Below are positions 1 to 64,000 of a stretch of 64,000 bases of DNA, piece by piece. Each line of letters begins with the position of its first letter. Positions within the stretch are counted from its first letter, which is position 1. Source of the DNA: a virus. Where the stretch lies: positions 1 through 64,000 of the IMG/VR virus record IMGVR_UViG_3300007609_001138. One strand, written 5' to 3'. The translations under genes were made by a program, and so were the position numbers. The notes beneath the pieces were generated by a model. It saw only the letters and a list, made by a program, of their open reading frames with translations, was not told the DNA's origin and made no database searches.

Positions 1-1
1 T

Positions 2-232
2 GCGTCGAAAGACCTCTATGGTTGCCGCATGCGTCTTGCTTGGGACGAAATGGATATTGAGGATCTGGAACAGACCTACGAGAATATCTGTTACCAGCTC
101 CGTCTTCAGTTTGAGCAAGAGCAGGAGTGGGAGCGCGAGCAGGCTGAAGAAGCTCGGATCGCCGCACAAGGTTTACAGCCAGACTGCGAGCCATTGCCTT
201 ACGAAGAATATGCTGATTTGGAGACTGCATAA
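2..232 (+). CDS. Small acidic hypothetical protein, possibly cut by the window edge
   Basis: I do not recognise this protein. The frame is open from the first bases of the window; an internal ATG at 29 would give 67 residues, but reading continues upstream without a stop, so the gene may begin outside the window. The protein is very rich in Glu and Gln, with a helical, coiled-coil-like stretch around residues 15-45 counted from the internal Met. It ends in a TAATG junction, overlapping the next start codon by one base, so it is translationally linked to the following small gene. The start is uncertain; that it is coding rests on the junction and acidic composition. Confidence 0.55.
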   Translation, partial: ASKDLYGCRMRLAWDEMDIEDLEQTYENICYQLRLQFEQEQEWEREQAEEARIAAQGLQPDCEPLPYEEYADLETA

Positions 233-468
233 TGAAAAGCGAACTTGAACTTGCAATTGATCGCATGATCGATGCACAAAAAAAACTGTACGGAGCAGAT
301 GCATACCTGTATGCCACAGCCAATCTACAAGGTGCGTTGGTAGGATCTGCCGCTGCACTCAGTGACTTTATGGTTGACAGCTTGATTGAAACATTTAACG
401 ATCGTGCAAAAAAAGTTGAACAAGAAGCAATCATCAAAGCATTTAATCAAGAGGTTCCAATTGTATGA
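232..468 (+). CDS. Small hypothetical protein (78 aa)
   Basis: No family recognised. The ATG overlaps the previous stop (TAATG) and the gene ends in a 4-base ATGA overlap with the next one. The protein is Ala- and Lys-rich and predicted helical, with no signal peptide, membrane segment or Cys cluster. The tight translational coupling to both neighbours is the main argument that it is real. Confidence 0.75.
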   Translation: MKSELELAIDRMIDAQKKLYGADAYLYATANLQGALVGSAAALSDFMVDSLIETFNDRAKKVEQEAIIKAFNQEVPIV

Positions 469-665
469 GTTATTTGCTCTTATCGGTTGCGCTAGGATTA
501 GAAATTTCTTATACTAGCAAGAATGTTTGTCAAGAAGCACTTGAACAGGTGCGAGAGCAGGACAGCAAAGCAATTTGTATTCCTGCAGGCAAAGACAAAA
601 CCAGTGAACAGTTTGATCTATTTTTAAACATGATTGAACAGTTACAAAAAGTTGAACAGAAATAG
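465..665 (+). CDS. Small hypothetical protein (66 aa)
   Basis: It starts in the ATGA overlap with the upstream gene. The first dozen residues are hydrophobic (Leu, Val, Ala), giving a short signal-like N-terminus but no clear cleavage site; the rest is charged and helical. Its TAG stop shares its last base with the first base of the tRNA-Trp gene at 665, so protein gene and tRNA must be cut from one transcript. Function unknown. Confidence 0.75.
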   Translation: MSYLLLSVALGLEISYTSKNVCQEALEQVREQDSKAICIPAGKDKTSEQFDLFLNMIEQLQKVEQK

Positions 666-738
666 CCGAGTTGGTCTAATGGTATGACAGGGGTCTCCAA
701 AACCCTTAGCGGAGGTTCGATTCCTTCACTCGGTGCCA
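665..738 (+). tRNA. tRNA-Trp (anticodon CCA)
   Basis: The cloverleaf folds from the sequence: acceptor stem 665-671 pairs with 728-734 with a G-U first pair, the anticodon loop is CTCCAAA giving anticodon CCA, the T-loop TTCGATT is canonical and the 3' CCA is encoded at 736-738. It is the first of three tRNA genes in tandem. Trp matches a single codon, so it may support a tryptophan-rich phage proteome rather than adjust codon bias. Confidence 0.95.
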
Positions 739-751
739 GTTTTAAAAGTTT

Positions 752-827
752 TGGGATATAGCTCAGTTGGTAGAGCAGCGGACTGTTAATCCGCTTGTCG
801 CAGGTTCGAGCCCTGCTATCCCAGCCA
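752..827 (+). tRNA. tRNA-Asn (anticodon GTT)
   Basis: Acceptor arms 752-758 and 817-823 pair perfectly (TGGGATA with TATCCCA). The anticodon stem GCGGA/TCCGC encloses loop CTGTTAA with anticodon GTT at 785-787, and CCA is encoded at 825-827. It lies 13 bases after tRNA-Trp, on the same presumed transcript. Confidence 0.96.
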
Positions 828-832
828 TTTTT

Positions 833-908
833 GCTACGGTGGCTCGAATGGTTAGGCAGAGGACTGCAAATCCTTTTCACGCAGGTTCGAATCCTGTCCG
901 TAGCTCCA
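833..908 (+). tRNA. tRNA-Cys (anticodon GCA)
   Basis: Acceptor arms 833-839 and 898-904 pair (GCTACGG with CCGTAGC). The discriminator base at 905 is T, the expected identity element for tRNA-Cys. The anticodon loop CTGCAAA gives GCA at 866-868, and CCA is encoded at 906-908. It lies 16 bases before the clpP start codon. Confidence 0.96.
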
Positions 909-924
909 ATTTACAAGGAAAAAT

Positions 925-1545
925 ATGTCACTAATTCCAATGGTAGTAGAAAGCACAGCAAAAGGCGAACGTGCTTATGATATCTACAGTAGACTGCTCA
1001 AAGAACGCATTGTCATGCTCAACGGTGTGGTAGAAGATCACATGGCCAATACCGTGGTAGCCCAACTGTTGTTTTTAGAATCAGAAAATCCAAACAAAGA
1101 GATCAGTTTGTTTATCAACAGTCCAGGTGGCGGAGTCACAGCAGGTCTCAGTATCTATGATACCATGCAGTTTATTAAACCTGATGTAGCAACCTATGTG
1201 ATGGGGCAGGCAGCCAGTATGGGATCGTTTCTAGCGCAAGCCGGTGCTCCGGGTAAACGCTATGTGTTGCCCGAATCACGTACAATGATTCACAGAGTCA
1301 GCTCAGGTACACGTGGCACATCAGGCAGTGTGCATGTGCAGGAACTGGAGTTTGAAGATCAAAAGCGACACCTAGACGAAAGCAAGAGAATCAATCAACG
1401 TTTGACTGAACTGTACGCACAGCACAACACCGCAGGAAAAACCTACGAAGATCTCTATGAAGACATGAAGTTTGACACTTTCTTAAGTGCACAGGAAGCG
1501 GTAGACTACGGTTTGGCAGATCAATTGGTAGAAAAGAGAACGTGA
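925..1545 (+). CDS. clpP: ATP-dependent Clp protease proteolytic subunit ClpP
   Basis: ClpP is a serine protease that forms a two-ring barrel and degrades substrates fed by ClpX or ClpA. The 206-residue protein is full length for the family. The nucleophile Ser98 lies in GQAASMGS, the catalytic His123 in MIHR, and the catalytic Asp is probably Asp184 before the [12 protein letters not shown] helix. An AAGGA ribosome site precedes the ATG at 925. The gene follows the tRNA cluster and overlaps the gp4 gene by 4 bases. No ClpX or ClpA is visible here, so it presumably uses a host unfoldase or one encoded elsewhere in the phage. In phages, ClpP may process prohead proteins or turn over host factors; which applies here is not shown. 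Confidence 0.96.
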
Positions 1546-1913
1546 AATTCACAGCCGTTCGTGGCAGGTATCTACCAAAAAATCCAGAAAAATACACAGG
1601 AAATGTAAACTGTATTACATACCGTAGTCTCTGGGAGAGAAGATTCATGCTCTACTGCGACAGGTCTCCAAAAATACTGAAATGGAGTTCTGAAGAATTA
1701 CACATACCTTACGTGGGCGTAGACGATCGGATACACAACTATTATCCAGACTTTGTTGTCGAGACACATGACGATAGAACCATTGTAGTAGAAATAAAGC
1801 CTGGCTTTCAACGAGGCTGGAAGATAAACAAAGCAAAGTGGAAAAGTGCCAAAAGTTTTTGTAGTGCACTTGGGTATGAATTTAAAGTACTAACAGAAAA
1901 GGAGTTGTTCTAG
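1542..1913 (+). CDS. T4 gp4-like head completion nuclease
   Basis: This 123-residue protein resembles the T4 gp4 family, which acts after DNA packaging at the head vertex and has a TnsA-like endonuclease fold. Family features are the N-terminal [13 protein letters not shown] segment, the [16 protein letters not shown] block, the IPY segment, and the PD-x(n)-EIK pair (PDFVV about residue 68, then VVEIKPG), which fits a PD-(D/E)xK nuclease. It is somewhat shorter than T4 gp4 (about 150 residues), mainly in the loop after EIKPG. It overlaps clpP by 4 bases and shares one base with the next start (TAGTG). It is the clearest T4-lineage marker on this side of the window. Confidence 0.88.
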
Positions 1914-2113
1914 TGACCTTGCCAGTTGAACGAAAAAATGCAGTTTTAAATGTTGAACAGTTTTTAATGGACCTTCGAGATCCTAAAAAATATCCACGTG
2001 TGCCCGGAGCAGTGCGTGAACAGGCAAGCAGATTGCTCAAGCATTATCCTAGCAAGTTTGATATGGAATCTGCGGCGGAATCCGCCCCTGATGTTTTTGG
2101 AGATAAACTTTGA
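1913..2113 (+). CDS. BPSL0761-like small protein (66 aa)
   Basis: Translation starts at a GTG overlapping the gp4 stop by one base. The pattern PVERKNAVLN, then FLMDL, then PRVPGAVREQA and LLKHYPS matches a short protein seen in many proteobacteria and phages and named after BPSL0761. Its biochemical role is unknown. No catalytic residues or membrane segments are apparent. Family assignment is from memory of the pattern. Confidence 0.7.
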   Translation: MTLPVERKNAVLNVEQFLMDLRDPKKYPRVPGAVREQASRLLKHYPSKFDMESAAESAPDVFGDKL

Positions 2114-2511
2114 TTACCTACAGCACCAACTGGATGGGTCCGGTCAATATGCAATGGTTTGAAGAACGTGGGTTGGTTGAAAATAACAAAATCACCACAT
2201 ACTATTCAGCAGGTCGTATTGATATTCGTGACAGTAGTAAAGAAGGTTATGATGGCTGGAATGAATACAGTCTACCTCCTATGCACGGTGAAGACTGGAA
2301 TGACTTCAGTAGTTGGTTAGAAAGTTTTCAAACACACGAACTGTGGGAGTTTGATGACATCATAAAGTTGTATGAAAGTGCAAGTGGTAGAAAGATCCGG
2401 TGGGCAGAGGACACTTGGTATAAGTGTTATGAATGTGGATTGGTCACAGACTTACGAAAAACTACAGTGCATATTCACAAGATGGGTTGTAGTAGGAACT
2501 GGGATGAATAA
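2110..2511 (+). CDS. Conserved phage hypothetical with C-terminal Cys/His motif
   Basis: The likely start is TTG at 2110, overlapping the previous stop, because the YSTNWMGP sequence follows at once and that block is, from memory, the N-terminus of a family common in phages and environmental bacteria. The core contains HYYSAGRIDIR-type and PPMHGEDWNDFSSWL-type blocks. The last 30 residues add Cys-x2-Cys and a later HIHKMGC, which could bind a metal; this tail may be specific to this phage. Function unknown. The gene overlaps the next one by 8 bases. Confidence 0.75.
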   Translation: MITYSTNWMGPVNMQWFEERGLVENNKITTYYSAGRIDIRDSSKEGYDGWNEYSLPPMHGEDWNDFSSWLESFQTHELWEFDDIIKLYESASGRKIRWAEDTWYKCYECGLVTDLRKTTVHIHKMGCSRNWDE

Positions 2512-2782
2512 AAAAGAAATCAATCAGATGGAATCCAAACTCAGAGAGAAACTGATGAGGGAGCGGTGGGAGCTGACCGCCAAACAAGAAGCATATGACA
2601 AGGTGAAGATGGAAAGTTTCAAAGCGAGTTCTGCTCTGGAAGGTATTAACTACAGCGAAGAAGTGTCATGTAAAGATCATCCTGATGCACCACATGGATT
2701 TGATCGCGACTCAAGTCACGCACTGGGTCGCTATGTTTGCGAGTGTGAAGGCTGGGAGCCAGAAGATGAAAACGATCACTGA
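2504..2782 (+). CDS. Hypothetical protein with C-terminal Cys residues (92 aa)
   Basis: The ATG at 2504 is preferred over longer in-frame starts because those lie deep inside the upstream gene. The first half is a charged helix rich in Lys and Glu; the second half has three Cys and several His (CKDHPDAPHG and YVCECEGW), possibly a small zinc site. It overlaps the next gene by 17 bases. No family recognised. Confidence 0.65.
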   Translation: MNKKEINQMESKLREKLMRERWELTAKQEAYDKVKMESFKASSALEGINYSEEVSCKDHPDAPHGFDRDSSHALGRYVCECEGWEPEDENDH

Positions 2783-2987
2783 CGAAGAATACGAGTTGTT
2801 TGAGAGACTCAAAAACATTTGGATGCACAGTGCTCCTAAACAGAGCGGACGGTATTTTGTCTGTGGTGAAGGTGGTGATCGAGATACGGTGGGATTGCCT
2901 GAGAAAATTCTAGTGTGTCCAGCCTATGGGTCAGATGGCTTCGCCATATACACCAAGACCACAGACTATTCAGCACCAGGATATTGA
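2766..2987 (+). CDS. Small hypothetical protein (73 aa)
   Basis: The ATG at 2766 gives a protein that begins MKTITDEEYELFERL, an amphipathic helix, followed by a Gly-rich half. The longer in-frame start at 2685 lies inside the previous gene and is unlikely. No known domain recognised. Confidence 0.65.
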   Translation: MKTITDEEYELFERLKNIWMHSAPKQSGRYFVCGEGGDRDTVGLPEKILVCPAYGSDGFAIYTKTTDYSAPGY

Positions 2988-2997
2988 GGATTAGAAA

Positions 2998-3204
2998 ATG
3001 ATTGAGATCAATGAAAGAACAGCTAAATTCACAGAACTTAAACCATACGACTTCACTGCCAAACCAGATGACTACATGGAAGTCTGTGAGTGGTCAAACG
3101 GCGAAGGGGTTGATGTTAACATTAACTCAAACGGTGACCAACGATTCAGTTTAACTTGGGGTCAGTGGGAAGCGTTAAATGCATTGATAGCATACAAGGA
3201 GTAG
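2998..3204 (+). CDS. Small hypothetical protein (68 aa)
   Basis: An acidic soluble protein with several Trp residues and no signal peptide or membrane segment. A GAGGA ribosome site lies before the ATG. It is part of a run of small + strand accessory genes between the gp4 gene and the first radical SAM gene. Function unknown. Confidence 0.7.
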   Translation: MIEINERTAKFTELKPYDFTAKPDDYMEVCEWSNGEGVDVNINSNGDQRFSLTWGQWEALNALIAYKE

Positions 3205-3207
3205 AGC

Positions 3208-3531
3208 ATGGAAATTGAATCAATGGAAGCAGAACAAGGCATCACTCCTAACAGTTGGGTTATCCTAGAAATCAATCATGAAGGCAAGCAGTTTCAAAAG
3301 ATTCTGAGTGGCTGGAGTGGTGGCTATCTCGATGGTGATACATGGCGTCTGAGCAGCCCTATCAAGGAACTGAATATACAAATCGACAGTGAGTGGATAA
3401 CAGCAATCACAGAAACTGGCAGCACATATAAATTGTTAAAAGAATCTCAAGGATTGCGTATGAGCAATGCTGGAATATACAACCGACTGAAAGAACGGTT
3501 CGGTGATATGGTAGAGATAGTGGAGTTATAA
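3208..3531 (+). CDS. Hypothetical protein (107 aa), beta-rich
   Basis: An AAGGAG ribosome site lies in the end of the preceding gene. Alternating hydrophobic and Gly residues suggest a small beta domain (residues 15-75) followed by an amphipathic helix. It shares one base with the next start codon (TAATG). No family recognised. Confidence 0.7.
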   Translation: MEIESMEAEQGITPNSWVILEINHEGKQFQKILSGWSGGYLDGDTWRLSSPIKELNIQIDSEWITAITETGSTYKLLKESQGLRMSNAGIYNRLKERFGDMVEIVEL

Positions 3532-3806
3532 TGTTTGAATCAGGAAAGACGTATACCAATCGATATGGAGACGAGTATTCGTGGATTGTGATCAATGATA
3601 ATACCTATCGATTTGATATGACTAATAATGGTCCTAATTATGCTCGATGGGGTGGAAAAGAGGGACAAGAAAAGATGGACATGAATGATCTAGGAATGTA
3701 TGACCCAAGTGGTGGCCCATATATCACGATCGGGATGGAAATTGATGGACGTCCGATCAAAAGACTTTTTATTCTAAAAGGTGTATTTGTAGAGGTGAGT
3801 GATTAA
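3531..3806 (+). CDS. Hypothetical protein (91 aa)
   Basis: It starts in the TAATG junction. The sequence is rich in Gly, Tyr and Asp with no recognisable motif. Its final codons overlap an 8-base stretch of a GTG-initiated gene beginning at 3799. Confidence 0.7.
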   Translation: MFESGKTYTNRYGDEYSWIVINDNTYRFDMTNNGPNYARWGGKEGQEKMDMNDLGMYDPSGGPYITIGMEIDGRPIKRLFILKGVFVEVSD

Positions 3807-3978
3807 ACTTCCTAAACGTAAAATATTCCGCTTTCTGGTTAATACTTTTGATCAAGTAAACTTTTTGATTCAAGATCGATTCAATCTCAATCCAAAGCGC
3901 ACAATTCTAGAAGCACAGCAAGACCTTGTGACTCTCAATGAACTTGAAAGGACCATTGGCAAAAGTCTTGGCCTATAA
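3799..3978 (+). CDS. Small basic hypothetical protein, GTG start (59 aa)
   Basis: This gene fills the apparent gap between 3806 and 3988. It begins with GTG at 3799, preceded by an AGAGG ribosome site, and overlaps the previous gene by 8 bases. The protein starts MIKLPKRKIFRFL and is basic at the N-terminus, then helical to the C-terminal ELERTIGKSLGL. Its TAA stop lies inside the TATAAATA late promoter box of the following gene. No family recognised. Confidence 0.65.
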   Translation: MIKLPKRKIFRFLVNTFDQVNFLIQDRFNLNPKRTILEAQQDLVTLNELERTIGKSLGL

Positions 3979-3981
3979 ATA
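3974..3981 (+). promoter_or_regulatory. T4-type late promoter box TATAAATA
   Basis: An exact match to the T4 late -10 consensus. With T4 spacing, transcription would start about 3987, one base before the ATG at 3988. No ribosome site lies between, so the radical SAM mRNA may be leaderless. Confidence 0.7.
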
Positions 3982-3987
3982 CTGCTC

Positions 3988-4953
3988 ATGAAATTAGAAA
4001 GAGTAGTACTTGAAGTTTTCGGCGGTTGTAACTACACCTGCGACATGTGTCCGCAAAGCACAGGACGTGGTCGCGACTTCACTCGCAAAATGCCGCTGGA
4101 CCTGTTTGAATCTGTGCTTGATCAAATCACTCCACGCTACGGTACTCCTGTAATCAACCTTGAAGGTTCTGGTGAGCCTACGCTAGCACAGGACCTACCA
4201 CTGTATGTAGAAGCTTGCACTCGCCGTGGATTGCCCAGCTTTATGTACTGCAACGGCGCACTGCTAAAAGGCACATTCATGCAGGATGTGGTAGACGCTG
4301 GCATTGACTTTGTGAGATTCAGCTGCATTGGCTACAACAAAGAACTGTATGCCAAGTGGATGAGCACTGACAACTTTGACTTGGTTAAACAAAACGCTGT
4401 TGACGCACAAGCCTATATAAAACAAACCAACAGCAGTTGCGAAATCAGCAGCTATCATCTCATACTCGATCCTGACCGCATGGACTACGAAATTTCACAG
4501 TATCAAACCAACTTTATTGATCCTGTTGGCAGTGTGGGTTATATTTGGAAAATGCACAACTGGAGTGGCAACTACCAACCATTGTACTTTAGAAATCCCA
4601 AACAGAGAAAAACCTGCGGAAGACCATTTGCACCTGAACTCACTGTGAGAGCAGGAGGACTAGATGGCAAGCAAGGAGCAGTTACACCCTGTTGTCAGAC
4701 CATGGGCCCACCAAACGAAGCACTCAGTGTACTAGGACACTTTGAAGACCAAAGATTCGAAGATATCTACTGGGGAGATGCATACGAACAGCTGAGATCT
4801 GCTCACAGCGAAGGCAGATTTGACGACATTGAATATTGCAAAAACTGTGATTTTTTGTACGATGATCCCGAAGTACTGGTATGGAGCAATGATCCAAATG
4901 CCAGTGTCAACTACATGCTGGGCACTGACTTTAAACTCAGTGACTATCAATGA
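3988..4953 (+). CDS. Radical SAM protein with C-terminal SPASM/twitch-type cysteines
   Basis: Radical SAM enzymes use a [4Fe-4S] cluster and S-adenosylmethionine to make a 5'-deoxyadenosyl radical. The cluster motif C14-x3-C18-x2-C21 and the SAM-binding GSGEPTL (about 61-67) are clear. The C-terminal third has C210, C235-C236 and C284-x2-C287, the arrangement of a SPASM or twitch auxiliary cluster seen in enzymes that modify peptides, proteins or sugars. It overlaps the next gene by 4 bases. This differs from the minus-strand paralogs, whose extra cysteines come before the radical SAM core. The substrate cannot be read from sequence. Confidence 0.9.
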   Translation: MKLERVVLEVFGGCNYTCDMCPQSTGRGRDFTRKMPLDLFESVLDQITPRYGTPVINLEGSGEPTLAQDLPLYVEACTRRGLPSFMYCNGALLKGTFMQDVVDAGIDFVRFSCIGYNKELYAKWMSTDNFDLVKQNAVDAQAYIKQTNSSCEISSYHLILDPDRMDYEISQYQTNFIDPVGSVGYIWKMHNWSGNYQPLYFRNPKQRKTCGRPFAPELTVRAGGLDGKQGAVTPCCQTMGPPNEALSVLGHFEDQRFEDIYWGDAYEQLRSAHSEGRFDDIEYCKNCDFLYDDPEVLVWSNDPNASVNYMLGTDFKLSDYQ

Positions 4954-5783
4954 CCGACGCAGACTTTGTATGGGCAGAACCAGAACGCATTAACACTCGT
5001 GTAGGCAGCACTCTTACTAGATCAAAAAATTCATTAAATGAAATCTGGTGGTATAAAAAACCGGGTTATATAGATGAAACTGTGGCATATATTAAACAAG
5101 TTTGCGAGTTTACAGATTCAGACAGTTATGTTATTGAAACTACTAGCGATGCACTAAAAAACTTAGTGGATACAGTAAACTACATGAGTGTTTACAGAAT
5201 GTTCTCGGATACCATGTGGGGACTACTTGCAAATGATAAAAGGCCACGATGCTATAGATATGACTCAGACTACATGCCGCTTCACAACAAGTCAGACAAA
5301 TCTTTTTTTTACAATCTAACTAAATTACACCAGTTTTACACCGATCCTCCGTTACTTTTTCGGACGCCTTTTAGTATTGGCGCCTTGCAGAAAAAACCTC
5401 CGTTTATGCTTGCTATTCATCCTGGGTCTTATAGACTTTTTTCTACTCTTTTTTTGCCTGAAAATATTTATTGTTGTTTGTTACTGCCAGTAGACGCACA
5501 TGCATTAATCAATAATTTAAATATAGAATTCAATAAAACAAAAACTATTCTTTCAATAAACAACAAAGAATTAATTAAAACACTGAATATTAATCTTTAC
5601 AGTAACTTGCATATTTCTTGGAGTTCTCAAACAGGAATACAACTTGTCGAAAATCACTCCGAGTTAGCAGAATACGCAAAGCAATACGAAATCAAATGGA
5701 CTGGTAGACAGTTTGTGGTAAATGATGTTATAATTGCAACACTTAAAAATAATATTTTTATTCCACCTGGCCCAATAGGATAA
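4950..5783 (+). CDS. Hypothetical protein (277 aa) coupled to a radical SAM gene
   Basis: No family recognised. The gene overlaps the radical SAM gene by 4 bases (ATGA), so the two are made together and may act together. The protein has a Trp- and Tyr-rich first half and an Asn/Lys/Ile-rich second half; the underlying DNA between about 5450 and 5780 is visibly more AT-rich than its neighbours, which may mark a recent acquisition. There is no Cys motif that would suggest an Fe-S cluster and no membrane segment. Confidence 0.8.
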   Translation: MTDADFVWAEPERINTRVGSTLTRSKNSLNEIWWYKKPGYIDETVAYIKQVCEFTDSDSYVIETTSDALKNLVDTVNYMSVYRMFSDTMWGLLANDKRPRCYRYDSDYMPLHNKSDKSFFYNLTKLHQFYTDPPLLFRTPFSIGALQKKPPFMLAIHPGSYRLFSTLFLPENIYCCLLLPVDAHALINNLNIEFNKTKTILSINNKELIKTLNINLYSNLHISWSSQTGIQLVENHSELAEYAKQYEIKWTGRQFVVNDVIIATLKNNIFIPPGPIG

Positions 5784-5787
5784 TAGC

Positions 5788-6498
5788 ATGGCAACAATTG
5801 AAGAGAAAGAAGAACTTGTAGATACACTCAAAGGACCAAAGTACTATCGTATCCAGATATCTGGCTATGGCGGCGAGAGTTCCTACATGAAAATCAGCAA
5901 ACAAGCACATGATTTTTGGCAACAGGTTACAGAAGAAAACGGCGAAGATGATCTTGTTCAGTACATGCTCAACGCTGAAGATGGCAATCTCGACGACCTA
6001 GAAGTAGTAGTGCCACCTGAGGCTATGTTTATGGTAGATGAAGACGGCGACGGTCGGCCATGGTACGAGCCGGTAGAAGAAATTGATCACTCGTTTGGTG
6101 CTAGTCTTCAATCCAGTTGGATCACAGTAGACGAAATTGACTCAGATGACTACAATGCAAATTATGTTGCTGAAGTCATCAACCGACAAGATATTTTAGA
6201 ATTAAATGATCAACTGTGCGAAGATCACGAAATTGAGATCATATCCATGAGCTGTTGTGACGAACCCGAAGATGCACCTTATATTGCTCAAATGTATTCA
6301 ATGGAAAAGGGCTGTTTTTGGGAAAGCATTATTGAAACAACAGGCAAATTTGATCCTAAAAAACTTGTAATTTATACTGTGGAATTTCTCAACGGCGAAG
6401 ACACTATAACCGAAGTACACTACGACGGTATAGAAACAGAAAATTTCGGAGGTGATACCAACGGAAAGGGATACACAGCCGCAGTTTGGAGTAGCTAG
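5788..6498 (+). CDS. Conserved acidic phage hypothetical (236 aa)
   Basis: A strongly acidic soluble protein with long Asp/Glu runs. Sequence blocks such as SGYGGESSYMKIS, GQFDPKKL-like TGKFDPKKLVIYT and GGDTNGKGY recall, from memory, a conserved hypothetical of T4-like marine phages. Function unknown. An ATAGC gap of four bases separates it from the preceding gene. Confidence 0.8.
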   Translation: MATIEEKEELVDTLKGPKYYRIQISGYGGESSYMKISKQAHDFWQQVTEENGEDDLVQYMLNAEDGNLDDLEVVVPPEAMFMVDEDGDGRPWYEPVEEIDHSFGASLQSSWITVDEIDSDDYNANYVAEVINRQDILELNDQLCEDHEIEIISMSCCDEPEDAPYIAQMYSMEKGCFWESIIETTGKFDPKKLVIYTVEFLNGEDTITEVHYDGIETENFGGDTNGKGYTAAVWSS

Positions 6499-6510
6499 TG
6501 TACTGACTCG

Positions 6511-6517
6511 CTAAATA
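6511..6517 (+). promoter_or_regulatory. Late promoter box CTAAATA
   Basis: It matches the TAAATA core of the late box. The predicted start is about 6523, followed by an AGGAGT ribosome site at 6529-6534 and an ATG at 6540. Confidence 0.6.
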
Positions 6518-6539
6518 CTCTTGGCAACAGGAGTATACC

Positions 6540-6572
6540 ATGTCCATTCAATTTGTTGTCCGGAGTCGGTGA
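6540..6572 (+). CDS. Possible 10-codon leader ORF
   Basis: The best ribosome site here (AGGAGT) serves an ATG at 6540 that opens a ten-residue frame (MSIQFVVRSR) ending in TGA at 6570-6572. That stop overlaps a GTG in the frame of the DUF458 gene (GTGA). Either this is a leader peptide whose translation delivers ribosomes to the GTG, or a frameshift joins the two frames, or a sequencing error split one start. Confidence that a product is made is low. Confidence 0.4.
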   Translation: MSIQFVVRSR

Positions 6573-7048
6573 TCTGGACCATGCGTGATATAAACTTAAA
6601 TCAAGTTATTGAATATATCAATGCACAAGGTCCAGAAACCAGAATCTATCTCGGAGCCGATTCAGCTCGAATTAACAAAAACAGCACGTGGTACGCTGAA
6701 TATACCGTAGCAGTGGTAGTACACATCAATGGATGCAACGGTTGTAAAATCTTTGGAGAAGTTTCTAGAGAACGAGACTTTGACAAACGAATAAATCGGC
6801 CCGCTCTGCGCTTGATGACCGAAGTATATAAGGTCAGCGACATGTACCAACGATTAAATCCACACATTGCACAAGATATAGAAGTGCACTTAGATATCAA
6901 TCCTTCTGATAAATATGCCAGTAGTGCAGTAATTCAGCAGGCAATTGGCTATATAAAAGGCACATGCAATACAACCCCTAAGGTTAAGCCGGATGCCTGG
7001 GCAGCATCCAGTGCTGCTGACAATCTCACATCAATTTTAGCAGCATAA
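6569..7048 (+). CDS. DUF458/YkuK-like RNase H-fold protein
   Basis: The 159-residue protein matches the DUF458 (YkuK) family, which has a ribonuclease H-like fold. The blocks TRIYLGADSARI near the N-terminus (an acidic strand position), VHLDINPSDKYASS in the middle, and KPDAWAASSAADNL with a late Asp fit the family's acidic residues, which could bind divalent metal. Nuclease activity is inferred only. The GTG at 6569 is chosen because it overlaps the leader stop and gives an IWTMRD start like family members; an ATG at 6581 is the alternative. Confidence 0.75.
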   Translation: MIWTMRDINLNQVIEYINAQGPETRIYLGADSARINKNSTWYAEYTVAVVVHINGCNGCKIFGEVSRERDFDKRINRPALRLMTEVYKVSDMYQRLNPHIAQDIEVHLDINPSDKYASSAVIQQAIGYIKGTCNTTPKVKPDAWAASSAADNLTSILAA

Positions 7049-7052
7049 ATCT

Positions 7053-8579
7053 ATGAAAAATCATGCATTAATATTCCAAGTTTTTGGCAGGCCCGATGAG
7101 TGGTCAGGACGACCACTGGGCGGTCACCGTATTGCTAGCTATCTTCGCAATGAACATGATTGGGACATAGAGGTTCTTGATTTTTTCAATCAGTGGACTA
7201 TCGAAGAGCTACAACAATATGTAGACAGTAGGATAAACAGTCATACCAAATTTATTGGATTCAGTTTACTGTTTAGTATATGGCCGGATACAGCAGAACA
7301 ACTGTGTGCGTATGTTAAAACAAAACACCCTTACATTAAGATTCTAACAGGCGGTGCAGTCCACCCGCAGTACAAAAGCAATCTCATTGATTTCTATGTA
7401 AAAGGCTTTGGCGAAAAAGCAGTTGAAATACTGTTACAATGGCTGTTTGGCAACGGGCCTCGGCCTGTGTTTATGTTACTCGATGCAGAAAATAGAAAAG
7501 TCATTGATGCCAACGACCAGTATCCAGCTTTTCCAATGCGCAGTTTGATGATTCAATACGAGGATAGAGACTTTATTACACCCGAGGACACCCTGGGTAT
7601 TGAGTTCAGTAGAGGCTGCAAGTTTAGCTGTGCATTTTGTAATTTTCCTGTGCTAGGAGTTAAAGGTGATTACAGTCGTGATGCAGAAGATGCATACAGA
7701 CATCTCAAAGAAGCCTATGACAGATTTGGTGTGTGGCACTATGCTATTGCAGACGAAACGTTCAATGACGATATTAACAAAATAAGAAAATTTGCTGATG
7801 TGGTAGAACGGTTACCGTTTACTCCATGGTTCGACGGCTTTGTGCGAGCAGATTTACTGTCAAGACCTCATGACAACGAAGAACTTGCACGAATGAATGT
7901 GCGAGGTCAATTCTATGGTATTGAATCTTTTAATCATGCATCTGCAAAAGCAGTTGGCAAGGGCATGCATCCAGACAAAGTCAAACAGATTCTGTTGGAT
8001 ACAAAAAAATACATGGAAAGTGTAGGCACTAAAAACTATAGAGGCACAATAAGCCTGATCATAGGGCTGCCGCACGAAAGTATTGACAGTGTGCTAGCAA
8101 CAAAACAATGGTTGTTTGATAATTGGCAAACAGAAAGTTATCACGGCTTTGCACTTGAATTAACAGCCGATCCAGGAATAAAGAAAAGTAAAATAAGTGC
8201 TGAATATGAACAGTACGGATATAAACTGGTGTCGGAGAATACCAAGAACAGTTATCAAGGACGAGATGTTGCAAGAAATGGTGCTAAAATGTCTGACCAT
8301 ATCTTAGAGTGGGAAAATCCATACATGACCTACAATGATGCAGTGGCGCTAACAGACGAGTTTGCAAGACAAAATCTAACAAATGATTTTAGATGCACAA
8401 ACTATCATTTATCAGCATTTGGTCATTTAAATGACATAAACAAAATATTGGCTGTTCCTCGTGGGGTAACAGTAGATCATCCTGATACCTATGGTGCTCA
8501 CCTGCGTCCTAAGATACAGGAAGAAATGCTACGCCTCCTAAATCAATACAAAAGTAAAAAACTTAACTGGATGTCATGA
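7053..8579 (+). CDS. B12-binding-domain-type radical SAM protein
   Basis: The N-terminal ~130 residues look like the Rossmann domain that binds cobalamin in class B radical SAM enzymes (GGHRIASYL, FIGFSLLFS, ILTGGAVHP, VKGFGEKAVEILL), but a DxHxxG cobalamin ligand is not seen, as is common in this class. The radical SAM motif is C189-x3-C193-x2-C196. A catalytic domain (residues 180-400) with YGIESFNHAS and ISLIIGLPHES blocks follows, typical of the Elp3/MiaB-like core. Such enzymes methylate unactivated carbons or rearrange rings. It overlaps the downstream methyltransferase gene by 4 bases, which suggests joint action. Substrate unknown. Confidence 0.87.
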   Translation: MKNHALIFQVFGRPDEWSGRPLGGHRIASYLRNEHDWDIEVLDFFNQWTIEELQQYVDSRINSHTKFIGFSLLFSIWPDTAEQLCAYVKTKHPYIKILTGGAVHPQYKSNLIDFYVKGFGEKAVEILLQWLFGNGPRPVFMLLDAENRKVIDANDQYPAFPMRSLMIQYEDRDFITPEDTLGIEFSRGCKFSCAFCNFPVLGVKGDYSRDAEDAYRHLKEAYDRFGVWHYAIADETFNDDINKIRKFADVVERLPFTPWFDGFVRADLLSRPHDNEELARMNVRGQFYGIESFNHASAKAVGKGMHPDKVKQILLDTKKYMESVGTKNYRGTISLIIGLPHESIDSVLATKQWLFDNWQTESYHGFALELTADPGIKKSKISAEYEQYGYKLVSENTKNSYQGRDVARNGAKMSDHILEWENPYMTYNDAVALTDEFARQNLTNDFRCTNYHLSAFGHLNDINKILAVPRGVTVDHPDTYGAHLRPKIQEEMLRLLNQYKSKKLNWMS

Positions 8580-9283
8580 TAGTCAAACAACCTTATAATA
8601 TTCAGCTTTGGAAACAGAACTGGCAACAGTTACCTCAAGCTAAACAAATAGAAGACAGTACAGATCATTACTGTTGGAGCTATAGAGATCTATCATTTCT
8701 CAAGGCCTGGCTCAACGACACTGTGTATATACATTCAAGAGAATTTTGCATCAAGCACAATGTTACTGACATGCAAAGTTGGTACTATCTTAGTCACTTA
8801 GAAATACAAGATTCTGACACTGCTATAGATATTGGCTGCGGATTGCACCCATGGAAGCAATATTTTCCTAACTTGATTGGCATGGACAGCTGGAAGGATA
8901 TAAATCCCGACATAGTTGATGTCTTTGACAAAGAGTTTTGTTTAAACAGAACAGAATTATTTGATAAAATTGTTGCAGTTAACAGTATCCATTTTGCTAG
9001 TGCATTAGAAATGGCAGATAGAATACAGTGGATTTACAACATGTTAAAACCAGGCGGACGAGCATGGATCGGCACCAATCTTGAAACATGGTTGATGTAC
9101 ACCAGCCCGGAAGATTTTCCTATTATGACTCTAGAATCTGCTGTTTCTTACATTCAATCTATACTTGGAATGTGGCAAGATCTAGCAATTGTAGTTGATT
9201 ATCAATTGTCTGCAGATAAACACAGCAGTATACGCAACGATCTCAACGGCAACCTCCACTTGGTATTACAGAAGCCTGTCTAG
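8576..9283 (+). CDS. Class I SAM-dependent methyltransferase
   Basis: Motif I, TAIDIGCGLHP (about residues 81-91), and the acidic end of the second strand (LIGMDSW) mark a Rossmann-fold methyltransferase. The motif-IV region reads KIVAVNSIHFAS, and MLKPGGRAWIG is the usual post-motif block. It overlaps the radical SAM gene by 4 bases. A related motif layout (DIGCG, WFPG, IGVD) occurs in the island methyltransferase at 42605-43255. Substrate unknown. Confidence 0.85.
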   Translation: MIVKQPYNIQLWKQNWQQLPQAKQIEDSTDHYCWSYRDLSFLKAWLNDTVYIHSREFCIKHNVTDMQSWYYLSHLEIQDSDTAIDIGCGLHPWKQYFPNLIGMDSWKDINPDIVDVFDKEFCLNRTELFDKIVAVNSIHFASALEMADRIQWIYNMLKPGGRAWIGTNLETWLMYTSPEDFPIMTLESAVSYIQSILGMWQDLAIVVDYQLSADKHSSIRNDLNGNLHLVLQKPV

Positions 9284-9291
9284 CGTCTAGG

Positions 9292-9298
9292 CTAAATA
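9292..9298 (+). promoter_or_regulatory. Late promoter box CTAAATA
   Basis: The predicted start is about 9304, immediately before the AGGAGT ribosome site (9305-9310) of the tail-fibre gene, giving a 12-base leader. Confidence 0.65.
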
Positions 9299-9315
9299 TG
9301 TAACAGGAGTCACGA

Positions 9316-11751
9316 ATGCCATATATCATTAATAACACTCGCGGAGAAATTGTTGCTGTCATCCCTGACGGTACTACCGACACAGAAGCTACTAGTTTAA
9401 GCCTTGTAGGCAAAAATGTTACACCCTACGGCGAAATCGAAACTGAAAATCTTGTAAAACATCTAGAGAATTTTGCTGACACTAACAGCCCAGAAAATCC
9501 ACTAGAAGGACAAATTTGGTACGACACTTCAGAAGGCTATATCAAAACCTACACAGGTGTTCAATGGAAAAATGTCAGCGGATTATATGTAAGTTCTACC
9601 GCGCCGAGTGTTGAGCCAAAAGTAGGCGAGTTATGGCTTGACACTGTTAACTTTCAAGTAAAGGTATATGCAGAAACAGACAGAGGACTAGAGTGGATTA
9701 CCAACAACCGGGTGCCGTTCGTGACCAGCGCACCTGACGCAGGGCTAGCCGGAGACTTTTACTTTAACGAAACATCGCAACAGCTTTTTATCAGCGACGG
9801 TGCCAGTTGGAGTCTTATTGGTCCGCCGGCTGCCACTGGTTTTCCAGGCACACTGTGGGAGAGTGCTAGTCTAAGAGATCTCAACGGTGATCCCGAGCCG
9901 GTTATTCTTGGCAAGGTTAATAACATTGTTGTAGCTGTGGCTGCCAAAAGAGACTTTATAATTCTACCAGATGATCGTCCCACAGGATTTACGGAATTGG
10001 TAAAAGGCATGACCTATGCCAGTGATGCTAGCATACTGGGCACACTAGAGCACGGTCTCACTCCTGGCAGTTATATATCCGGCAACGTGTACAATGCCAA
10101 CAGTGCACAAACTTGGAACATCAATGCAAGTACCAGTAGTGTAGCAAACACTGTGGTAGCTAGAGACAGCGCAGGAAGTTTCAGTGCAAACATTATTACA
10201 GGTAACCTTGCTGGCATTGCCAACAATGTGAACGGAATTGTTGCTGTTACAAACGGCGGAACAGGCGAAACAGTGTACGGCAACGGACAGTTACTGATCG
10301 GCGACGATGGCGGTCTTAGCAAAGGTACCATATCAGGGTCCGGCTCAATCACAGTAACAAACACCGCTGGTGCTATCTCTATTGGGTACAGTGGAGGTAC
10401 AGGCAACGGCACTGTGAGCAGTGTGGGTATTAGTGCAGGGCCAGGCATTTCAGTGTCAGACTCGCCAGTTACTGGATCAGGCAACATCACTGTGAACAAT
10501 ACTGGAGTACTTGCTGTGTCGGCAGGCTCTGGCATTGATGTGTCCGAAAGCGGCGGTACTGTTACAATCAGTGCCACTGGCAGTGGAGTAACCAGTATTA
10601 ATGCTGGGTCAGGCATAAGTGTATCACAGAGTACTGGCGACGTTACTATCAGTGCCACTGGAGGCGGTGGCGGTGGCGACGGTGACATGGTGCTAGCAGA
10701 TGAACAGACTGTCACAGGACGCAAGACATTTACCGGTTATGACAATATTGTAGCAGGTGCATATAGGTTTACCTATCCAGAGGACAATGGGTTTTGGTAT
10801 GACACCAACAATGGCAACGCTTATATTGCAGTAGCATTTGAAAACGATACTTCAAGTATTAGATTTTACCGTGATGCTTTTCACACCGACGGGGACTCAG
10901 ACCTTGGACCGCCTCCTGCACGTGGTAGTATTATCACTGCAGCAGATTTAGGGCCGGCTGTAAAAGGAGGATCTGCTATTCTTGGTGTTACCCACGCCAG
11001 TACGCCAGGATTTGGGGTAGGACTTCGCGGACAGGCAGTGAATGCTAATTTTACAGGATGCATGGTACAAAGCGAAATCGGTGCTTTAAAAGGCAAACCA
11101 TACTTGCATTTCCGCGGTTATAGTGATGCATTTAGTCCGACTGTAGATGCTGTGTTCACAGTGGACAGCGGCGGTAATGTACGTTTCGACGGTGTTGCAG
11201 CTACACCAGCAGGAGACTATGCAGAATTTTTCGAATGGTCTGATGGTAACCCTGAAAACCAAGACAGAACGGGCATGTCAGTGGTACTGGAAGGCAACAA
11301 GGTTCGCATTGCACAGTCAGACGAAACTCCTGTTGGCATAGTAAGTGCTGTTCCAGGAGTGCTAGGCGACGCACCAGAACACAGTTGGCAAGGAAAATAT
11401 CTCAAAGACGACTTTGGACGTCCTGTAATGCAGGAATATACAATATATTCTTGGAAGGAAACAGTCAACGGTAGAACACTAGAGCAAACAGCAACCAGTT
11501 TAGATGATGTTGAAATTCCCGAAGATGCCGTAGCAACCACGCACGACGAAGACGGACGTCCATTCAAGACACCAATGGTAAATCCCGACTACGATCCAGA
11601 AGCAGAATACAACCCCCGCAGTGAAAGACCAGAGTGGGCACCGATTGGCTTGCTGGGCAAATTAAGAATACTCAAGGATCAACCCGTGAACCCTCGCTGG
11701 ATATACATGCGCAACATCAGTGACACTGTTGCAGAATATCTTTTGATATAG
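9316..11751 (+). CDS. Tail-fibre protein with Peptidase_G2-like autoprocessing domain
   Basis: The 811-residue protein is a virion fibre. The N-terminal ~150 residues carry the SLVGKN, YGE, ENPLEGQIWYDTSEG and GELWLDT blocks also found in the fibre gene at 46456-47829, probably a virion attachment domain. Residues ~280-450 are Gly/Ser/Thr-rich repeats (SAGSGIDVS, NAGSGISVS) typical of trimeric fibre shafts. The C-terminal ~200 residues (GDYAEFFEW, DRTGMSVVL, WQGKYL, RPEWAPIGLLGKLR) match Peptidase_G2, an intramolecular chaperone that cleaves itself off after trimerisation. It has its own late box and ribosome site. Host receptor unknown. Confidence 0.88.
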   Translation: MPYIINNTRGEIVAVIPDGTTDTEATSLSLVGKNVTPYGEIETENLVKHLENFADTNSPENPLEGQIWYDTSEGYIKTYTGVQWKNVSGLYVSSTAPSVEPKVGELWLDTVNFQVKVYAETDRGLEWITNNRVPFVTSAPDAGLAGDFYFNETSQQLFISDGASWSLIGPPAATGFPGTLWESASLRDLNGDPEPVILGKVNNIVVAVAAKRDFIILPDDRPTGFTELVKGMTYASDASILGTLEHGLTPGSYISGNVYNANSAQTWNINASTSSVANTVVARDSAGSFSANIITGNLAGIANNVNGIVAVTNGGTGETVYGNGQLLIGDDGGLSKGTISGSGSITVTNTAGAISIGYSGGTGNGTVSSVGISAGPGISVSDSPVTGSGNITVNNTGVLAVSAGSGIDVSESGGTVTISATGSGVTSINAGSGISVSQSTGDVTISATGGGGGGDGDMVLADEQTVTGRKTFTGYDNIVAGAYRFTYPEDNGFWYDTNNGNAYIAVAFENDTSSIRFYRDAFHTDGDSDLGPPPARGSIITAADLGPAVKGGSAILGVTHASTPGFGVGLRGQAVNANFTGCMVQSEIGALKGKPYLHFRGYSDAFSPTVDAVFTVDSGGNVRFDGVAATPAGDYAEFFEWSDGNPENQDRTGMSVVLEGNKVRIAQSDETPVGIVSAVPGVLGDAPEHSWQGKYLKDDFGRPVMQEYTIYSWKETVNGRTLEQTATSLDDVEIPEDAVATTHDEDGRPFKTPMVNPDYDPEAEYNPRSERPEWAPIGLLGKLRILKDQPVNPRWIYMRNISDTVAEYLLI

Positions 11752-11752
11752 G

Positions 11753-11784
11753 TTGACACGTCGGGCGTAATCAACTATTATAAT
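11753..11784 (+). promoter_or_regulatory. Sigma70-type promoter for the MoxR gene
   Basis: TTGACA at 11753-11758 is followed after 17 bases by TATTAT at 11776-11781; an overlapping TATAAT lies at 11779-11784 with 20-base spacing. A start near 11788 would leave a short leader with an AAGGA ribosome site before the ATG at 11814. This is a host-polymerase promoter inside an otherwise late region. Confidence 0.8.
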
Positions 11785-11813
11785 AAAACATTCACTAAAA
11801 AAGGATACGCCCT

Positions 11814-12914
11814 ATGTCCACTTCTACAGAACATCGCAGTGTTACCTCTGTAGGTGCACGTAAACTTATTAAAAAATGCTTTGCTAAAAAACGTCCAATC
11901 TTTCTCTGGGGTCCTCCAGGAATTGGCAAATCTGAACTTGTCGAAGGCATTGCCAAAGAATCAAATGGTCTACTATTAGACCTACGGTTAGGGTTAATGG
12001 ACCCAACAGATGTACGTGGCATGCCCTATTACAACAAAGAATCAGGTAAAATGGAGTGGGCTCCTCCTATTGACCTTCCAACTGAAGAACTTGCTAGTCA
12101 ATATCCAGTGGTAGTGCTGTTCCTTGACGAGATGAACGTTGCGGCACCTAGTGTGCAAGCCGCGGCATATCAGTTGATTCTCAATCGTCGAATTGGACAG
12201 TATACGCTGCCAGACAATGTTGTAGTAGTTGCCGCAGGTAACCGTGAAAGCGATAAAGGTGTTACATATCGCATGCCCACTCCGCTTGCCAACCGTTTTG
12301 TACACGTTGAAATGCGTGTGGATTATACCAGCTGGTTAGACTGGGCCACTGAGAAGGCTATTCACAAAGATGTTATTGGTTATATTTCGTTTGCCAAGCA
12401 GGATCTCTACGACTTTGATGCAAAAGCCGCTAGTAGAGCATTTGCTACACCACGGTCTTGGACCTTTGTAAGCGAGCTAATCGAAGACAACGATTTAGAC
12501 GAGCAAAGCCTAACTGATCTTATTGCAGGCACGGTAGGCGAAGGACTTGCAGTCAAGTTCATGGCGCACCGTAAGGTTGCAAGTCAAATGCCTAACCCAA
12601 CTGACATTCTAGCTGGTAAAGTTAAAAACCTGGAAATCAACGAAATTTCCGCAATGTACAGTTTGGTTATTGCCATGTGTTACGAACTGCGCGAGTCGCT
12701 CGACAACGACAAAGTTAACGATAAGCAGTTCCACAAGATGGCAGATCTTTTCTTCCGCTTTATGATGGATAACTTTGAAACTGAGTTGGTTGTAATGGGT
12801 GCACGAACTGCTCTCAACAACTATCAGTTGCCTGTTCAGCCCACCAAGCTTAAAAACTTTGACGAGTTTCACGAGCGTTACGGCAAATACATTTTAGCCG
12901 CTAACGAATCGTAA
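11814..12914 (+). CDS. MoxR-family AAA+ ATPase
   Basis: MoxR ATPases act as chaperones that remodel or load metals into partner proteins, usually with a VWA-domain partner. Walker A is GPPGIGKS at residues 33-40, Walker B VLFLDEMN about 101-108, and an AAAYQLILNRR sensor-type helix and PLANRF arginine-finger region follow. The 366-residue length fits the family. The likely partner is the VWA protein at 14804-16069. The gene has a strong sigma70-type promoter in front and a perfect terminator behind, so it forms its own transcription unit with expected early expression. Substrate unknown. Confidence 0.9.
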   Translation: MSTSTEHRSVTSVGARKLIKKCFAKKRPIFLWGPPGIGKSELVEGIAKESNGLLLDLRLGLMDPTDVRGMPYYNKESGKMEWAPPIDLPTEELASQYPVVVLFLDEMNVAAPSVQAAAYQLILNRRIGQYTLPDNVVVVAAGNRESDKGVTYRMPTPLANRFVHVEMRVDYTSWLDWATEKAIHKDVIGYISFAKQDLYDFDAKAASRAFATPRSWTFVSELIEDNDLDEQSLTDLIAGTVGEGLAVKFMAHRKVASQMPNPTDILAGKVKNLEINEISAMYSLVIAMCYELRESLDNDKVNDKQFHKMADLFFRFMMDNFETELVVMGARTALNNYQLPVQPTKLKNFDEFHERYGKYILAANES

Positions 12915-12920
12915 CCAGGT

Positions 12921-12975
12921 CAGGGCCGGTCTGTTAAATAACATAGGGCGAATGTTAGACCGGCCCTGTTTTTTT
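12921..12975 (+). terminator. Rho-independent terminator after the MoxR gene
   Basis: A perfect 12-bp stem (12921-12932 with 12957-12968; arms CAGGGCCGGTCT and AGACCGGCCCTG) is followed by seven T (12969-12975). The 24-base loop holds a late promoter box. Confidence 0.92.
12934..12940 (+). promoter_or_regulatory. Late promoter box TTAAATA in the terminator loop
   Basis: The box sits wholly inside the loop of the MoxR terminator. The predicted start (about 12946) is after the left stem arm, so a transcript from here carries only the right arm and cannot form the hairpin. The next gene starts at 12986. Confidence 0.6.
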
Positions 12976-12985
12976 GGAATAAACA

Positions 12986-14113
12986 ATGATTTACGACATA
13001 CCGCAAGATTTTGTTGGGACATACGATACCACACAAATAGACTTTTCTGCTTGGGCACTAAAAACAATTCAGAAAAAATGGCCTCATGTAACTGATCTAT
13101 CTACTATCCATGAAGTTTTATCTGTTAAAGAAATTGCACAAGTAACCAGATATGTACAAGACGAGACTAGTAAATGCACAGAATTTATGTCTATGCTGGA
13201 TCAATTCTTCGCTGATAATGTTTCTCCTTTACTAGACAACAATGACTATCTTGTACAACGCCAGCCTAATCTTAGATTGGTCATTCCGGATCAAGAAATA
13301 CACGGACAACGCATTAATTTTCACTGCGATGCTATAGTAGGTGGCGGAAGAGGCAGCATGACTGCATGGATTCCTATCACTGATGCATACGACACCAATT
13401 CTCTGTGGATAGCAGACGTAGATATAAGCAGAGAATTGGTTACAAATTTTATACAAAAGCAATGGACTGCTGAGAAATTTGATAGTGAATGTTTAAAAGC
13501 GGCAAAAAATATTTCGCTACAACCTGGAAAATTTTTATTGTTTGATCAAGAAAGAGTGCATGGATCTATCAATAACACTACCAATAAAACTCGTCTTAGT
13601 TTTGATGCTAGGTTTCTAGTTAAGGGGCAAGAAACTTATAAAAGAATACCTGGTGGTTATTTTCGTTTACCTGAGGATTATAAAAGAGATCAAACCACTT
13701 TACAGGATTATAACCTGCTGGTATATCTTAATCGCAACACTGAATTTACAAAACACATACCGTTTAACATGCAAAGAGCATTTATAGACTCTTATTCCAG
13801 AAAGAAAAATTTATCAAATGTAAGTGTAGATTTTTTGCCACAACAGATACACGAAGGAATGTTTTTGCACTGGCTTCCGGGTTTAGAGAATTTTATTCCG
13901 TTAAAATTTGATGGAATAATGATGTTGAGTATTTTTGCACTGCCTGATGACAAGACTCGTAGAGAATTTTTATGTAATCTTGCTGTACAACACAATAAGA
14001 AATTATTTTTTGCCAACGAAGAATTATGCATCGAAACAGCAGAAGATATTGAAAAAATCAATGAATATTATGAATACGCAGTATGGCAAGATGGAGATTT
14101 TCCCTGGGAATGA
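12986..14113 (+). CDS. 2OG-Fe(II) oxygenase (StrG-like) fused to a TIGR04323/LIC12192-type domain
   Basis: Residues ~90-215 match iron/2-oxoglutarate oxygenases related to StrG of streptomycin clusters and to the sporadic carbohydrate cluster oxygenase: H113-x-D115 (NFHCDA), the distal His192 in RVHGS and R203 (RLSFDAR) for 2-oxoglutarate. Residues ~240-370 match the separate sporadic carbohydrate cluster protein family (TIGR04323): a PFNMQRAFIDSYSRK block, HWLPGLENF, MLSIFALPDD, and FFANEELCIETAEDIEKI. Both families are known from surface-sugar gene clusters. Fusion into one chain supports joint action on a sugar. The gene has a late box and overlaps the next by 4 bases. Confidence 0.82.
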   Translation: MIYDIPQDFVGTYDTTQIDFSAWALKTIQKKWPHVTDLSTIHEVLSVKEIAQVTRYVQDETSKCTEFMSMLDQFFADNVSPLLDNNDYLVQRQPNLRLVIPDQEIHGQRINFHCDAIVGGGRGSMTAWIPITDAYDTNSLWIADVDISRELVTNFIQKQWTAEKFDSECLKAAKNISLQPGKFLLFDQERVHGSINNTTNKTRLSFDARFLVKGQETYKRIPGGYFRLPEDYKRDQTTLQDYNLLVYLNRNTEFTKHIPFNMQRAFIDSYSRKKNLSNVSVDFLPQQIHEGMFLHWLPGLENFIPLKFDGIMMLSIFALPDDKTRREFLCNLAVQHNKKLFFANEELCIETAEDIEKINEYYEYAVWQDGDFPWE

Positions 14114-14373
14114 TACTTAATAGTCAAGTAATACACGTTCCCAAAGAATGGCAAGACTCTTCATTGCCTGCTGTTGAACGTTATTACAACAACAGTGATG
14201 ATTTATTAAAACAAAATCTTTGGAAAATACGACAAGAGTTTGGCACCAAAGGCCAACGTTGGTGGTGGAAAACTGTTTTTGTAACCAACGATGAAACAAA
14301 GACTTTAGAATGGCATGTAAGGTATATCTTTAAGTGCGCACATGATGCTGTGTTATTTCAGCTTAAATATTAA
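14110..14373 (+). CDS. Small hypothetical protein (87 aa)
   Basis: It starts in the ATGA overlap with the oxygenase gene. The protein is basic and Trp-rich (QRWWWKTVF) with no recognised motif. The left arm of the palindrome at 14362-14385 lies in its last codons. Confidence 0.7.
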   Translation: MILNSQVIHVPKEWQDSSLPAVERYYNNSDDLLKQNLWKIRQEFGTKGQRWWWKTVFVTNDETKTLEWHVRYIFKCAHDAVLFQLKY

Positions 14374-14385
14374 ACAATATTTAAG
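14362..14385 (+). promoter_or_regulatory. Palindromic late promoter box
   Basis: Perfect 10-bp arms (CTTAAATATT and AATATTTAAG) around AAAC. Each arm contains TTAAATA, one on each strand. The + strand box (14363-14369) would start transcription near 14375, 21 bases before the ATG at 14396. No minus-strand gene lies in position to use the other copy. A T-rich tract does not follow, so it is not a terminator. Confidence 0.5.
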
Positions 14386-14395
14386 AACTATAACA

Positions 14396-14752
14396 ATGAA
14401 GTACACTGTGCAACGTCTTGACAAAAGATTCAACTATTTTGAGTGGTTTAAGTATCATATCAGCTTCAGTGCCCGCATCACTGTGAGTCAAGGACCTTTA
14501 CATTTTATTGAATCGCAACAATGGTTTACAAACACATATGGATTCAGTGCTGAAATACGCATATGGCAGGAGATAAAAACTCACTACGCAATGCGCAATC
14601 AATTCAATCTCACATCTGGGCCAGGCGATTTTAGCGACAATTTACCTTTTGCTGTAAATCCTCACTGGAGTTGGAGTAATGCTTATCGTGATTTACGAAT
14701 TTATATCGCCGATGATCAAGAACTCAGTTTGTTCAAACTAGCAATAGGTTGA
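14396..14752 (+). CDS. Conserved phage hypothetical (118 aa)
   Basis: The ATG at 14396 is chosen because longer starts fall in the previous gene. The protein is aromatic-rich with a C-terminal block (NPHWSWSNAYRDLRIYIAD) that recalls small conserved proteins of T4-like marine phages. The TTGACA -35 of the next promoter begins in its last codons. Function unknown. Confidence 0.7.
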   Translation: MKYTVQRLDKRFNYFEWFKYHISFSARITVSQGPLHFIESQQWFTNTYGFSAEIRIWQEIKTHYAMRNQFNLTSGPGDFSDNLPFAVNPHWSWSNAYRDLRIYIADDQELSLFKLAIG

Positions 14753-14777
14753 CAGCATAACCAAAATCAACTATACT
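14749..14777 (+). promoter_or_regulatory. Sigma70-type promoter for the VWA gene
   Basis: TTGACA at 14749-14754, 17-base spacer, TATACT at 14772-14777. A GAGGAG ribosome site precedes the ATG at 14804. The architecture is the same as the promoter before the MoxR gene, so the two partners are probably expressed together. Confidence 0.82.
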
Positions 14778-14803
14778 ATATACATAGAAAGTGAGGAGCA
14801 TGC

Positions 14804-16069
14804 ATGTCTACTACAGCCACAAAAGACAAAAACAAACTTGCCGATCTCGTTGGTCCCACTGACCCAGATTTAGATAGAGAAGTTCGAGAAATTCTTGTTG
14901 GCGCACGTATTGGCATGCTGTTACGTGCCAGCTTCTTTGGCAATCTTGCCACTCGACTCAAGCTAGTAAACGCCGACGAGTGGTGTCCTACTGCGGCAAC
15001 AGACGGACGGCATTTTTATTACAACACTAGATTTATCAAGATGCTGAAGCCGCGAGAAGTCGAGTTTCTTTTTGGACATGAAGTATTGCATGTGGTCTAT
15101 GATCACTTAGAGCGCACAGGCGATCGCGACAGAATGCTGAGCAATATTGCACAGGACTATTGTGTAAACAGCGACCTAAAGAAACACGGTGTAGGCGAGT
15201 TTATTACCACTGTGGAATGTTTGTATGACAGCAAGTACGAAGACTGGAGTTTTGAACAGGTCTACGATGATTTGCTAGAAAATGCAGACGAATCAGCAAC
15301 ACAAAAAATGCTAGATAAAGTGTTAGACGAACACTTGGAAGACATCTTAGATGGCGCAGGCTCTGGACAAGACACCAATGACGAAGGTAAACCTGGACCG
15401 GTGAAACTCACAGATGAAGAACGTCAGCAGATCAAAGATGAGATCAAAGAAGCAATGATCAGTGCAGCGCAAACTGCCAAAGCTAGCGATATCCCTGGCA
15501 ACGTTCAACGCATGATTCAGAATCTCACTGAACCTAAGATGAACTGGCGAGATCTTTTGCAACAGCAGTTGCAAAGCACCATTAAAAATGATTATACATT
15601 TTCACGTACAAGTCGTCGCAGTTGGCACATGGATGCTATTTTACCCGGTATGGATACCACAGATGCTATCGATATTGCTGTAGCAATTGATATGAGTGGT
15701 AGTATCTCCGAAGAGCAAGGACGCGACTTCTTGAGTGAAGTGCAGGGTATTATGGATACGTTTACTGATTATCGTATTCACTTGTTTACGTTTGACACAC
15801 AGGTTTACAATCCACAGGACTTTAACAGCGATAACATATCAGACATAACCGAATATCAATGTCAAGGTTGGGGCGGTACTAGTTTCGAATGCATCTTTGA
15901 CTATCTCAAAGAAGCAGACATTGAACCCAAGAAACTGGTTACATTTACAGACGGTTATCCGTTTGGCAGTTGGGGTGATCCAGACTATTGCGATACTGTT
16001 TGGATTATTCACAGCAACGATGATCCAAATCCTCCATTTGGTACCTGGGCCAAATACGAATCACAGTAA
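14804..16069 (+). CDS. DUF2201-like metallopeptidase/VWA protein, MoxR partner
   Basis: The N-terminal domain has an HExxH zinc-binding motif (H92-E93-x2-H96 in GHEVLHVVYDH), as in the putative metallopeptidase domain of DUF2201 proteins. A linker of acidic helices (residues 150-230) leads to a C-terminal von Willebrand A-like domain with a metal-ion-dependent adhesion site, D296-M-S298-G-S300, and later GGTSFE and TFTDGYP blocks supplying further ligands. Proteins of this type pair with MoxR ATPases. Its matching promoter supports pairing with the ATPase at 11814-12914. Whether the HExxH is active as a protease is not known. Confidence 0.87.
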   Translation: MSTTATKDKNKLADLVGPTDPDLDREVREILVGARIGMLLRASFFGNLATRLKLVNADEWCPTAATDGRHFYYNTRFIKMLKPREVEFLFGHEVLHVVYDHLERTGDRDRMLSNIAQDYCVNSDLKKHGVGEFITTVECLYDSKYEDWSFEQVYDDLLENADESATQKMLDKVLDEHLEDILDGAGSGQDTNDEGKPGPVKLTDEERQQIKDEIKEAMISAAQTAKASDIPGNVQRMIQNLTEPKMNWRDLLQQQLQSTIKNDYTFSRTSRRSWHMDAILPGMDTTDAIDIAVAIDMSGSISEEQGRDFLSEVQGIMDTFTDYRIHLFTFDTQVYNPQDFNSDNISDITEYQCQGWGGTSFECIFDYLKEADIEPKKLVTFTDGYPFGSWGDPDYCDTVWIIHSNDDPNPPFGTWAKYESQ

Positions 16070-16096
16070 AAAAATACAATACGGGCATACAGGCGG

Positions 16097-16103
16097 TTAA
16101 ATA
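16097..16103 (+). promoter_or_regulatory. Late promoter box TTAAATA
   Basis: The predicted start is about 16109, two bases before the ATG at 16111, with no ribosome site between: a second candidate leaderless late transcript. Confidence 0.55.
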
Positions 16104-16110
16104 ACAAACT

Positions 16111-16359
16111 ATGGAAAACACTGAATCAGAAATCAATCTAAAAGTCGAAGATCTTGCAGTAATCAAGAGTATTATTGAAGTAGTAAGCCAACGTGGAGCA
16201 ATCCAGCCTGACGAAATGTCAACAGTTGGTGTTGTCTACGACAAGCTTAATATATTCTTGTCATCGCTTGCATCAGACCCACAAGCAGAAGTGTCCAGGG
16301 AACAACCCGAAGCTGAAAAACCAGTTACACGTTCTGCTAAAAAAACACCCAAGGAGTAA
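16111..16359 (+). CDS. Conserved phage hypothetical (82 aa)
   Basis: The first 55 residues (LKVEDLAVIKSIIEVVSQRGA, then YDKLNIFLSSL) are helical and recall a short conserved protein of cyanophage-like myoviruses; the C-terminus is a Lys/Pro/Glu tail. It lies three bases before the next gene, with which it likely forms a translational unit. Function unknown. Confidence 0.78.
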   Translation: MENTESEINLKVEDLAVIKSIIEVVSQRGAIQPDEMSTVGVVYDKLNIFLSSLASDPQAEVSREQPEAEKPVTRSAKKTPKE

Positions 16360-16362
16360 AAC

Positions 16363-17004
16363 ATGTTTGTAAAACACATCGGTAAACACGGTGACCGAAA
16401 GGTTGCGGTGGTGTTTCGTAAAGTGCCAAATGAAGATCACATGGCATTAGTATGTTACACAGAAACATTAAAAACAGAAATGCAAGACGCTCTCATGCGA
16501 GCCGTAGAAAGTGAGCCAGGGCAACAAGCACTTGACCTGGGCGAAGCACTGCAACGAGCAATGAGTCCAGATGGACGCCCAATTCTAGAAGTATTGCATG
16601 TAGAAGGCAAAATCAAAAAAGTGTCCTGTAACCAAGTAATCATGACACCAAGTCCTAACAACACTGTTAGATTAGATGAGCTTAATACTATTCTGGATCA
16701 ACTTGAGCAAGGTGGCGAAGCAGTACAAAAGCTTGCTGAAATTGATCAAAACAGCGGACTGGTTGATCCAAGTGCACAGCGCAGAGCACAGGAAATTATA
16801 GGAGCCGCAAACAACACACTGAATCCAAACGATGGATTATCTGATGAAGCACTTGCCGAAAACTTTGAGAGTCAAGCGGCAAAAATGGAAGCAGAAGCAA
16901 AAGGTCTACTAGAGGAAGCCAAACGACTAAAAGGCGAAGCCAAGGCACTAAAGCCAAAGCGCACTACCACTAGAAAGAAAAAGACCGCAGATGTATCTCA
17001 GTGA
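16363..17004 (+). CDS. Conserved phage hypothetical with long basic helix (213 aa)
   Basis: The N-terminal half starts MFVKHIGKHGDRKVAVVFR and recalls, from memory, a conserved protein next to thyX in T4-like marine phages. The last ~60 residues are a coiled-coil-like Glu/Lys/Ala helix ending in a very basic KPKRTTTRKKK tail, which could bind nucleic acid or acidic protein. Its ribosome site (AAGGAG) sits in the previous gene's end. It overlaps the next gene by 14 bases. Function unknown. Confidence 0.78.
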   Translation: MFVKHIGKHGDRKVAVVFRKVPNEDHMALVCYTETLKTEMQDALMRAVESEPGQQALDLGEALQRAMSPDGRPILEVLHVEGKIKKVSCNQVIMTPSPNNTVRLDELNTILDQLEQGGEAVQKLAEIDQNSGLVDPSAQRRAQEIIGAANNTLNPNDGLSDEALAENFESQAAKMEAEAKGLLEEAKRLKGEAKALKPKRTTTRKKKTADVSQ

Positions 17005-17293
17005 TGACTTCATTGAACGATGGGAAAGTTTGATTCAAGAAATTGAAGTCACAACTATTCCCATTGAATGTATTGCTAAAATTCTACTCAAGCTGGAAGG
17101 TCGTCGACAAAAGACTATTAATGTAACAAAATTAGTCAAAGACGGCTTGAGCTACGAGGATGTCGAAGATTATGTCAACACCACAATGATCGAACTCGAT
17201 GACGAGATAACTAGCATGAAGTTTACTCTCAATGTTGAACGTGTTGCAGAAATGGTTCAACCTTTAACAGATAAATTATTAGAAAAATTATGA
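16991..17293 (+). CDS. Conserved phage hypothetical (100 aa)
   Basis: An all-helical acidic protein starting MYLSDDFIERWESLI with a central LEGRRQKTINVTKLVKDGL block; from memory it resembles a conserved phage protein of unknown function. It overlaps thyX by 4 bases, so it is co-translated with it. Confidence 0.78.
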   Translation: MYLSDDFIERWESLIQEIEVTTIPIECIAKILLKLEGRRQKTINVTKLVKDGLSYEDVEDYVNTTMIELDDEITSMKFTLNVERVAEMVQPLTDKLLEKL

Positions 17294-17979
17294 ATGTAAA
17301 ACTTGTAAGTTACAGTCAGCCAAGCTCTGGCTTTTTAAATGAAGGACTAGAAGATGTTCAGGATCTTATTGCATTTGCGGCAAGAGTATCTAACCCATCA
17401 AATCAACTTAATACTGAGACCTCTGAGCGGTTACTCAACTACCTTGCAAAGCATAAACACTGGAGCCCATTTGAAATGGTATCTGCTTGCCTAGAGATTG
17501 AAACCACTCGCGACATTGCAAGACAGATCCTACGTCATCGATCGTTTTCATTCCAAGAGTTTAGTCAGCGTTATGCTGATCCGACAAAAGACCTTGCATT
17601 TGAAATACGAGAAGCAAGATTGCAGGATAAGCAAAATCGTCAAAATTCAATTGAATTAGACGAGGACAGTCGGTATGATACTGAATTGAAAACAGAATGG
17701 GCATTGGCTCAAGAACGTGTTATCATTGAATCTAGAAAAGCATACACCTGGGCCATCGAAAACGGCATTGCAAAAGAACAAGCTAGGGCAGTATTGCCAG
17801 AAGGGTTAACTGTGAGTCGCATGTACATGAATGGCACGATTCGTAGTTGGATTCACTATATTGAATTACGTGGAGACAACGGCACACAAAAAGAACACAT
17901 GGAAATTGCCCGTGCTGTTGCAAAAGTAATTGCAGATATTTTTCCTTTAAGTTCACAGTATGTTGACTCCTCTATATAA
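17290..17979 (+). CDS. thyX: Flavin-dependent thymidylate synthase ThyX
   Basis: ThyX makes dTMP from dUMP using FAD, NADPH and methylene-tetrahydrofolate, supplying phage DNA synthesis. The ThyX motif is present at residues 82-95 (RHRSFSFQEFSQRY), giving the Arg, Ser, Glu and Arg that bind FAD and dUMP. The C-terminal half has LPEGLTVSRMYMNGTIRSW, the usual substrate-binding helix. At 229 residues it is normal length. It overlaps the next gene by 20 bases. Confidence 0.96.
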   Translation: MNVKLVSYSQPSSGFLNEGLEDVQDLIAFAARVSNPSNQLNTETSERLLNYLAKHKHWSPFEMVSACLEIETTRDIARQILRHRSFSFQEFSQRYADPTKDLAFEIREARLQDKQNRQNSIELDEDSRYDTELKTEWALAQERVIIESRKAYTWAIENGIAKEQARAVLPEGLTVSRMYMNGTIRSWIHYIELRGDNGTQKEHMEIARAVAKVIADIFPLSSQYVDSSI

Positions 17980-18829
17980 CAAAAAACCTGACAGAATATT
18001 TGCGTTTGGGTGTAGTTTCACAAGTTACAAATGGTCAATGTGGCCAGAGATTATTCATTATGCCACTGGCATTCCTACATATAACTACGGTCGTATGGGA
18101 GCAACCAATCACTATATTGTGAATCAAATAGTGCTTGCAAACAAGCTGCATAAATTTTCCAGTAATGATCTTGTGATTGTGGTCTGGACTGAGCCAAACA
18201 GACACGAAAACCTGCATAATCACAGCGGAAAATCTTTCTTAAAGTGGGAAAGATACCCTAGCATAGAAATTTTAGATTATGCGATAGGAAAAATGATTAA
18301 TCAACTTAACGACGTTGCAACAACAATGTCGTATCTCGATGCTACAAGAGCACAGGTTCATTACTCTTCATTGAATGATTTCAGAGTAGGTCCTGAAATA
18401 GGTAAGTTCCCGGAAAGATCAACCATACTCAAGGTTTATGACAGTGAGGGTGACAGGTTTTTACCGTCGTTTAACAATATTGTAAACTTTGATGTACGCG
18501 AAAGAGAATTAGAGCTAAAACAAGTATTCAAAGGAAAATTTTTCGATTTGCATCCTTTTCCTAATCAATCTTTACGTTGGCTTACAACTTTATTTGACTA
18601 TGACTTTTCGGCAGTTGAACGTCGAGTGCACGATCATGAGCAGGAAATCATTGACAGTATCAGGAAAGTGGTACTAGATCCAGGTTATAGTCCTGGTCCA
18701 GAATTTCCTGGAATAAATCCTAAGGAATTACCCGACTCAGTGTTCTTATGCCCAAAAATTAATGCGTACCACAATGATATTAGTTGGCATACGATTCTTC
18801 GTAACGGCGGCTTACCCACTCCCAACTAA
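17960..18829 (+). CDS. SGNH/GDSL-hydrolase-like protein
   Basis: The block I signature FAFGCSFT (about 14-21), a NYGRMGATNHYI block with the Gly and Asn of blocks II/III, VVWTEPNR, and a late D-x-HPFPN with the catalytic His fit an SGNH hydrolase, a family that removes acyl groups from sugars and lipids or transfers them. The block I Ser is in GCSF instead of the usual GDS. The last 50 bases overlap, tail to tail, the large repeat protein on the other strand. A second SGNH protein lies at 24989-25705. Confidence 0.7.
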   Translation: MLTPLYNKKPDRIFAFGCSFTSYKWSMWPEIIHYATGIPTYNYGRMGATNHYIVNQIVLANKLHKFSSNDLVIVVWTEPNRHENLHNHSGKSFLKWERYPSIEILDYAIGKMINQLNDVATTMSYLDATRAQVHYSSLNDFRVGPEIGKFPERSTILKVYDSEGDRFLPSFNNIVNFDVRERELELKQVFKGKFFDLHPFPNQSLRWLTTLFDYDFSAVERRVHDHEQEIIDSIRKVVLDPGYSPGPEFPGINPKELPDSVFLCPKINAYHNDISWHTILRNGGLPTPN

Positions 18830-21788
18830 ATGAATCTTGTAGTTTATTTGAGTCGCCGTTGACACTAGAAAAATAATCAAGTGCAGACTCAACTGCATGC
18901 TGTGTTACTTTACTTTCACAGGCTTTCCACTGTGATAGTCTATACTCGTTTTCTATATCAGGCAAGCTAGCTTGTAGTTTGATCGTTTCACGGAATGCAG
19001 TGCGCCATTCTGTAATCTCATCACCATACACCGCAGTGCCACTTACAACAGGTACCACTTCGTGCGCTTTTTCCATTGTAAGGTCTAACTCTGTGCCAGT
19101 ACTACTGAGTAAAAGATCTTTGTTATAAGCAACAGCGGCCATGTGCCCATAGGTCAATCCTGTTGTAGGATTGTGCGCATGGAAAATATAGTGCTTGGGC
19201 TGTTGCATTCTGTCAGGTTGCCAGTTCCAGTCAAAGTCTTCGGCTACATTTAGCTTTGCAGGCACTAGAATAAACCAATCAGTGCTTGCTAGCTCTGCGG
19301 CTTTTTTAAATGCTTCTAGTCGTCCGTTGATGCCTTCTACTACATGCAACTGTTGATTGTTTGGTAACACCGCACGTAGACGCTGTAAATGCGTCTGTGA
19401 CACCGTTTCACCGTTGCTTACAAACACTACATCCAGTGCCGATACTGGGTTATTAGCTTGTGTTTTATCTATATAAGCATAGTCATACAACTGTGTTTTC
19501 ACAACTCCGTGTGCTTCTTTTGGCACAATCACAGTGGTGGCACCACTGTCCAACGGCATAACGGTTTTAGTTTTATCTCTCCACAAGCTAACAGTAGGTA
19601 TCTTGGTCGGCACAGTACCTACTGTAAACACGGTCAGCGGAGCAGCGGCAGTGTGAGTCTTTACACGATCTACATGACTGTTATCAGAATGCTCCACAAC
19701 TGGCATTGGCCAGCGAGGCACAGATTGATCTGTTGCGTAGTTTACTGTTTCAAACCAATCCAATATCTCAATGTTTTCTATTCCATGTTTAAAGCTAGGC
19801 ACATGCAGGAAGAACGTATCACCGAATTTTTGCTCGTTGCTAGGAAACACATGTAGCATGTGCTTTTGCCATGCTTCTGGCTGCCAAGAAAAATCAAAAG
19901 ACTGATAATCACACACTGTGCTTGTTACCCAGATATACTCATCTGCCGCACTGTCTACTAGACGTTTAAGTGTGTCAAGATAATTGTCAAAGTACCGAGC
20001 TTGCTTAACCACGCGATAATTGTTTTGTAAATGATCAAACACTTGATCTCTTTCTGGATTGCCGTGGTCAATCACATAAATGCTATATGCATCAGCAGGT
20101 GCATGCACTGTTTGATTTTCAACAAAATTCAAATTAGGAAACTGTTCGATACTGTCAGCCCAGCGGCAGTGCCTATCAAACTCCCAGCGGTTGATCAAAA
20201 ACGTATCACTCCACTTGTTCCACTGACTGCCAAACACATGTGTCATTGATCTCTGCCAAGGCTCTGGATGCCAGTCAAAGTCAAATTCACTGTAGTCATT
20301 TTCACTGCCGATTACCCAAAAACGCTGTGTTGTGCTTTTCTTGGCACAGCGTTTCACAGTGTCTAGCACAGAGTTAAAATAGCGCACACGTTGTATACCT
20401 GGATACCTTTCTGCTAGTGCATCAAATCTGGCACCAGAACTGGCATTACTGCGATCCATGTAAAAAATATCCAGTGTTTTTATTGTTTTACTTTCTAGTG
20501 TACGCTGAGGAATATCACCTGCAAATTTGATCTCGGTGGCGCCAGGCACGGTGTAGGTTAAATTCACACTGCTTTGATAGTCTGTGCCAAAATGATATAT
20601 GTATGGAGGATCGCCTGGATCAGGTATCCAGCTAAAGTCTACTGCATCTGCATCTACTTCTTCGGGTACTGTCCAGCGCCGCTGATCGGGCTGTAGTGTT
20701 GCAACAGGATCCATTATGAATTTTCTTTCTGTTGCTCCTGGCATATGATATTCAATGGTACTCATTATTTCTGCATTATGCCATTGATTACCAAACACGT
20801 AAATGTAAGGCGGATCACCAGGGTCCGGGCACCAACTACGGTCGAACTCAAACTCGAATCCGTGTTCTGGAACATGCCAATTTGTGTTTGTTTCTAGCAG
20901 TGTTGCACGAGGATAATCAACAAACTTGCGTTCACTGGCACCGGGCATGTGGTATTCCATGGTGGGCATAATTTCTGCATCGTGCCACTGATTGCCAAAC
21001 ACATAGATGTACGGTGGATCGTCAGGGTCGGGTTCCCAACTAAGGTCAAACCTGCACGGACTATACAGCCATTGCCATAATTCTCCGTTGCTTGCACAGC
21101 GAGTGGCCTTTACTTCGTTTACATATTTGCGTTCAACTGCGCCTGGCACAGTGTAGGTTGCACTTGTTCTTTTTTCAGCAGGCCACCACTGATTGCCAAA
21201 CACATAGATATAAGGTGGATCTGTTGGGTTTGGTCTCCAACGGAACAGTGGATCTTCCAGCAATAAGTTGTCTTGTATTTCAAACAAAGAACTGTCGTGC
21301 TTGGTTGTAACAGTAAAATCGCTTACAAACTTTCTGCCGATTGCATCTGGCATTCTGTATTCTGCGCCGCCTATTCTATCCCAACCCCATTCAACTGGAA
21401 ATTCATAGATATACGGCGGGTCCATTGGATCAGGACTCCACTGTGAATCAATGCTAGCAGGATCAATATAATCCGGAATATACCAAAAAGCTGGATCACT
21501 GTATCTATGAAGAACTGGCAATTCATGCCACGTGGTTTCGGTGTAACCTGCCTTGGGCACTAGATATGTGCCGCCATCCAGCTGATGTTGATTAGGCCAG
21601 GCATGTCGTTGATGTGACTGCCACGGCGCAGGTTCCCAAAGAAAATCCCAGTTACTGTAATCAGATAAGTAATCAACAATCCAACAATATCGAGTACGAG
21701 ACATTTCACACGCATGATCTATATCTCTAGCACGAACAGCATGTACACCCTCGGGTGCACGATTTCCTAGGTAAAATATATCAAACAT
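18780..21788 (-). CDS. Tandem-repeat protein with C-terminal glycosyltransferase-like domain (1002 aa)
   Basis: The protein has five tandem units of about 67 residues whose core is W-x-P-(D/N)-P-x-DPPYIY-x-F at residues 117, 184, 251, 319 and 387, each followed by an NQW-x2-AE and MPGA-x-ERKFV block. Diverged copies lie near 51, 506 and 635. The C-terminal ~220 residues (ALDVVFVSNGET, VVEGINGR, ELASTDWFILVPAKL, WQPDRMQQPKHYIFHA) look like a GT-A glycosyltransferase domain related to the protein at 41680-42603, and contain another WxPD unit. I infer a cytoplasmic glycosyltransferase with substrate- or partner-binding repeats. It is the last gene of the minus-strand island. Confidence 0.7.
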   Translation of the reverse strand: MFDIFYLGNRAPEGVHAVRARDIDHACEMSRTRYCWIVDYLSDYSNWDFLWEPAPWQSHQRHAWPNQHQLDGGTYLVPKAGYTETTWHELPVLHRYSDPAFWYIPDYIDPASIDSQWSPDPMDPPYIYEFPVEWGWDRIGGAEYRMPDAIGRKFVSDFTVTTKHDSSLFEIQDNLLLEDPLFRWRPNPTDPPYIYVFGNQWWPAEKRTSATYTVPGAVERKYVNEVKATRCASNGELWQWLYSPCRFDLSWEPDPDDPPYIYVFGNQWHDAEIMPTMEYHMPGASERKFVDYPRATLLETNTNWHVPEHGFEFEFDRSWCPDPGDPPYIYVFGNQWHNAEIMSTIEYHMPGATERKFIMDPVATLQPDQRRWTVPEEVDADAVDFSWIPDPGDPPYIYHFGTDYQSSVNLTYTVPGATEIKFAGDIPQRTLESKTIKTLDIFYMDRSNASSGARFDALAERYPGIQRVRYFNSVLDTVKRCAKKSTTQRFWVIGSENDYSEFDFDWHPEPWQRSMTHVFGSQWNKWSDTFLINRWEFDRHCRWADSIEQFPNLNFVENQTVHAPADAYSIYVIDHGNPERDQVFDHLQNNYRVVKQARYFDNYLDTLKRLVDSAADEYIWVTSTVCDYQSFDFSWQPEAWQKHMLHVFPSNEQKFGDTFFLHVPSFKHGIENIEILDWFETVNYATDQSVPRWPMPVVEHSDNSHVDRVKTHTAAAPLTVFTVGTVPTKIPTVSLWRDKTKTVMPLDSGATTVIVPKEAHGVVKTQLYDYAYIDKTQANNPVSALDVVFVSNGETVSQTHLQRLRAVLPNNQQLHVVEGINGRLEAFKKAAELASTDWFILVPAKLNVAEDFDWNWQPDRMQQPKHYIFHAHNPTTGLTYGHMAAVAYNKDLLLSSTGTELDLTMEKAHEVVPVVSGTAVYGDEITEWRTAFRETIKLQASLPDIENEYRLSQWKACESKVTQHAVESALDYFSSVNGDSNKLQDSFSWEWVSRRYEESYAN
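20498..21476 (-). repeat. Five tandem ~67-residue coding repeats
   Basis: At the DNA level, units recur about every 201-204 bases within the 1002-residue protein gene, sharing the codons for DPPYIYVFGNQW and the following MPGA-ERKF. The third and fourth units are the most alike, which suggests recent duplication. Confidence 0.85.
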
Positions 21789-22914
21789 GATTAGAATTGA
21801 CGAACTTTATAACAATGTGTTTTGGCCGTGGATAAGTCAAAATATACCTTTGTGTAGAATGTATTTTTGTGATCCTCCCGGACAAAGTGATCCGGATAGT
21901 TTATATAATTATGGACATGATCTCCATGAACTACATTATATATACTTTCACGACCAAGAGCCAATTCATTTGGACCTACACAGACCACTTTTTAACGAAG
22001 TAGCAGAACGCAGCAGAGATCTTGACTTTGACCGAGAAGCTTTTGGTAAAGCAGTTGTTACCAGTGAGCACAACAGCGAGTTTGTTGATCAAATCTGCGA
22101 AGACTACGGCTGGCGACAATACTATTACTTTTTCCATGGCTGGGCAGCAATGGATTGGTACCGAGGATACAATCGATCTTGGTTGATGCCCAAGCCAGAA
22201 GACAGGAAAATGAAACGCAGTTTTATTTGTCCAACTCGCATCGTAGGCGGTAAGCGTGATCATAGAGTATTGCTGGTATATCAGTTTATTAAACAGCAAA
22301 TTGAAAATGCTTGGCTGAGCTGCCCAAGAACATGCCCGGTGGAAAACATTAACATAGAAGACATTGCTGCAAAGTTTAGCATGCACTATCCAGACATCGA
22401 GCAAACATTAAAAGATGCTGACTTGCCCTGGCAATTTCCTGGTGAAACAGATCACCCAATGCACAGTTGCTGGCTGAGCTTGTTTGATGAGTGTGCCGAA
22501 AGTTTAGCATATGTTGTTACTGAAACAGTGTTTTCAGGTCGTAGGCATCATTTAACTGAAAAAACATTTAAACCAATATGTTTACAAATGCCATTTATAC
22601 TGGTTGCACCGCAAGGCAGCCTAGAATATCTTAAACTCTACGGCTTTAGAACCTTTGATGATTTTTGGGACGAAAGCTACGACCAAGAACCAGACGATTA
22701 TCGCAGACTAGAAAAAGTAGCTGAGCTGTGTAAAAAGATAGATAGTATGACATCTGCAGAAAGAACAGATATGTACAAGGCAATGATGCCAATCATTGAA
22801 CACAATTACAATCATTTCTACCACGGAGGATTTGAAACTGTGCTTTGGACAGAACTGGAACAAATGCTAGAACAGATGCAGAAAGATTTTAAAATAAAGG
22901 GTATTGATAGATGA
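21787..22914 (+). CDS. Glycosyltransferase-like protein, TEKTFKPI family
   Basis: The 375-residue protein has a C-terminal block HLTEKTFKPI (residues 255-264), PFILVAPQGSLEYLKLYGF and a WDESYD segment. From memory this defines a phage family resembling the nucleotide-sugar-binding half of GT-B enzymes; the same block occurs in the protein at 40706-41686 (TEKIWRPI). Its ATG overlaps the start codon of the divergent minus-strand gene in the palindrome CATG, so its promoter must lie inside that gene. It overlaps the amidinotransferase gene by 4 bases and the two form a + strand pair within the minus island. Confidence 0.68.
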   Translation: MIRIDELYNNVFWPWISQNIPLCRMYFCDPPGQSDPDSLYNYGHDLHELHYIYFHDQEPIHLDLHRPLFNEVAERSRDLDFDREAFGKAVVTSEHNSEFVDQICEDYGWRQYYYFFHGWAAMDWYRGYNRSWLMPKPEDRKMKRSFICPTRIVGGKRDHRVLLVYQFIKQQIENAWLSCPRTCPVENINIEDIAAKFSMHYPDIEQTLKDADLPWQFPGETDHPMHSCWLSLFDECAESLAYVVTETVFSGRRHHLTEKTFKPICLQMPFILVAPQGSLEYLKLYGFRTFDDFWDESYDQEPDDYRRLEKVAELCKKIDSMTSAERTDMYKAMMPIIEHNYNHFYHGGFETVLWTELEQMLEQMQKDFKIKGIDR

Positions 22915-23951
22915 CATCACAAATAAAAGCGTATACTAGTTGGCAACCACTGGAAGAAGTAATTGTAGGCAATGTGTTTACGCCAGAACACTTTGAATTT
23001 ATCGAAGATCGGCAGGTATTCAATCAGCTTAGTCAGATACTTGAGGAAAGTGCCGAGGACCTGGATAATTTACAAAAAACCATCGAAGAATACGGTGCAC
23101 GAGTACGACGCCCGGATCTACCTAATGTACATCGTTTTCATGAGCAACAGATTGCCGACCAAGGTGCTCCACTGCCTCCATTGACTCCAAGAGACTGGCA
23201 GATTACACTGGGCGATAAACTATTGCGTGTATTGCCTGTACAAGAACTGGATAATATCTGTGCAGACCTAGAAACCCATAACCCTGGACAGGTAATAAAC
23301 CCGCATCAAGGAGAATGGGACGAAAATTGTGTACTCAACGGCGCAAGTGCAAGTTGCATTGTACGAGTAGGCAAAGACGTTTTCTTTGACAATTCAGACT
23401 ATTTAAAACCAGAACAAACTCGCTGGATTGTCGACAATGTTCTAGGCTCAGAATATCGTATACACGAAGCTGTTACTGACGGGCACGGCGATGCTGTGTT
23501 TGCTATTCTCAAACCAGGTGTGCTATTGAGCAGCAAATGGGATGATCAGCTGGATCTAGCAGGCGACTTTCCTGGATGGGATGTTTGTAAAATCTGGGAT
23601 AGTTCAATATGGGCAGCAATGGAAGTTGGCAAATTTAAACAGGAAAACTTTAACGGTCGTTGGTATGTTACAGGACAAACGCCTACTCCAGAATTTTCAA
23701 ACTTTGTAGACAGTTACCTGAGTCAATGGGTAGGATTTGTGGAAGATACAGTGTTCGATGTAAACTGTTTGGTGCTGGACGAAGAAAATGTTATTTTTAG
23801 TGCATACAACAAACAGGTATTTGACTACTGCGAAAAACACAAGATCAATCCTATTGTCAGTGAACTACGACACAGTTATTTCTGGGACGGAGGAATCAGT
23901 TGTTGTACGCAAGACCTACGTAGAAAAGGTGAGTTAGAGAGCTATCTCTAG
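22911..23951 (+). CDS. Glycine amidinotransferase-like enzyme
   Basis: Amidinotransferases move the guanidino carbon of arginine to an amine, as in creatine, streptomycin (StrB1) and toxin synthesis. The 346-residue protein has the N-terminal [10 protein letters not shown] block, LTPRD (92-95), the catalytic His192 in GHGDAVF, the substrate-binding [13 protein letters not shown] segment and the catalytic Cys331 in [14 protein letters not shown]. All key residues appear intact, so the enzyme should be active. Acceptor amine unknown. Its stop overlaps the ferredoxin stop from the other strand. Confidence 0.9.
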
Positions 23952-24289
23952 CTCTCCATATAATGCTGTATATATTGTACCTTGCCGGGCACATCTGTCC
24001 ATGATTTGTGATCTGACAACGGGTCTATTTTTTGAGTAATATTGTTATCTGCCCATTTTGCTGATAGCTCTGCATTTATTTTAAACCAGTCAATTCCGTC
24101 ATCGGGTACTTCGTCTTCTGCAACAATGGCATCCACAGGACACTCTGGAATACAAACTGCACAGTCAATGCACTCATCAGGGTTGATTACAAGAAAGTCA
24201 GGACCTTCGTAAAAACAGTCCACTGGGCATACATCAACACAGTCTGTGTGTTTGCATTTAATACAATTGTCAGTTACTAAGTGTGTCAT
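23948..24289 (-). CDS. fdxA: FdxA-type 7Fe ferredoxin
   Basis: The 113-residue protein matches bacterial 7Fe ferredoxins carrying one [3Fe-4S] and one [4Fe-4S] cluster. By comparison with Azotobacter ferredoxin I, C9, C17 and C50 would hold the 3Fe cluster and C21, C40, C43 and C46 the 4Fe cluster. The region [20 protein letters not shown] is nearly standard for FdxA. An AGGAG ribosome site precedes the start. It is next to the ferredoxin-NADP reductase and downstream of the radical SAM cluster, so its probable job is to pass electrons to those enzymes. Confidence 0.95.
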
Positions 24290-24296
24290 AAGTCTC

Positions 24297-25004
24297 CTAG
24301 GTTACAAATGCACGTTCAAGTACAAACGTGCCTGGATTTTTCTTATTGCCTTCAGTGTATCCATTGGATACTAAAAGATTTTTCATGTCTTGGTTGAATG
24401 CCATACTGCCGCATAACATCACTCTATCTGTTTCTGGGTTACTATTAGTCATTATAGCGCCAGATTCAATATGTTTTTGTATACGTCCTGTGTTAACAAA
24501 TTCTTCCTGAGTTACTGTCGGGAAATAATCTATGTCAAGATCTTGCAAAAACTCGTGATAACTTAATAATTCAGCAGGTGTTCTCACAGTCCAGGTTACA
24601 TGTACTCGTTTGTAAATATTGAAGATTTCTCCGTCTCGTAACAAACTGATAAAAGGTGCAATGCCAGTTCCAGTTGCCATTAGCCAAAGATCGTGTCCTG
24701 GTTGCACAAATTGTGTTGTTAAACTTCCTGTTGGTCGATCGCCTACTTCTATAGTATCACCAGGTTGTACATGTTGTAGTCTACTTGTTAACGGACCATC
24801 GGGTACCTTAATACTGTAAAATTCCAGAAACGGATCTCCTGGTGCACTGGTAATACTGTAAGCTCTCATGAGATCATTATCTCCCATTCCTATCATTGTA
24901 AACTCACCAGCACGAAAAGTAAAGTCATTTGGCTTTTCTGTTCGGATCCTAAACAGTCGATCTGTGTAGTGTTCTACTTCTGTTATTTTTAATATTTCTG
25001 ACAT
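24297..25004 (-). CDS. fpr: Ferredoxin/flavodoxin-NADP reductase (Fpr-like)
   Basis: This 235-residue flavoenzyme transfers electrons from NADPH to ferredoxin or flavodoxin. The FAD-binding motif is RAYSIT (47-52), the NADP-binding motif GTGIAPF (112-118), and the GPLTSRL block fits the Fpr subclass. It is slightly shorter than typical bacterial Fpr (about 250). An AGAGG ribosome site is present, and the gene overlaps the SGNH gene by 16 bases. With the ferredoxin it makes a complete two-protein reducing system. Confidence 0.93.
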
Positions 25005-25705
25005 AACAACCTCTGTTTGACTTCCTCAGCATAATCCTGCTGATATTGCCCGGGGCAGTGATACGTAGGAAGTTTTAATTGATCATGATTTTTAAAATTT
25101 TCTATCCAAATCTTTTGAAGATTTGTTTCTGTTTCTAATGAATAATATTTTTCAAAAAACAGTTTATCAACATCATCGCCGTAGGTTTTAAAAAATTTTT
25201 TACTCTCGGTACGATAAAACATTCTATATACAGCATCGTTGGTCGGTATCTGCAATACAGTTCTACTCCATGCTATTGCTTTGGAATTTTCACATGCTAT
25301 TTCTAATGCCTTTGCAGCTACTGACATAGCTGCAAAGTCTTGCGCAGGAGTATGTGCTAATTTGTTGTAATATTCTATGCAATCTTTATGTTCTTGAGTC
25401 TGATATTCTTTGTTACAGCTTGTAAACCATCTGTAGGTGAGTTTTTTATAAAACGGATCTTGTCCTGGTGCAAAACTAAAATCTGTTCTATAACAATCAG
25501 TAAACCCTAAAAAAATATAATCAGGATTAATTTTTAATCCTTCAAGCAGTTGACTGAGTATTCCAGTATTACTTGCGCCAGGTATTGCATAATTAGTTAC
25601 TTCAAAATCACTGTTTAACAATTCACTCCAATGAGTGTTGCGATATTTTGGTGTTTGATCTTCGGCATGAAAGCTGTCACCTACTACTAGCAGTCTAGGT
25701 TTCAT
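24989..25705 (-). CDS. SGNH/GDSL-hydrolase-like protein
   Basis: Block I is LLVVGDSFHAED with the catalytic Ser in GDSF; the NYAIPGASNTGI block supplies the oxyanion Gly and Asn; and PTYHCPG near the C-terminus holds a candidate catalytic His. Such enzymes act as esterases or acyltransferases on sugars. The ATG at 25705 is preferred to an upstream GTG because it makes a 4-base ATGA overlap with the carbamoyltransferase gene, the commonest junction in this island. Confidence 0.75.
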   Translation of the reverse strand: MKPRLLVVGDSFHAEDQTPKYRNTHWSELLNSDFEVTNYAIPGASNTGILSQLLEGLKINPDYIFLGFTDCYRTDFSFAPGQDPFYKKLTYRWFTSCNKEYQTQEHKDCIEYYNKLAHTPAQDFAAMSVAAKALEIACENSKAIAWSRTVLQIPTNDAVYRMFYRTESKKFFKTYGDDVDKLFFEKYYSLETETNLQKIWIENFKNHDQLKLPTYHCPGQYQQDYAEEVKQRLLCQKY

Positions 25706-27210
25706 GGTGTACACACTCGTGTGTTATATAATTTCTCGAATCTTTGTGCATCTTCAACCGTATCAACCATCGGTTCGCCACGGATATTCAAGCTGGTGTT
25801 AAGCAACATAGGACAGTCTGTTAACACGTACCATTTCTCTAAAAGCTTTCTTATACCACTGGCGCTGTCCTTGGGTACAGTTTGTACTCTGCTGGTGCCG
25901 TCTACATGCACAATAGCAGGATACAATTCAGGATGTTTACAATAGGCAGTAACCTGCATGTAAGGACTGCTGGAAAATCCTTTGGGCATTGCAAAGTATT
26001 GATCTGCATATTCTTCCAAGATCACAGGTGCAAATGGACGAAACTTTTGACGTTTCTTAATAGTGTTTACTAGATCTTTGATATCGTCGCCTCTAGGATC
26101 TGCTAGTAGACTTCTGTTGCCTAAAGCTCTAGGACCAAATTCAGCACCTCCGGCAGCTACACCTACAATGCGATTTGTTAGCAATTCGTCAAGTAGTTCG
26201 TTAACTGGGTATTCACCTTCGATGCATGTACCGATGTAAGGGTGTTGCCAATTCACACGCTTACCGTAGCGCAATGCTGCACAGCCAAGTCCGCTGCCGG
26301 CATCACCAGGATTGGGCATGATCCATACATTGTCAAAGTTGAATCCAACATTGCGATTTGCAACACAATTAAGTGCTACGCCTCCCATGTACACTAGATT
26401 CTTGCTTTTTCCCAGTTCAGCAGCTATACACATAACATCTTGAATTAATTCTTCGGTAATGGTTTGAGCTGCAAATGCTATTTCTTCGTTGCTGTAGTCT
26501 TCCCAGTGACTGGCATCTATGCCTGTGTGAAAATTTTCTCGAAACTGTAGTTTGTTGTCTTCATAGAAATAACGCTGTTTCATCTGTGATTCAAGCATGT
26601 TGTTGCTCATAAGCGACTTGGCTTTTTCGTGTCCAAACGCTGCCATGCCCATGGTAATATATTCTTCGTCCATTGGACGTAGACCTACACGTTGCGTAAT
26701 AGCACTGTAAAACAATCCAATACTGTGAGGATATCTTTGCCCCCAGAGTTTTTTATAACGTGCTCGTCCGTTGCGATCATAGTATGCATGATATATGCTG
26801 ATGGTGTCAAGTTCGCCAATGGCATCAATAACAACCACTGTGGCATCGTCATAAGGAGAAGTTTGAAATCCTGCGGCTGCATGACTGAGGTGATGCGGAT
26901 AACAGCTGGTGGTTAAATTGCTGTTCCAGTGATCTCCGAGCATGAATTTTAATGTGCCGTTTAGGCTCCATTCAGACCGGGTTGGTTGTCCACTGATCCA
27001 TTGTTGCATATTGTGCATCCATGGACGTTCGTAGTATGCAACATGTTCAATTGGATATTCAAAACAACGATCCATTATGGATTTACAGAGATGCCGGTCG
27101 TGTTTATTCTTGCTGAATCTTTCACTGTGTGTTGCAAATTGGATATTGCCATCACGATCAAGCACACACACACCTGCATCATGGAATCCTGCACTAATTC
27201 CTAGTATCAT
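25702..27210 (-). CDS. NodU/CmcH-family carbamoyltransferase
   Basis: These enzymes make carbamoyl-adenylate from carbamoyl phosphate and ATP and pass the carbamoyl group to a hydroxyl of a sugar or antibiotic (NodU, CmcH, TobZ). The ASKHA-type N-terminus is MILGISAGFHDAGVCVL; HHLSHA (about residue 105) matches the metal-binding His motif; and the C-terminal YrdC-like part holds GAEFGPRALGNRSLLADPRG. Length (502) is slightly below the usual 540-600 but no key block is missing. It is translationally coupled to the SGNH gene. Acceptor unknown. Confidence 0.93.
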   Translation of the reverse strand: MILGISAGFHDAGVCVLDRDGNIQFATHSERFSKNKHDRHLCKSIMDRCFEYPIEHVAYYERPWMHNMQQWISGQPTRSEWSLNGTLKFMLGDHWNSNLTTSCYPHHLSHAAAGFQTSPYDDATVVVIDAIGELDTISIYHAYYDRNGRARYKKLWGQRYPHSIGLFYSAITQRVGLRPMDEEYITMGMAAFGHEKAKSLMSNNMLESQMKQRYFYEDNKLQFRENFHTGIDASHWEDYSNEEIAFAAQTITEELIQDVMCIAAELGKSKNLVYMGGVALNCVANRNVGFNFDNVWIMPNPGDAGSGLGCAALRYGKRVNWQHPYIGTCIEGEYPVNELLDELLTNRIVGVAAGGAEFGPRALGNRSLLADPRGDDIKDLVNTIKKRQKFRPFAPVILEEYADQYFAMPKGFSSSPYMQVTAYCKHPELYPAIVHVDGTSRVQTVPKDSASGIRKLLEKWYVLTDCPMLLNTSLNIRGEPMVDTVEDAQRFEKLYNTRVCTP

Positions 27211-27218
27211 GTACGGCC

Positions 27219-27347
27219 TTACTTGTAGATGAAAGGATCTCTTTTACGAAGTTCCTTGAGTTTTCGCTTATATTGAATATGCAGTTTGATTCTGCGATAT
27301 GTGTCAAGCACCCAGCGAAATGTAATAATATATTTTAACGTGTTCAT
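27219..27347 (-). CDS. Small basic protein ending in DPFIYK (42 aa)
   Basis: This short gene fills the space between 27210 and 27372. A strong AAGGGGA ribosome site precedes the ATG at 27347. The protein is a basic amphipathic helix (TYRRIKLHIQYKRKLKELRK) ending in RDPFIYK; from memory, small proteins with this ending are common in marine T4-like phages. Function unknown. Confidence 0.75.
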   Translation of the reverse strand: MNTLKYIITFRWVLDTYRRIKLHIQYKRKLKELRKRDPFIYK

Positions 27348-27371
27348 GGTTTTCCCCTTGCACTGTAATTA

Positions 27372-28466
27372 TCAATGATCGGCCAGTGCCCGAATTTGTT
27401 GAGCCATGTAGTCTTGATCACTCCAGTGATACGAATACTCTGCATGTTGATCATTGGTACTAACACTGTGTACATCTAAATAATCGTTAAGCAGTGCCCA
27501 AATGGTTTCAAAATTATCTGTGCCAAAGCTAGCATGCAAGTCTACTTGCCCTATCTGCGGATGCCCAATTGTGAGACTTTTGTCCTCAGGATCAAATCCG
27601 TTTGCTATTAGCCAACTTCTAAAATCTGCCATTTCACGTTGAAAAAATTCATAGTTGCCAGGATTGTTTGCCCATTCGATATCAAAGTCTCCGGCAGCTT
27701 CGGTTTGACTGTTCAACGATGTAGTAACCAACTCGTCAATTCTGCTGTCTCGTCCTTCGTCGTGAAATACTTCCCAGTGATGTTTACCTACAGCTTTGTT
27801 AACTCCTACAAATACACCGCCCAATGGTCTGGCCAGTGTTTCTACTCCAAACAGTTCATAGTCACTTTCGTCTAATGTAAATCTCGGAGCATTGAGCCAG
27901 CACATCAATTGACTAGGTCTACGCCACTCAGGTGCATGTAGTTTTTTACGCATGCTTAGTACAAGACTTTCGTATTCATGGCACAGCAAATTCAGCTGAC
28001 GTATGTGCCAGCGAGTCATGTCGTTTGCCTGTTTGTAATAAGGGCTGATATCTGCACTGGTTCCTTGTAGATCTTCAAAGTATCTATGCAACCAATTCAT
28101 TTTTTCCTGAACCAGTTTGTGCCCGGGTAAATCCTCACCTACTGGTCCAGTGGTTATTGTGTTTTCAACTGTGAAGTGGTCATGAATAGCATAGTCCAAG
28201 TTGCTAGCGTTGATTGCTGCAATGCTGCGATTGATTTGATCGCAGATGTATTCTGCACTGCGTTCACCGTCAGGAAAGCCAAAAAAGCAATAGTTCTTTT
28301 CTAGATGTAGATCTCTGCTTAGTATTGTGTTTAGTGCGTCAAGCCATTTTCTCGACAGGCCGTTGTCGTATACATCAATGTGCACCGGCAACAGTGATCC
28401 TGATGTACGATTCTTTAGCTCGATTGAAATTTTATCCAATAATTGGAATTGATTGCCACCAGTCAT
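27372..28466 (-). CDS. Hypothetical protein of the radical SAM island (364 aa)
   Basis: I do not recognise the family. A start at 28466 (MTGGNQFQLLDKI) is preferred; in-frame starts at 28508 (ATG) and 28517 (GTG) would overlap the upstream radical SAM gene by up to 86 bases, far more than other junctions here. The protein is soluble and mixed alpha/beta, with FQLLDKISIELKN, a central His/Glu-rich helical part (RQLNLLCHEYESL) and a FETIWALLNDYLDV block near the end. There is no Fe-S motif. Its position next to a radical SAM gene suggests a partner, carrier or substrate-binding role, which is inference only. Confidence 0.72.
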   Translation of the reverse strand: MTGGNQFQLLDKISIELKNRTSGSLLPVHIDVYDNGLSRKWLDALNTILSRDLHLEKNYCFFGFPDGERSAEYICDQINRSIAAINASNLDYAIHDHFTVENTITTGPVGEDLPGHKLVQEKMNWLHRYFEDLQGTSADISPYYKQANDMTRWHIRQLNLLCHEYESLVLSMRKKLHAPEWRRPSQLMCWLNAPRFTLDESDYELFGVETLARPLGGVFVGVNKAVGKHHWEVFHDEGRDSRIDELVTTSLNSQTEAAGDFDIEWANNPGNYEFFQREMADFRSWLIANGFDPEDKSLTIGHPQIGQVDLHASFGTDNFETIWALLNDYLDVHSVSTNDQHAEYSYHWSDQDYMAQQIRALADH

Positions 28467-29748
28467 AAATGTCTCTGTTGTGTTCCTGTAAAATATCGCC
28501 GTATCCATAGTTATCACTGCGGATACTCTCTAGTCGTAATACTCGCTTTTTACCTGCGACCAATCCTGACTGCCAGTCATCTGGCCATTGTTCTTGAAAG
28601 GTTGGCCTGTTTTTTAGCTGTAATAGTACGTCTTTTAGTGCGCCATTGGGTACGCTCTGTGATAAGCTGTCAACTTGTTTATCTAACAATTCTCGAGGCA
28701 ATGCCAATGGACTTAGCACAATATCCGGAGAGAATCCAAATACAACTTTTGCTAGTATATCCACACCCAGATCGTCGGCTAGCTGTTGCATAGGCTCTAC
28801 TTCAAACAGCCCCGGCAGTGTGAGTGTGAAGTCTAATCGCATTTGTCTGCGATTTTTCTGTAGGTCTACACCTTGTTTAAAGTTATCTAAAAACTGTTGA
28901 TAATTCAAGCCAGTGCGTATGTATTCGCCGATTTTACCAGTGCCATCTATGCTAGCACATATCTGCCAGTCTCGTATGTTACTGATAATGTCTTGATATA
29001 GATGCGCACCTTTGTACTCAATTCTACTGAGATTTGTATTGTACCGAGCATAAAGTCCAGGACCGTCTCCCAATTCTACGATCCTGGACATATACCTCCA
29101 ATGTTGCTCATACATTAGAGGTTCTCCGCCTACCCAATAAACTTCTTGCACCCTGTGTTCTTCAACAGCTTGAGCAAATTCAGCTTCAATCTGAGTGTCT
29201 TGAAATTTGGATATTTCTGCACGGACTTCGGGACGCATCCAATTGTTTTTAGGATTGTCCCAATCGATCATGTTGTGTTTTCGTTGTTCAGTTTCCCAGG
29301 CTGAACTCAACATGTCCCCGCAGGTTCTGCATTTAAAGTTGCAGAGATTACTGAAACGATAGTCCCAGCTAACAGGTTGCATACTGGTATGTCCTGATTC
29401 GTCTGTGTTTTCCCATATATCGTCGTAGTGATGCTTAAACAGATGCCAGAAATAATCTCTATATACATCAGTGTTTAATAGTTTGTCATTGCACACTTCG
29501 CACTCGCTGAGGGTTTCGCCTGACATCATTCTACGGCGCACACTTTTCATGTGCTCGCTGTTCCAGTGTTCTTCTAGAGTGCTTGGTTGGTATTCGCCAG
29601 TGCCTGCGTCTGTGTCAATGTACTGTTTGAAATTCTGCGCAGGTTCTCTGCTGGCACAACACATTCTGCGCTCTGTTTGTGGACTGAGATAGGTGTGTGT
29701 CCACGGAGCCATACACAGACTGTGCGGTTTTTCTTTAGGTTTTGTCAT
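28432..29748 (-). CDS. Twitch-type radical SAM protein (438 aa)
   Basis: The radical SAM cluster motif is C136-x3-C140-x2-C143 (CNFKCRTC) and the SAM-binding block YWVGGEPLM lies near 208. Before the core, C12, C30-C31 and C83-x2-C86 have the spacing of a twitch/SPASM half-domain that would bind an auxiliary [4Fe-4S] cluster. Such enzymes often modify peptides or sugars. It overlaps the cytidylyltransferase gene by 14 bases. The N-terminal PW-x-H-T-Y-x-SP block is shared with the proteins at 30154 and 31374, placing the three in one subfamily. Substrate unknown. Confidence 0.88.
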   Translation of the reverse strand: MTKPKEKPHSLCMAPWTHTYLSPQTERRMCCASREPAQNFKQYIDTDAGTGEYQPSTLEEHWNSEHMKSVRRRMMSGETLSECEVCNDKLLNTDVYRDYFWHLFKHHYDDIWENTDESGHTSMQPVSWDYRFSNLCNFKCRTCGDMLSSAWETEQRKHNMIDWDNPKNNWMRPEVRAEISKFQDTQIEAEFAQAVEEHRVQEVYWVGGEPLMYEQHWRYMSRIVELGDGPGLYARYNTNLSRIEYKGAHLYQDIISNIRDWQICASIDGTGKIGEYIRTGLNYQQFLDNFKQGVDLQKNRRQMRLDFTLTLPGLFEVEPMQQLADDLGVDILAKVVFGFSPDIVLSPLALPRELLDKQVDSLSQSVPNGALKDVLLQLKNRPTFQEQWPDDWQSGLVAGKKRVLRLESIRSDNYGYGDILQEHNRDIYDWWQSIPIIG

Positions 29749-30157
29749 TGTGTAAAGAGGCTACTCTGCGTCTTAGATCGCTGCTGCTGAACCGATGTTC
29801 TCTTTTATTGAAGTATAACTGAATACCACGCTTTTTGCAAATATCTTTGCCAGTGAAGTCATGCTCTCTGTATTCTTCTCCAAGTATGCGCACATCTATG
29901 TGCATCATTTCTAAGATGTCTTCTAAATCTCTTTCATTTTCGTACACAACAATTTCATCTACATAGCGCACAGCCTGTAGCTGTGTATATCTTTCTACCA
30001 GTGTTTGCACAGGAGAGTTTTTGTTAGCACGGTCGCGGCTTGGATCCACTTGAAGTCCTACCATTAAGTAATCGCACTGTTCCTTTGCTTCGCGCAGCAT
30101 TGCTACATGTCCTGCATGTAACAGGTCAAATGTACTACAGGTAAATCCTACTTTCAT
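29735..30157 (-). CDS. TagD-like cytidylyltransferase
   Basis: This 140-residue protein belongs to the small nucleotidyltransferases that activate phospho-alcohols with CTP, such as glycerol-3-phosphate (TagD), or sugars. The HxGH motif is H14-A-G-H17, the KMSKS-like end is RFSSSDLRR, and the RVDPSRDRANKNSP-like loop matches the family. It would supply a CDP-activated building block for the island's transferases. It sits between two radical SAM genes with a 4-base overlap upstream. Confidence 0.88.
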   Translation of the reverse strand: MKVGFTCSTFDLLHAGHVAMLREAKEQCDYLMVGLQVDPSRDRANKNSPVQTLVERYTQLQAVRYVDEIVVYENERDLEDILEMMHIDVRILGEEYREHDFTGKDICKKRGIQLYFNKREHRFSSSDLRRRVASLHNDKT

Positions 30158-31377
30158 TGCACACCCTCATACTCAATCCATTCTGCTAATTCACTGTGAT
30201 GATCTCTAAGGTCTTGACTGCGCTTGAAATCCAAGTCTCTTACCTTCATGCGTAGTATTTGTCCGTCGTGACTTGGGCCGCCGTTCATAAAATCAATTAT
30301 ACGCTCGAACTCTTGTTTATGCTTGGGTCCAACATCGGCACTGCGAAGTCGCTGTTCGATTTCATGTTTTGCACGACTAGGTAATGTGCTAATACTGAAA
30401 TAATAAGCTTCGTGCATCATGTTCCAGTATACAAAATCAAACTCCTGCTGGTCAATCCAATTAGCCAGTGTTTCTAGATATGTAACATTGAACACATTTA
30501 CTGTGCTACATACCTGAAGTTGTATTATATCAGGGTAACGTTGTTTAAGCTCCCGGAAACGAGAGATATTCTCGTTTACTAGATTCCACTCAGCATTACT
30601 GCGTTGATACTCAAAGCGATCTTCTACATCATCTATGCTGAATGCAATCTCAACAGTCTTAAAGTGCTTCCAAAGATCTTCGCCGGATTCTGGATAAATT
30701 GTACCGTTTGTGTTGTAGTGAATTTCTACATTGTTTGCGATGCCTTTGTCAACCAAGCTTTGCAAGATGCCAAAGTGTTCTTGAATCATAAACGGTTCGC
30801 CGCCTGTGAATTCAATATAGCGTATATCATCGCTTACATTATCAAATTGATCCCAGAACGTTTCAGTTTCTTTTGGCCAGGCACCTTTTTTCAACATCTC
30901 ATAGTGATAGCTGTCTTTTTTATCGCCTTCTTCTCTTCTATGAAATTGCAATTCCTCGGCAGCAAACTGTGAACTAGACCATGAACCACAAATTCTGCAC
31001 TTGAGATTACAGATGTTGCCAAGTTTGAGATCAAGAAACATCAAAGGTTTAGCATCCACAGTCCATTCCTGTTCCGGTAGCACATGTTTCAAGCGATCCA
31101 AAGTGTGCATGCGTTTACTGGTACGGCCTGCACGTTCTTCCTTCCAGCATTTCCTACATGTGCGAGGTTGCTTGCCATCTAGAAACTGTTGTCTTAAATC
31201 CTGCATGTAATCGCTGCGTTGTATTTCACCCAAGTCGCTGGCAATAAGTTCAAATTTTTCACCGTTGTTGTCTTTGATTTCGTCTTCGGCAAGACAACAA
31301 GGTCGAACTGTACCAATGGGACTGGTTTCTAAACTAATCCATGGTAATACACAAAACTGTTCGTGTGGTAAATTCAT
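30154..31377 (-). CDS. Twitch-type radical SAM protein (407 aa)
   Basis: N-terminal auxiliary cysteines C9, C27-C28 and C74-x2-C77 precede the radical SAM motif C123-x3-C127-x2-C130 (CNLKCRIC). The SAM-binding block EFTGGEPFM follows near 192, and EIAFSIDDVEDRFEY is the usual beta-strand 5-6 region. The PWISLETSPIG segment links it with the proteins at 28432 and 31374. It overlaps its upstream neighbour by 4 bases. Substrate unknown. Confidence 0.9.
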   Translation of the reverse strand: MNLPHEQFCVLPWISLETSPIGTVRPCCLAEDEIKDNNGEKFELIASDLGEIQRSDYMQDLRQQFLDGKQPRTCRKCWKEERAGRTSKRMHTLDRLKHVLPEQEWTVDAKPLMFLDLKLGNICNLKCRICGSWSSSQFAAEELQFHRREEGDKKDSYHYEMLKKGAWPKETETFWDQFDNVSDDIRYIEFTGGEPFMIQEHFGILQSLVDKGIANNVEIHYNTNGTIYPESGEDLWKHFKTVEIAFSIDDVEDRFEYQRSNAEWNLVNENISRFRELKQRYPDIIQLQVCSTVNVFNVTYLETLANWIDQQEFDFVYWNMMHEAYYFSISTLPSRAKHEIEQRLRSADVGPKHKQEFERIIDFMNGGPSHDGQILRMKVRDLDFKRSQDLRDHHSELAEWIEYEGVQ

Positions 31378-33080
31378 CGTAGTGCCTCTAATTCTGGAAT
31401 TTGTTCTAGTATGTTTTCGTTTCTTATTTGATCAAGCTGATCGGTCTTGGACCAAAACTCATCTATTAGTGCTGTGTTGTCTGTGCTGTTCATAAACCGT
31501 ATTGCACTTTCGAAGCCTTGGGTAGCACGTTGTAGATCATCCTGCGGACGCAACCATTCCAGGTGTTGTTCCCATTTGTGTTGTAGTTTTGCTTTGTACT
31601 CTGCAGGTGCAATGTCAATCCTGTAATGCCTTGGATCTTGTAGTATGTTAACATTGAGATCCTGTGCACGTAACAAACCTTTGTTGACCCAGTCTTGGTG
31701 GAAATCAGTAATATGCCATGCATTCATTATACTCAGTGTAGGACTAATATAAAAGTCCACGTCAGGACAGATTTCCAGCATCTGCTGTCTGTTGCGTTCC
31801 ACGTTTGCCCAGGTAGTGCCTTTGCGAATATACTCTGCGTGATTACCCATTGCATCGAGACTGGCACCGACAGCTACACTGTCAAACTTTTTCCAGTAGT
31901 CAAACACCAGTCTATCCTTGAGTTTGACTTCAGTAAAGTTGCTGTTGTAGATTAAACGTACATCAAATCTGCCGCGACGTTCAAGTTCTTCTAAAATGTT
32001 GTAGTGTTCTATCATCAACAGAGGCTCACCGCCAGCAAAATAAATTTGCTCTACGTCGTCGATGTGCTCGACCAACTGTTCCCACATATCAGTTTCGTGT
32101 CTGCCAGCATAGATAAGCACACTGTTTTGTTTTTTCCAATCGTCACCTGCTAGCTTGGCTTGATCTTGATACCAACTACTAGAGAATATATGTCCGCAAC
32201 TTCGACAGCTTAGATTACAGAGATTACTAAAACGTATGTCCCAGTAGGTCATTGAAAATTGGTCTACACTACCGTCTTGTTTGGTATCTTTGATGCGTTT
32301 AATATGGTGACCATGGTGCTTGTTTGCGCTTTGTCTTCCTGAGAAAAATCCTGCATCTTCTTGCTCATAGCATCGAGTGCACCAAGAGTTTTCTTTTTCA
32401 GATAACATGTCTCTGCGAAGTTCGCGCATGCGCTCGCTGTTGTTTATATTCTCTAGTGTGTCCTGCTTGGCATTACCTGCAGGGCCTTCACGCATTTCAG
32501 CATGACAGCATGGGTACACATCACCAGTGGGATATGCATGTAAATGAATCCATGGATATATACAAAAGCGTTTACTGCCAGTGAGATAAAACTGTTCACT
32601 GTCAGTTACGTCATTGAGATTAATTTTAATTGGATTTAGACTACCGTAACGATATTCGTCTTTTTTACTAGTGGGTAATCTTTCTAATATTCTTCTATGA
32701 TGTAGATCTTGTTCAACGTAGACAAATTCAACTGACACAGGGTCATTGCTTAGATCTTTTAATCGACTTTGTTGTTCTTGCCAGTGTGAGCTATTAGTTA
32801 CTATTATAACAAAAAAATTGCTAATGTCAACATGGTTTAATGCCAGTTGCAGATTTTGCAACACCAGGCCCACAGTATCATCTTGTACATAACTGTCAGT
32901 GGTAGTTGTAAACACCAGGCGTTCTTGGTCACTGTAAGCATCCTTTCGTAGTCGTGCAAGCAATTCAACCAACTGTTGTTGCATGTCTTCGTAGTGCAAT
33001 TCAACATAATAATCAAGATCAACAGTGGACACAACTGTGTAGGTTTTTTCTATACTGTTTAAGGTATTTTCATATTTCAT
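31374..33080 (-). CDS. Twitch-type radical SAM protein with an extra N-terminal domain (568 aa)
   Basis: The ATG at 33080 is used because it forms an ATGA overlap with the upstream gene; an ATG at 33095 would add five residues. The first ~165 residues are an added alpha/beta domain (LVFTTTTDSYVQDD, NFFVIIVTN) that I do not recognise. Then come auxiliary cysteines C173, C191-C192 and C234-x2-C237, the radical SAM motif C288-x3-C292-x2-C295, and YFAGGEPLL. The added domain, absent from its paralogs, may bind a carrier or substrate. Confidence 0.88.
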   Translation of the reverse strand: MKYENTLNSIEKTYTVVSTVDLDYYVELHYEDMQQQLVELLARLRKDAYSDQERLVFTTTTDSYVQDDTVGLVLQNLQLALNHVDISNFFVIIVTNSSHWQEQQSRLKDLSNDPVSVEFVYVEQDLHHRRILERLPTSKKDEYRYGSLNPIKINLNDVTDSEQFYLTGSKRFCIYPWIHLHAYPTGDVYPCCHAEMREGPAGNAKQDTLENINNSERMRELRRDMLSEKENSWCTRCYEQEDAGFFSGRQSANKHHGHHIKRIKDTKQDGSVDQFSMTYWDIRFSNLCNLSCRSCGHIFSSSWYQDQAKLAGDDWKKQNSVLIYAGRHETDMWEQLVEHIDDVEQIYFAGGEPLLMIEHYNILEELERRGRFDVRLIYNSNFTEVKLKDRLVFDYWKKFDSVAVGASLDAMGNHAEYIRKGTTWANVERNRQQMLEICPDVDFYISPTLSIMNAWHITDFHQDWVNKGLLRAQDLNVNILQDPRHYRIDIAPAEYKAKLQHKWEQHLEWLRPQDDLQRATQGFESAIRFMNSTDNTALIDEFWSKTDQLDQIRNENILEQIPELEALR

Positions 33081-34495
33081 AAATTGTTGTACCATTCGGC
33101 TAGACGGGGGAACGTTACTGCAAAGTTCTTGTTACGTCTTCTGTCATACTGCTCAAAGAAACGTTTGAAATCTTGTTGTAAAAGCTTGATATCATTCTGC
33201 CCTTGTTGAAGTTCATAGGGCGTAAGATCATGTTTAGTTACATCTTCCTTGTGCGGATCTACTACATTGCGTATGTATTTGCTGATACGCTGAATATGGT
33301 CTCTTTCCAAATGGTCGATTACATCTAACACATCAGTACTGGCCATGAATTCATCAATTTCATTTGCAATGGTTTCTCGGACATCTTCGGGCAACACAAC
33401 AATGTTTTGAAATGTTGGGAAACGTACTGGATTAATAGTAAACATCAAATTTTTGCCCTGAGGTTTGGCGGTTTTTTTCTTTTCTACCAGCCACTTTAAA
33501 AAATCAACAAAGCCATCAGCATTTGGTGCATTAATAGTGCCAATAATACTGATATCCCCTATGTCTTTGCTTGCAATTAAACGATCAAGATTTCGTTCCC
33601 ATTGTTGCCAATCCAGACCGTCCCTCACATACTCGCCCTGAGCACCAACACTTTCACTGCTAACATAAGTCCACACAGGTAAATCTATCCTGCTGATTTT
33701 GTCTAGCATTTTGTCAACCACTTTATCGTCGTATGCAAGATTGGTTGTGATTTCAATCCTGCATGTTGCCTTGCTTGGATTTTTCTCTAGCCAGTCCAAC
33801 AGTCTCCACATATGAGGGCTCATCATCGGCTCACCGCCTGTGATACGCAGTTGTTTTAAACTGGCAGCTAAACTGTCTTCCCACCACTGAAAAAATGCTT
33901 CTGCGTACTGGTTAACTTCGTTGGGTCCACTGGTCATGCTGTCATCGCAAGGCGAAACATAATGTTGTCTGCGATCAGTTTCCAGCCCTTCATATGCGCC
34001 GTTATTGCGCACATCAGTTGCCCAACTGCTGCTGATACTAGGACAACAATAGCTGCATGCCAACTGACAGGTTCTATCAAACGCAATTTCTAAATATAGT
34101 AAATCAACATCTTGATCAGCTGGAGCATCAAATGCTGACTGTAATTGTTCTTCACTGGCAATAGTACTTAACCAATACCTATCTGCAAGATTATTAGGAT
34201 CTGTTTCTTCCATAACCCAACAAAATTGACAGTTAGCTGGTTTCTCGCCACGTTGCATCATTGCACGTTCATTTTTCTTAACTGAGGTATTGTGCAATGC
34301 TCGGGGATTTTTTTTAATCTCTTCTATATCAATTGCATGCGGTGGATTGTGATGGCAACTTGTAGTCCACCCTTGCTGAAGCCACACACTGGCATTATAC
34401 CACTTAGCACCACAGAAGCTAGGACTCTTGCTGTTAAGCACTCGATCTTTCCACTCTCGGTATTCAGTGTTGTTGTAGAGTTTTATTTTTTTCAT
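33077..34495 (-). CDS. Radical SAM protein, FCGAKW subfamily (472 aa)
   Basis: Auxiliary cysteines C28, C47 and C89-x2-C92 precede the radical SAM motif C143-x3-C147-x2-C150, which is followed by an extra C151. The SAM-binding block is RITGGEPMM. The N-terminal pattern C-G-A-K-W-Y, then SCHHNPPHA and CQFCW defines a subfamily with the proteins at 34492 and 38446. The C-terminus FFEQYDRRRNKNF, then FPRLAEWY, is also shared. The neighbouring paralog is adjacent with a 4-base overlap, which points to local duplication. Confidence 0.88.
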   Translation of the reverse strand: MKKIKLYNNTEYREWKDRVLNSKSPSFCGAKWYNASVWLQQGWTTSCHHNPPHAIDIEEIKKNPRALHNTSVKKNERAMMQRGEKPANCQFCWVMEETDPNNLADRYWLSTIASEEQLQSAFDAPADQDVDLLYLEIAFDRTCQLACSYCCPSISSSWATDVRNNGAYEGLETDRRQHYVSPCDDSMTSGPNEVNQYAEAFFQWWEDSLAASLKQLRITGGEPMMSPHMWRLLDWLEKNPSKATCRIEITTNLAYDDKVVDKMLDKISRIDLPVWTYVSSESVGAQGEYVRDGLDWQQWERNLDRLIASKDIGDISIIGTINAPNADGFVDFLKWLVEKKKTAKPQGKNLMFTINPVRFPTFQNIVVLPEDVRETIANEIDEFMASTDVLDVIDHLERDHIQRISKYIRNVVDPHKEDVTKHDLTPYELQQGQNDIKLLQQDFKRFFEQYDRRRNKNFAVTFPRLAEWYNNL

Positions 34496-35844
34496 AGTTG
34501 GGAGTACCAGCTGTTTAGATCAGGAAATGCTGTAGCAAAATCCAAGTCTCTGCGCTCGTCATACTGCGAATAAAACTTTTTAAAGTCGTTTAAAAGTTTT
34601 GGATGTTCAAAGGTTTCTGAGTGCGGAGTTTTTACAACATCTAAGTAATCTATTAAACGTTGTAGGTGATTGATTTCGTGTTGATGTAGCAGTGTATTGT
34701 TCTTGTGAGTATTTAACCATGATTCAAGATCTTGTTTATATTTTGTGCGTATGTGGTCAGGAAATATCAACGGACTCTGAAAACTAGGAAAACGTAAAAT
34801 ATTCAATGTAAAGTTAGGACGGTCCTTGCCAAACTCTGCTTTCCATTCTAGTACCCGATCTAAAAATTCAGGTAGACTGTCCAGGCATAGTGCATTGATT
34901 GTGCACATGTTATGCAAACTGCGTATTTGCGGACTGCGTACCAATAGGTCCATATTGCGTAACCATAGATTCCAATTTAATCCGTGGCGGATGTACTCAG
35001 CTTGCTGATCCATACTTTCGTTACTGGTGTAAATATCCAGTTCGATATCTTTGCAAGCATCCAGTAGTTCTTGAATCTTTTCAGTAGGCAGGCTCAAGTT
35101 GCTGTTGATAGCCAGGCGAGTTTTACTTTTTCCACGATTTTGTTTAAACCATTCAATCAGTCTCCAGGTATATCCGCTCATCAATGGTTCGCCGCCAGTG
35201 ATCCTCAATTCTTTCAGTGTGCGGTGAAGATCACTTTCCCACCAACGAAAAAATGCTTCTACATATGGGTTTTCTTCATTGATAGTAAATAGTTGTGCAC
35301 TGTCATGTGGATGTGTAAAGTGATTACGACCGTCACTGACCAGTCCGTTGTATGCGCCATTGCGTTTTACGTCCTTTACCCACGTACTGGAAAATGCAGG
35401 ATTACAATAGCTGCATGCCAGTTGACAGGTTCTATCAAAACTAATCTCCAGTGTTTGCAGATCTATATCTGCATCCGGGTCTGTTTCAAAAGCAGTTTGC
35501 AGATCATTGTCGTTATAAATCACACTTTTATACACACGATCGCTGACTGCGTCACGACCCATGTCTTCTATTTTCCAACAGTACTCGCACCCAGGTGGAC
35601 GCTCGCCACGCTGCATCATTGCTCGATCTTCTTTTTTCTCTGGCGTGTTGTGCAATAGCTTGGGATTATCAGTGATATCCTTTACAGGCACCAGATGCGC
35701 AGGTGGATGATGACAACTAGTAGTCATGCCCGACCCAAGCCAGATAGTAGCATTGTACCACTTGGCTCCGCAAAAACTAGCACTTTTACTGTCTAGTACT
35801 CGCTTGCGAAATTCTAAGTCTGATTCGTTGTTAAGTCTTGTCAT
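34492..35844 (-). CDS. Radical SAM protein, FCGAKW subfamily (450 aa)
   Basis: A close paralog of the downstream protein: auxiliary C25, C44 and C86-x2-C89, radical SAM C140-x3-C144-x2-C147, RITGGEPLMSG, and the FYSQYDERRDLDF, FPDLNSWY C-terminus. The two proteins align over their whole length by eye, differing mostly in surface loops, so they probably act on related substrates or successive positions. One base separates it from the upstream gene. Confidence 0.88.
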   Translation of the reverse strand: MTRLNNESDLEFRKRVLDSKSASFCGAKWYNATIWLGSGMTTSCHHPPAHLVPVKDITDNPKLLHNTPEKKEDRAMMQRGERPPGCEYCWKIEDMGRDAVSDRVYKSVIYNDNDLQTAFETDPDADIDLQTLEISFDRTCQLACSYCNPAFSSTWVKDVKRNGAYNGLVSDGRNHFTHPHDSAQLFTINEENPYVEAFFRWWESDLHRTLKELRITGGEPLMSGYTWRLIEWFKQNRGKSKTRLAINSNLSLPTEKIQELLDACKDIELDIYTSNESMDQQAEYIRHGLNWNLWLRNMDLLVRSPQIRSLHNMCTINALCLDSLPEFLDRVLEWKAEFGKDRPNFTLNILRFPSFQSPLIFPDHIRTKYKQDLESWLNTHKNNTLLHQHEINHLQRLIDYLDVVKTPHSETFEHPKLLNDFKKFYSQYDERRDLDFATAFPDLNSWYSQL

Positions 35845-35845
35845 G

Positions 35846-36970
35846 TTAATATGTTACCCAGCCGTATTCAAATTCAGGCAATACTTTAAGTATATTCCGT
35901 TTCCTAATATTATCTCTTAGTTTTATTTCCTTACAAAACTCATCCCAGAGTCCTCTATTAAAAAAATATTTTTGGTCAAGGAACTGTTTAAGTCCTGGAT
36001 GCAAATCCTTAACTAATTCAATCTTGTTAACTGCACCAGCGTAAATTTCCGGGGGTAGATTGTTCCAAGTGTATATTCGCGGAGTAAACAGTTTTGCAAA
36101 ATGACAATTTAATTGTTTTTTATTTGCATATTCTACAACTTCTATTATACGACAGAAATTTAAATTTGTCACTGTACAATTAAGTGTAATGGCATTTAGA
36201 TTATCAATTGTTTTAAAAGTATCTATATTGGAGTCAATGTCATTCCACTTACTAGGAAATCTAATATACTCATTTACAGGTCCTACTCCATCAATACTTA
36301 TCATGATGTCAACACTGTTGAATTTTGAAAAAATCTCCTGCCACTTTTCAGGAAACACTGTTCCGTTTGTCTGAATGCGCAAGTGTATTTCTGAACACCA
36401 ATCAGGATCAGCATCAATCAGTAACTGTTGTATCTCAGGCACAATCAAGGTTTCGCCTCCACGAAGATCCAACACTTCTATGTCTTGCTCGACAACACTA
36501 GCAAAAATTTCACCAAGTCGCTCTGAAGTGTATTGACAATCGCTCTGTCGTGGTGTTGACTTACCTATAAGTCTGTCTTCTGCTAGTAACATAGAACTGT
36601 CTTGAGGAACACACATTAAGCATTTCAGATTGCAAAGATTGCTTACGTGAAATTCTATACGTCGAGGGAACTCGATATTTAAGTCTGCATCTGTGATATT
36701 AATAGCAGCTAGAGCTTCTGTTCTTGGTGATGTTCCGCTAGCTTCTTCCTGTACATAGCATCCATTGCAATAGCTGTTCTTTTTACCAGCAATCATGTCA
36801 CTACGAAGACTAGTCATTTGGTCACTTAAGAAAAAATCTTGTATACTGTGATTATTCAATGAGTAGTCTGGCTTAGCAAAGCAACATGGTGATTGTTTTT
36901 TGTCGTTGCGAATTACTACGCTGGTAAATGCATATGGACAAATAGCTTCATTATTCTCGGTGTTTATCAC
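35846..36970 (-). CDS. Twitch-type radical SAM protein with RGGET variant (374 aa)
   Basis: Auxiliary C11, C29-C30 and C68-x2-C71 precede C113-x3-C117-x2-C120 (CNLKCLMC). The usual GGEP block reads LRGGETLIV, keeping the Gly-Gly-Glu that contacts SAM. It starts with GTG at 36970, served by a GAGGA ribosome site, and overlaps the previous gene by 20 bases. The coding DNA is more AT-rich than its neighbours, as is the next gene upstream, so the pair may have been acquired together. Confidence 0.87.
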   Translation of the reverse strand: MINTENNEAICPYAFTSVVIRNDKKQSPCCFAKPDYSLNNHSIQDFFLSDQMTSLRSDMIAGKKNSYCNGCYVQEEASGTSPRTEALAAINITDADLNIEFPRRIEFHVSNLCNLKCLMCVPQDSSMLLAEDRLIGKSTPRQSDCQYTSERLGEIFASVVEQDIEVLDLRGGETLIVPEIQQLLIDADPDWCSEIHLRIQTNGTVFPEKWQEIFSKFNSVDIMISIDGVGPVNEYIRFPSKWNDIDSNIDTFKTIDNLNAITLNCTVTNLNFCRIIEVVEYANKKQLNCHFAKLFTPRIYTWNNLPPEIYAGAVNKIELVKDLHPGLKQFLDQKYFFNRGLWDEFCKEIKLRDNIRKRNILKVLPEFEYGWVTY

Positions 36971-38453
36971 TGTAATCCTCGATATGCTGTATTATTTTTT
37001 TATGTTTTGCGTAAGAAGCAAATCCACCATGCGCATTATCATATTCATGGTCTATGTTTTTGTATTCTTCAACATGCCAGTAAGGATGTAATGTATTACA
37101 ACTGTCAATTGATTTTTTCATTGGCAACTCTAACCATGTACATATATGTGCTAAGGTTTCCTGCGGCGAAAAAATTATGTCTTTTAAAAGAATTTTCTTA
37201 ATGTTTCTGTTTTCAATGGCGTCGTTGAAGTGCGCAGGAAAGGCAAACAAATTGTTGGCAAAATTCAGTGCAGATTCTTTGTGCAAGACAGTGTGTAAAG
37301 TGCGCAATACATCTTCTAATTCAAAATTTTTATTTTGTATTACAATCAAATTTTTTACTCGGGTTTGTAAATAGCCAAACCATTCGTTGATGTTTATCTT
37401 GTGTTGCTCTAAGAGCTTATTATGACTTTCGATTGATGTTTCATAAAACAGATTATCACTGTCAGTAATATGATGTAAAACCTCCGTTAAGCATTGGCTA
37501 GCTACGCTGGTATTATGTACAATTAAATTACAGTCTGCAAGGGTTTTGTTGACTACCTGATCGTAAATCTCATTTAATATTTTTTCTTTTTTTTCTGCAA
37601 TGTAAAATACAGCAGGATAAATGTTTCTAACTTTTGGAGTAGCCAACAAGTCTACAAATTCTTGACTCTGTATTGGTAACTGTTTTAAACAGTCATGATA
37701 AATTATGCTGTCAGTACTTGATATTGATTTTAATTGTGTTAAATGTTGCCTTATTTTTTGTTTATGTATATCTGGAATTTTTTCACGCAACACTGGATTT
37801 TTATCTCTGAACAAAGTTAGAATTTTTTCATCTTGATCTAGGTACGCCTGTCTATCCTGCCAAAAATTGATAGATTCTTCTATCTCCTTGGTAGATCGTG
37901 CACTATTCTTATGTTTCCACCATTGACATAAGGTAGTTAACGTCTTCACTGGTCTGTTAACCAACTGTTTCATTTTAACTACATGTAAGTTGCAGTGTTC
38001 GATACTGTTAATCTGGTTTGATGCATTTTGAAAAGTAGAGATTGCTCTTGCTAGTTCAATAACATTTGTAACTTTTGTAAAACTGCAAAAGGGCATTTCG
38101 GGTTGTCTATTGTTGAGCAATTCTAGTATGCAGTTTGTAGGATCAATGACCACTGTAGGACCCGTGTCTGCAATTTCTAGAATGTCAGATTCTATGTCAT
38201 TGACATTGTAATGTAATCTCACTATGCTACTTGTTGTGTTTGTATTTGTAAGATGATATTCATCGTGTCTATTGATAAAATTATCACGATAATTGTGTAC
38301 GCTACCGTTTTCGGTTATAACGTCTTCAATGCTTTGGTAATTTAGATCATCTAACCATCCTAGTGCCCAGCATAAAAAGTTTCCGTAATCTCCGCCTGTA
38401 TGTACTACACGGAGATCAAACTGTTCGAGATATTTCAAATAGTCGTCATGCAT
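36951..38453 (-). CDS. Hypothetical protein, possibly sulfotransferase-like (500 aa)
   Basis: No firm family. The N-terminus RVVHTGGDYGNFLCWALGWL looks like a phosphate-binding loop after a first strand, and the C-terminus HICTWLELPMKKS followed by HPYWHVEEY resembles the end of sulfotransferase-like proteins. Between lies a long Asn/Lys/Ile-rich helical region. The AT-rich coding sequence matches the neighbouring radical SAM gene. It overlaps the upstream gene's frame by 8 bases. If it is a sulfotransferase it would add sulfate to the product of the island. Confidence 0.55.
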   Translation of the reverse strand: MHDDYLKYLEQFDLRVVHTGGDYGNFLCWALGWLDDLNYQSIEDVITENGSVHNYRDNFINRHDEYHLTNTNTTSSIVRLHYNVNDIESDILEIADTGPTVVIDPTNCILELLNNRQPEMPFCSFTKVTNVIELARAISTFQNASNQINSIEHCNLHVVKMKQLVNRPVKTLTTLCQWWKHKNSARSTKEIEESINFWQDRQAYLDQDEKILTLFRDKNPVLREKIPDIHKQKIRQHLTQLKSISSTDSIIYHDCLKQLPIQSQEFVDLLATPKVRNIYPAVFYIAEKKEKILNEIYDQVVNKTLADCNLIVHNTSVASQCLTEVLHHITDSDNLFYETSIESHNKLLEQHKININEWFGYLQTRVKNLIVIQNKNFELEDVLRTLHTVLHKESALNFANNLFAFPAHFNDAIENRNIKKILLKDIIFSPQETLAHICTWLELPMKKSIDSCNTLHPYWHVEEYKNIDHEYDNAHGGFASYAKHKKIIQHIEDYSDKHRE

Positions 38454-39870
38454 GATTGTTTTTACTCCTATACTCGCACAGCTTCCACCAGTCGCTCATC
38501 TCTGGAAAAGTTTCCTGGAAGTTTGTATTTCTTCTTCGATCATGCTCGCTGAAAAATCTATAAAAGTCAGCCTGTGCACAATGTAGAAATTCTGTGTCTA
38601 AATCTTGCCCGTTTCGCATCCAGGCAATGTCACGATCCAATCTCTGTATTTCGTAGTCCTTAAATCCTTTAAGTCGTGTGTCTGCTGTTTCGGCTTGTGC
38701 AATCATCCAGCTCCACAATCTTTCCAGTTGTACTACATAGCTTTCTGGCAGTATCTGCAGGCTCTGCCACTCAGGTTGTCTTAGCACAGGAGTATCAAAC
38801 CAAACTCGCTGATAGGTCTCGCTGTACACTTTACGCAAGCCCAGTATACCAGCAAATAGATCACCTAGGCTAGGAACACTGAGATTGTTCATAGTTACAA
38901 TAAAAGTAAGACTGCTACGCTCTGGCACTTCATTTAAAAATTGATTGCATCTATCCCACATGAGATCAAAGTCAAGACCGTTGCGCATGTATTCTGCTTG
39001 CTTGCCCCAGCCGTCGACACTGACAAACTGCATATAGTGTTCAACATGTCCTTCGTTGCACAAACGCTTGACATATTCTAAATATTTTTTCCACAAACGT
39101 TCATCAACGCTGAAATTACTAGTAACATTTAAATGCAATTTGGGATTAGGATTTTCCAACACATAATCAAATACACGATAGGTATTTTTATCCATCAACG
39201 GCTCGCCACCGGTCATACGAAAGTGTTCTAGTTCTGGATATAGTTCAGGCCACCATTTCCAAAATGCTTCTACATAAGGATTGTGTTCTCTTGCAGGTAT
39301 CGGGCGGCGATCTCCTTGAAAGTGTTTTGGGTCGTTGTGCGGTGTACTAGTAGGCCATGCACCATGTTTTTCAGTTTCTTCCATCCACGAACTACTAAAC
39401 TGCGGACTGCAATAGCTGCACCGCAGATTGCATGCACTGTTAAAGTTTACTTCTACATATGCAGGATTCACATCTTCGTCACCGGTGCTGGCAATAATAT
39501 TATCAAAATCTTTGGCGGCCCACGGCTCACCTGATCTATAGTGTCTGTCGCTGAGTTTACCGTTATCCTCCATTGCCCAACAATAGCTGCATTCTTCTGG
39601 ACGTTCTCCGGCAAGCATACGTTTACGCTGTTGTTTTTTCCAAGCAGTGTTGTGCAGTGCGCTGGGATTGTTTTCGAGTTCAAGTGCATCAATTCTATGC
39701 AAAGGAGGATGATAACAACTGTTGTTATAGCCATTGGTGAGGTGTAAACTAACCTGTTTCCACTTTGCTAGACACATGCCAGGGCCAACCTGATTCAGTG
39801 CGTCTCGCATGTCTTCTGCGTTGGTAATAAACCCACTGCGAAAGTCTTTGTTTACTTCGTCACCTTTCAT
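38446..39870 (-). CDS. Radical SAM protein, third member of the CxAKW subfamily (474 aa)
   Basis: Auxiliary C33, C52 and C94-x2-C97, radical SAM C147-x3-C151-x2-C154 and RMTGGEPLMDK. The N-terminal MCLAKW, SCYHPPLH and CSYCWAMED blocks, and the C-terminal FFSEHDRRRNTNF, FPEMSDWW, align with the proteins at 33077 and 34492, though it is more diverged. It is separated from them by two AT-rich genes, so a duplication was later split or the intervening genes were inserted. Confidence 0.88.
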   Translation of the reverse strand: MKGDEVNKDFRSGFITNAEDMRDALNQVGPGMCLAKWKQVSLHLTNGYNNSCYHPPLHRIDALELENNPSALHNTAWKKQQRKRMLAGERPEECSYCWAMEDNGKLSDRHYRSGEPWAAKDFDNIIASTGDEDVNPAYVEVNFNSACNLRCSYCSPQFSSSWMEETEKHGAWPTSTPHNDPKHFQGDRRPIPAREHNPYVEAFWKWWPELYPELEHFRMTGGEPLMDKNTYRVFDYVLENPNPKLHLNVTSNFSVDERLWKKYLEYVKRLCNEGHVEHYMQFVSVDGWGKQAEYMRNGLDFDLMWDRCNQFLNEVPERSSLTFIVTMNNLSVPSLGDLFAGILGLRKVYSETYQRVWFDTPVLRQPEWQSLQILPESYVVQLERLWSWMIAQAETADTRLKGFKDYEIQRLDRDIAWMRNGQDLDTEFLHCAQADFYRFFSEHDRRRNTNFQETFPEMSDWWKLCEYRSKNNHA

Positions 39871-40718
39871 AGATCTTTTTTATACTCTGCGTAGATTTGA
39901 TCGCCGTTGTACTTTTCTGGACAGAATTTGCACTGCGGTATACTATTGCCGATATTGGCAAAGAACTGTTCTTTGTTTTCTGCGTCTACTGTTAGCGGTT
40001 GATAACTTTGCATGAGTTTTCTGTCACTGTTACTTAATTGTAATTGATACTGCGAGTCAAATTCTGGCAGCAGTGCTACCACGCCACACTTGTAGAGTTT
40101 TCCGTCTATCCAGTGGTGACAATTTTTCATGTGGCAATTGCTGTGAGCCAATTCTGGATCGCTGTTGTGTAACCGCTTTACACCAAGTTGATCTATTATA
40201 GATCCTTGATGAAACCACCAGTTGTATTCAATCCGGGTAGCAATGCCATTGCAGTCTCGCAAAATTCTGTAAACATTGTACGGATCATCGTTGTTTACAG
40301 TATCGATCACTGGCCCTTCTAACCATTGATGAACTCTAGAAACCACATCCGGTACATGATTTTCGTTGTGTATACCAACCCATACGCTAAATCTGTCTTT
40401 GTACTCTCTATTGAGATCGTAAAGATCTTGTCTGTGTTCAATTCTATAGCCATTGGTAATCAATCGCAAGTATGTGTCGGGCCAAAGCTCAAGTATGCCG
40501 CGGCACCAATCAATTACATCTGGATTAAGCAAAGGTTCTCCACCAAGCACTGCACAGTGTCTAATAGACACAGATTTACTCCACTCTCGGTACACAGGTT
40601 CTAAATCTGCCCAGCGTTGGCGTCCACGGAAGTTGTAGTTGTTGAATCTGTTGCAACCAGGGCAACTGAGATTGCACACATTGGTAATGTAAAATTCAGA
40701 ATAATCTAATTGGTGCAT
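39867..40718 (-). CDS. Short radical SAM protein with C-terminal cysteines (283 aa)
   Basis: The radical SAM motif comes right at the N-terminus: C15-x3-C19-x2-C22 (CNLSCPGC). VLGGEPLLNPD binds SAM. The C-terminal part has a SPASM-like set, SNCHMKNCHHW, DGKLYKCGV and PQCKFCPEKY, in the conventional position after the core. This sets it apart from the seven paralogs with N-terminal auxiliary cysteines and makes it more like the + strand enzyme at 3988. It overlaps the upstream gene by 13 bases. Substrate unknown. Confidence 0.88.
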   Translation of the reverse strand: MHQLDYSEFYITNVCNLSCPGCNRFNNYNFRGRQRWADLEPVYREWSKSVSIRHCAVLGGEPLLNPDVIDWCRGILELWPDTYLRLITNGYRIEHRQDLYDLNREYKDRFSVWVGIHNENHVPDVVSRVHQWLEGPVIDTVNNDDPYNVYRILRDCNGIATRIEYNWWFHQGSIIDQLGVKRLHNSDPELAHSNCHMKNCHHWIDGKLYKCGVVALLPEFDSQYQLQLSNSDRKLMQSYQPLTVDAENKEQFFANIGNSIPQCKFCPEKYNGDQIYAEYKKDL

Positions 40719-41686
40719 GGTATACTTGCTATAAAATCTTTGTTCATATCCAGCAAAAGCTGCCTATTGTGCTCTAGTGTGGGCAACATTTCGTTGTAGA
40801 TTTTTTTGATTTCGTCGGCGGGTTTTTTGGCTAGACGATCAATTACTTTTTTAATCTCGCCTGGCTGCCAGTCAGCTGGATCTTCGGCATAACCTTCGTC
40901 CCACCATTGATTAAAAGTTTTGAATCCTAATTTTTGTAATCTATGTAAAAAATGCTGGGACCCTTGTACTATAAACGGAGTTTGCATTATGATAGGTCTC
41001 CAGATTTTTTCTGTTGGGAAAAATGTATTTCCTACATAGGAAGTTTCGCACACAATTTCTACAAAAAAATTTCTGTATTGCGAATACATGTTACAGTGTT
41101 GATTCATTAAAATTGGATACTCTACTGTTTCCTGTAATCTGATTGGACAATGCCGTAAAAAGTTTGATATAGACGCAAGATCACCGGTTCCTTGTATTTC
41201 TACTAGAGTGTCAAGTCCAAGGTTGTTCTTATGATAATCGTCTGAGTAATCATAATGAAAAGTTTGATTTGTTTGCTGTCTATACTTGTTGAACAAGTAA
41301 CTGCTTAGATCCAGTCTATGACAATTACTACGTCCTACAAAAATACCAAATGTTTTTGTAATATCTTTGTTGATTGGTTTGTTTTCTAGTTTTTTAACAG
41401 TGTTAAAAACAAAATGATTAGGAAAAACAGTTTCGAAATTGATTTGATCAACAGACTGCTGATAGGTATTGCAACTTGTAACAGTGATATTATCGAGATT
41501 ATAATTGTGTTCTTTGCAGATACGTATCAATGAATCGAATATATCTAGATTTTCAAAAGCAGGTCCTTCAGACAGAAGATCAATACACACAGGTTGATTG
41601 TTGCAAACAGCCGATGTAAATTGCGAAACAACTTCTATTTTGTTCCACACATAGCTGTCGCTGGTAATCAATCGTATTGTTACCAC
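40706..41686 (-). CDS. Glycosyltransferase-like protein, TEKIWRPI family (326 aa)
   Basis: It starts with GTG at 41686. The C-terminal TEKIWRPI (225-232), TPFIVQGS, LGFKTFNQWWDEGY and a final helical region align with the + strand protein at 21787. In the middle, GIFVGRSNCHRLDLSSYL resembles a linker into the nucleotide-binding half of GT-B-like enzymes. The donor and acceptor are unknown. It overlaps both neighbours by a few bases. Confidence 0.68.
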   Translation of the reverse strand: MVTIRLITSDSYVWNKIEVVSQFTSAVCNNQPVCIDLLSEGPAFENLDIFDSLIRICKEHNYNLDNITVTSCNTYQQSVDQINFETVFPNHFVFNTVKKLENKPINKDITKTFGIFVGRSNCHRLDLSSYLFNKYRQQTNQTFHYDYSDDYHKNNLGLDTLVEIQGTGDLASISNFLRHCPIRLQETVEYPILMNQHCNMYSQYRNFFVEIVCETSYVGNTFFPTEKIWRPIIMQTPFIVQGSQHFLHRLQKLGFKTFNQWWDEGYAEDPADWQPGEIKKVIDRLAKKPADEIKKIYNEMLPTLEHNRQLLLDMNKDFIASIPCTN

Positions 41687-42603
41687 CCTTCGATCTGCCT
41701 AATTACATCAATTTCACGGACCATTATACCGCGATTGACCCAATCGCTGCGATAGTGCTGTTTAAAAAATGCACTGGCAGTGTCAGAAAAGTCAGCCAGT
41801 GGCAACTCCAGTTGTGTTGCTAGATCTTCACTTACACTGCCGATTACTTCTCTTGGATGCCGATCTTCAACTGTGGTCCACAATTCAGCTAGTTTGTCAA
41901 AGTCTTGCACATCTTTATAGTTCCAGTTGGTTAACATGGTCATGTAAGTGCCTTGCCTGGCACCTGCAATTGCCCATTCACCGTTTTCCACATCGTAGCC
42001 AACGTTGTGCCAGATAGTCAAATGATCAAGATTTCTTTTGTGAACGCTATCTTTGAATTCATCAACACTGGGCTTTGTGCCTTTGTTGAGGCACATTTTT
42101 ACACCTTCTCTGAATCCTGCCCGCCATGCATGAAAAGCACTGCCATTGGGATAAGTTACACTGTAACAGTCATGCATTGCCCAGTACAATGGATCAAAGC
42201 AAAACTCAACATCAGTGTCATCGGAGCCTGTGCTGTTTTCGTGTGTGTTCATATTAAACACAAAGTCTTTGGTCCATGAACTAACACCGCCGTTGCCGTA
42301 CATCAATCCATTGACAACATTTCTAGCTCGCCAACGATAAACAGCACGTTGATATTCTTCTGTGGGCATGTCCAGCGTTTGATTGAAAAAATCAGCTTCT
42401 GGAATATTGTCACCATCAATGAGAATAAAGCGATCAGTATCTGATTCTTCAGCGGCAGCTTTGTGGGCAGCATCGCTGCCTTTAACACCGTCTACTCGTT
42501 TGGCCCAAGGAATCATGTTTTTGATCTGAACCCAGAACTCTTCTTTCAGTGGCTCGTCGTAGGTAAGAAAAATACAGTCTAAATCTGCTACATCTACTTT
42601 CAT
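41680..42603 (-). CDS. GT-A-type glycosyltransferase (307 aa)
   Basis: The N-terminal Rossmann-like strand LDCIFLTYDE and the DxD motif D63-G-D65 in RFILIDGDNIP indicate a metal-dependent GT-A transferase. YPNGSAFHAWRAGFREGVKM is a conserved block, and the overall arrangement resembles the C-terminal domain of the 1002-residue repeat protein (TEWRTAFRETIKL there). One base separates it from the upstream methyltransferase gene. Confidence 0.77.
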   Translation of the reverse strand: MKVDVADLDCIFLTYDEPLKEEFWVQIKNMIPWAKRVDGVKGSDAAHKAAAEESDTDRFILIDGDNIPEADFFNQTLDMPTEEYQRAVYRWRARNVVNGLMYGNGGVSSWTKDFVFNMNTHENSTGSDDTDVEFCFDPLYWAMHDCYSVTYPNGSAFHAWRAGFREGVKMCLNKGTKPSVDEFKDSVHKRNLDHLTIWHNVGYDVENGEWAIAGARQGTYMTMLTNWNYKDVQDFDKLAELWTTVEDRHPREVIGSVSEDLATQLELPLADFSDTASAFFKQHYRSDWVNRGIMVREIDVIRQIEGW

Positions 42604-42604
42604 A

Positions 42605-43255
42605 TTAATGTCCTAAAATAAATCTCACACTGCCGTTGCAATTAAAGTATCCCCGTCCGTGCCAGTCATGTCCTCTTAGTTTAGGACAATCAAACATTTT
42701 TAACTTGTACCCACTCTGCGCCACTGTGTTGTAAAACTTGGTTAGTACTATATCCAAGTTATCACTGGGCAAGTTTTGCATTTGATCGAAATTAAAAGTA
42801 AACAAAAAGTCACGTTTAACAACACGCATTGCGTTGTGTATCTGCTTAGGCAAACTTTGCCAGTCGCAGTAGTGTAGACTGCCCAGTGCCATGCCAGCGT
42901 CCCAGAAGTTTTCATTGATGTCTGCATAATCTGTATCAAAGTATGCTATGTCATCCACTGTGCCGCCCGGCCATTCTTCAGTGTCCACTCCTATAATGCC
43001 AGGAAACCAGTTTGCGAATATGTTTTCACCACAGCCTATGTCAACCACACTGTCTGGTTCACAGGTATACAGTCGATCAATATACCAGAAGATATCTCTA
43101 AAGCCAATTTTCAATCCGCTTTCATATCTATATCTAGGAGTGCTTTTTGGAATCTCTACGTCCAGTGACACATAGTCATAGTGTTGATGTAGTCTAGCAT
43201 CTAGATCAGGAAAAACTGCAAAAGTCTTTTCAGGTGAATAATTATTTACAAGCAC
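42605..43255 (-). CDS. Class I methyltransferase (216 aa)
   Basis: Motif I is SVVDIGCGENIF, followed by WFPGIIGVDTEEW for the SAM-ribose acid; DAGMALGSLHYCDW marks motif IV. The layout is the same as in the + strand methyltransferase at 8576 (DIGCG, FP, IGxD). It lacks the C-terminal catalytic elements of DNA methyltransferases, so a small-molecule or sugar substrate is more likely. It overlaps the next upstream gene by 10 bases. Confidence 0.82.
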   Translation of the reverse strand: MLVNNYSPEKTFAVFPDLDARLHQHYDYVSLDVEIPKSTPRYRYESGLKIGFRDIFWYIDRLYTCEPDSVVDIGCGENIFANWFPGIIGVDTEEWPGGTVDDIAYFDTDYADINENFWDAGMALGSLHYCDWQSLPKQIHNAMRVVKRDFLFTFNFDQMQNLPSDNLDIVLTKFYNTVAQSGYKLKMFDCPKLRGHDWHGRGYFNCNGSVRFILGH

Positions 43256-43566
43256 TGCTTTAACTCCCAGTGATAATCTGTATCTGCAATTACCATTACA
43301 TTGTTTGGTAATGTACTTGTGCCCGATGTACCTGGTACAAGTTTTGTTGGCACAGTATCATTTATCTCGACTATTTGATTGTTTTTTATAATCACATTGT
43401 AGTTGCCTTGAGCATACTGTGCCTTGCTGATGTTAATATATTTAAAATTCAAGTCTTCCATGCTATAGCATATAGGTTCACCGGTGCTTTCATTATAATA
43501 CAATCTATATTCAACTTCAACTGAATTGAGTTGAATTTTTGCAAACTCTTGTAAAAAATCATTCAT
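43246..43566 (-). CDS. Hypothetical protein (106 aa)
   Basis: The ATG at 43566 is preferred to an upstream TTG at 43578. The sequence is beta-rich (VEVEYRLYYNESTG, NYNVIIKNNQIVEIND) with a Pro/Thr/Gly tail. No domain recognised. It overlaps the upstream glycosyltransferase gene by 8 bases. Confidence 0.7.
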   Translation of the reverse strand: MNDFLQEFAKIQLNSVEVEYRLYYNESTGEPICYSMEDLNFKYINISKAQYAQGNYNVIIKNNQIVEINDTVPTKLVPGTSGTSTLPNNVMVIADTDYHWELKQCL

Positions 43567-44368
43567 AATACGGCTCAAACTGCTTGGCTAATTCTTTACA
43601 GTGATAGTGCCACAATGCACACTGTGTATATCCATTGACTCTTACTTGCCCGCTGTCGATTTCCCAGGTTAGGCTTTTATGCCACTCAGTGGGTGTGCGA
43701 ACAATGTCACTTTTCATGTGAACTATCCTGGGTGATAGATTGTGCGGTAAGGTACATTTTTCGATACCACAGATCAGTGTTGCTAGACTGTATGCAAGAT
43801 CAGTGTTAGGCAATTCACCACGTGCATATTTAACAGCAGTCATTGCATCTGACCAATTATCAAAAAGCTTTTTCACTGTTACAAAAAATTTCTTTGCCAT
43901 CTCGCTTTGTCGCCAATAGGTAAATGCGTTGTAAGTGTCAGGAAGATTGTTTTTATGTATTACATTTCTATAACGACGGCACTCTACTGATTCGCCTTTA
44001 AAGTCCAGTGCACCTGTGCTTACTACTATATCTCGATGACGCAGCATATCCCAATAATGGTCAATTGGTTGTGCAATCAACATGTCAGCTTCTAACTTGA
44101 TGGTTTCATGAAAAGGACTTGCAATATAACATTGCCAATCATTAGCATAGGGATTATCATCTGTGCGCAGATCACCATAGGGCAATGTTTTAACTATGTC
44201 AAAATCGTTGTCTGCTGGTAGCTGTTTATCTGTTAGTAAACAAACAACGGCATTCTTGTGCCAGTGCTTTAAACTACGACTTAACACACGAGCACATGTT
44301 GTATAATCCGAGTCCTGCGAATCTATAGCAACAATGAGATATCCTCGATCATGTGCGTATGCTGTCAC
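43559..44368 (-). CDS. GT8-like glycosyltransferase (269 aa)
   Basis: The protein starts with GTG at 44368. The N-terminal YLIVAIDSQDSDYTTCA, the central VVCLLTDKQLP and TIKLEADMLI (with the acidic metal-binding pair) fit a nucleotide-sugar GT-A fold of the GT8/glycogenin kind. The C-terminal LSPRIVHMKSD supplies a His in the expected place. It is adjacent to a related protein, with a 20-base overlap. Confidence 0.7.
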   Translation of the reverse strand: MTAYAHDRGYLIVAIDSQDSDYTTCARVLSRSLKHWHKNAVVCLLTDKQLPADNDFDIVKTLPYGDLRTDDNPYANDWQCYIASPFHETIKLEADMLIAQPIDHYWDMLRHRDIVVSTGALDFKGESVECRRYRNVIHKNNLPDTYNAFTYWRQSEMAKKFFVTVKKLFDNWSDAMTAVKYARGELPNTDLAYSLATLICGIEKCTLPHNLSPRIVHMKSDIVRTPTEWHKSLTWEIDSGQVRVNGYTQCALWHYHCKELAKQFEPYYE

Positions 44369-45137
44369 ACTGTGCCCCTAAACTGATTTTGTCAGATATG
44401 TGAATATCATTGTAGACTATAATTCTTTTTTTCTTGTCGTTGAGAGTGTAGGTAACTTCTGTGCTATAGTCTAGCAATTTAAAGTCACAGTGATGCGACA
44501 CTGTGGTCATGCTCCAAGGTATATTAGTAAACTCTGGTATACGACCGCCGTTGACCATTAATAATGCCAGTGTTAGTGCATAGTCGTTTCTAAAAGGAGA
44601 TTTATTAAATCTAAACAAATCACTGTAATGGCCATAGTTTTGTTCTATCATCTGCCAGGCGCTGAACACTGACTCTGCAAATCTATTTCTTGTAAATTGA
44701 CACACTGTAGCCCATACATGAGGTGTATTGGTTTTGCCGAATGTTTCTTCTTGCATGGTCAAAGGCAGATACTGATTGTTGTGAAAGCACAAAAACTCAT
44801 TTTCTGAATCTAGCACTGATTTCAACTCATTACCATTGAGAAAATAATCACAGTCTAGTAACAGTGTATTTTCATAGGGCGATAATGTGTATGCACTGCT
44901 ACGAGAACGATTATACCACTGATCTCGATGTTCACTAGCATGCCAGTATCGATCTCCGCCAGAAGACTTTTCAGAATGTATTACAGTATCAAACACTGAG
45001 TTGTCGACATCAACATCACTGACCAATGTCACAGGAATATCTAGATATTTTTTTACACGTCTAGCACATTCACTGGCTATGCTAACATAATCAATGCTGT
45101 GATTGTTGAATGCAAAAATTAGTGCGCCGGTACTCAT
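44349..45137 (-). CDS. GT8-like glycosyltransferase (262 aa)
   Basis: ALIFAFNN-type first strand, VTLVSDVDVD, and the DxD motif in TLLLDCDYFLNG point to a GT-A glycosyltransferase. It resembles its downstream neighbour in layout, which suggests tandem duplication and use of related donor sugars. It overlaps the upstream 101-residue gene by 4 bases. Confidence 0.7.
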   Translation of the reverse strand: MSTGALIFAFNNHSIDYVSIASECARRVKKYLDIPVTLVSDVDVDNSVFDTVIHSEKSSGGDRYWHASEHRDQWYNRSRSSAYTLSPYENTLLLDCDYFLNGNELKSVLDSENEFLCFHNNQYLPLTMQEETFGKTNTPHVWATVCQFTRNRFAESVFSAWQMIEQNYGHYSDLFRFNKSPFRNDYALTLALLMVNGGRIPEFTNIPWSMTTVSHHCDFKLLDYSTEVTYTLNDKKKRIIVYNDIHISDKISLGAQCDSIRT

Positions 45138-45439
45138 CTTTCCTGCTGAATTTTTTCATACTCGGCAAGCCACACATTCATTTGTTCTTGCCATCGCTGT
45201 TGTGCGGCCAATTCAAGTTCTGTTACATCAATCCTAACAGGATTAGCATGAACATCTAATATCACTGCTGATTCATCAGGACATGCTTGCAGCACATTGA
45301 GTAATTCTGGACCTGCACACCACATGCCGCCATTGTATGCAAAATGCAACTTAGCAAGCATGCGTTCTTTGAGTACTTGTTTAGCTGTTTCGTGGTCGAA
45401 ACGAGATCGAATTTGATTAGAAATATCTGTAGAATTCAT
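45134..45439 (-). CDS. Conserved phage hypothetical, first gene of the island (101 aa)
   Basis: The protein has a helical N-terminus (FDHETAKQVLKERMLAKLHFAYNGG), a GMWCAGPELLNVLQ block and a C-terminal helix with EQMNVWLAEYEKI. From memory it resembles a conserved protein of T4-like cyanophages of unknown role. It is the promoter-proximal gene of the whole minus-strand island. The start codon lies within the right half of a 15-bp inverted repeat, about one base after the predicted transcript start, so the mRNA is likely leaderless. Confidence 0.75.
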   Translation of the reverse strand: MNSTDISNQIRSRFDHETAKQVLKERMLAKLHFAYNGGMWCAGPELLNVLQACPDESAVILDVHANPVRIDVTELELAAQQRWQEQMNVWLAEYEKIQQER

Positions 45440-45465
45440 GTAAGTAATTATACATGAATTCTACA
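45428..45465. repeat. Perfect 15-bp inverted repeat over promoter and start codon
   Basis: Arms TGTAGAATTCATGTA (45428-45442) and TACATGAATTCTACA (45451-45465) are separated by 8 bases. The repeat covers the -10 box and the start codon of the minus-strand gene. It is not followed by a T-run, so it is a candidate operator rather than a terminator. Confidence 0.85.
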
Positions 45466-45475
45466 CGTTATGCAA
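45447..45475 (-). promoter_or_regulatory. Sigma70-like promoter of the island
   Basis: On the minus strand, TTGCAT (45475-45470), a 17-base spacer and TATAAT (45452-45447). The -10 is perfect; the -35 matches 3 of 6. The transcript would start near 45440, next to the ATG at 45439. I saw no late box at a gene start between here and 18780. Confidence 0.7.
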
Positions 45476-45483
45476 GTTTTAAA

Positions 45484-46449
45484 TTAGCTAGTTGACCAGC
45501 TCGCGCTTTGCATTGATGGAGTGCCCCAAGATGCTGTCAAATAAGTTGTGCTTGGAGGACGAATTACATGTGTACCTGTTAGCGTACCATTTACAGTATC
45601 ATCAAAATCATCGGCTCTATCGTCGTCTAATGTGGTTGTTATTGTGATTGTTGTTGGAGTTGTGTCATTGTTTACTCGTGCTTGTATCTGGATATAGTTC
45701 GTAGTATAGGGCGATGTATCGGCAAACTGCTTGAACAATACGGTATTAGAAGTTGTTAAATCATAAGCACCTGTACTGGTTGCAAGTGTATCGGCAGTTC
45801 CGCTGCCACCTATTTTCGTTGTTCCAGTATAGTCAGTGCCAGCAATATTTTTTGTTGATCCTAGACCTGTGAGAGCAATTGTTCCAGTTTTAGTTAACAA
45901 GTCGGTCCACTCGGCATTTTTACTGTGTCCTGATCCGCCAGCTCTGCTGTATGCTAATCGTATCATGCCGCCGGCATTGAAGAAATAACGAAACTGGTCA
46001 GGAGTGCCGAAGTCAAATGTCTGCTCCAATATTGCAGTGTTCGTCCAACTATTGGTTGTAGATATTGTACCATTTGATGTAATATCACTGCCACTAGCAG
46101 CAGCGTTTGCACTGCTGTTGAACAGTGTGGTTAAATCTGCTTCAAATGTTGAGATTGCTTCAATGGTGTCGCCAGTGGTTGGATTAGAGATACTGGTCAC
46201 AGTTGTACCAGTGTGATTTGCAATACCTGTGAATGTTCCAAACAAACTGGCCCACTGTGTTGCAGTAATGGTTGTACCTGCACTGACTGCACTGACATTA
46301 CCTGTTTGTCCATATCCTTTTGCGCCACTGCCTGTTGCCCAGATAGTGTTTACATTAGGTACACTTATGTTACCAGTGCCGTCTGCACTTCCTGTAACAA
46401 ATGTGTTATACTCGTCGTCTAGAATTAAATTGCCAGCACTATATGCCAT
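45484..46449 (-). CDS. Tail-fibre-type structural protein (321 aa)
   Basis: The sequence is rich in Thr, Gly, Ser and Ala. The N-terminus MAYSAGNLILDDEYNTFVTG and the TATQWASLFGTF segment are typical of a virion structural protein found in many cyanophages and other large phages. The second half (residues ~215-321) resembles a small beta-sandwich. A late box lies 54 bases upstream, inside the previous gene. It is the last gene of the minus-strand structural block before the island. Confidence 0.75.
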   Translation of the reverse strand: MAYSAGNLILDDEYNTFVTGSADGTGNISVPNVNTIWATGSGAKGYGQTGNVSAVSAGTTITATQWASLFGTFTGIANHTGTTVTSISNPTTGDTIEAISTFEADLTTLFNSSANAAASGSDITSNGTISTTNSWTNTAILEQTFDFGTPDQFRYFFNAGGMIRLAYSRAGGSGHSKNAEWTDLLTKTGTIALTGLGSTKNIAGTDYTGTTKIGGSGTADTLATSTGAYDLTTSNTVLFKQFADTSPYTTNYIQIQARVNNDTTPTTITITTTLDDDRADDFDDTVNGTLTGTHVIRPPSTTYLTASWGTPSMQSASWSTS

Positions 46450-46455
46450 AAAAAA

Positions 46456-47829
46456 TTACCTTATCGTTACCACTGCTTCTACGATTTCTACATCGTCTGT
46501 GTCTTTGCTATTTAGCAAACGACCGATGATCATAAACGGTGTAGCATCTTTATCAGCAACTTCGGAAATTCCGTTGCCGGCACTGACCAGTCTGTCGCCA
46601 GCCTGCGCCTTGCCCTGAACTTTAACACCGACCCGGCCTACCAGTGCTACAGGAGGATGAGTTTCATCGGTACCTGCTCCTGCATTCAGCAGGTACGCAG
46701 GATTTTCACTGATAACGCCAAATGCACGTTCGCTGTTTTTGTTGGCACACAGTGTAATTTCCTGTTCGCCTCCTAGCTCTACCAGTGTACCTGGTTCATA
46801 AACATCATCTGCTGCATAGCGTTCTGCTACGTCAGCGTAAAGCGCACTGGTTGAGGTTGCAAATACTCGATTGAAGTAGCTGCTTGTGCTACCAATGTTA
46901 CCAGTTGCATTTGCACCAAGATTGGTAATTCCAAGAACACCAATTGTTCCCGTAGTACCGTCTACTGCGATAGCTGTGGTTTTTTCAGTGGCTTTGTTTA
47001 CCTGAATATTAATATTAGCATTGGCTGTTTGGTTGTAAACATTTGCAATGCTAGTACTGGTTTGTACACTTAACTGCAAGTCACTGTCTACACCAACACT
47101 GAGGCCGCTGTCATTTAAAATACCCAGTGTACCTGTTGTGGTATCGTTGGCAATACTGCTGAGATAGCTGCTGGCATTGGCTCCTCCGAGCTGTTGACTG
47201 TTAGTAGCAGTGCCTTGGAAAAACTGAGATTCACCTCCTACTGTGCTAGCAAGAGTAACACCAGGAAGAACTGAACTAAATCCTGTGATACTTGGATTCG
47301 GAGTAAACTGTGCATCTGGACTGACAATACTTACAACGTCGCCATTTACAATATTTTCAATAACCACGTGTGTGTTGCCAAGTGTGTCTGTGATACTGGT
47401 TGGAATAGCACCGGTGTTGCCTAATCCACTGGCTGCAACAGGTCCAATTGTTACAAAGCTTGCACCGTCGTATGCTTTAAGCTGGTCGTTTGTGGTATCC
47501 CACCATAGATCACCTTGCTGATTTGTGCTAGGTGTTGTAGTACTAGCTGTGATTGCAGCAAGACGCTGAAATTTTGTTCCTGTGTATACTTTTAAACTGT
47601 TAGGTTGACTGGCACTTCCTGAATCATACCAAAGTTGACCTCTTAGAGGTGAACTTGGCGCAGTACTGTTGCTGCCGCTTTCTAACAGATGTATAACGTT
47701 TTCGTTAAGGAACTCACCATAACCTGCGTAGTTCTTACCAACCAAGGTCATTGAACTGTCAGTGTTAATGGTACCGTCTGCTACTGTTGCAAACGTGGTT
47801 CCATTTGTAAGGGTAATAGTATATGCCAT
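46456..47829 (-). CDS. Tail-fibre protein (457 aa)
   Basis: The N-terminal ~150 residues (MTLVGKNYAGYGE, NENVIHLLE, SPLRGQLWYDSG, GDLWWDT) share blocks with the + strand fibre at 9316-11751, probably the attachment domain to the virion. A low-complexity shaft follows. The C-terminus (LYADVAERYAADDVYEPG, GVISENPAYLL, GRVGVKVQG, GRLLNSKDTDDVEIVEAVV) resembles the phage fibre C-terminal domain related to Peptidase_G2. A late box and a GGAAGG ribosome site precede it. Confidence 0.83.
   Translation of the reverse strand: MAYTITLTNGTTFATVADGTINTDSSMTLVGKNYAGYGEFLNENVIHLLESGSNSTAPSSPLRGQLWYDSGSASQPNSLKVYTGTKFQRLAAITASTTTPSTNQQGDLWWDTTNDQLKAYDGASFVTIGPVAASGLGNTGAIPTSITDTLGNTHVVIENIVNGDVVSIVSPDAQFTPNPSITGFSSVLPGVTLASTVGGESQFFQGTATNSQQLGGANASSYLSSIANDTTTGTLGILNDSGLSVGVDSDLQLSVQTSTSIANVYNQTANANINIQVNKATEKTTAIAVDGTTGTIGVLGITNLGANATGNIGSTSSYFNRVFATSTSALYADVAERYAADDVYEPGTLVELGGEQEITLCANKNSERAFGVISENPAYLLNAGAGTDETHPPVALVGRVGVKVQGKAQAGDRLVSAGNGISEVADKDATPFMIIGRLLNSKDTDDVEIVEAVVTIR
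46509..46515 (-). promoter_or_regulatory. Late promoter box CTAAATA (minus strand)
   Basis: The box lies within the last codons of the fibre gene; a transcript start near 46503 would give a 54-base leader for the gene starting at 46449, which has its own AAGG ribosome site. Confidence 0.45.
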
Positions 47830-47852
47830 TTAATAGGTACCTTCCGTATTGT

Positions 47853-47860
47853 TATTTATC
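47853..47860 (-). promoter_or_regulatory. Late promoter box GATAAATA (minus strand)
   Basis: The predicted start is about 47847, leaving an 18-base leader with a GGAAGG ribosome site before the ATG at 47829. Confidence 0.62.
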
Positions 47861-48521
47861 ACGTGGAGCTCAGGTTGGTCAAGGTCTGAATTCTAATAGT
47901 GTAATCAACCTGTATCTGTCTGTTCAAACTTTTTTGCACTGGATGAAAAATCACGTGTGTGCACAGCCTAAGATCAGTTGCACTGCCGTTCCAGGTTTTT
48001 ATACCCAGCTCGTCGAACACGAAATCGCCATTTAGATCAGTGCTGTTATCGAATGCTTGTTGTCCAGCAGGTTCGCCGTAATCAAGTAAACAGCTGACCA
48101 AAATATCGCTGTATACTCTACCACTTACGTGACTAACAGTGAGTTTATTTCTAACTGGATCTGTGTTTGTGCTGCTGTTGTCGTCTACAACTTTTTGAAA
48201 AGTTTGATTGTACAACGCTGCGTTTTGTCCAGTAACATTTGGCGGCAAGTAAGTGATTACTCCTGTTGGATCAACTGCACTTCCTCCATTGCCAAAGCTC
48301 ATTGCATAAATGTAGCCAGTGTTGCGATTAGCAATAGTTTGTGCCAAACTTTCACTGAAATTTTCATAGTTGATTGCATTACGCTTGTCAACAAAAACTT
48401 CTTCTGTATCAGGATCAAAAATTTTAATATGTCCTTCAAGCAGAACTCCTGAGTTTTCGTCAGGTACGGTCTGGTCTTGTGTTTTTTTCATATTTTGCTC
48501 TTCTTGGCTATCTTTTTGCAT
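47859..48521 (-). CDS. Structural or virion-associated hypothetical (220 aa)
   Basis: The sequence is beta-rich and acidic, with VLLEGHIKIFDPDTEEVFVDKRNAIN (split blocks GHIKIFD and DKRNAIN) and a region of Asn/Thr turns, as in phage structural proteins. It lies between the giant baseplate gene and the fibre gene. The ATG at 48521 is one base after the predicted late transcript start; an ATG at 48491, after an AAGAAGAG stretch, is an alternative start giving 210 residues. No family name can be given. Confidence 0.72.
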   Translation of the reverse strand: MQKDSQEEQNMKKTQDQTVPDENSGVLLEGHIKIFDPDTEEVFVDKRNAINYENFSESLAQTIANRNTGYIYAMSFGNGGSAVDPTGVITYLPPNVTGQNAALYNQTFQKVVDDNSSTNTDPVRNKLTVSHVSGRVYSDILVSCLLDYGEPAGQQAFDNSTDLNGDFVFDELGIKTWNGSATDLRLCTHVIFHPVQKSLNRQIQVDYTIRIQTLTNLSST

Positions 48522-48527
48522 ATATGT

Positions 48528-48534
48528 TATTTAG
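48528..48534 (-). promoter_or_regulatory. Late promoter box CTAAATA (minus strand)
   Basis: The box lies just after the stop of the giant gene. The predicted start is about 48522, directly before the ATG at 48521. If the ATG at 48491 is used instead, the leader is about 30 bases. Confidence 0.58.
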
Positions 48535-48539
48535 TTGGG

Positions 48540-51500
48540 TTATAAACCACGTATAAATCGTGCACCACCTGTGGTTTGAAGTTGTAATGGCAAATCACTA
48601 CCAGGAGCATACAGAGATTGAGACTTTCTAACTCTGATCAGTATGTCTAATCCATCTGCAACAGGCTCATCAAATGTTATAGTTACAGGATCAAGCAAGT
48701 CGACTGTGTAACCTTGCGAGACTGTGATTCCGCCCACATAAACTTCTACTTCGTCTGCGCTTCCGGCACTTACGCCAGTGGCTGTATACTCAAGTGTGCT
48801 AGTGTCTGCGGACAGTGTGGCACTTTGATACTGATCTTGATACTCACTTTGCAGTCTTTGACTAGGTGTAGCGTCATACACAACACTGCCCGCTGAGTGG
48901 TTGAACACACCAGTGCCTGCTGTTCCTCTGCGCAGTCCTGTGACGGTGTTATTTACAAAATCTATTTCTCTGTAGGTTATTCTTTCACCGTTTACTAACA
49001 GGATTCCAAACTCGCCGTTGGCTGGATCAGCGCCAGGCAGGTTGTTTGCGTTTTCAACATAAATCACAGTAGCATCTGTTGCTAAATCCTGTGTTAATAC
49101 TGTTTGTGTTGTTGGCAACACTCTTAATAAACTGCGATTATTTCGCATGTCATCAAACAGTCTAAACTGTATGCTGTCTTGTACTCTGTTGTCTGTGTAC
49201 ATTGTAACAGCAATAACATCATCTGTGTCAATTGCGGGCACACTGAGTGTCAAGAAACTGGTGTCAATACCTGCGGTAACTGTGAATTCATCGCCGGGTG
49301 TAATATAGCTACCATTTACGGTAACCCAGACTGCATCTGTTTTTACACCAGCTCTGCCTAGGTCAAATTCAAGTGTCGTACTTGCTACCGCTGCTTGCCC
49401 ATCGAAACTGGTTGAATCAAACGGAAACTCGTCAAACCGAGCCACTGCCGGGGTTTCAGTTTCTGTAGGTCCAATAAACACCTTGGTAAGCATGTTTAAT
49501 TGTCGACTGTCTTGGTATGTATAAACCGCAATTTCTTGACTGTCTTCTAGATTCACATTATCGTCGATAACCAATAAGTTGCCTGTTAAACTGTAATCGC
49601 TGTCTGTGTTTACATATATCTGAACAACACTGCCTTCAGCTGGAGTAGTTGTTAATACAACAGTTCTTGGTATACTACTGCCGTCGTTCGGAAGAACCGT
49701 AAAATCTACTCCTAGAGTCAACGGAACGTAGTCTACGTAAACTTGAATCTGGTTGTCTGCTATACCGTTACCCGGCGTCTCACTGTTAGGATCTGTGTCA
49801 AAGCTAGTGGTGCTAGCGTCGCCGATATATTCAACACCAGTTGGAGGACGCAGTCTAGTACCGTCGACTTCTACTAGCATGTTTTGATAGGTAGGTCCTT
49901 GACGATTCGCATCTAAATCAAACTGTCGAGAACTACCGTCAATAACGAATCGCTGAGGCGCCATTGAGCTGTATTCATAATACGGCGTTTGATTTCCCAT
50001 CACGGTGATAGCAATATAATCAGTGCTTCCGTACACTTGATCGAACACTATGTCTAGTGTTCCGTTGTCTGCTTCGGTAAGAGCAAAGTCAGTGATCTCT
50101 GCACCGTTGATGAAAATCACAGCATCTTGAACTTGATCAAAGTCCACCGGCATGTTTACAGTGTTGTCAACAATGTTACTCCCAACCACGCTGGTTCTAT
50201 CAAGTTGATTGCCACCGCCTAGACCGTATATATCTACAACAACAAAGCTTCCGGAGCCTGCACCTGCAAATAGATCAATGGTGTGATTTATGTAATCAAC
50301 TGTATAATAGGTATCTTCATACAGAGTTTGTCCACTTTTAAGGTTACGTACCACAATGTTGTAAGGAACTTCGACACTGTTTGATCCCCAGTCCAATGTT
50401 TGATTGCCACTGGTTATTTCATAAACTCTGTGATCAACTGGCCAGGCGTGTCCTCTGTCAAGATAATCGGCACCCGGAGTTGAACTGACCAGCATGCTTA
50501 AGGTATCAAACATGCTACCAGGTACCAATTCCTCTGGTGCATGACTGTGATAGGTGTCAATATAATCACCACCGTCTACATTAATATCATCAAGATTGGT
50601 TCCTAGATATGTGTCGCTGTAATTGCTTGAATATGCAACATCAATGTCGTATCCGCTGGTTGGGTCAATCAGCTCCCAGCCAGGCCCGTATACTTGTACT
50701 CCAGGATATTCAACTCCGTTTATTAATTGACTTAACTGTAACCCAGCATCTTCAAGATCTGGGTCATATAATCCCATGGTTCTGTCTACACCACTCAGCG
50801 TTGCCGCATCTGTTAGTGTCCAGTCATTTGGTTCGAACGTAGAGCGTCCGCTTGGGCTATTATCAATTGCAGATTCAGTGAAAGTAAACACACTTTGTAA
50901 CAATGTTTCAAAGCTTACTGTATAGTCAACACCTTCTGTTAACACAGTGCCGTTGCGAGTAACAGTGGTAGTGCTGATGTCTCCCAAAGGTACATCAACA
51001 ACCACTTGATAATTGTTAATACCGCTGCTCTTCAACTCAGTTACTGTAACTACGCCGTCGGTGTCTGCTATTCTTATCAGTATTAGTGCATCTGCTGTGT
51101 AAACTTTGTTGAGATATCTTACTAGCACACCATTGTTGTATGCAACATCTGCTTGCCAACCTATGATACTTGTGGTATATTCGTTACGGTCGAATTTCAT
51201 CACAGTAGACATTGTTCTCACATTGTTAACCTGCATGATCGGTCTTGCTTGAGCACCTGTACCGTTACCGCCCGAGAATGTCACTACGGGTGTTTCTGTG
51301 TATCCGCTGCCTGATGATACTATTTCCACTGAGATTACATTGCCAATGGCGTTAATTCTTGCTCTAGCCACAGCAGGTACGTCAGCATTACCCGATACTG
51401 TGACTTCTGGTTCAACAGTGTATCCGGTTCCGCCTGACACAATCTCGATACTGCTTAATGCAAGCAGATAGGTACCGTACCACTGGTTGTATGGAAAACT

Positions 51501-54500
51501 TTGCCAAACTTCACTGCTATCAGGCAGACTGCTTTCGTATCTCAGCTCATTGTCTAGTATAGGACTTGTGAATTTGTTCTGTGCCTCATTAAAATATGCA
51601 GGCAAATCAAAATCGGTTATATCTCCGCTGAACTGATCTTCGCCTGCGTAGGTAAGGTTGAAATCTCGTATTTTAGTTCTATAAGGTTTTACTTCGTTGA
51701 TGTAGTCTCTTACAAAGTCTTGGTTGTCTGGCTTGTAGATTTGAAAAGGCTGCAACACACGCAGTGAATGGTCAACGTCAATGAGACTAGTCTTGTACAA
51801 CCAATCAGGTGCAATTTGCTCACTGAGCACGTACTTGAATGTCAGTGTCACTGCTTCATTGCGACTGGCAACTAGATCGTTTATAAACAGTTCTTCGTTG
51901 ATGCTTTCAATGATTCTTCTTGTTTCGACAATAGGTTCTTGGTCGAAGTATTGTGCATCAAATACTTCGCTGTCAAATCCAAATTTGCCGATGGCGTAGT
52001 CAAACACACTGTCGCTGATTTGGATTGTGCCATTTTGCACTCCTACTCGCGTCCAGGCATTATTTTGAGAATAGTTGTACAGTTCCCATTGGCCTTGACT
52101 GTTGTCTTTTACCTTGATCAATGTACCAGGTATTACACGCAAGCTTGACAAATCAGCAACGTTTTCAACTTCTTTGTATGCTACAGTGCTATTGCTATAG
52201 CCAGTGGCATACCAATTCACATAATTCCAAAATTCTGTAGTATCGTATGTTTGTACAGCTTTGAGACTAAGCTCACGGGTACTGGTGCCTTCAACTAATG
52301 TAATTTCATAAATGGTCCATCTATTTCTGTTATCACTGTCGGTGAGCACAAGGTATCTATAGCCAACGCTTTCGCTGTTGATATCTTGATAGCCTAGCTC
52401 TGTTAGATCAGCAACCTGTTTGTTCCAGCTTTTGTTTGTGTCGGTTTTTTCTGGTATAGGTTCTGCACTGAATAGCTTGTTAAAAGTTTTGCTTTCCGCT
52501 ACTGGCACGCTCTGCAACACTCTGTTGGCAAACTGAATATAGTTTTTTAGTGCAACAAGCCGATCCTCAAACATGCTTTGTCTAGGCCTAAACTGTATGC
52601 CATATTTGTCTGCGTCACGTAAATCTGGGTCAGGCACTCGGTTTCCGTCGGTGTCTGCACCACTATAACTGTCCAAGAACTTTCGGAACAGTCTATCGTC
52701 TATGAATTGATCTGGCTTGTTTTCTTGGAACAGATCATATTCTACATGTACCGGGCTGTCATTTTTTGTTTCGTCGTACTCAACATGTAGCACAGTGTCA
52801 CCGCTGCCGAGATATTGTTCAACATTGTATAGTGCTAGTGCATTATTTCGCAGTGCTGTGATATAACTGATACCACTGCTTCTAGGATCTAAAATATACT
52901 GAGCTACAGCGTTTGTGCTTAGTGTTTTGTCATGGGATCTAGCAACAGTGTTTAAACCTGTTACCCAGAAATAATACACTGTTTCAAAAGTGCCACTGTC
53001 GTTCAATGTTGCACTGGTACTATAACTGCTTACACTGTATGGCAATCCAGGGCCGCTGTATTGGCTAGGCGGCACACGACTAGATGTCCATTGATAGATG
53101 TCCACACTGCTGCCTGGGAACACTGTACCAGCAGTTCGGCTGGCATAGATTGGGCTTCCTTGGTCATAGTCAATGAATCTCACATTTTCTGTGTTCCACC
53201 AAATTTCGCCAAGGTGTTCTTGTCTCCATGGCTTGCCTACATTGTGTACACTGCCGGCGGTATAAAAAGCTGGGTCGACACTGCCATTGTAGTTGATATT
53301 TTCTGCGGCAGCGCCAAGTATCTTACCTCTCTGAGGATCAACCCAGTCAAGGTAAATTAATTCTGTTTTTGATCTACGATCGTATAAGAACACACTGTTC
53401 AATAGATCTGTTTCAACTGCCGCTTTTTGCTGACGCTCGACAGCCCAAGCCGGCGATCTTGTTGAATTATCAAACACGTATACACTGCCAATGTCTGCTG
53501 TGCTAAAGTCGTCAGTTCCGAGTGCACCTACCATTAACCGTCCGCTGGTTTGATTAACTGCAAATCCAAATTGATCTGCTGGTGCTAAACTGTTGGTGTA
53601 TATCAACTGCCCGAACAAGAACTTGCCTGGATTGTCCACGCTGATTTGATAACTGGGCAAATAATCAAATGTAAACACTGCGCCACATCTTGATGTATTA
53701 TCTATAAAGCGTGTTGTCTTGCTGTCAAATGTGGTATCGTCATTGACCCAGGTACTAGGTGCTGTTAAATCATTGTTTGTGGCACTTACTACTAGACTGT
53801 CGGCGTTGGTGTCAATGTCAACTACCTGTCCAAAGTAACCAAAATCAGTTGGTTGTGGTGAATAGATTGTCTGTGTATGAGCCATCGGTGCCAAGAATAA
53901 TTCTGCCAATCCAGTGTCTGCAGGATTGCTTAGTCCTGGGCAAATGCGAATCTGATCAAGTTCAGACACAGCAAGCATGTTAATCACCGAGATTCTCAGT
54001 TTATTGTCAACTGCACTGGCTTGGATGTTACTCAAACCAACTGTGCCATTTATGTCATCAACAACATTGGCTAGGGTACTGCCGGTGAATTCCACATTGA
54101 TGTCGTTGATTCTAACACTGTTCCCTGGAGTAACACTGGTTACTGTTTGAGCACTGGTAATTGCTCCGTATGCTCTTGCTTGATTTACCCAGCGTTCTAC
54201 ACTGCCAGTGTCAGGACCTTGTGTGCTGTTTTGAGGTGCACCGATATACAAACTACAGTTTGTTGGGCACTGATCAACGGAAAATCCAAAACGTGCTTGT
54301 GCTGTAGCATCATCTGCGGTTACTGTTTGCACTAGGTTAAACTGATTGGTTTCAACGGCAACAACGTCGCCAGTGTCTAGCCCTACTCGAATCTCTCCAC
54401 TTAGCGGATCTTGATAAGGAGGTATTGTGCTGGGCACAAAACTTTCACCGTGATTCGTATCACTGTTTGGCATGTAAAAAGTTGTGCCAGGGTATTCAGC

Positions 54501-57500
54501 AAAAGTCATAGCATGTGCACCTGCGCCCATTGGGCCAGTTCCTTGGTCTGCAGATTCAGCTGCAGATTCCAATAGATACAGTGGATAAAACAGCCCAGCA
54601 TCTCCTGCGGTAGGACCGGATGCACTGGTACCATCTACATAAAATGGGCCTTGGTTGATTTCAGATAAAAATCTAACACTGTTGCCACCTACAATTTCGT
54701 ATGTGCCATTGGTATACAGATCTGCATCTCGTTGACGAACGTTATTAAGGTAGACACTGGCAGTGCCGTCTAGAGTGTTTAAAAAGTCTATTGTACTGGT
54801 TGAGTCACTTTGTATCACAGTGTTAAATGCACTGCGATCAAACAGATATACAGTGCCTTCATCTGCATCTGCACCACTACCGCCGGGTGTACCTATCATA
54901 ACTTGACGGCCGTCGGTTGTTGTGGTTACACTATGCCCGAATCTAGCTGTGCTGTCTAGTCCTGCAACTGTGATGCCGGATGACATTGGTTCATAATAGC
55001 TGATTGCGGTATAGGTTATTTCTGCACCGTCGATTGGTGCACTGGTAAACACTACTGTGCCTGCAACTGCCATTGTGTAATCTACGCCGGCTTGCTGAAT
55101 TTCTCCGTCAACGTCAATGCGAATGCTGTCGGCTGTTGTAGCTGTAAAAATGTCTCGCTTGTCAGCTCTGCCCTGCAGATCAAAAGACACACTGCTTCCG
55201 TCGCCTTCGTCTGTGGTAACTGTTCTGCGTCGAATAGTAATAGCAGTATCGTCACTGGGTGCAGTGTCAAATGTCAACAGTTGGTTGGCAAGATCCACAG
55301 TGTAGTCTGTGTAAGCTATAATATTATCGCCTAGTTGAACTTCTATTTCGGTGTCTTGATCAACAACAATAGCATTCTGGAAGCTGTACTCAGTGGTAGT
55401 ACCATCACCTGTGTAACTCACTGACTGTGATTCTAGCTCAATCAATTGATATGCATACACTGTGTTTCTACCAGGAGCACCTACATATATCCAATTGCTG
55501 TTCCGACTCATGGCAACACTGTAGCCAAACTCGTGGTTGTCAGCTGTGTGATTGGGCGGAGTTAACAGTTGATGAGCACTGTACTCAGTTTCGTTGTCTG
55601 CTTTTCTTAAAACCAGTGCTACGCCACCGGCACCGCCTTGATCAGGTGCGCCGCTTACTGCCCATTCGTCTTGTCCAATTTTAGTGCTGAATCCCAGCTG
55701 TGAAAAATTAGCATTGTTTGCATATTCAGCTAGATTTACAATTTCGCTTCGACTGTAGAAACCTTGCTCAGTGAATCCGTAATTCCATACACTGCCGGTG
55801 CTGCTATATCCAGGTGCACCTACCAGGCTGTATATTGTATCCACAGATTGTGCTACACTGTGTCCGTATTGTTGATCAACACTGGGCAAATCACTAGCAA
55901 GAGTATCATTAAGTCCTGTGTAAGGTTGATTTTTTTGTATTGTTTGCCAACGACCGTTTATGTCATTGTCGACCCAGATTCTATCACCGCTCACTAGATT
56001 TTGCACAAAGGGCAATTCACTGATGTCGCTGGGCTGTTCAACTCTCACAGTGTCAAATTTTAAAATAACACCAGACCCGGTTATTGTTGATTCGCTGCCG
56101 GGCACACTGCCTTCAACTAAAACTTCTCTAGGTGAGTTGACCTGTTCAATGCGATAAACTGCATTTAGATTTGCTTGAAACAGTTTTAAACAGAATACAT
56201 CATTTTTGATTAAGCCATGGTCCTTGTCAAAAGTGATTCGAATACTGCCTCGGAGAGTGTCGTCTATTCTAACTGGAATAGCTGAACTTCGAGTTGCTCG
56301 ATACACAGTCCAATCATAGCTGTTCTTTTTTGCTAACCAAATAACTGTACCAGCTGATATTTCTCGAGGATTGATATTTGTCAAGTTATCGTTATCAAAT
56401 ACTTGAATATCTATATCTTCGTTGTTTACATATCCAGCTGTAGGGAAGCCTCTCAGTGTAGCAAATGTTGTTGGCAAAATGTTAACATTTGCATACTTTT
56501 TACTGGTTTTATAGAGATTTCTCAGCAGTACATTTTGGTTGCTTTCAACAGCATCGCCTGGCTGACTGATTGTTATTACACTTGGATTGGTTGTTAACAA
56601 ATCAGGATCTAACTGTATTTCAAAGTATCTGCGGTTGTCGCTGGCGCCATACGCTGCTTTTTTTAGTGCCCAGTTTTCGTACACTCTATATTCTGCTTGT
56701 TCTTTTACAAGATCAGCTTGACGGAATGCTTCTGCGGCAGTTGGCGTGCCTTTGTTTTGTATAAATGTACTGTAGACTCCTACCTGTGTTACATCATTGA
56801 GATTGATATCTGTCATGTAACTTCTGGGTCTAAATCCAATAAGTCCTGTAGCCAGCAAGTCAGCGTCGCGACCTAGGACCACTTGTTTGTTGTCATAGTA
56901 TTCGGCTAATTCGCGACCGCGAGTTGCTAGGTTAGGCAGTAAGCCAGTGGCAATTCTACTGTAATCACTTTGTATCCACTTGCTAAATTGGAACGTTGCA
57001 GATGGTTCGATAACCTGTGCGGCACTCCAGTATTTGTTTTTGAACAATACAATTTCGCCTTTGCTGTACTTGCGATTTTCTTGCCATTCAACAATGTTGT
57101 CTTCGTTTAAGAAGAAACCAGGCACATCCAATCTGCCGTTCCAGTTTGCACTAACTTGTCCGTTTAGACTAATTCTGCTTTGGCGGTCTCCGGTTATAGG
57201 TTGGTACAACAGATCGTTAAACACAGTGATATTATCAAACACTGCACAATGTTCTGTGTTTGTGAATTCTAAATTCAAGAATCCAATCACTGTATCATCG
57301 AGCACACGAATTGTAATGGTATTGTCTAATCGATCTATTACAGTGCTGCGATTACTGACTTGCAGTTGATTTACATCAAGCAATGCGTTGGGCATTGCAA
57401 ATACATTGTTTGCTTCTTGCAAATCTCTTGTTATCTTGAGCTGTTTAGCACCAGGATTGATATTGATTGCGGCTGTGGTTTCCCAACCTTGTTGCACCCA

Positions 57501-60500
57501 GCTCAAGAACTCAGTGACCATTTGATCCCAGTTGAGTTCTACACCATTCACAGTGTTGTCAAATACAAATCCTGCCAGTTCTAGTCTGCGTCCGTAGCTG
57601 TACAAAAAGTCTGCTACACCTGCTACACTTTTAAACTCGTATCCATAAGGAACCAAACTGATATTGTTTGTATAGGTTTGGTTCAATCGTACTGTTGTGT
57701 CGCCAACAGAAACAGTTTTATAGTTGCCGTCTACTCTGCTGACCAATATTTCAAAATTTGGCTCAGTGATAGCATTGCCGAATACTGCGTAACCAGAATC
57801 AGTTCTCTGAATAATAACACTGCTGTATTTGACAGTGTCTATTGGCTGATTTTTGTGCAACAACACAGCATAGCTTTCGTCTGGCACCAGGAAACTACTG
57901 TTGGTGCTGTTAGGACTGGTTTTTTCTAGCAAGAAGTTAACATAGGTTTTGTCTGTAAAGGACGCTAGACGATAACTCAATCGAACATCAAAATTGTTAA
58001 CTAAATTTTCAATCAGCTGTTGGCTGTTGATTCCTCTTTGTTTGTTGTAGTCAACAACCCAGTTGAGGTAGCTGTGTTTTGCAACACCGCTTCCATAAAC
58101 CACAATATTGCTAACATTAAATCTTCCTCTATTGTTAACTAGATACTGATTAAATTCAGTGTTAAACTGATATAGATCTCTATCTATGTTTAACCCATAA
58201 AACTGACTTGGACGGAATGCAGCAAACAATCTTGTTAGTGCAAAAGGATATGCACTGCTGCGTCTCCAAGCAGTTTCAACTGGGCCTTGGTCCCCAACCA
58301 CATAAGGTCTGTTAAAACTGTTGAAATCATAATTTTGAATCAACACTGTTAACGGATCTAATAGATTGCCTTCACCGTCGACTGGAATTACATCCAACAG
58401 GTCTGGGCGAATGTATCTAGCGTCAACTCTTGGATTGCCGGGCTCGTCAATTAATCCTTGTGCTAGATCTTTCCACAGTACCAAGTTACCGCTGGTATAA
58501 GGAGGCGCACCGTATTGATCTTGCCACCAACTTGGCTGTACAGTAATACCCAGCATTTCCCATGGTGTTAGATGTGGAGTGTCAGTGTCATAGTAATAAT
58601 TAAAAATACCTCTCCAGTTTCCTACCTGTAGCTCATTGTCCAGTTTTCCTGTACTTTGACTGTAGTTGTAGGTAAATCCGTTTGCAGCATCATAGTTTTG
58701 TGTTTTCACATCTAATCTATTATAACTGGTCCAACTTAACAGTATAGGACTTAAAAATTGATTAACTTCCTGCAAGCTGTATCCTGTGTCTCTAAATTGA
58801 CCAGGAACAACATCTGCCTCGGTTAACGGAATAGCACCAGATGTTTTTAAATTGTTATAGATTCTTTTCTCAAGTTCAAGTATCAACAGATCTCTATCAT
58901 CACCATAGGCTGTTGTTATACTGCCATCGTGCCCTCGAATTACCAGTTGTTCTTCTACATAACTGTTGTCATAGAACATGCGAGGTTGCCAACTTGGATA
59001 CATGCCAAGCTTGGTAGGCGTCGATGGCATGTAACTACCGTAAGTTTGATCGTATTCATTGATAATCAACTGATCGCCAACTGCTAAACTGGCAGTGATT
59101 GTCACACGAGGCTCGTTGTTAACAATCACATAATCTCTACCGTTAATTAGCTGTGTGCCATTGAGATATATTAACACACCATTATAATTGGCATTAGCAA
59201 AATCATAGCCCCGAGTCAGGTCAAATATTGGTGTTGTAATCTGACTCACTGTCACGGCGGTGGTAGTCACAGGACCGTTTGGAATCATGTCAGTCCAGAA
59301 AAACGGAGAATTTTCGGTTTTACCTACTGCAATTGTTTCCAACACTGCATCAAGTATTTCAGGCACAGTTTCAGTTGGAAACTCGTTCCGGGTATAGGTA
59401 TCTACAACCAGTGTTTTAAATTTTTCATATTCACTGGCACTGTACGCCACTGCTGTTTGTAGATCAAGTTCTTTGTCTCTGCTGAAAATACCCTGAAACG
59501 GCACCGGTGCACTGTGTTGCAACAATTTGTCACCAAAAGGTATTACATTGCCAAGGTCTCGAATGTTGTTTCTGCCATTGACATTGCCTTCGAGATTTTG
59601 TAAATTGCGGCCGATGCTGTTAAAGTGTTTGCGTATTGTACCCAGTGTTAATTCTGCACTGTTTTCGTTTAACGGATTAAATTCCAAGTTCGCCGGCACA
59701 CTGTACTGACCAATTTCACTGGTCTGTGAGCTGATAATTTCCACTGTTATACTGCTACCAGATTCTGGTTCGGTGTTAAACACAAAGGCTGTTGAGTTTG
59801 TATCAGTGGTATAAGAATATTGTGAAGGATCCACATACTCATTGTTAACAATAACCTTAACCGGAGTTACACTAGCTGTTTGATTGGGCACAACGTCAAT
59901 TGTGAACTGTTGTCCTTGTGTGTAAGTCTGTGTTATAATCTGAGTTGTGTTGAGATCACTGACCATTGTCTGCCAGCCGATTAATCTTGAGTAATCTGTT
60001 CTGTCACTGTATTGGTGAACATATCCGTTGGCAACTGGTGTTACAATACTTTCTCTATCAACAACATTAACAAACGATTCTGTGTAGTAACTGTTTTCAA
60101 ACACAATGTCGCCGACATTGTTGATGTTGAGATATTTTAGTGCAAACCCTAGGTTTGGATCTTCGGCACCTGTGCCCGTGCCATATGAAAAAAGTTTATT
60201 GCCAACGAACGTGGTGCTAGGATAAATTTCGGTGTCGCTAAAACTAACTCCGTTTTGATCAAACACATCAAACAAAGGGGCTTGATTTGTACTGGTCTTT
60301 TGCTGCGTAGAAACCCAATTGCTACCGTCAAATCTATAACTGAGTCCTTGGTTTTCTACTCCATTTAATTGAACTACACATTGATCAACAGACACATCAC
60401 TGTCTGATGCAGGCACAAGATTTATAATTTCTAATCTTGTTAAGCGTATTAAGCTGCCGTCATCTGGCGCAGTGGTAAAGGTAATTGTTTGTGTGGCAAG

Positions 60501-62645
60501 ATTAAGTGTATAATCTTCAGTAATGTCAAATGTTTCGCCGTCGACCTGCACCAACAGTTGGCTGGTACTTGTGATACTGAGTCCATCATTGGCTGTAGGA
60601 GAAGTATCTCCAAAATCAAACTGAACACTGCTGCCATCTCCGTCAAAGGTTCTTGCGACTGGACTTGTAGCAGCAGTGTCAACAAAGGTTACGTCGTAAA
60701 TTTTATCGCGAACATCTCTGTCTTCATCTGCTGCAAATATAACTCTTGTACCGTCAATGAAACTGTATCCGTCAATGGTGTAACCAGTGGTTCCGTTGAT
60801 GTTACTGAATGCATCAGTTTCCTGATCATCAACAATGTTCACTGGTGCTTTTGATGCTGTGCCGAAATTGAACAAACGTATACCAGGACGGAATTCGAGA
60901 ATAGGTCTCTTGGCTCTTAAAAGATTGTCTAGGTTTGCTTCAGTGTTGTTGTATTCTGCACTAGCAAGAACCACATCAATGTGAAACCATCTGTTGCTGC
61001 GTGTCCATGGATTTAGATCCTTGCTTTGTTTGCTGACTGTGATATAATCTCTCTCCAACGGCTGATTCAGTGCTTGATCAAATGGTGTGCTGTCAAACGA
61101 CTGTAGATCATAGCTGTCTTGTCGATTGTTTGTGTAGGTCTCAGGGGTTACATAATTGCCCACAGGCAAAAACTCAATGCTGTCTCCTACACCATAAACA
61201 TAGTATGTTTCCCCTTCATAACTGGCAGGGAATGTGTTTCCGCGGAAAGTGACTTTTAGTCCATTGGTTAGCACAACACCATTTGGACTGGTATAGGCTG
61301 TTTGTCCAATAATATTGTCTATGTCTAGAGTTTGCTGACCTTCTTGATCAACTAAAAATATTCTACCAAACTTGTCTTCGCTAGTGCCATCTTGATAGTA
61401 TAGCACATCTTTTGCAGCAGTTAGCAGTGGCACTGGTTTAAAGTATCCATCAGTGTCTCTGTAGTAGTAGAGATTACCTCTTTCACTGCCGAACTGAACC
61501 TGTAACTTGGTTTCTTTTGCTACAGTTCTTAGAGGGCTCAATGACAGGTACGGATTGTTACCATCTTCGTCATAACGATAACTGATTAACCAAACACCAT
61601 AGCGTTGATCCTGATCAGTGATTTCTGTGTGCAGATCAAACCCAGGCACATCATATGTTCCCAGTGCACCGTCTAGCGGATCTGGGTCTGTTGTATCAGC
61701 CGTTCTAATTACCGAATCAAAAGTCTGACGATAAAACCAGCCTCCTTGTTCGGCACTGGCACTCTGATCTAGGAAGATGACAGTACGATTGTCAAGATCC
61801 ACAATGTCGTCGATGCCATTGTGTTGCTCAACAAGATCACTGAGAAATACACCATCAATTTCATTAAATTTCAATGTTGTTGCCAACGTTGCTGGCAAAT
61901 TGTCTGTCATGTCAGTGAAGTAATTTTGCGCAGATCTTTGCGGCACATTGAATGTAACCTTGCCATTGCGTGTGCCATTGTTTACTGCGCCAAGCACTTC
62001 CCGGCTGCTTCTTTGCGGATTGCTATCTAGTGTGCCGTCGGCACCGGGCTCGCTTTGTATCCAAAATCCAGCATCTTGGTTAACTGAAAATTCATAACTG
62101 CCGCCACGCACCAGTGTAATGTCGGGATTATCGCCACTGGTTCCAGAAAATTCATATCCAGTGCTGGTATCAGTGACTTGTAAATCATCGCTGAGCGCAA
62201 TTTCACTGGCTTGTACGTCAACAGGATCTGGACCGTTGGGCAACCAGTAGTACTGACTGAAGTTGCTGAATTTATCTAGGTCAACAAAAGGATCCCAACT
62301 GTAGCGTTGTGCACGGAAAAGTTGATCTGGTCTGTTGCTGTTACCGCCTTGATTTTCAACAGTGTTTAGAAGTTCTGGATATGTTACTACATCGTCTGCT
62401 GTTTGTTGATCCTGTTTAAGAAATACCACACTGGGTTCAAGTTGAAAATCAGTTCTGGTCTTGTTTGGCTCTTGAACATAGTAGTCATTAGCATCGATGC
62501 CTTCTCCGTAGCGTCTACCTACATATCCTTGTACTCTGCGAAATTCTGGCTCACTGGTTAATTGCTCAAGTGTAGCAGCTAGTAATTTTTTATTTGCAGG
62601 AGTTTGAAATACCTGCGGTAAGAATTTATCTGGGCTTAGTGCCAT
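48540..62645 (-). CDS. Giant baseplate/tail structural protein (4701 aa)
   Basis: A single 14.1-kb frame that follows the gp6-like gene with a one-base TAATG overlap. The first ~130 residues (MALSPDKFLPQVFQT, FRRVQGYVGRRYG, YYVQEPNKTRT) are unique, followed by many beta-rich, Asp/Thr/Ser-rich modules, including repeated short blocks of the type IEVQLGDNIIAYTDYTVDL, each about 60-70 residues. Residues ~2250-3050 hold FG-GAP-like propeller repeats. Near 4000, paired GGTGY and GSGYTETP modules appear, and the C-terminal 150 residues contain a TDATVIYVENANNLP domain. From memory, giant proteins of this kind occur next to gp6 in T4-like marine phages; it is probably a baseplate appendage that contacts the host surface. 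Confidence 0.85.
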   Translation of the reverse strand: MALSPDKFLPQVFQTPANKKLLAATLEQLTSEPEFRRVQGYVGRRYGEGIDANDYYVQEPNKTRTDFQLEPSVVFLKQDQQTADDVVTYPELLNTVENQGGNSNRPDQLFRAQRYSWDPFVDLDKFSNFSQYYWLPNGPDPVDVQASEIALSDDLQVTDTSTGYEFSGTSGDNPDITLVRGGSYEFSVNQDAGFWIQSEPGADGTLDSNPQRSSREVLGAVNNGTRNGKVTFNVPQRSAQNYFTDMTDNLPATLATTLKFNEIDGVFLSDLVEQHNGIDDIVDLDNRTVIFLDQSASAEQGGWFYRQTFDSVIRTADTTDPDPLDGALGTYDVPGFDLHTEITDQDQRYGVWLISYRYDEDGNNPYLSLSPLRTVAKETKLQVQFGSERGNLYYYRDTDGYFKPVPLLTAAKDVLYYQDGTSEDKFGRIFLVDQEGQQTLDIDNIIGQTAYTSPNGVVLTNGLKVTFRGNTFPASYEGETYYVYGVGDSIEFLPVGNYVTPETYTNNRQDSYDLQSFDSTPFDQALNQPLERDYITVSKQSKDLNPWTRSNRWFHIDVVLASAEYNNTEANLDNLLRAKRPILEFRPGIRLFNFGTASKAPVNIVDDQETDAFSNINGTTGYTIDGYSFIDGTRVIFAADEDRDVRDKIYDVTFVDTAATSPVARTFDGDGSSVQFDFGDTSPTANDGLSITSTSQLLVQVDGETFDITEDYTLNLATQTITFTTAPDDGSLIRLTRLEIINLVPASDSDVSVDQCVVQLNGVENQGLSYRFDGSNWVSTQQKTSTNQAPLFDVFDQNGVSFSDTEIYPSTTFVGNKLFSYGTGTGAEDPNLGFALKYLNINNVGDIVFENSYYTESFVNVVDRESIVTPVANGYVHQYSDRTDYSRLIGWQTMVSDLNTTQIITQTYTQGQQFTIDVVPNQTASVTPVKVIVNNEYVDPSQYSYTTDTNSTAFVFNTEPESGSSITVEIISSQTSEIGQYSVPANLEFNPLNENSAELTLGTIRKHFNSIGRNLQNLEGNVNGRNNIRDLGNVIPFGDKLLQHSAPVPFQGIFSRDKELDLQTAVAYSASEYEKFKTLVVDTYTRNEFPTETVPEILDAVLETIAVGKTENSPFFWTDMIPNGPVTTTAVTVSQITTPIFDLTRGYDFANANYNGVLIYLNGTQLINGRDYVIVNNEPRVTITASLAVGDQLIINEYDQTYGSYMPSTPTKLGMYPSWQPRMFYDNSYVEEQLVIRGHDGSITTAYGDDRDLLILELEKRIYNNLKTSGAIPLTEADVVPGQFRDTGYSLQEVNQFLSPILLSWTSYNRLDVKTQNYDAANGFTYNYSQSTGKLDNELQVGNWRGIFNYYYDTDTPHLTPWEMLGITVQPSWWQDQYGAPPYTSGNLVLWKDLAQGLIDEPGNPRVDARYIRPDLLDVIPVDGEGNLLDPLTVLIQNYDFNSFNRPYVVGDQGPVETAWRRSSAYPFALTRLFAAFRPSQFYGLNIDRDLYQFNTEFNQYLVNNRGRFNVSNIVVYGSGVAKHSYLNWVVDYNKQRGINSQQLIENLVNNFDVRLSYRLASFTDKTYVNFLLEKTSPNSTNSSFLVPDESYAVLLHKNQPIDTVKYSSVIIQRTDSGYAVFGNAITEPNFEILVSRVDGNYKTVSVGDTTVRLNQTYTNNISLVPYGYEFKSVAGVADFLYSYGRRLELAGFVFDNTVNGVELNWDQMVTEFLSWVQQGWETTAAININPGAKQLKITRDLQEANNVFAMPNALLDVNQLQVSNRSTVIDRLDNTITIRVLDDTVIGFLNLEFTNTEHCAVFDNITVFNDLLYQPITGDRQSRISLNGQVSANWNGRLDVPGFFLNEDNIVEWQENRKYSKGEIVLFKNKYWSAAQVIEPSATFQFSKWIQSDYSRIATGLLPNLATRGRELAEYYDNKQVVLGRDADLLATGLIGFRPRSYMTDINLNDVTQVGVYSTFIQNKGTPTAAEAFRQADLVKEQAEYRVYENWALKKAAYGASDNRRYFEIQLDPDLLTTNPSVITISQPGDAVESNQNVLLRNLYKTSKKYANVNILPTTFATLRGFPTAGYVNNEDIDIQVFDNDNLTNINPREISAGTVIWLAKKNSYDWTVYRATRSSAIPVRIDDTLRGSIRITFDKDHGLIKNDVFCLKLFQANLNAVYRIEQVNSPREVLVEGSVPGSESTITGSGVILKFDTVRVEQPSDISELPFVQNLVSGDRIWVDNDINGRWQTIQKNQPYTGLNDTLASDLPSVDQQYGHSVAQSVDTIYSLVGAPGYSSTGSVWNYGFTEQGFYSRSEIVNLAEYANNANFSQLGFSTKIGQDEWAVSGAPDQGGAGGVALVLRKADNETEYSAHQLLTPPNHTADNHEFGYSVAMSRNSNWIYVGAPGRNTVYAYQLIELESQSVSYTGDGTTTEYSFQNAIVVDQDTEIEVQLGDNIIAYTDYTVDLANQLLTFDTAPSDDTAITIRRRTVTTDEGDGSSVSFDLQGRADKRDIFTATTADSIRIDVDGEIQQAGVDYTMAVAGTVVFTSAPIDGAEITYTAISYYEPMSSGITVAGLDSTARFGHSVTTTTDGRQVMIGTPGGSGADADEGTVYLFDRSAFNTVIQSDSTSTIDFLNTLDGTASVYLNNVRQRDADLYTNGTYEIVGGNSVRFLSEINQGPFYVDGTSASGPTAGDAGLFYPLYLLESAAESADQGTGPMGAGAHAMTFAEYPGTTFYMPNSDTNHGESFVPSTIPPYQDPLSGEIRVGLDTGDVVAVETNQFNLVQTVTADDATAQARFGFSVDQCPTNCSLYIGAPQNSTQGPDTGSVERWVNQARAYGAITSAQTVTSVTPGNSVRINDINVEFTGSTLANVVDDINGTVGLSNIQASAVDNKLRISVINMLAVSELDQIRICPGLSNPADTGLAELFLAPMAHTQTIYSPQPTDFGYFGQVVDIDTNADSLVVSATNNDLTAPSTWVNDDTTFDSKTTRFIDNTSRCGAVFTFDYLPSYQISVDNPGKFLFGQLIYTNSLAPADQFGFAVNQTSGRLMVGALGTDDFSTADIGSVYVFDNSTRSPAWAVERQQKAAVETDLLNSVFLYDRRSKTELIYLDWVDPQRGKILGAAAENINYNGSVDPAFYTAGSVHNVGKPWRQEHLGEIWWNTENVRFIDYDQGSPIYASRTAGTVFPGSSVDIYQWTSSRVPPSQYSGPGLPYSVSSYSTSATLNDSGTFETVYYFWVTGLNTVARSHDKTLSTNAVAQYILDPRSSGISYITALRNNALALYNVEQYLGSGDTVLHVEYDETKNDSPVHVEYDLFQENKPDQFIDDRLFRKFLDSYSGADTDGNRVPDPDLRDADKYGIQFRPRQSMFEDRLVALKNYIQFANRVLQSVPVAESKTFNKLFSAEPIPEKTDTNKSWNKQVADLTELGYQDINSESVGYRYLVLTDSDNRNRWTIYEITLVEGTSTRELSLKAVQTYDTTEFWNYVNWYATGYSNSTVAYKEVENVADLSSLRVIPGTLIKVKDNSQGQWELYNYSQNNAWTRVGVQNGTIQISDSVFDYAIGKFGFDSEVFDAQYFDQEPIVETRRIIESINEELFINDLVASRNEAVTLTFKYVLSEQIAPDWLYKTSLIDVDHSLRVLQPFQIYKPDNQDFVRDYINEVKPYRTKIRDFNLTYAGEDQFSGDITDFDLPAYFNEAQNKFTSPILDNELRYESSLPDSSEVWQSFPYNQWYGTYLLALSSIEIVSGGTGYTVEPEVTVSGNADVPAVARARINAIGNVISVEIVSSGSGYTETPVVTFSGGNGTGAQARPIMQVNNVRTMSTVMKFDRNEYTTSIIGWQADVAYNNGVLVRYLNKVYTADALILIRIADTDGVVTVTELKSSGINNYQVVVDVPLGDISTTTVTRNGTVLTEGVDYTVSFETLLQSVFTFTESAIDNSPSGRSTFEPNDWTLTDAATLSGVDRTMGLYDPDLEDAGLQLSQLINGVEYPGVQVYGPGWELIDPTSGYDIDVAYSSNYSDTYLGTNLDDINVDGGDYIDTYHSHAPEELVPGSMFDTLSMLVSSTPGADYLDRGHAWPVDHRVYEITSGNQTLDWGSNSVEVPYNIVVRNLKSGQTLYEDTYYTVDYINHTIDLFAGAGSGSFVVVDIYGLGGGNQLDRTSVVGSNIVDNTVNMPVDFDQVQDAVIFINGAEITDFALTEADNGTLDIVFDQVYGSTDYIAITVMGNQTPYYEYSSMAPQRFVIDGSSRQFDLDANRQGPTYQNMLVEVDGTRLRPPTGVEYIGDASTTSFDTDPNSETPGNGIADNQIQVYVDYVPLTLGVDFTVLPNDGSSIPRTVVLTTTPAEGSVVQIYVNTDSDYSLTGNLLVIDDNVNLEDSQEIAVYTYQDSRQLNMLTKVFIGPTETETPAVARFDEFPFDSTSFDGQAAVASTTLEFDLGRAGVKTDAVWVTVNGSYITPGDEFTVTAGIDTSFLTLSVPAIDTDDVIAVTMYTDNRVQDSIQFRLFDDMRNNRSLLRVLPTTQTVLTQDLATDATVIYVENANNLPGADPANGEFGILLVNGERITYREIDFVNNTVTGLRRGTAGTGVFNHSAGSVVYDATPSQRLQSEYQDQYQSATLSADTSTLEYTATGVSAGSADEVEVYVGGITVSQGYTVDLLDPVTITFDEPVADGLDILIRVRKSQSLYAPGSDLPLQLQTTGGARFIRGL
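53540..55880 (-). repeat. FG-GAP-like beta-propeller repeats in the giant protein
   Basis: At least five units share the form (F)G-(H/Y/F)-S-V-x(6-10)-(V/I)-GAP-x(5-12)-G-S-V: for example GHSVAQS with LVGAPGYS, FGYSVAMS with YVGAPGR, FGHSVTTT with MIGTPGG, FGFSVDQC with YIGAPQN and FGFAVNQT with MVGALGT. Spacing is 45 to over 250 residues because other beta modules are inserted. Such propellers bind glycans or proteins in known families, so a host-recognition role is plausible. Confidence 0.7.
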
Positions 62646-64000
62646 TAGTAACTGCTGCCTCCGCCGTTTGATGATCCACCTGTTGGTGCTGTTGTACCTG
62701 TACTGCTAACATTAAACCCACTTACTGACGTAACACTAGCCGAGCCTCCGTTTTCTGAACTGGTGCTTTGTCCGGTTCTCAGTGTAGCACTGTTTAAACT
62801 TGCTACCACTTCTATGTCGCTGATCTGCGCAGCATTTACAAAAATTTCATTTGGCTGAGCTTTTAACTCGTAAAGATCTCCAAATACCAGCGTACTGTCA
62901 TTGGGTACCAGCACAACACTGCTGACAATGTCACCAAGTTGCTGCTGTAAATAACCTGCTAGTTCACTGAAGTAAAAGGTTTGTCCAAAATCCCATTTGT
63001 CAATATCAAAGTAAGCGTCCATTTCGCTTAGTACTCGACTTTTTATTTCGCTACTGCTTATCACAGCGTCAACCAGTGGAACTACTTTTATTGTGGCTTG
63101 CAGTTCTCTTGCTGCCTTTTCACCAAACAATGGTTTAAATGTAACACTGTTGATTACAATATTATCACTGAGCATCTTGTAGTCTTGCAACCCGCTGTAT
63201 TCTGCGGTTAACGTGTCAATGTTTGGTTGCTCAGGTTGTGCTACTGTACCGGTAGTGTCCACAATGTAGTTTCTGTATGCTTGATAGTAACTGGCAGTAA
63301 CCACATACAAATCAATGGTATTGCTAAACGCAGGATCAATTCTACGTGTGTTAGGACTGTTGTGTCTATACTGGAAATACAATCCGCCGCGGCCGGTTTT
63401 CTTGCTGTATTCGCCATCTGTGTCCAGCACCAGTGTTCTATTGTTGTCAACATCAACATCCAGTGTATAAAACCGATCGTCGGTGTATGCATAAAACACT
63501 TGACCTTCCACAAAGCGATTCTTGACCAGTTCTATGTCGTCCAGTGTAGCATAGGCTGCATTTACCGTGCTCTCTGCTAGCGGAAGATCTCTCACTAGAT
63601 TGTCAAAGTCTTGAACTTCTTGGAAAAACACTGTTCGCAGTGCAATATCACTTTGATCAGGATCAACCACTTCGTCAAAGAAGTCTGGGTTGTCAGCAAA
63701 TCCATCACTGTTATTGTCTGTATAACTCACAGTAACCACAAAGTCGTTTACAAATCCATCGCTGGTTACAGGTTGATCAACGATATCAACTTCAACATCG
63801 TTGTTCAACGGAGTGCTGGAAGTTGGTTGATTGTTGATTTTTAGAATCTTAACAAAATCATCTATCACTGTGCCTGTTTTGCTGTCGTATATTCTGCGAT
63901 CGCCGTCAAAGTAAAAACGTGTTTCGATAACACTTGCAAAATAATAGTTCAAACTTCTTGAACGTACACTGTAAATTTCACCGTCGGTGGTAAATTTCAC
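62645..64000 (-). CDS. Baseplate wedge protein, T4 gp6-like (C-terminal part)
   Basis: The gene runs off the right edge, so the true start is not seen. The visible 451 residues hold beta-rich domains, then a Y-x-A-Y-R-N-Y-I block, MLSDNIVINSVTFKPLFG, and AAQISDIEVV near the end, followed by a Gly/Ser-rich tail (about 50 residues). The IVINSVTFKPLFGEK and EMDAYFDIDKWDFGQTFYFSE blocks fit the C-terminal part of gp6/baseplate J-type wedge subunits, which form the inner baseplate ring. The Ser/Gly tail is unusual. It overlaps the giant gene by one base. Confidence 0.75.
   Translation of the reverse strand: MKFTTDGEIYSVRSRSLNYYFASVIETRFYFDGDRRIYDSKTGTVIDDFVKILKINNQPTSSTPLNNDVEVDIVDQPVTSDGFVNDFVVTVSYTDNNSDGFADNPDFFDEVVDPDQSDIALRTVFFQEVQDFDNLVRDLPLAESTVNAAYATLDDIELVKNRFVEGQVFYAYTDDRFYTLDVDVDNNRTLVLDTDGEYSKKTGRGGLYFQYRHNSPNTRRIDPAFSNTIDLYVVTASYYQAYRNYIVDTTGTVAQPEQPNIDTLTAEYSGLQDYKMLSDNIVINSVTFKPLFGEKAARELQATIKVVPLVDAVISSSEIKSRVLSEMDAYFDIDKWDFGQTFYFSELAGYLQQQLGDIVSSVVLVPNDSTLVFGDLYELKAQPNEIFVNAAQISDIEVVASLNSATLRTGQSTSSENGGSASVTSVSGFNVSSTGTTAPTGGSSNGGGSSY

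Follow-up and report, generated by a model that had tools for sequence, protein, structure and literature searches.

A T4-like virus of bacteria appears to carry the start signal of a late gene in the hairpin loop of the preceding early gene's stop signal, within about 55 bases. Within the first 64,000 nucleotides of IMG/VR record IMGVR_UViG_3300007609_001138 (the whole stretch analysed, hereafter the window), we read the 55-bp element at 12921-12975 as the intrinsic terminator of an early sigma70-driven moxR transcript with a T4/Aeh1-type late promoter (TAAATA, predicted +1 at 12946) built into its loop, and we put the probability of this reading at about 0.7. Transcripts arriving from upstream would hold both arms of the hairpin, form its stem of 12 bp and end in the T7 tract behind it. 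RNA polymerase carrying the phage's gp55-type sigma factor would initiate late inside the loop, and the resulting RNA, having no left arm, would run past the T tract through the oxygenase gene and on into the small genes that follow.

A conserved terminator-like hairpin follows moxR

The element lies between two genes, a moxR-type AAA+ ATPase gene (11814-12914; phrog_1297 ATPase, E 8e-101; PF00004, E 1e-7) and a predicted oxygenase gene with a PhyH domain (12986-14113; PF05721, E 6.5e-6), the proposed late gene; these and all features below are on the plus strand unless noted. Stem search and folding gave a left arm, CAGGGCCGGTCT, at 12921-12932 and a right arm, AGACCGGCCCTG, at 12957-12968, with additional support for the left arm from two compensatory pair changes in a relative, L258. 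As the earlier note had described, the arms form a perfect 12-bp stem followed directly by a T7 tract (12969-12975), the predicted 3' end of moxR transcripts, so that the element has both the stable GC-rich stem and the adjoining T tract of an intrinsic (Rho-independent) terminator. It folds at -25.9 kcal/mol, against a mean of -14.4 for shuffled sequences (z -4.7; 0 of 200 shuffles as good), and no terminator-like hairpin elsewhere in the window is as strong: no other stem of at least 12 bp has a T run (the runner-up has 10 bp). The 24-nt loop carries TTAAATA, also as first described, at 12934-12940 (core TAAATA, 12935-12940), and TAAAT is unpaired in the fold. Folding further revealed an inner hairpin that the earlier description lacked, AACAT-AGGGCGA-ATGTT at 12940-12956, whose arms (AACAT, 12940-12944; ATGTT, 12952-12956) enclose AGGGCGA and overlap the 3' end of the box; a homologous ACAYRGGGCYRTGT hairpin occurs in many relatives.

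The terminator after moxR is conserved, as supported by comparison with relatives: 133 of 156 have a hairpin of at least 8 bp at this place (4.2 in shuffles), and in 115 of 156 it has a tail of at least four Ts (1.2 in shuffles). Comparison likewise supports a sigma70-type promoter for moxR. In the window this promoter, TTGACA-17-TATTAT at 11753-11781, agrees with the consensus at 11 of 12 positions and is kept in the diverged L258; promoters matching at least 10 of 12 positions stand upstream of moxR in 131 of 151 relatives versus 4.7 in shuffles, and in all 12 of 12 cases with a box nested in the hairpin. TAAATA is not enriched upstream of moxR in relatives (15 versus 21.9). No sigma70 promoter was found between the hairpin and the oxygenase gene, and in the nested cases the next gene has none of its own; a sigma70-type promoter at 14749-14777 serves a VWA/metallopeptidase-like gene (14804-16069). 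Ordinary terminators occupy the same position after other phage moxR genes, as in the cultured Pseudomonas phage PA5oct (MoxR 50% identical), where the terminator is plain; theirs have a short loop and no box. A megablast of the region against cultured phages gave no match, and the Rfam hits were limited to tRNAs for the window and to tRNA and tmRNA for ten relatives.

TAAATA as a candidate late-promoter motif

In the 80 nt before the 57 called gene starts of the window, no other 6-mer is as enriched as TAAATA (8 versus 0.91 expected; P 5e-6 before correction for about 4096 words), and the enrichment is specific to the sense strand, with an antisense count of 1. Among relatives (68 non-redundant loci), the upstream count is 112 versus 21, with 29 antisense, and the signal is distinct from that of sigma70 (TTGACC / GCTATAAT). 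Neither the bare 7-mer TTAAATA (10 versus 14.9 expected) nor TATAAATA with one mismatch is enriched in the window, and the positional test was therefore used instead. TAAATA boxes in the record stand before baseplate, virion and tail-fibre genes, and one stands before an SbcC-like gene. The same record encodes a gp55-type late sigma factor as an intact 297-aa ORF (phrog_234, E 6.7e-26), and a gp55 homologue is present in 10 of 14 other records tested. These comparisons support TAAATA as the putative late box of this phage group.

As in T4-type late promoters, the loop box fits the late-type consensus of its own genome, which lies upstream of structural genes. Aeh1/T4-type gp55 promoters (PMC1524935, PMC2988020) share the TAAATA about one helical turn before +1, the absence of a -35 element and an encoded gp55 homologue; here, position -12 varies (T, C, G, A), and many sites in relatives are probably leaderless, which is not seen in T4. 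The element reads GTTAAATA and not the full TATAAATA octamer, and we liken the candidate box to the shorter Aeh1-type box (PMC1524935) without claiming the strict T4 consensus for it.

The spacing of the motif provides a predicted start site. Of 821 distinct sites in relatives, 58 have TAAATA exactly 11 nt before an ATG, compared with 14 where the distance is 10 nt and 10 where it is 12 nt, and permuted hexamers give no 11-nt peak, save words overlapping the box. Sites of this spacing were seen in relatives L002-L244 and in the window at 3976, 16098 and 48533 (minus strand). They probably belong to a set of late mRNAs without leaders, for which the T of TAAATA would be at -11. From this spacing applied to the loop, and from the Aeh1 late box, CTAAATA at -12 (PMC1524935), we infer a late start at 12946, matching the position of about 12946 given in the earlier note.

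The loop's 11-mer GTTAAATAACA recurs at a second late-type site, 16096-16106, which holds the TAAATA box (16098-16103) of gene 16111-16359. Another box from the upstream enrichment, at 14364-14369 before gene 14396-14752, is identical over at least 21 nt in L258; around it, at 14363-14384, lies a TTAAATA palindrome, CTTAAATATT-AAAC-AATATTTAAG, near-identical in L258. In four relatives (L030, L064, L068, L088), the gene after moxR is preceded by a TAAATA box inside a sigma70 promoter spacer, an arrangement of overlapping putative early and late promoters.

The box recurs in loops of related phages

TAAATA is found in 8 of 107 distinct post-moxR loops versus 0.57 expected from composition, and the 14 other arrangements of its letters occur in a mean of 0.57 loops (maximum 3). 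On the moxR tree the box label changes 6 times, with 4 changes forced by well-supported branches; excluding the window, which was picked for its box, leaves 7 of 106 loops and about 5 changes. Two box-in-loop cases, L066 (no T tract) and L072 (short loop), may be due to chance, and T tracts are weak in some nested cases (L018, L035, L066).

Near relatives allow the sharpest comparison, and among them L258 is 95% identical to the window in MoxR, 74% in the oxygenase and 49% at fourfold sites. Its stem differs by two compensatory pairs (C-G to T-A and T-A to C-G) and its leader beyond the T tract also differs; TAAATAACATAGGGCG, 16 nt comprising the box and downstream sequence, is unchanged. The inner hairpin can account for part of this conservation, namely that of the 3' half of the 16 nt. 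Comparison thus supports the presence of the putative box inside the loop beyond chance and its conservation between diverged close relatives. The late-promoter reading, originally a guess from sequence alone, has in this way gained substantial comparative support through the enrichment of TAAATA, the gp55 homologue, the recurrence in loops and L258.

Most relatives' post-moxR hairpins have no TAAATA, and homologous GGGC-type inner hairpins occur without a box, some as three-way junctions. Because the box is missing from most homologous hairpins, what is conserved is the terminator, to which the box is a recurrent and not an obligate addition. In many relatives (L012 and L076, for example) the next gene comes right after a simple terminator with no promoter visible between, indicating that a promoter there is not essential. 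In L036 and L040, the VWA gene comes directly next under a sigma70 promoter of its own, and the homologous loop, TTCAAAAACAC, is boxless, a pattern that is suggestive only. MAFFT aligned the hairpin stems out of register, and no covariance model was built from the alignment for that reason.

Other structures were also observed after moxR. L002, L003, L004, L010 and L067 have a three-way-junction hairpin in which a GACATAGGGCTATGTC arm is conserved and the promoter box is absent; L053, L073, L078, L080 and L081 share another conserved element, GGAGGC..GGGYTTTACTCCTTTCACCGTAAGTCCTCCC, whose CU-rich loop is like an anti-Shine-Dalgarno sequence; and the terminator loops GAGAC(A), GTGTGAA and GTGAGAGTC recur in L109-L139 and L120-L216. 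The ATG lies right at the end of the T tract in L012, L076 and L013. L012 and L076 also carry a Shine-Dalgarno-like GGAG or GGGAG upstream of the hairpin, a layout that could be a split ribosome site like that of T4 gene 25.

Predicted refolding of the 5'-truncated RNA

The earlier note held that a late RNA without the left arm cannot fold the terminator. In our folding models the 12-bp stem is indeed lost and the truncated RNA of the window folds more weakly (-6.8 versus -25.2 kcal/mol), but the claim was overstated, as GGGC (12946-12949) alone is still predicted to pair with GCCC of the right arm in a 4-bp helix. Where relatives of the GGGCTGTG type carry the box, their truncated RNA is modelled to fold 5' hairpins of 7-9 bp with the same right arm (-9.4 to -13.0 kcal/mol), because GGGCTGTG resembles the left arm. 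Several boxless members have the same GGGCTGTG-right arm pairing, so the promoter alone cannot explain this refolding feature.

A tentative extension, which we consider rather unlikely, is that the loop combines a late promoter with a second copy of the left arm at the start site (GGGCUGUG in relatives, GGGC here). The long RNA would pair its own left arm with the right arm as a terminator, the late RNA would pair its 5' copy with that right arm too, giving a protective hairpin at its 5' end, and such nesting would have arisen several times at the same gene. If so, one 50-bp stretch would both end and protect two overlapping messages.

Known systems and alternative explanations

The nearest precedent is T4 gene e, where, as at soc, 49 and I-TevI, an inhibitory hairpin of the mRNA has a late promoter within its 5' strand (PMC3014915). 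The two share a geometry in which the late promoter is inside the hairpin and late RNA without the 5' arm escapes the effect of the structure; judged by sequence only, the window also has a late-class box inside its hairpin. At gene e the right arm hides the Shine-Dalgarno sequence and AUG, whereas here a T7 tract follows the hairpin, the start codon is outside, and the target would be termination. A control scan of T4 recovered gene e and found no GC-rich, T-tailed stem that contained TATAAATA. Translational control of the gene e kind, by which the hairpin would hide the next gene's ribosome-binding site in long transcripts and the late RNA would free it, has this shared topology in its favor, but we give it only a very small chance: the start region (12972-12991) lies outside the stem and mostly outside the hairpin, and is predicted to be unpaired at 0.53 in read-through RNA versus 0.63 in late RNA, and a T7 tract marks a terminator.

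The element also recalls the PeSLs of T4-like phages, promoter-terminator cassettes described by Arbiol 2010 and Comeau 2014 (as cited in PMC4503421), in placing a compact terminator and promoter between genes of a T4-like phage. As the citing paper presents it, a PeSL is an early promoter beside a stem-loop; the box here is of late type and sits within the loop of a single-copy element. Relative to that account, the region between hairpin and oxygenase gene has no early, sigma70 promoter next to the stem-loop, and the cassette is not repeated, the window having a single T-tailed hairpin that encloses a box and each locus a single GGGC element. Papers describing a terminator loop with a late promoter inside did not turn up in the literature searched, which covered few subscription journals, and this is weak evidence.

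Two further explanations dispense with a late promoter as the principal function. The element could be only a conserved terminator, with an AT-rich loop formed by drift, an incidental TAAATA match and an oxygenase gene reached by read-through. The absence of TAAATA from most homologous loops, the relatives L012 and L076 with no promoter between terminator and next gene, and the lack of enrichment of the bare 7-mer in the window would all fit this. We nonetheless regard it as unlikely, given the 8 boxed loops against 0.57 both expected and averaged by permuted hexamers, the box and flank that stay the same in L258 despite 49% fourfold identity, and the loop 11-mer at the late-type site 16096-16106. 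Alternatively, the functional part could be the inner GGGC hairpin, within a regulatory RNA element (a protein-binding site, or a switch in which either of two 5' arms pairs with one 3' arm) in which the box is secondary. Conservation of the ACAYRGGGCYRTGT hairpin, the three-way-junction forms in L002, L003, L004, L010 and L067, the pairing that GGGCTGTG can form with the right arm in many members (z as low as -4.9) and the lack of an Rfam match for the element are compatible with such a role; its probability is slim, as the corresponding position in other relatives is taken by plain terminators of GNRA or UUCG type, showing that the GGGC element can be dispensed with, and only one copy of it lies beside moxR in the loci read.

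Implications

If the nested-promoter reading is true, a compact phage genome would split early and late transcription at a single site, where one message would end and the next begin on the same bases, and the sigma-factor switch alone would decide which gene is read. Related phages in which the box came or went form a concrete set for testing the idea. T4 uses this geometry to hide a ribosome site; with a terminator as its target, the principle would reach beyond translation to transcription.
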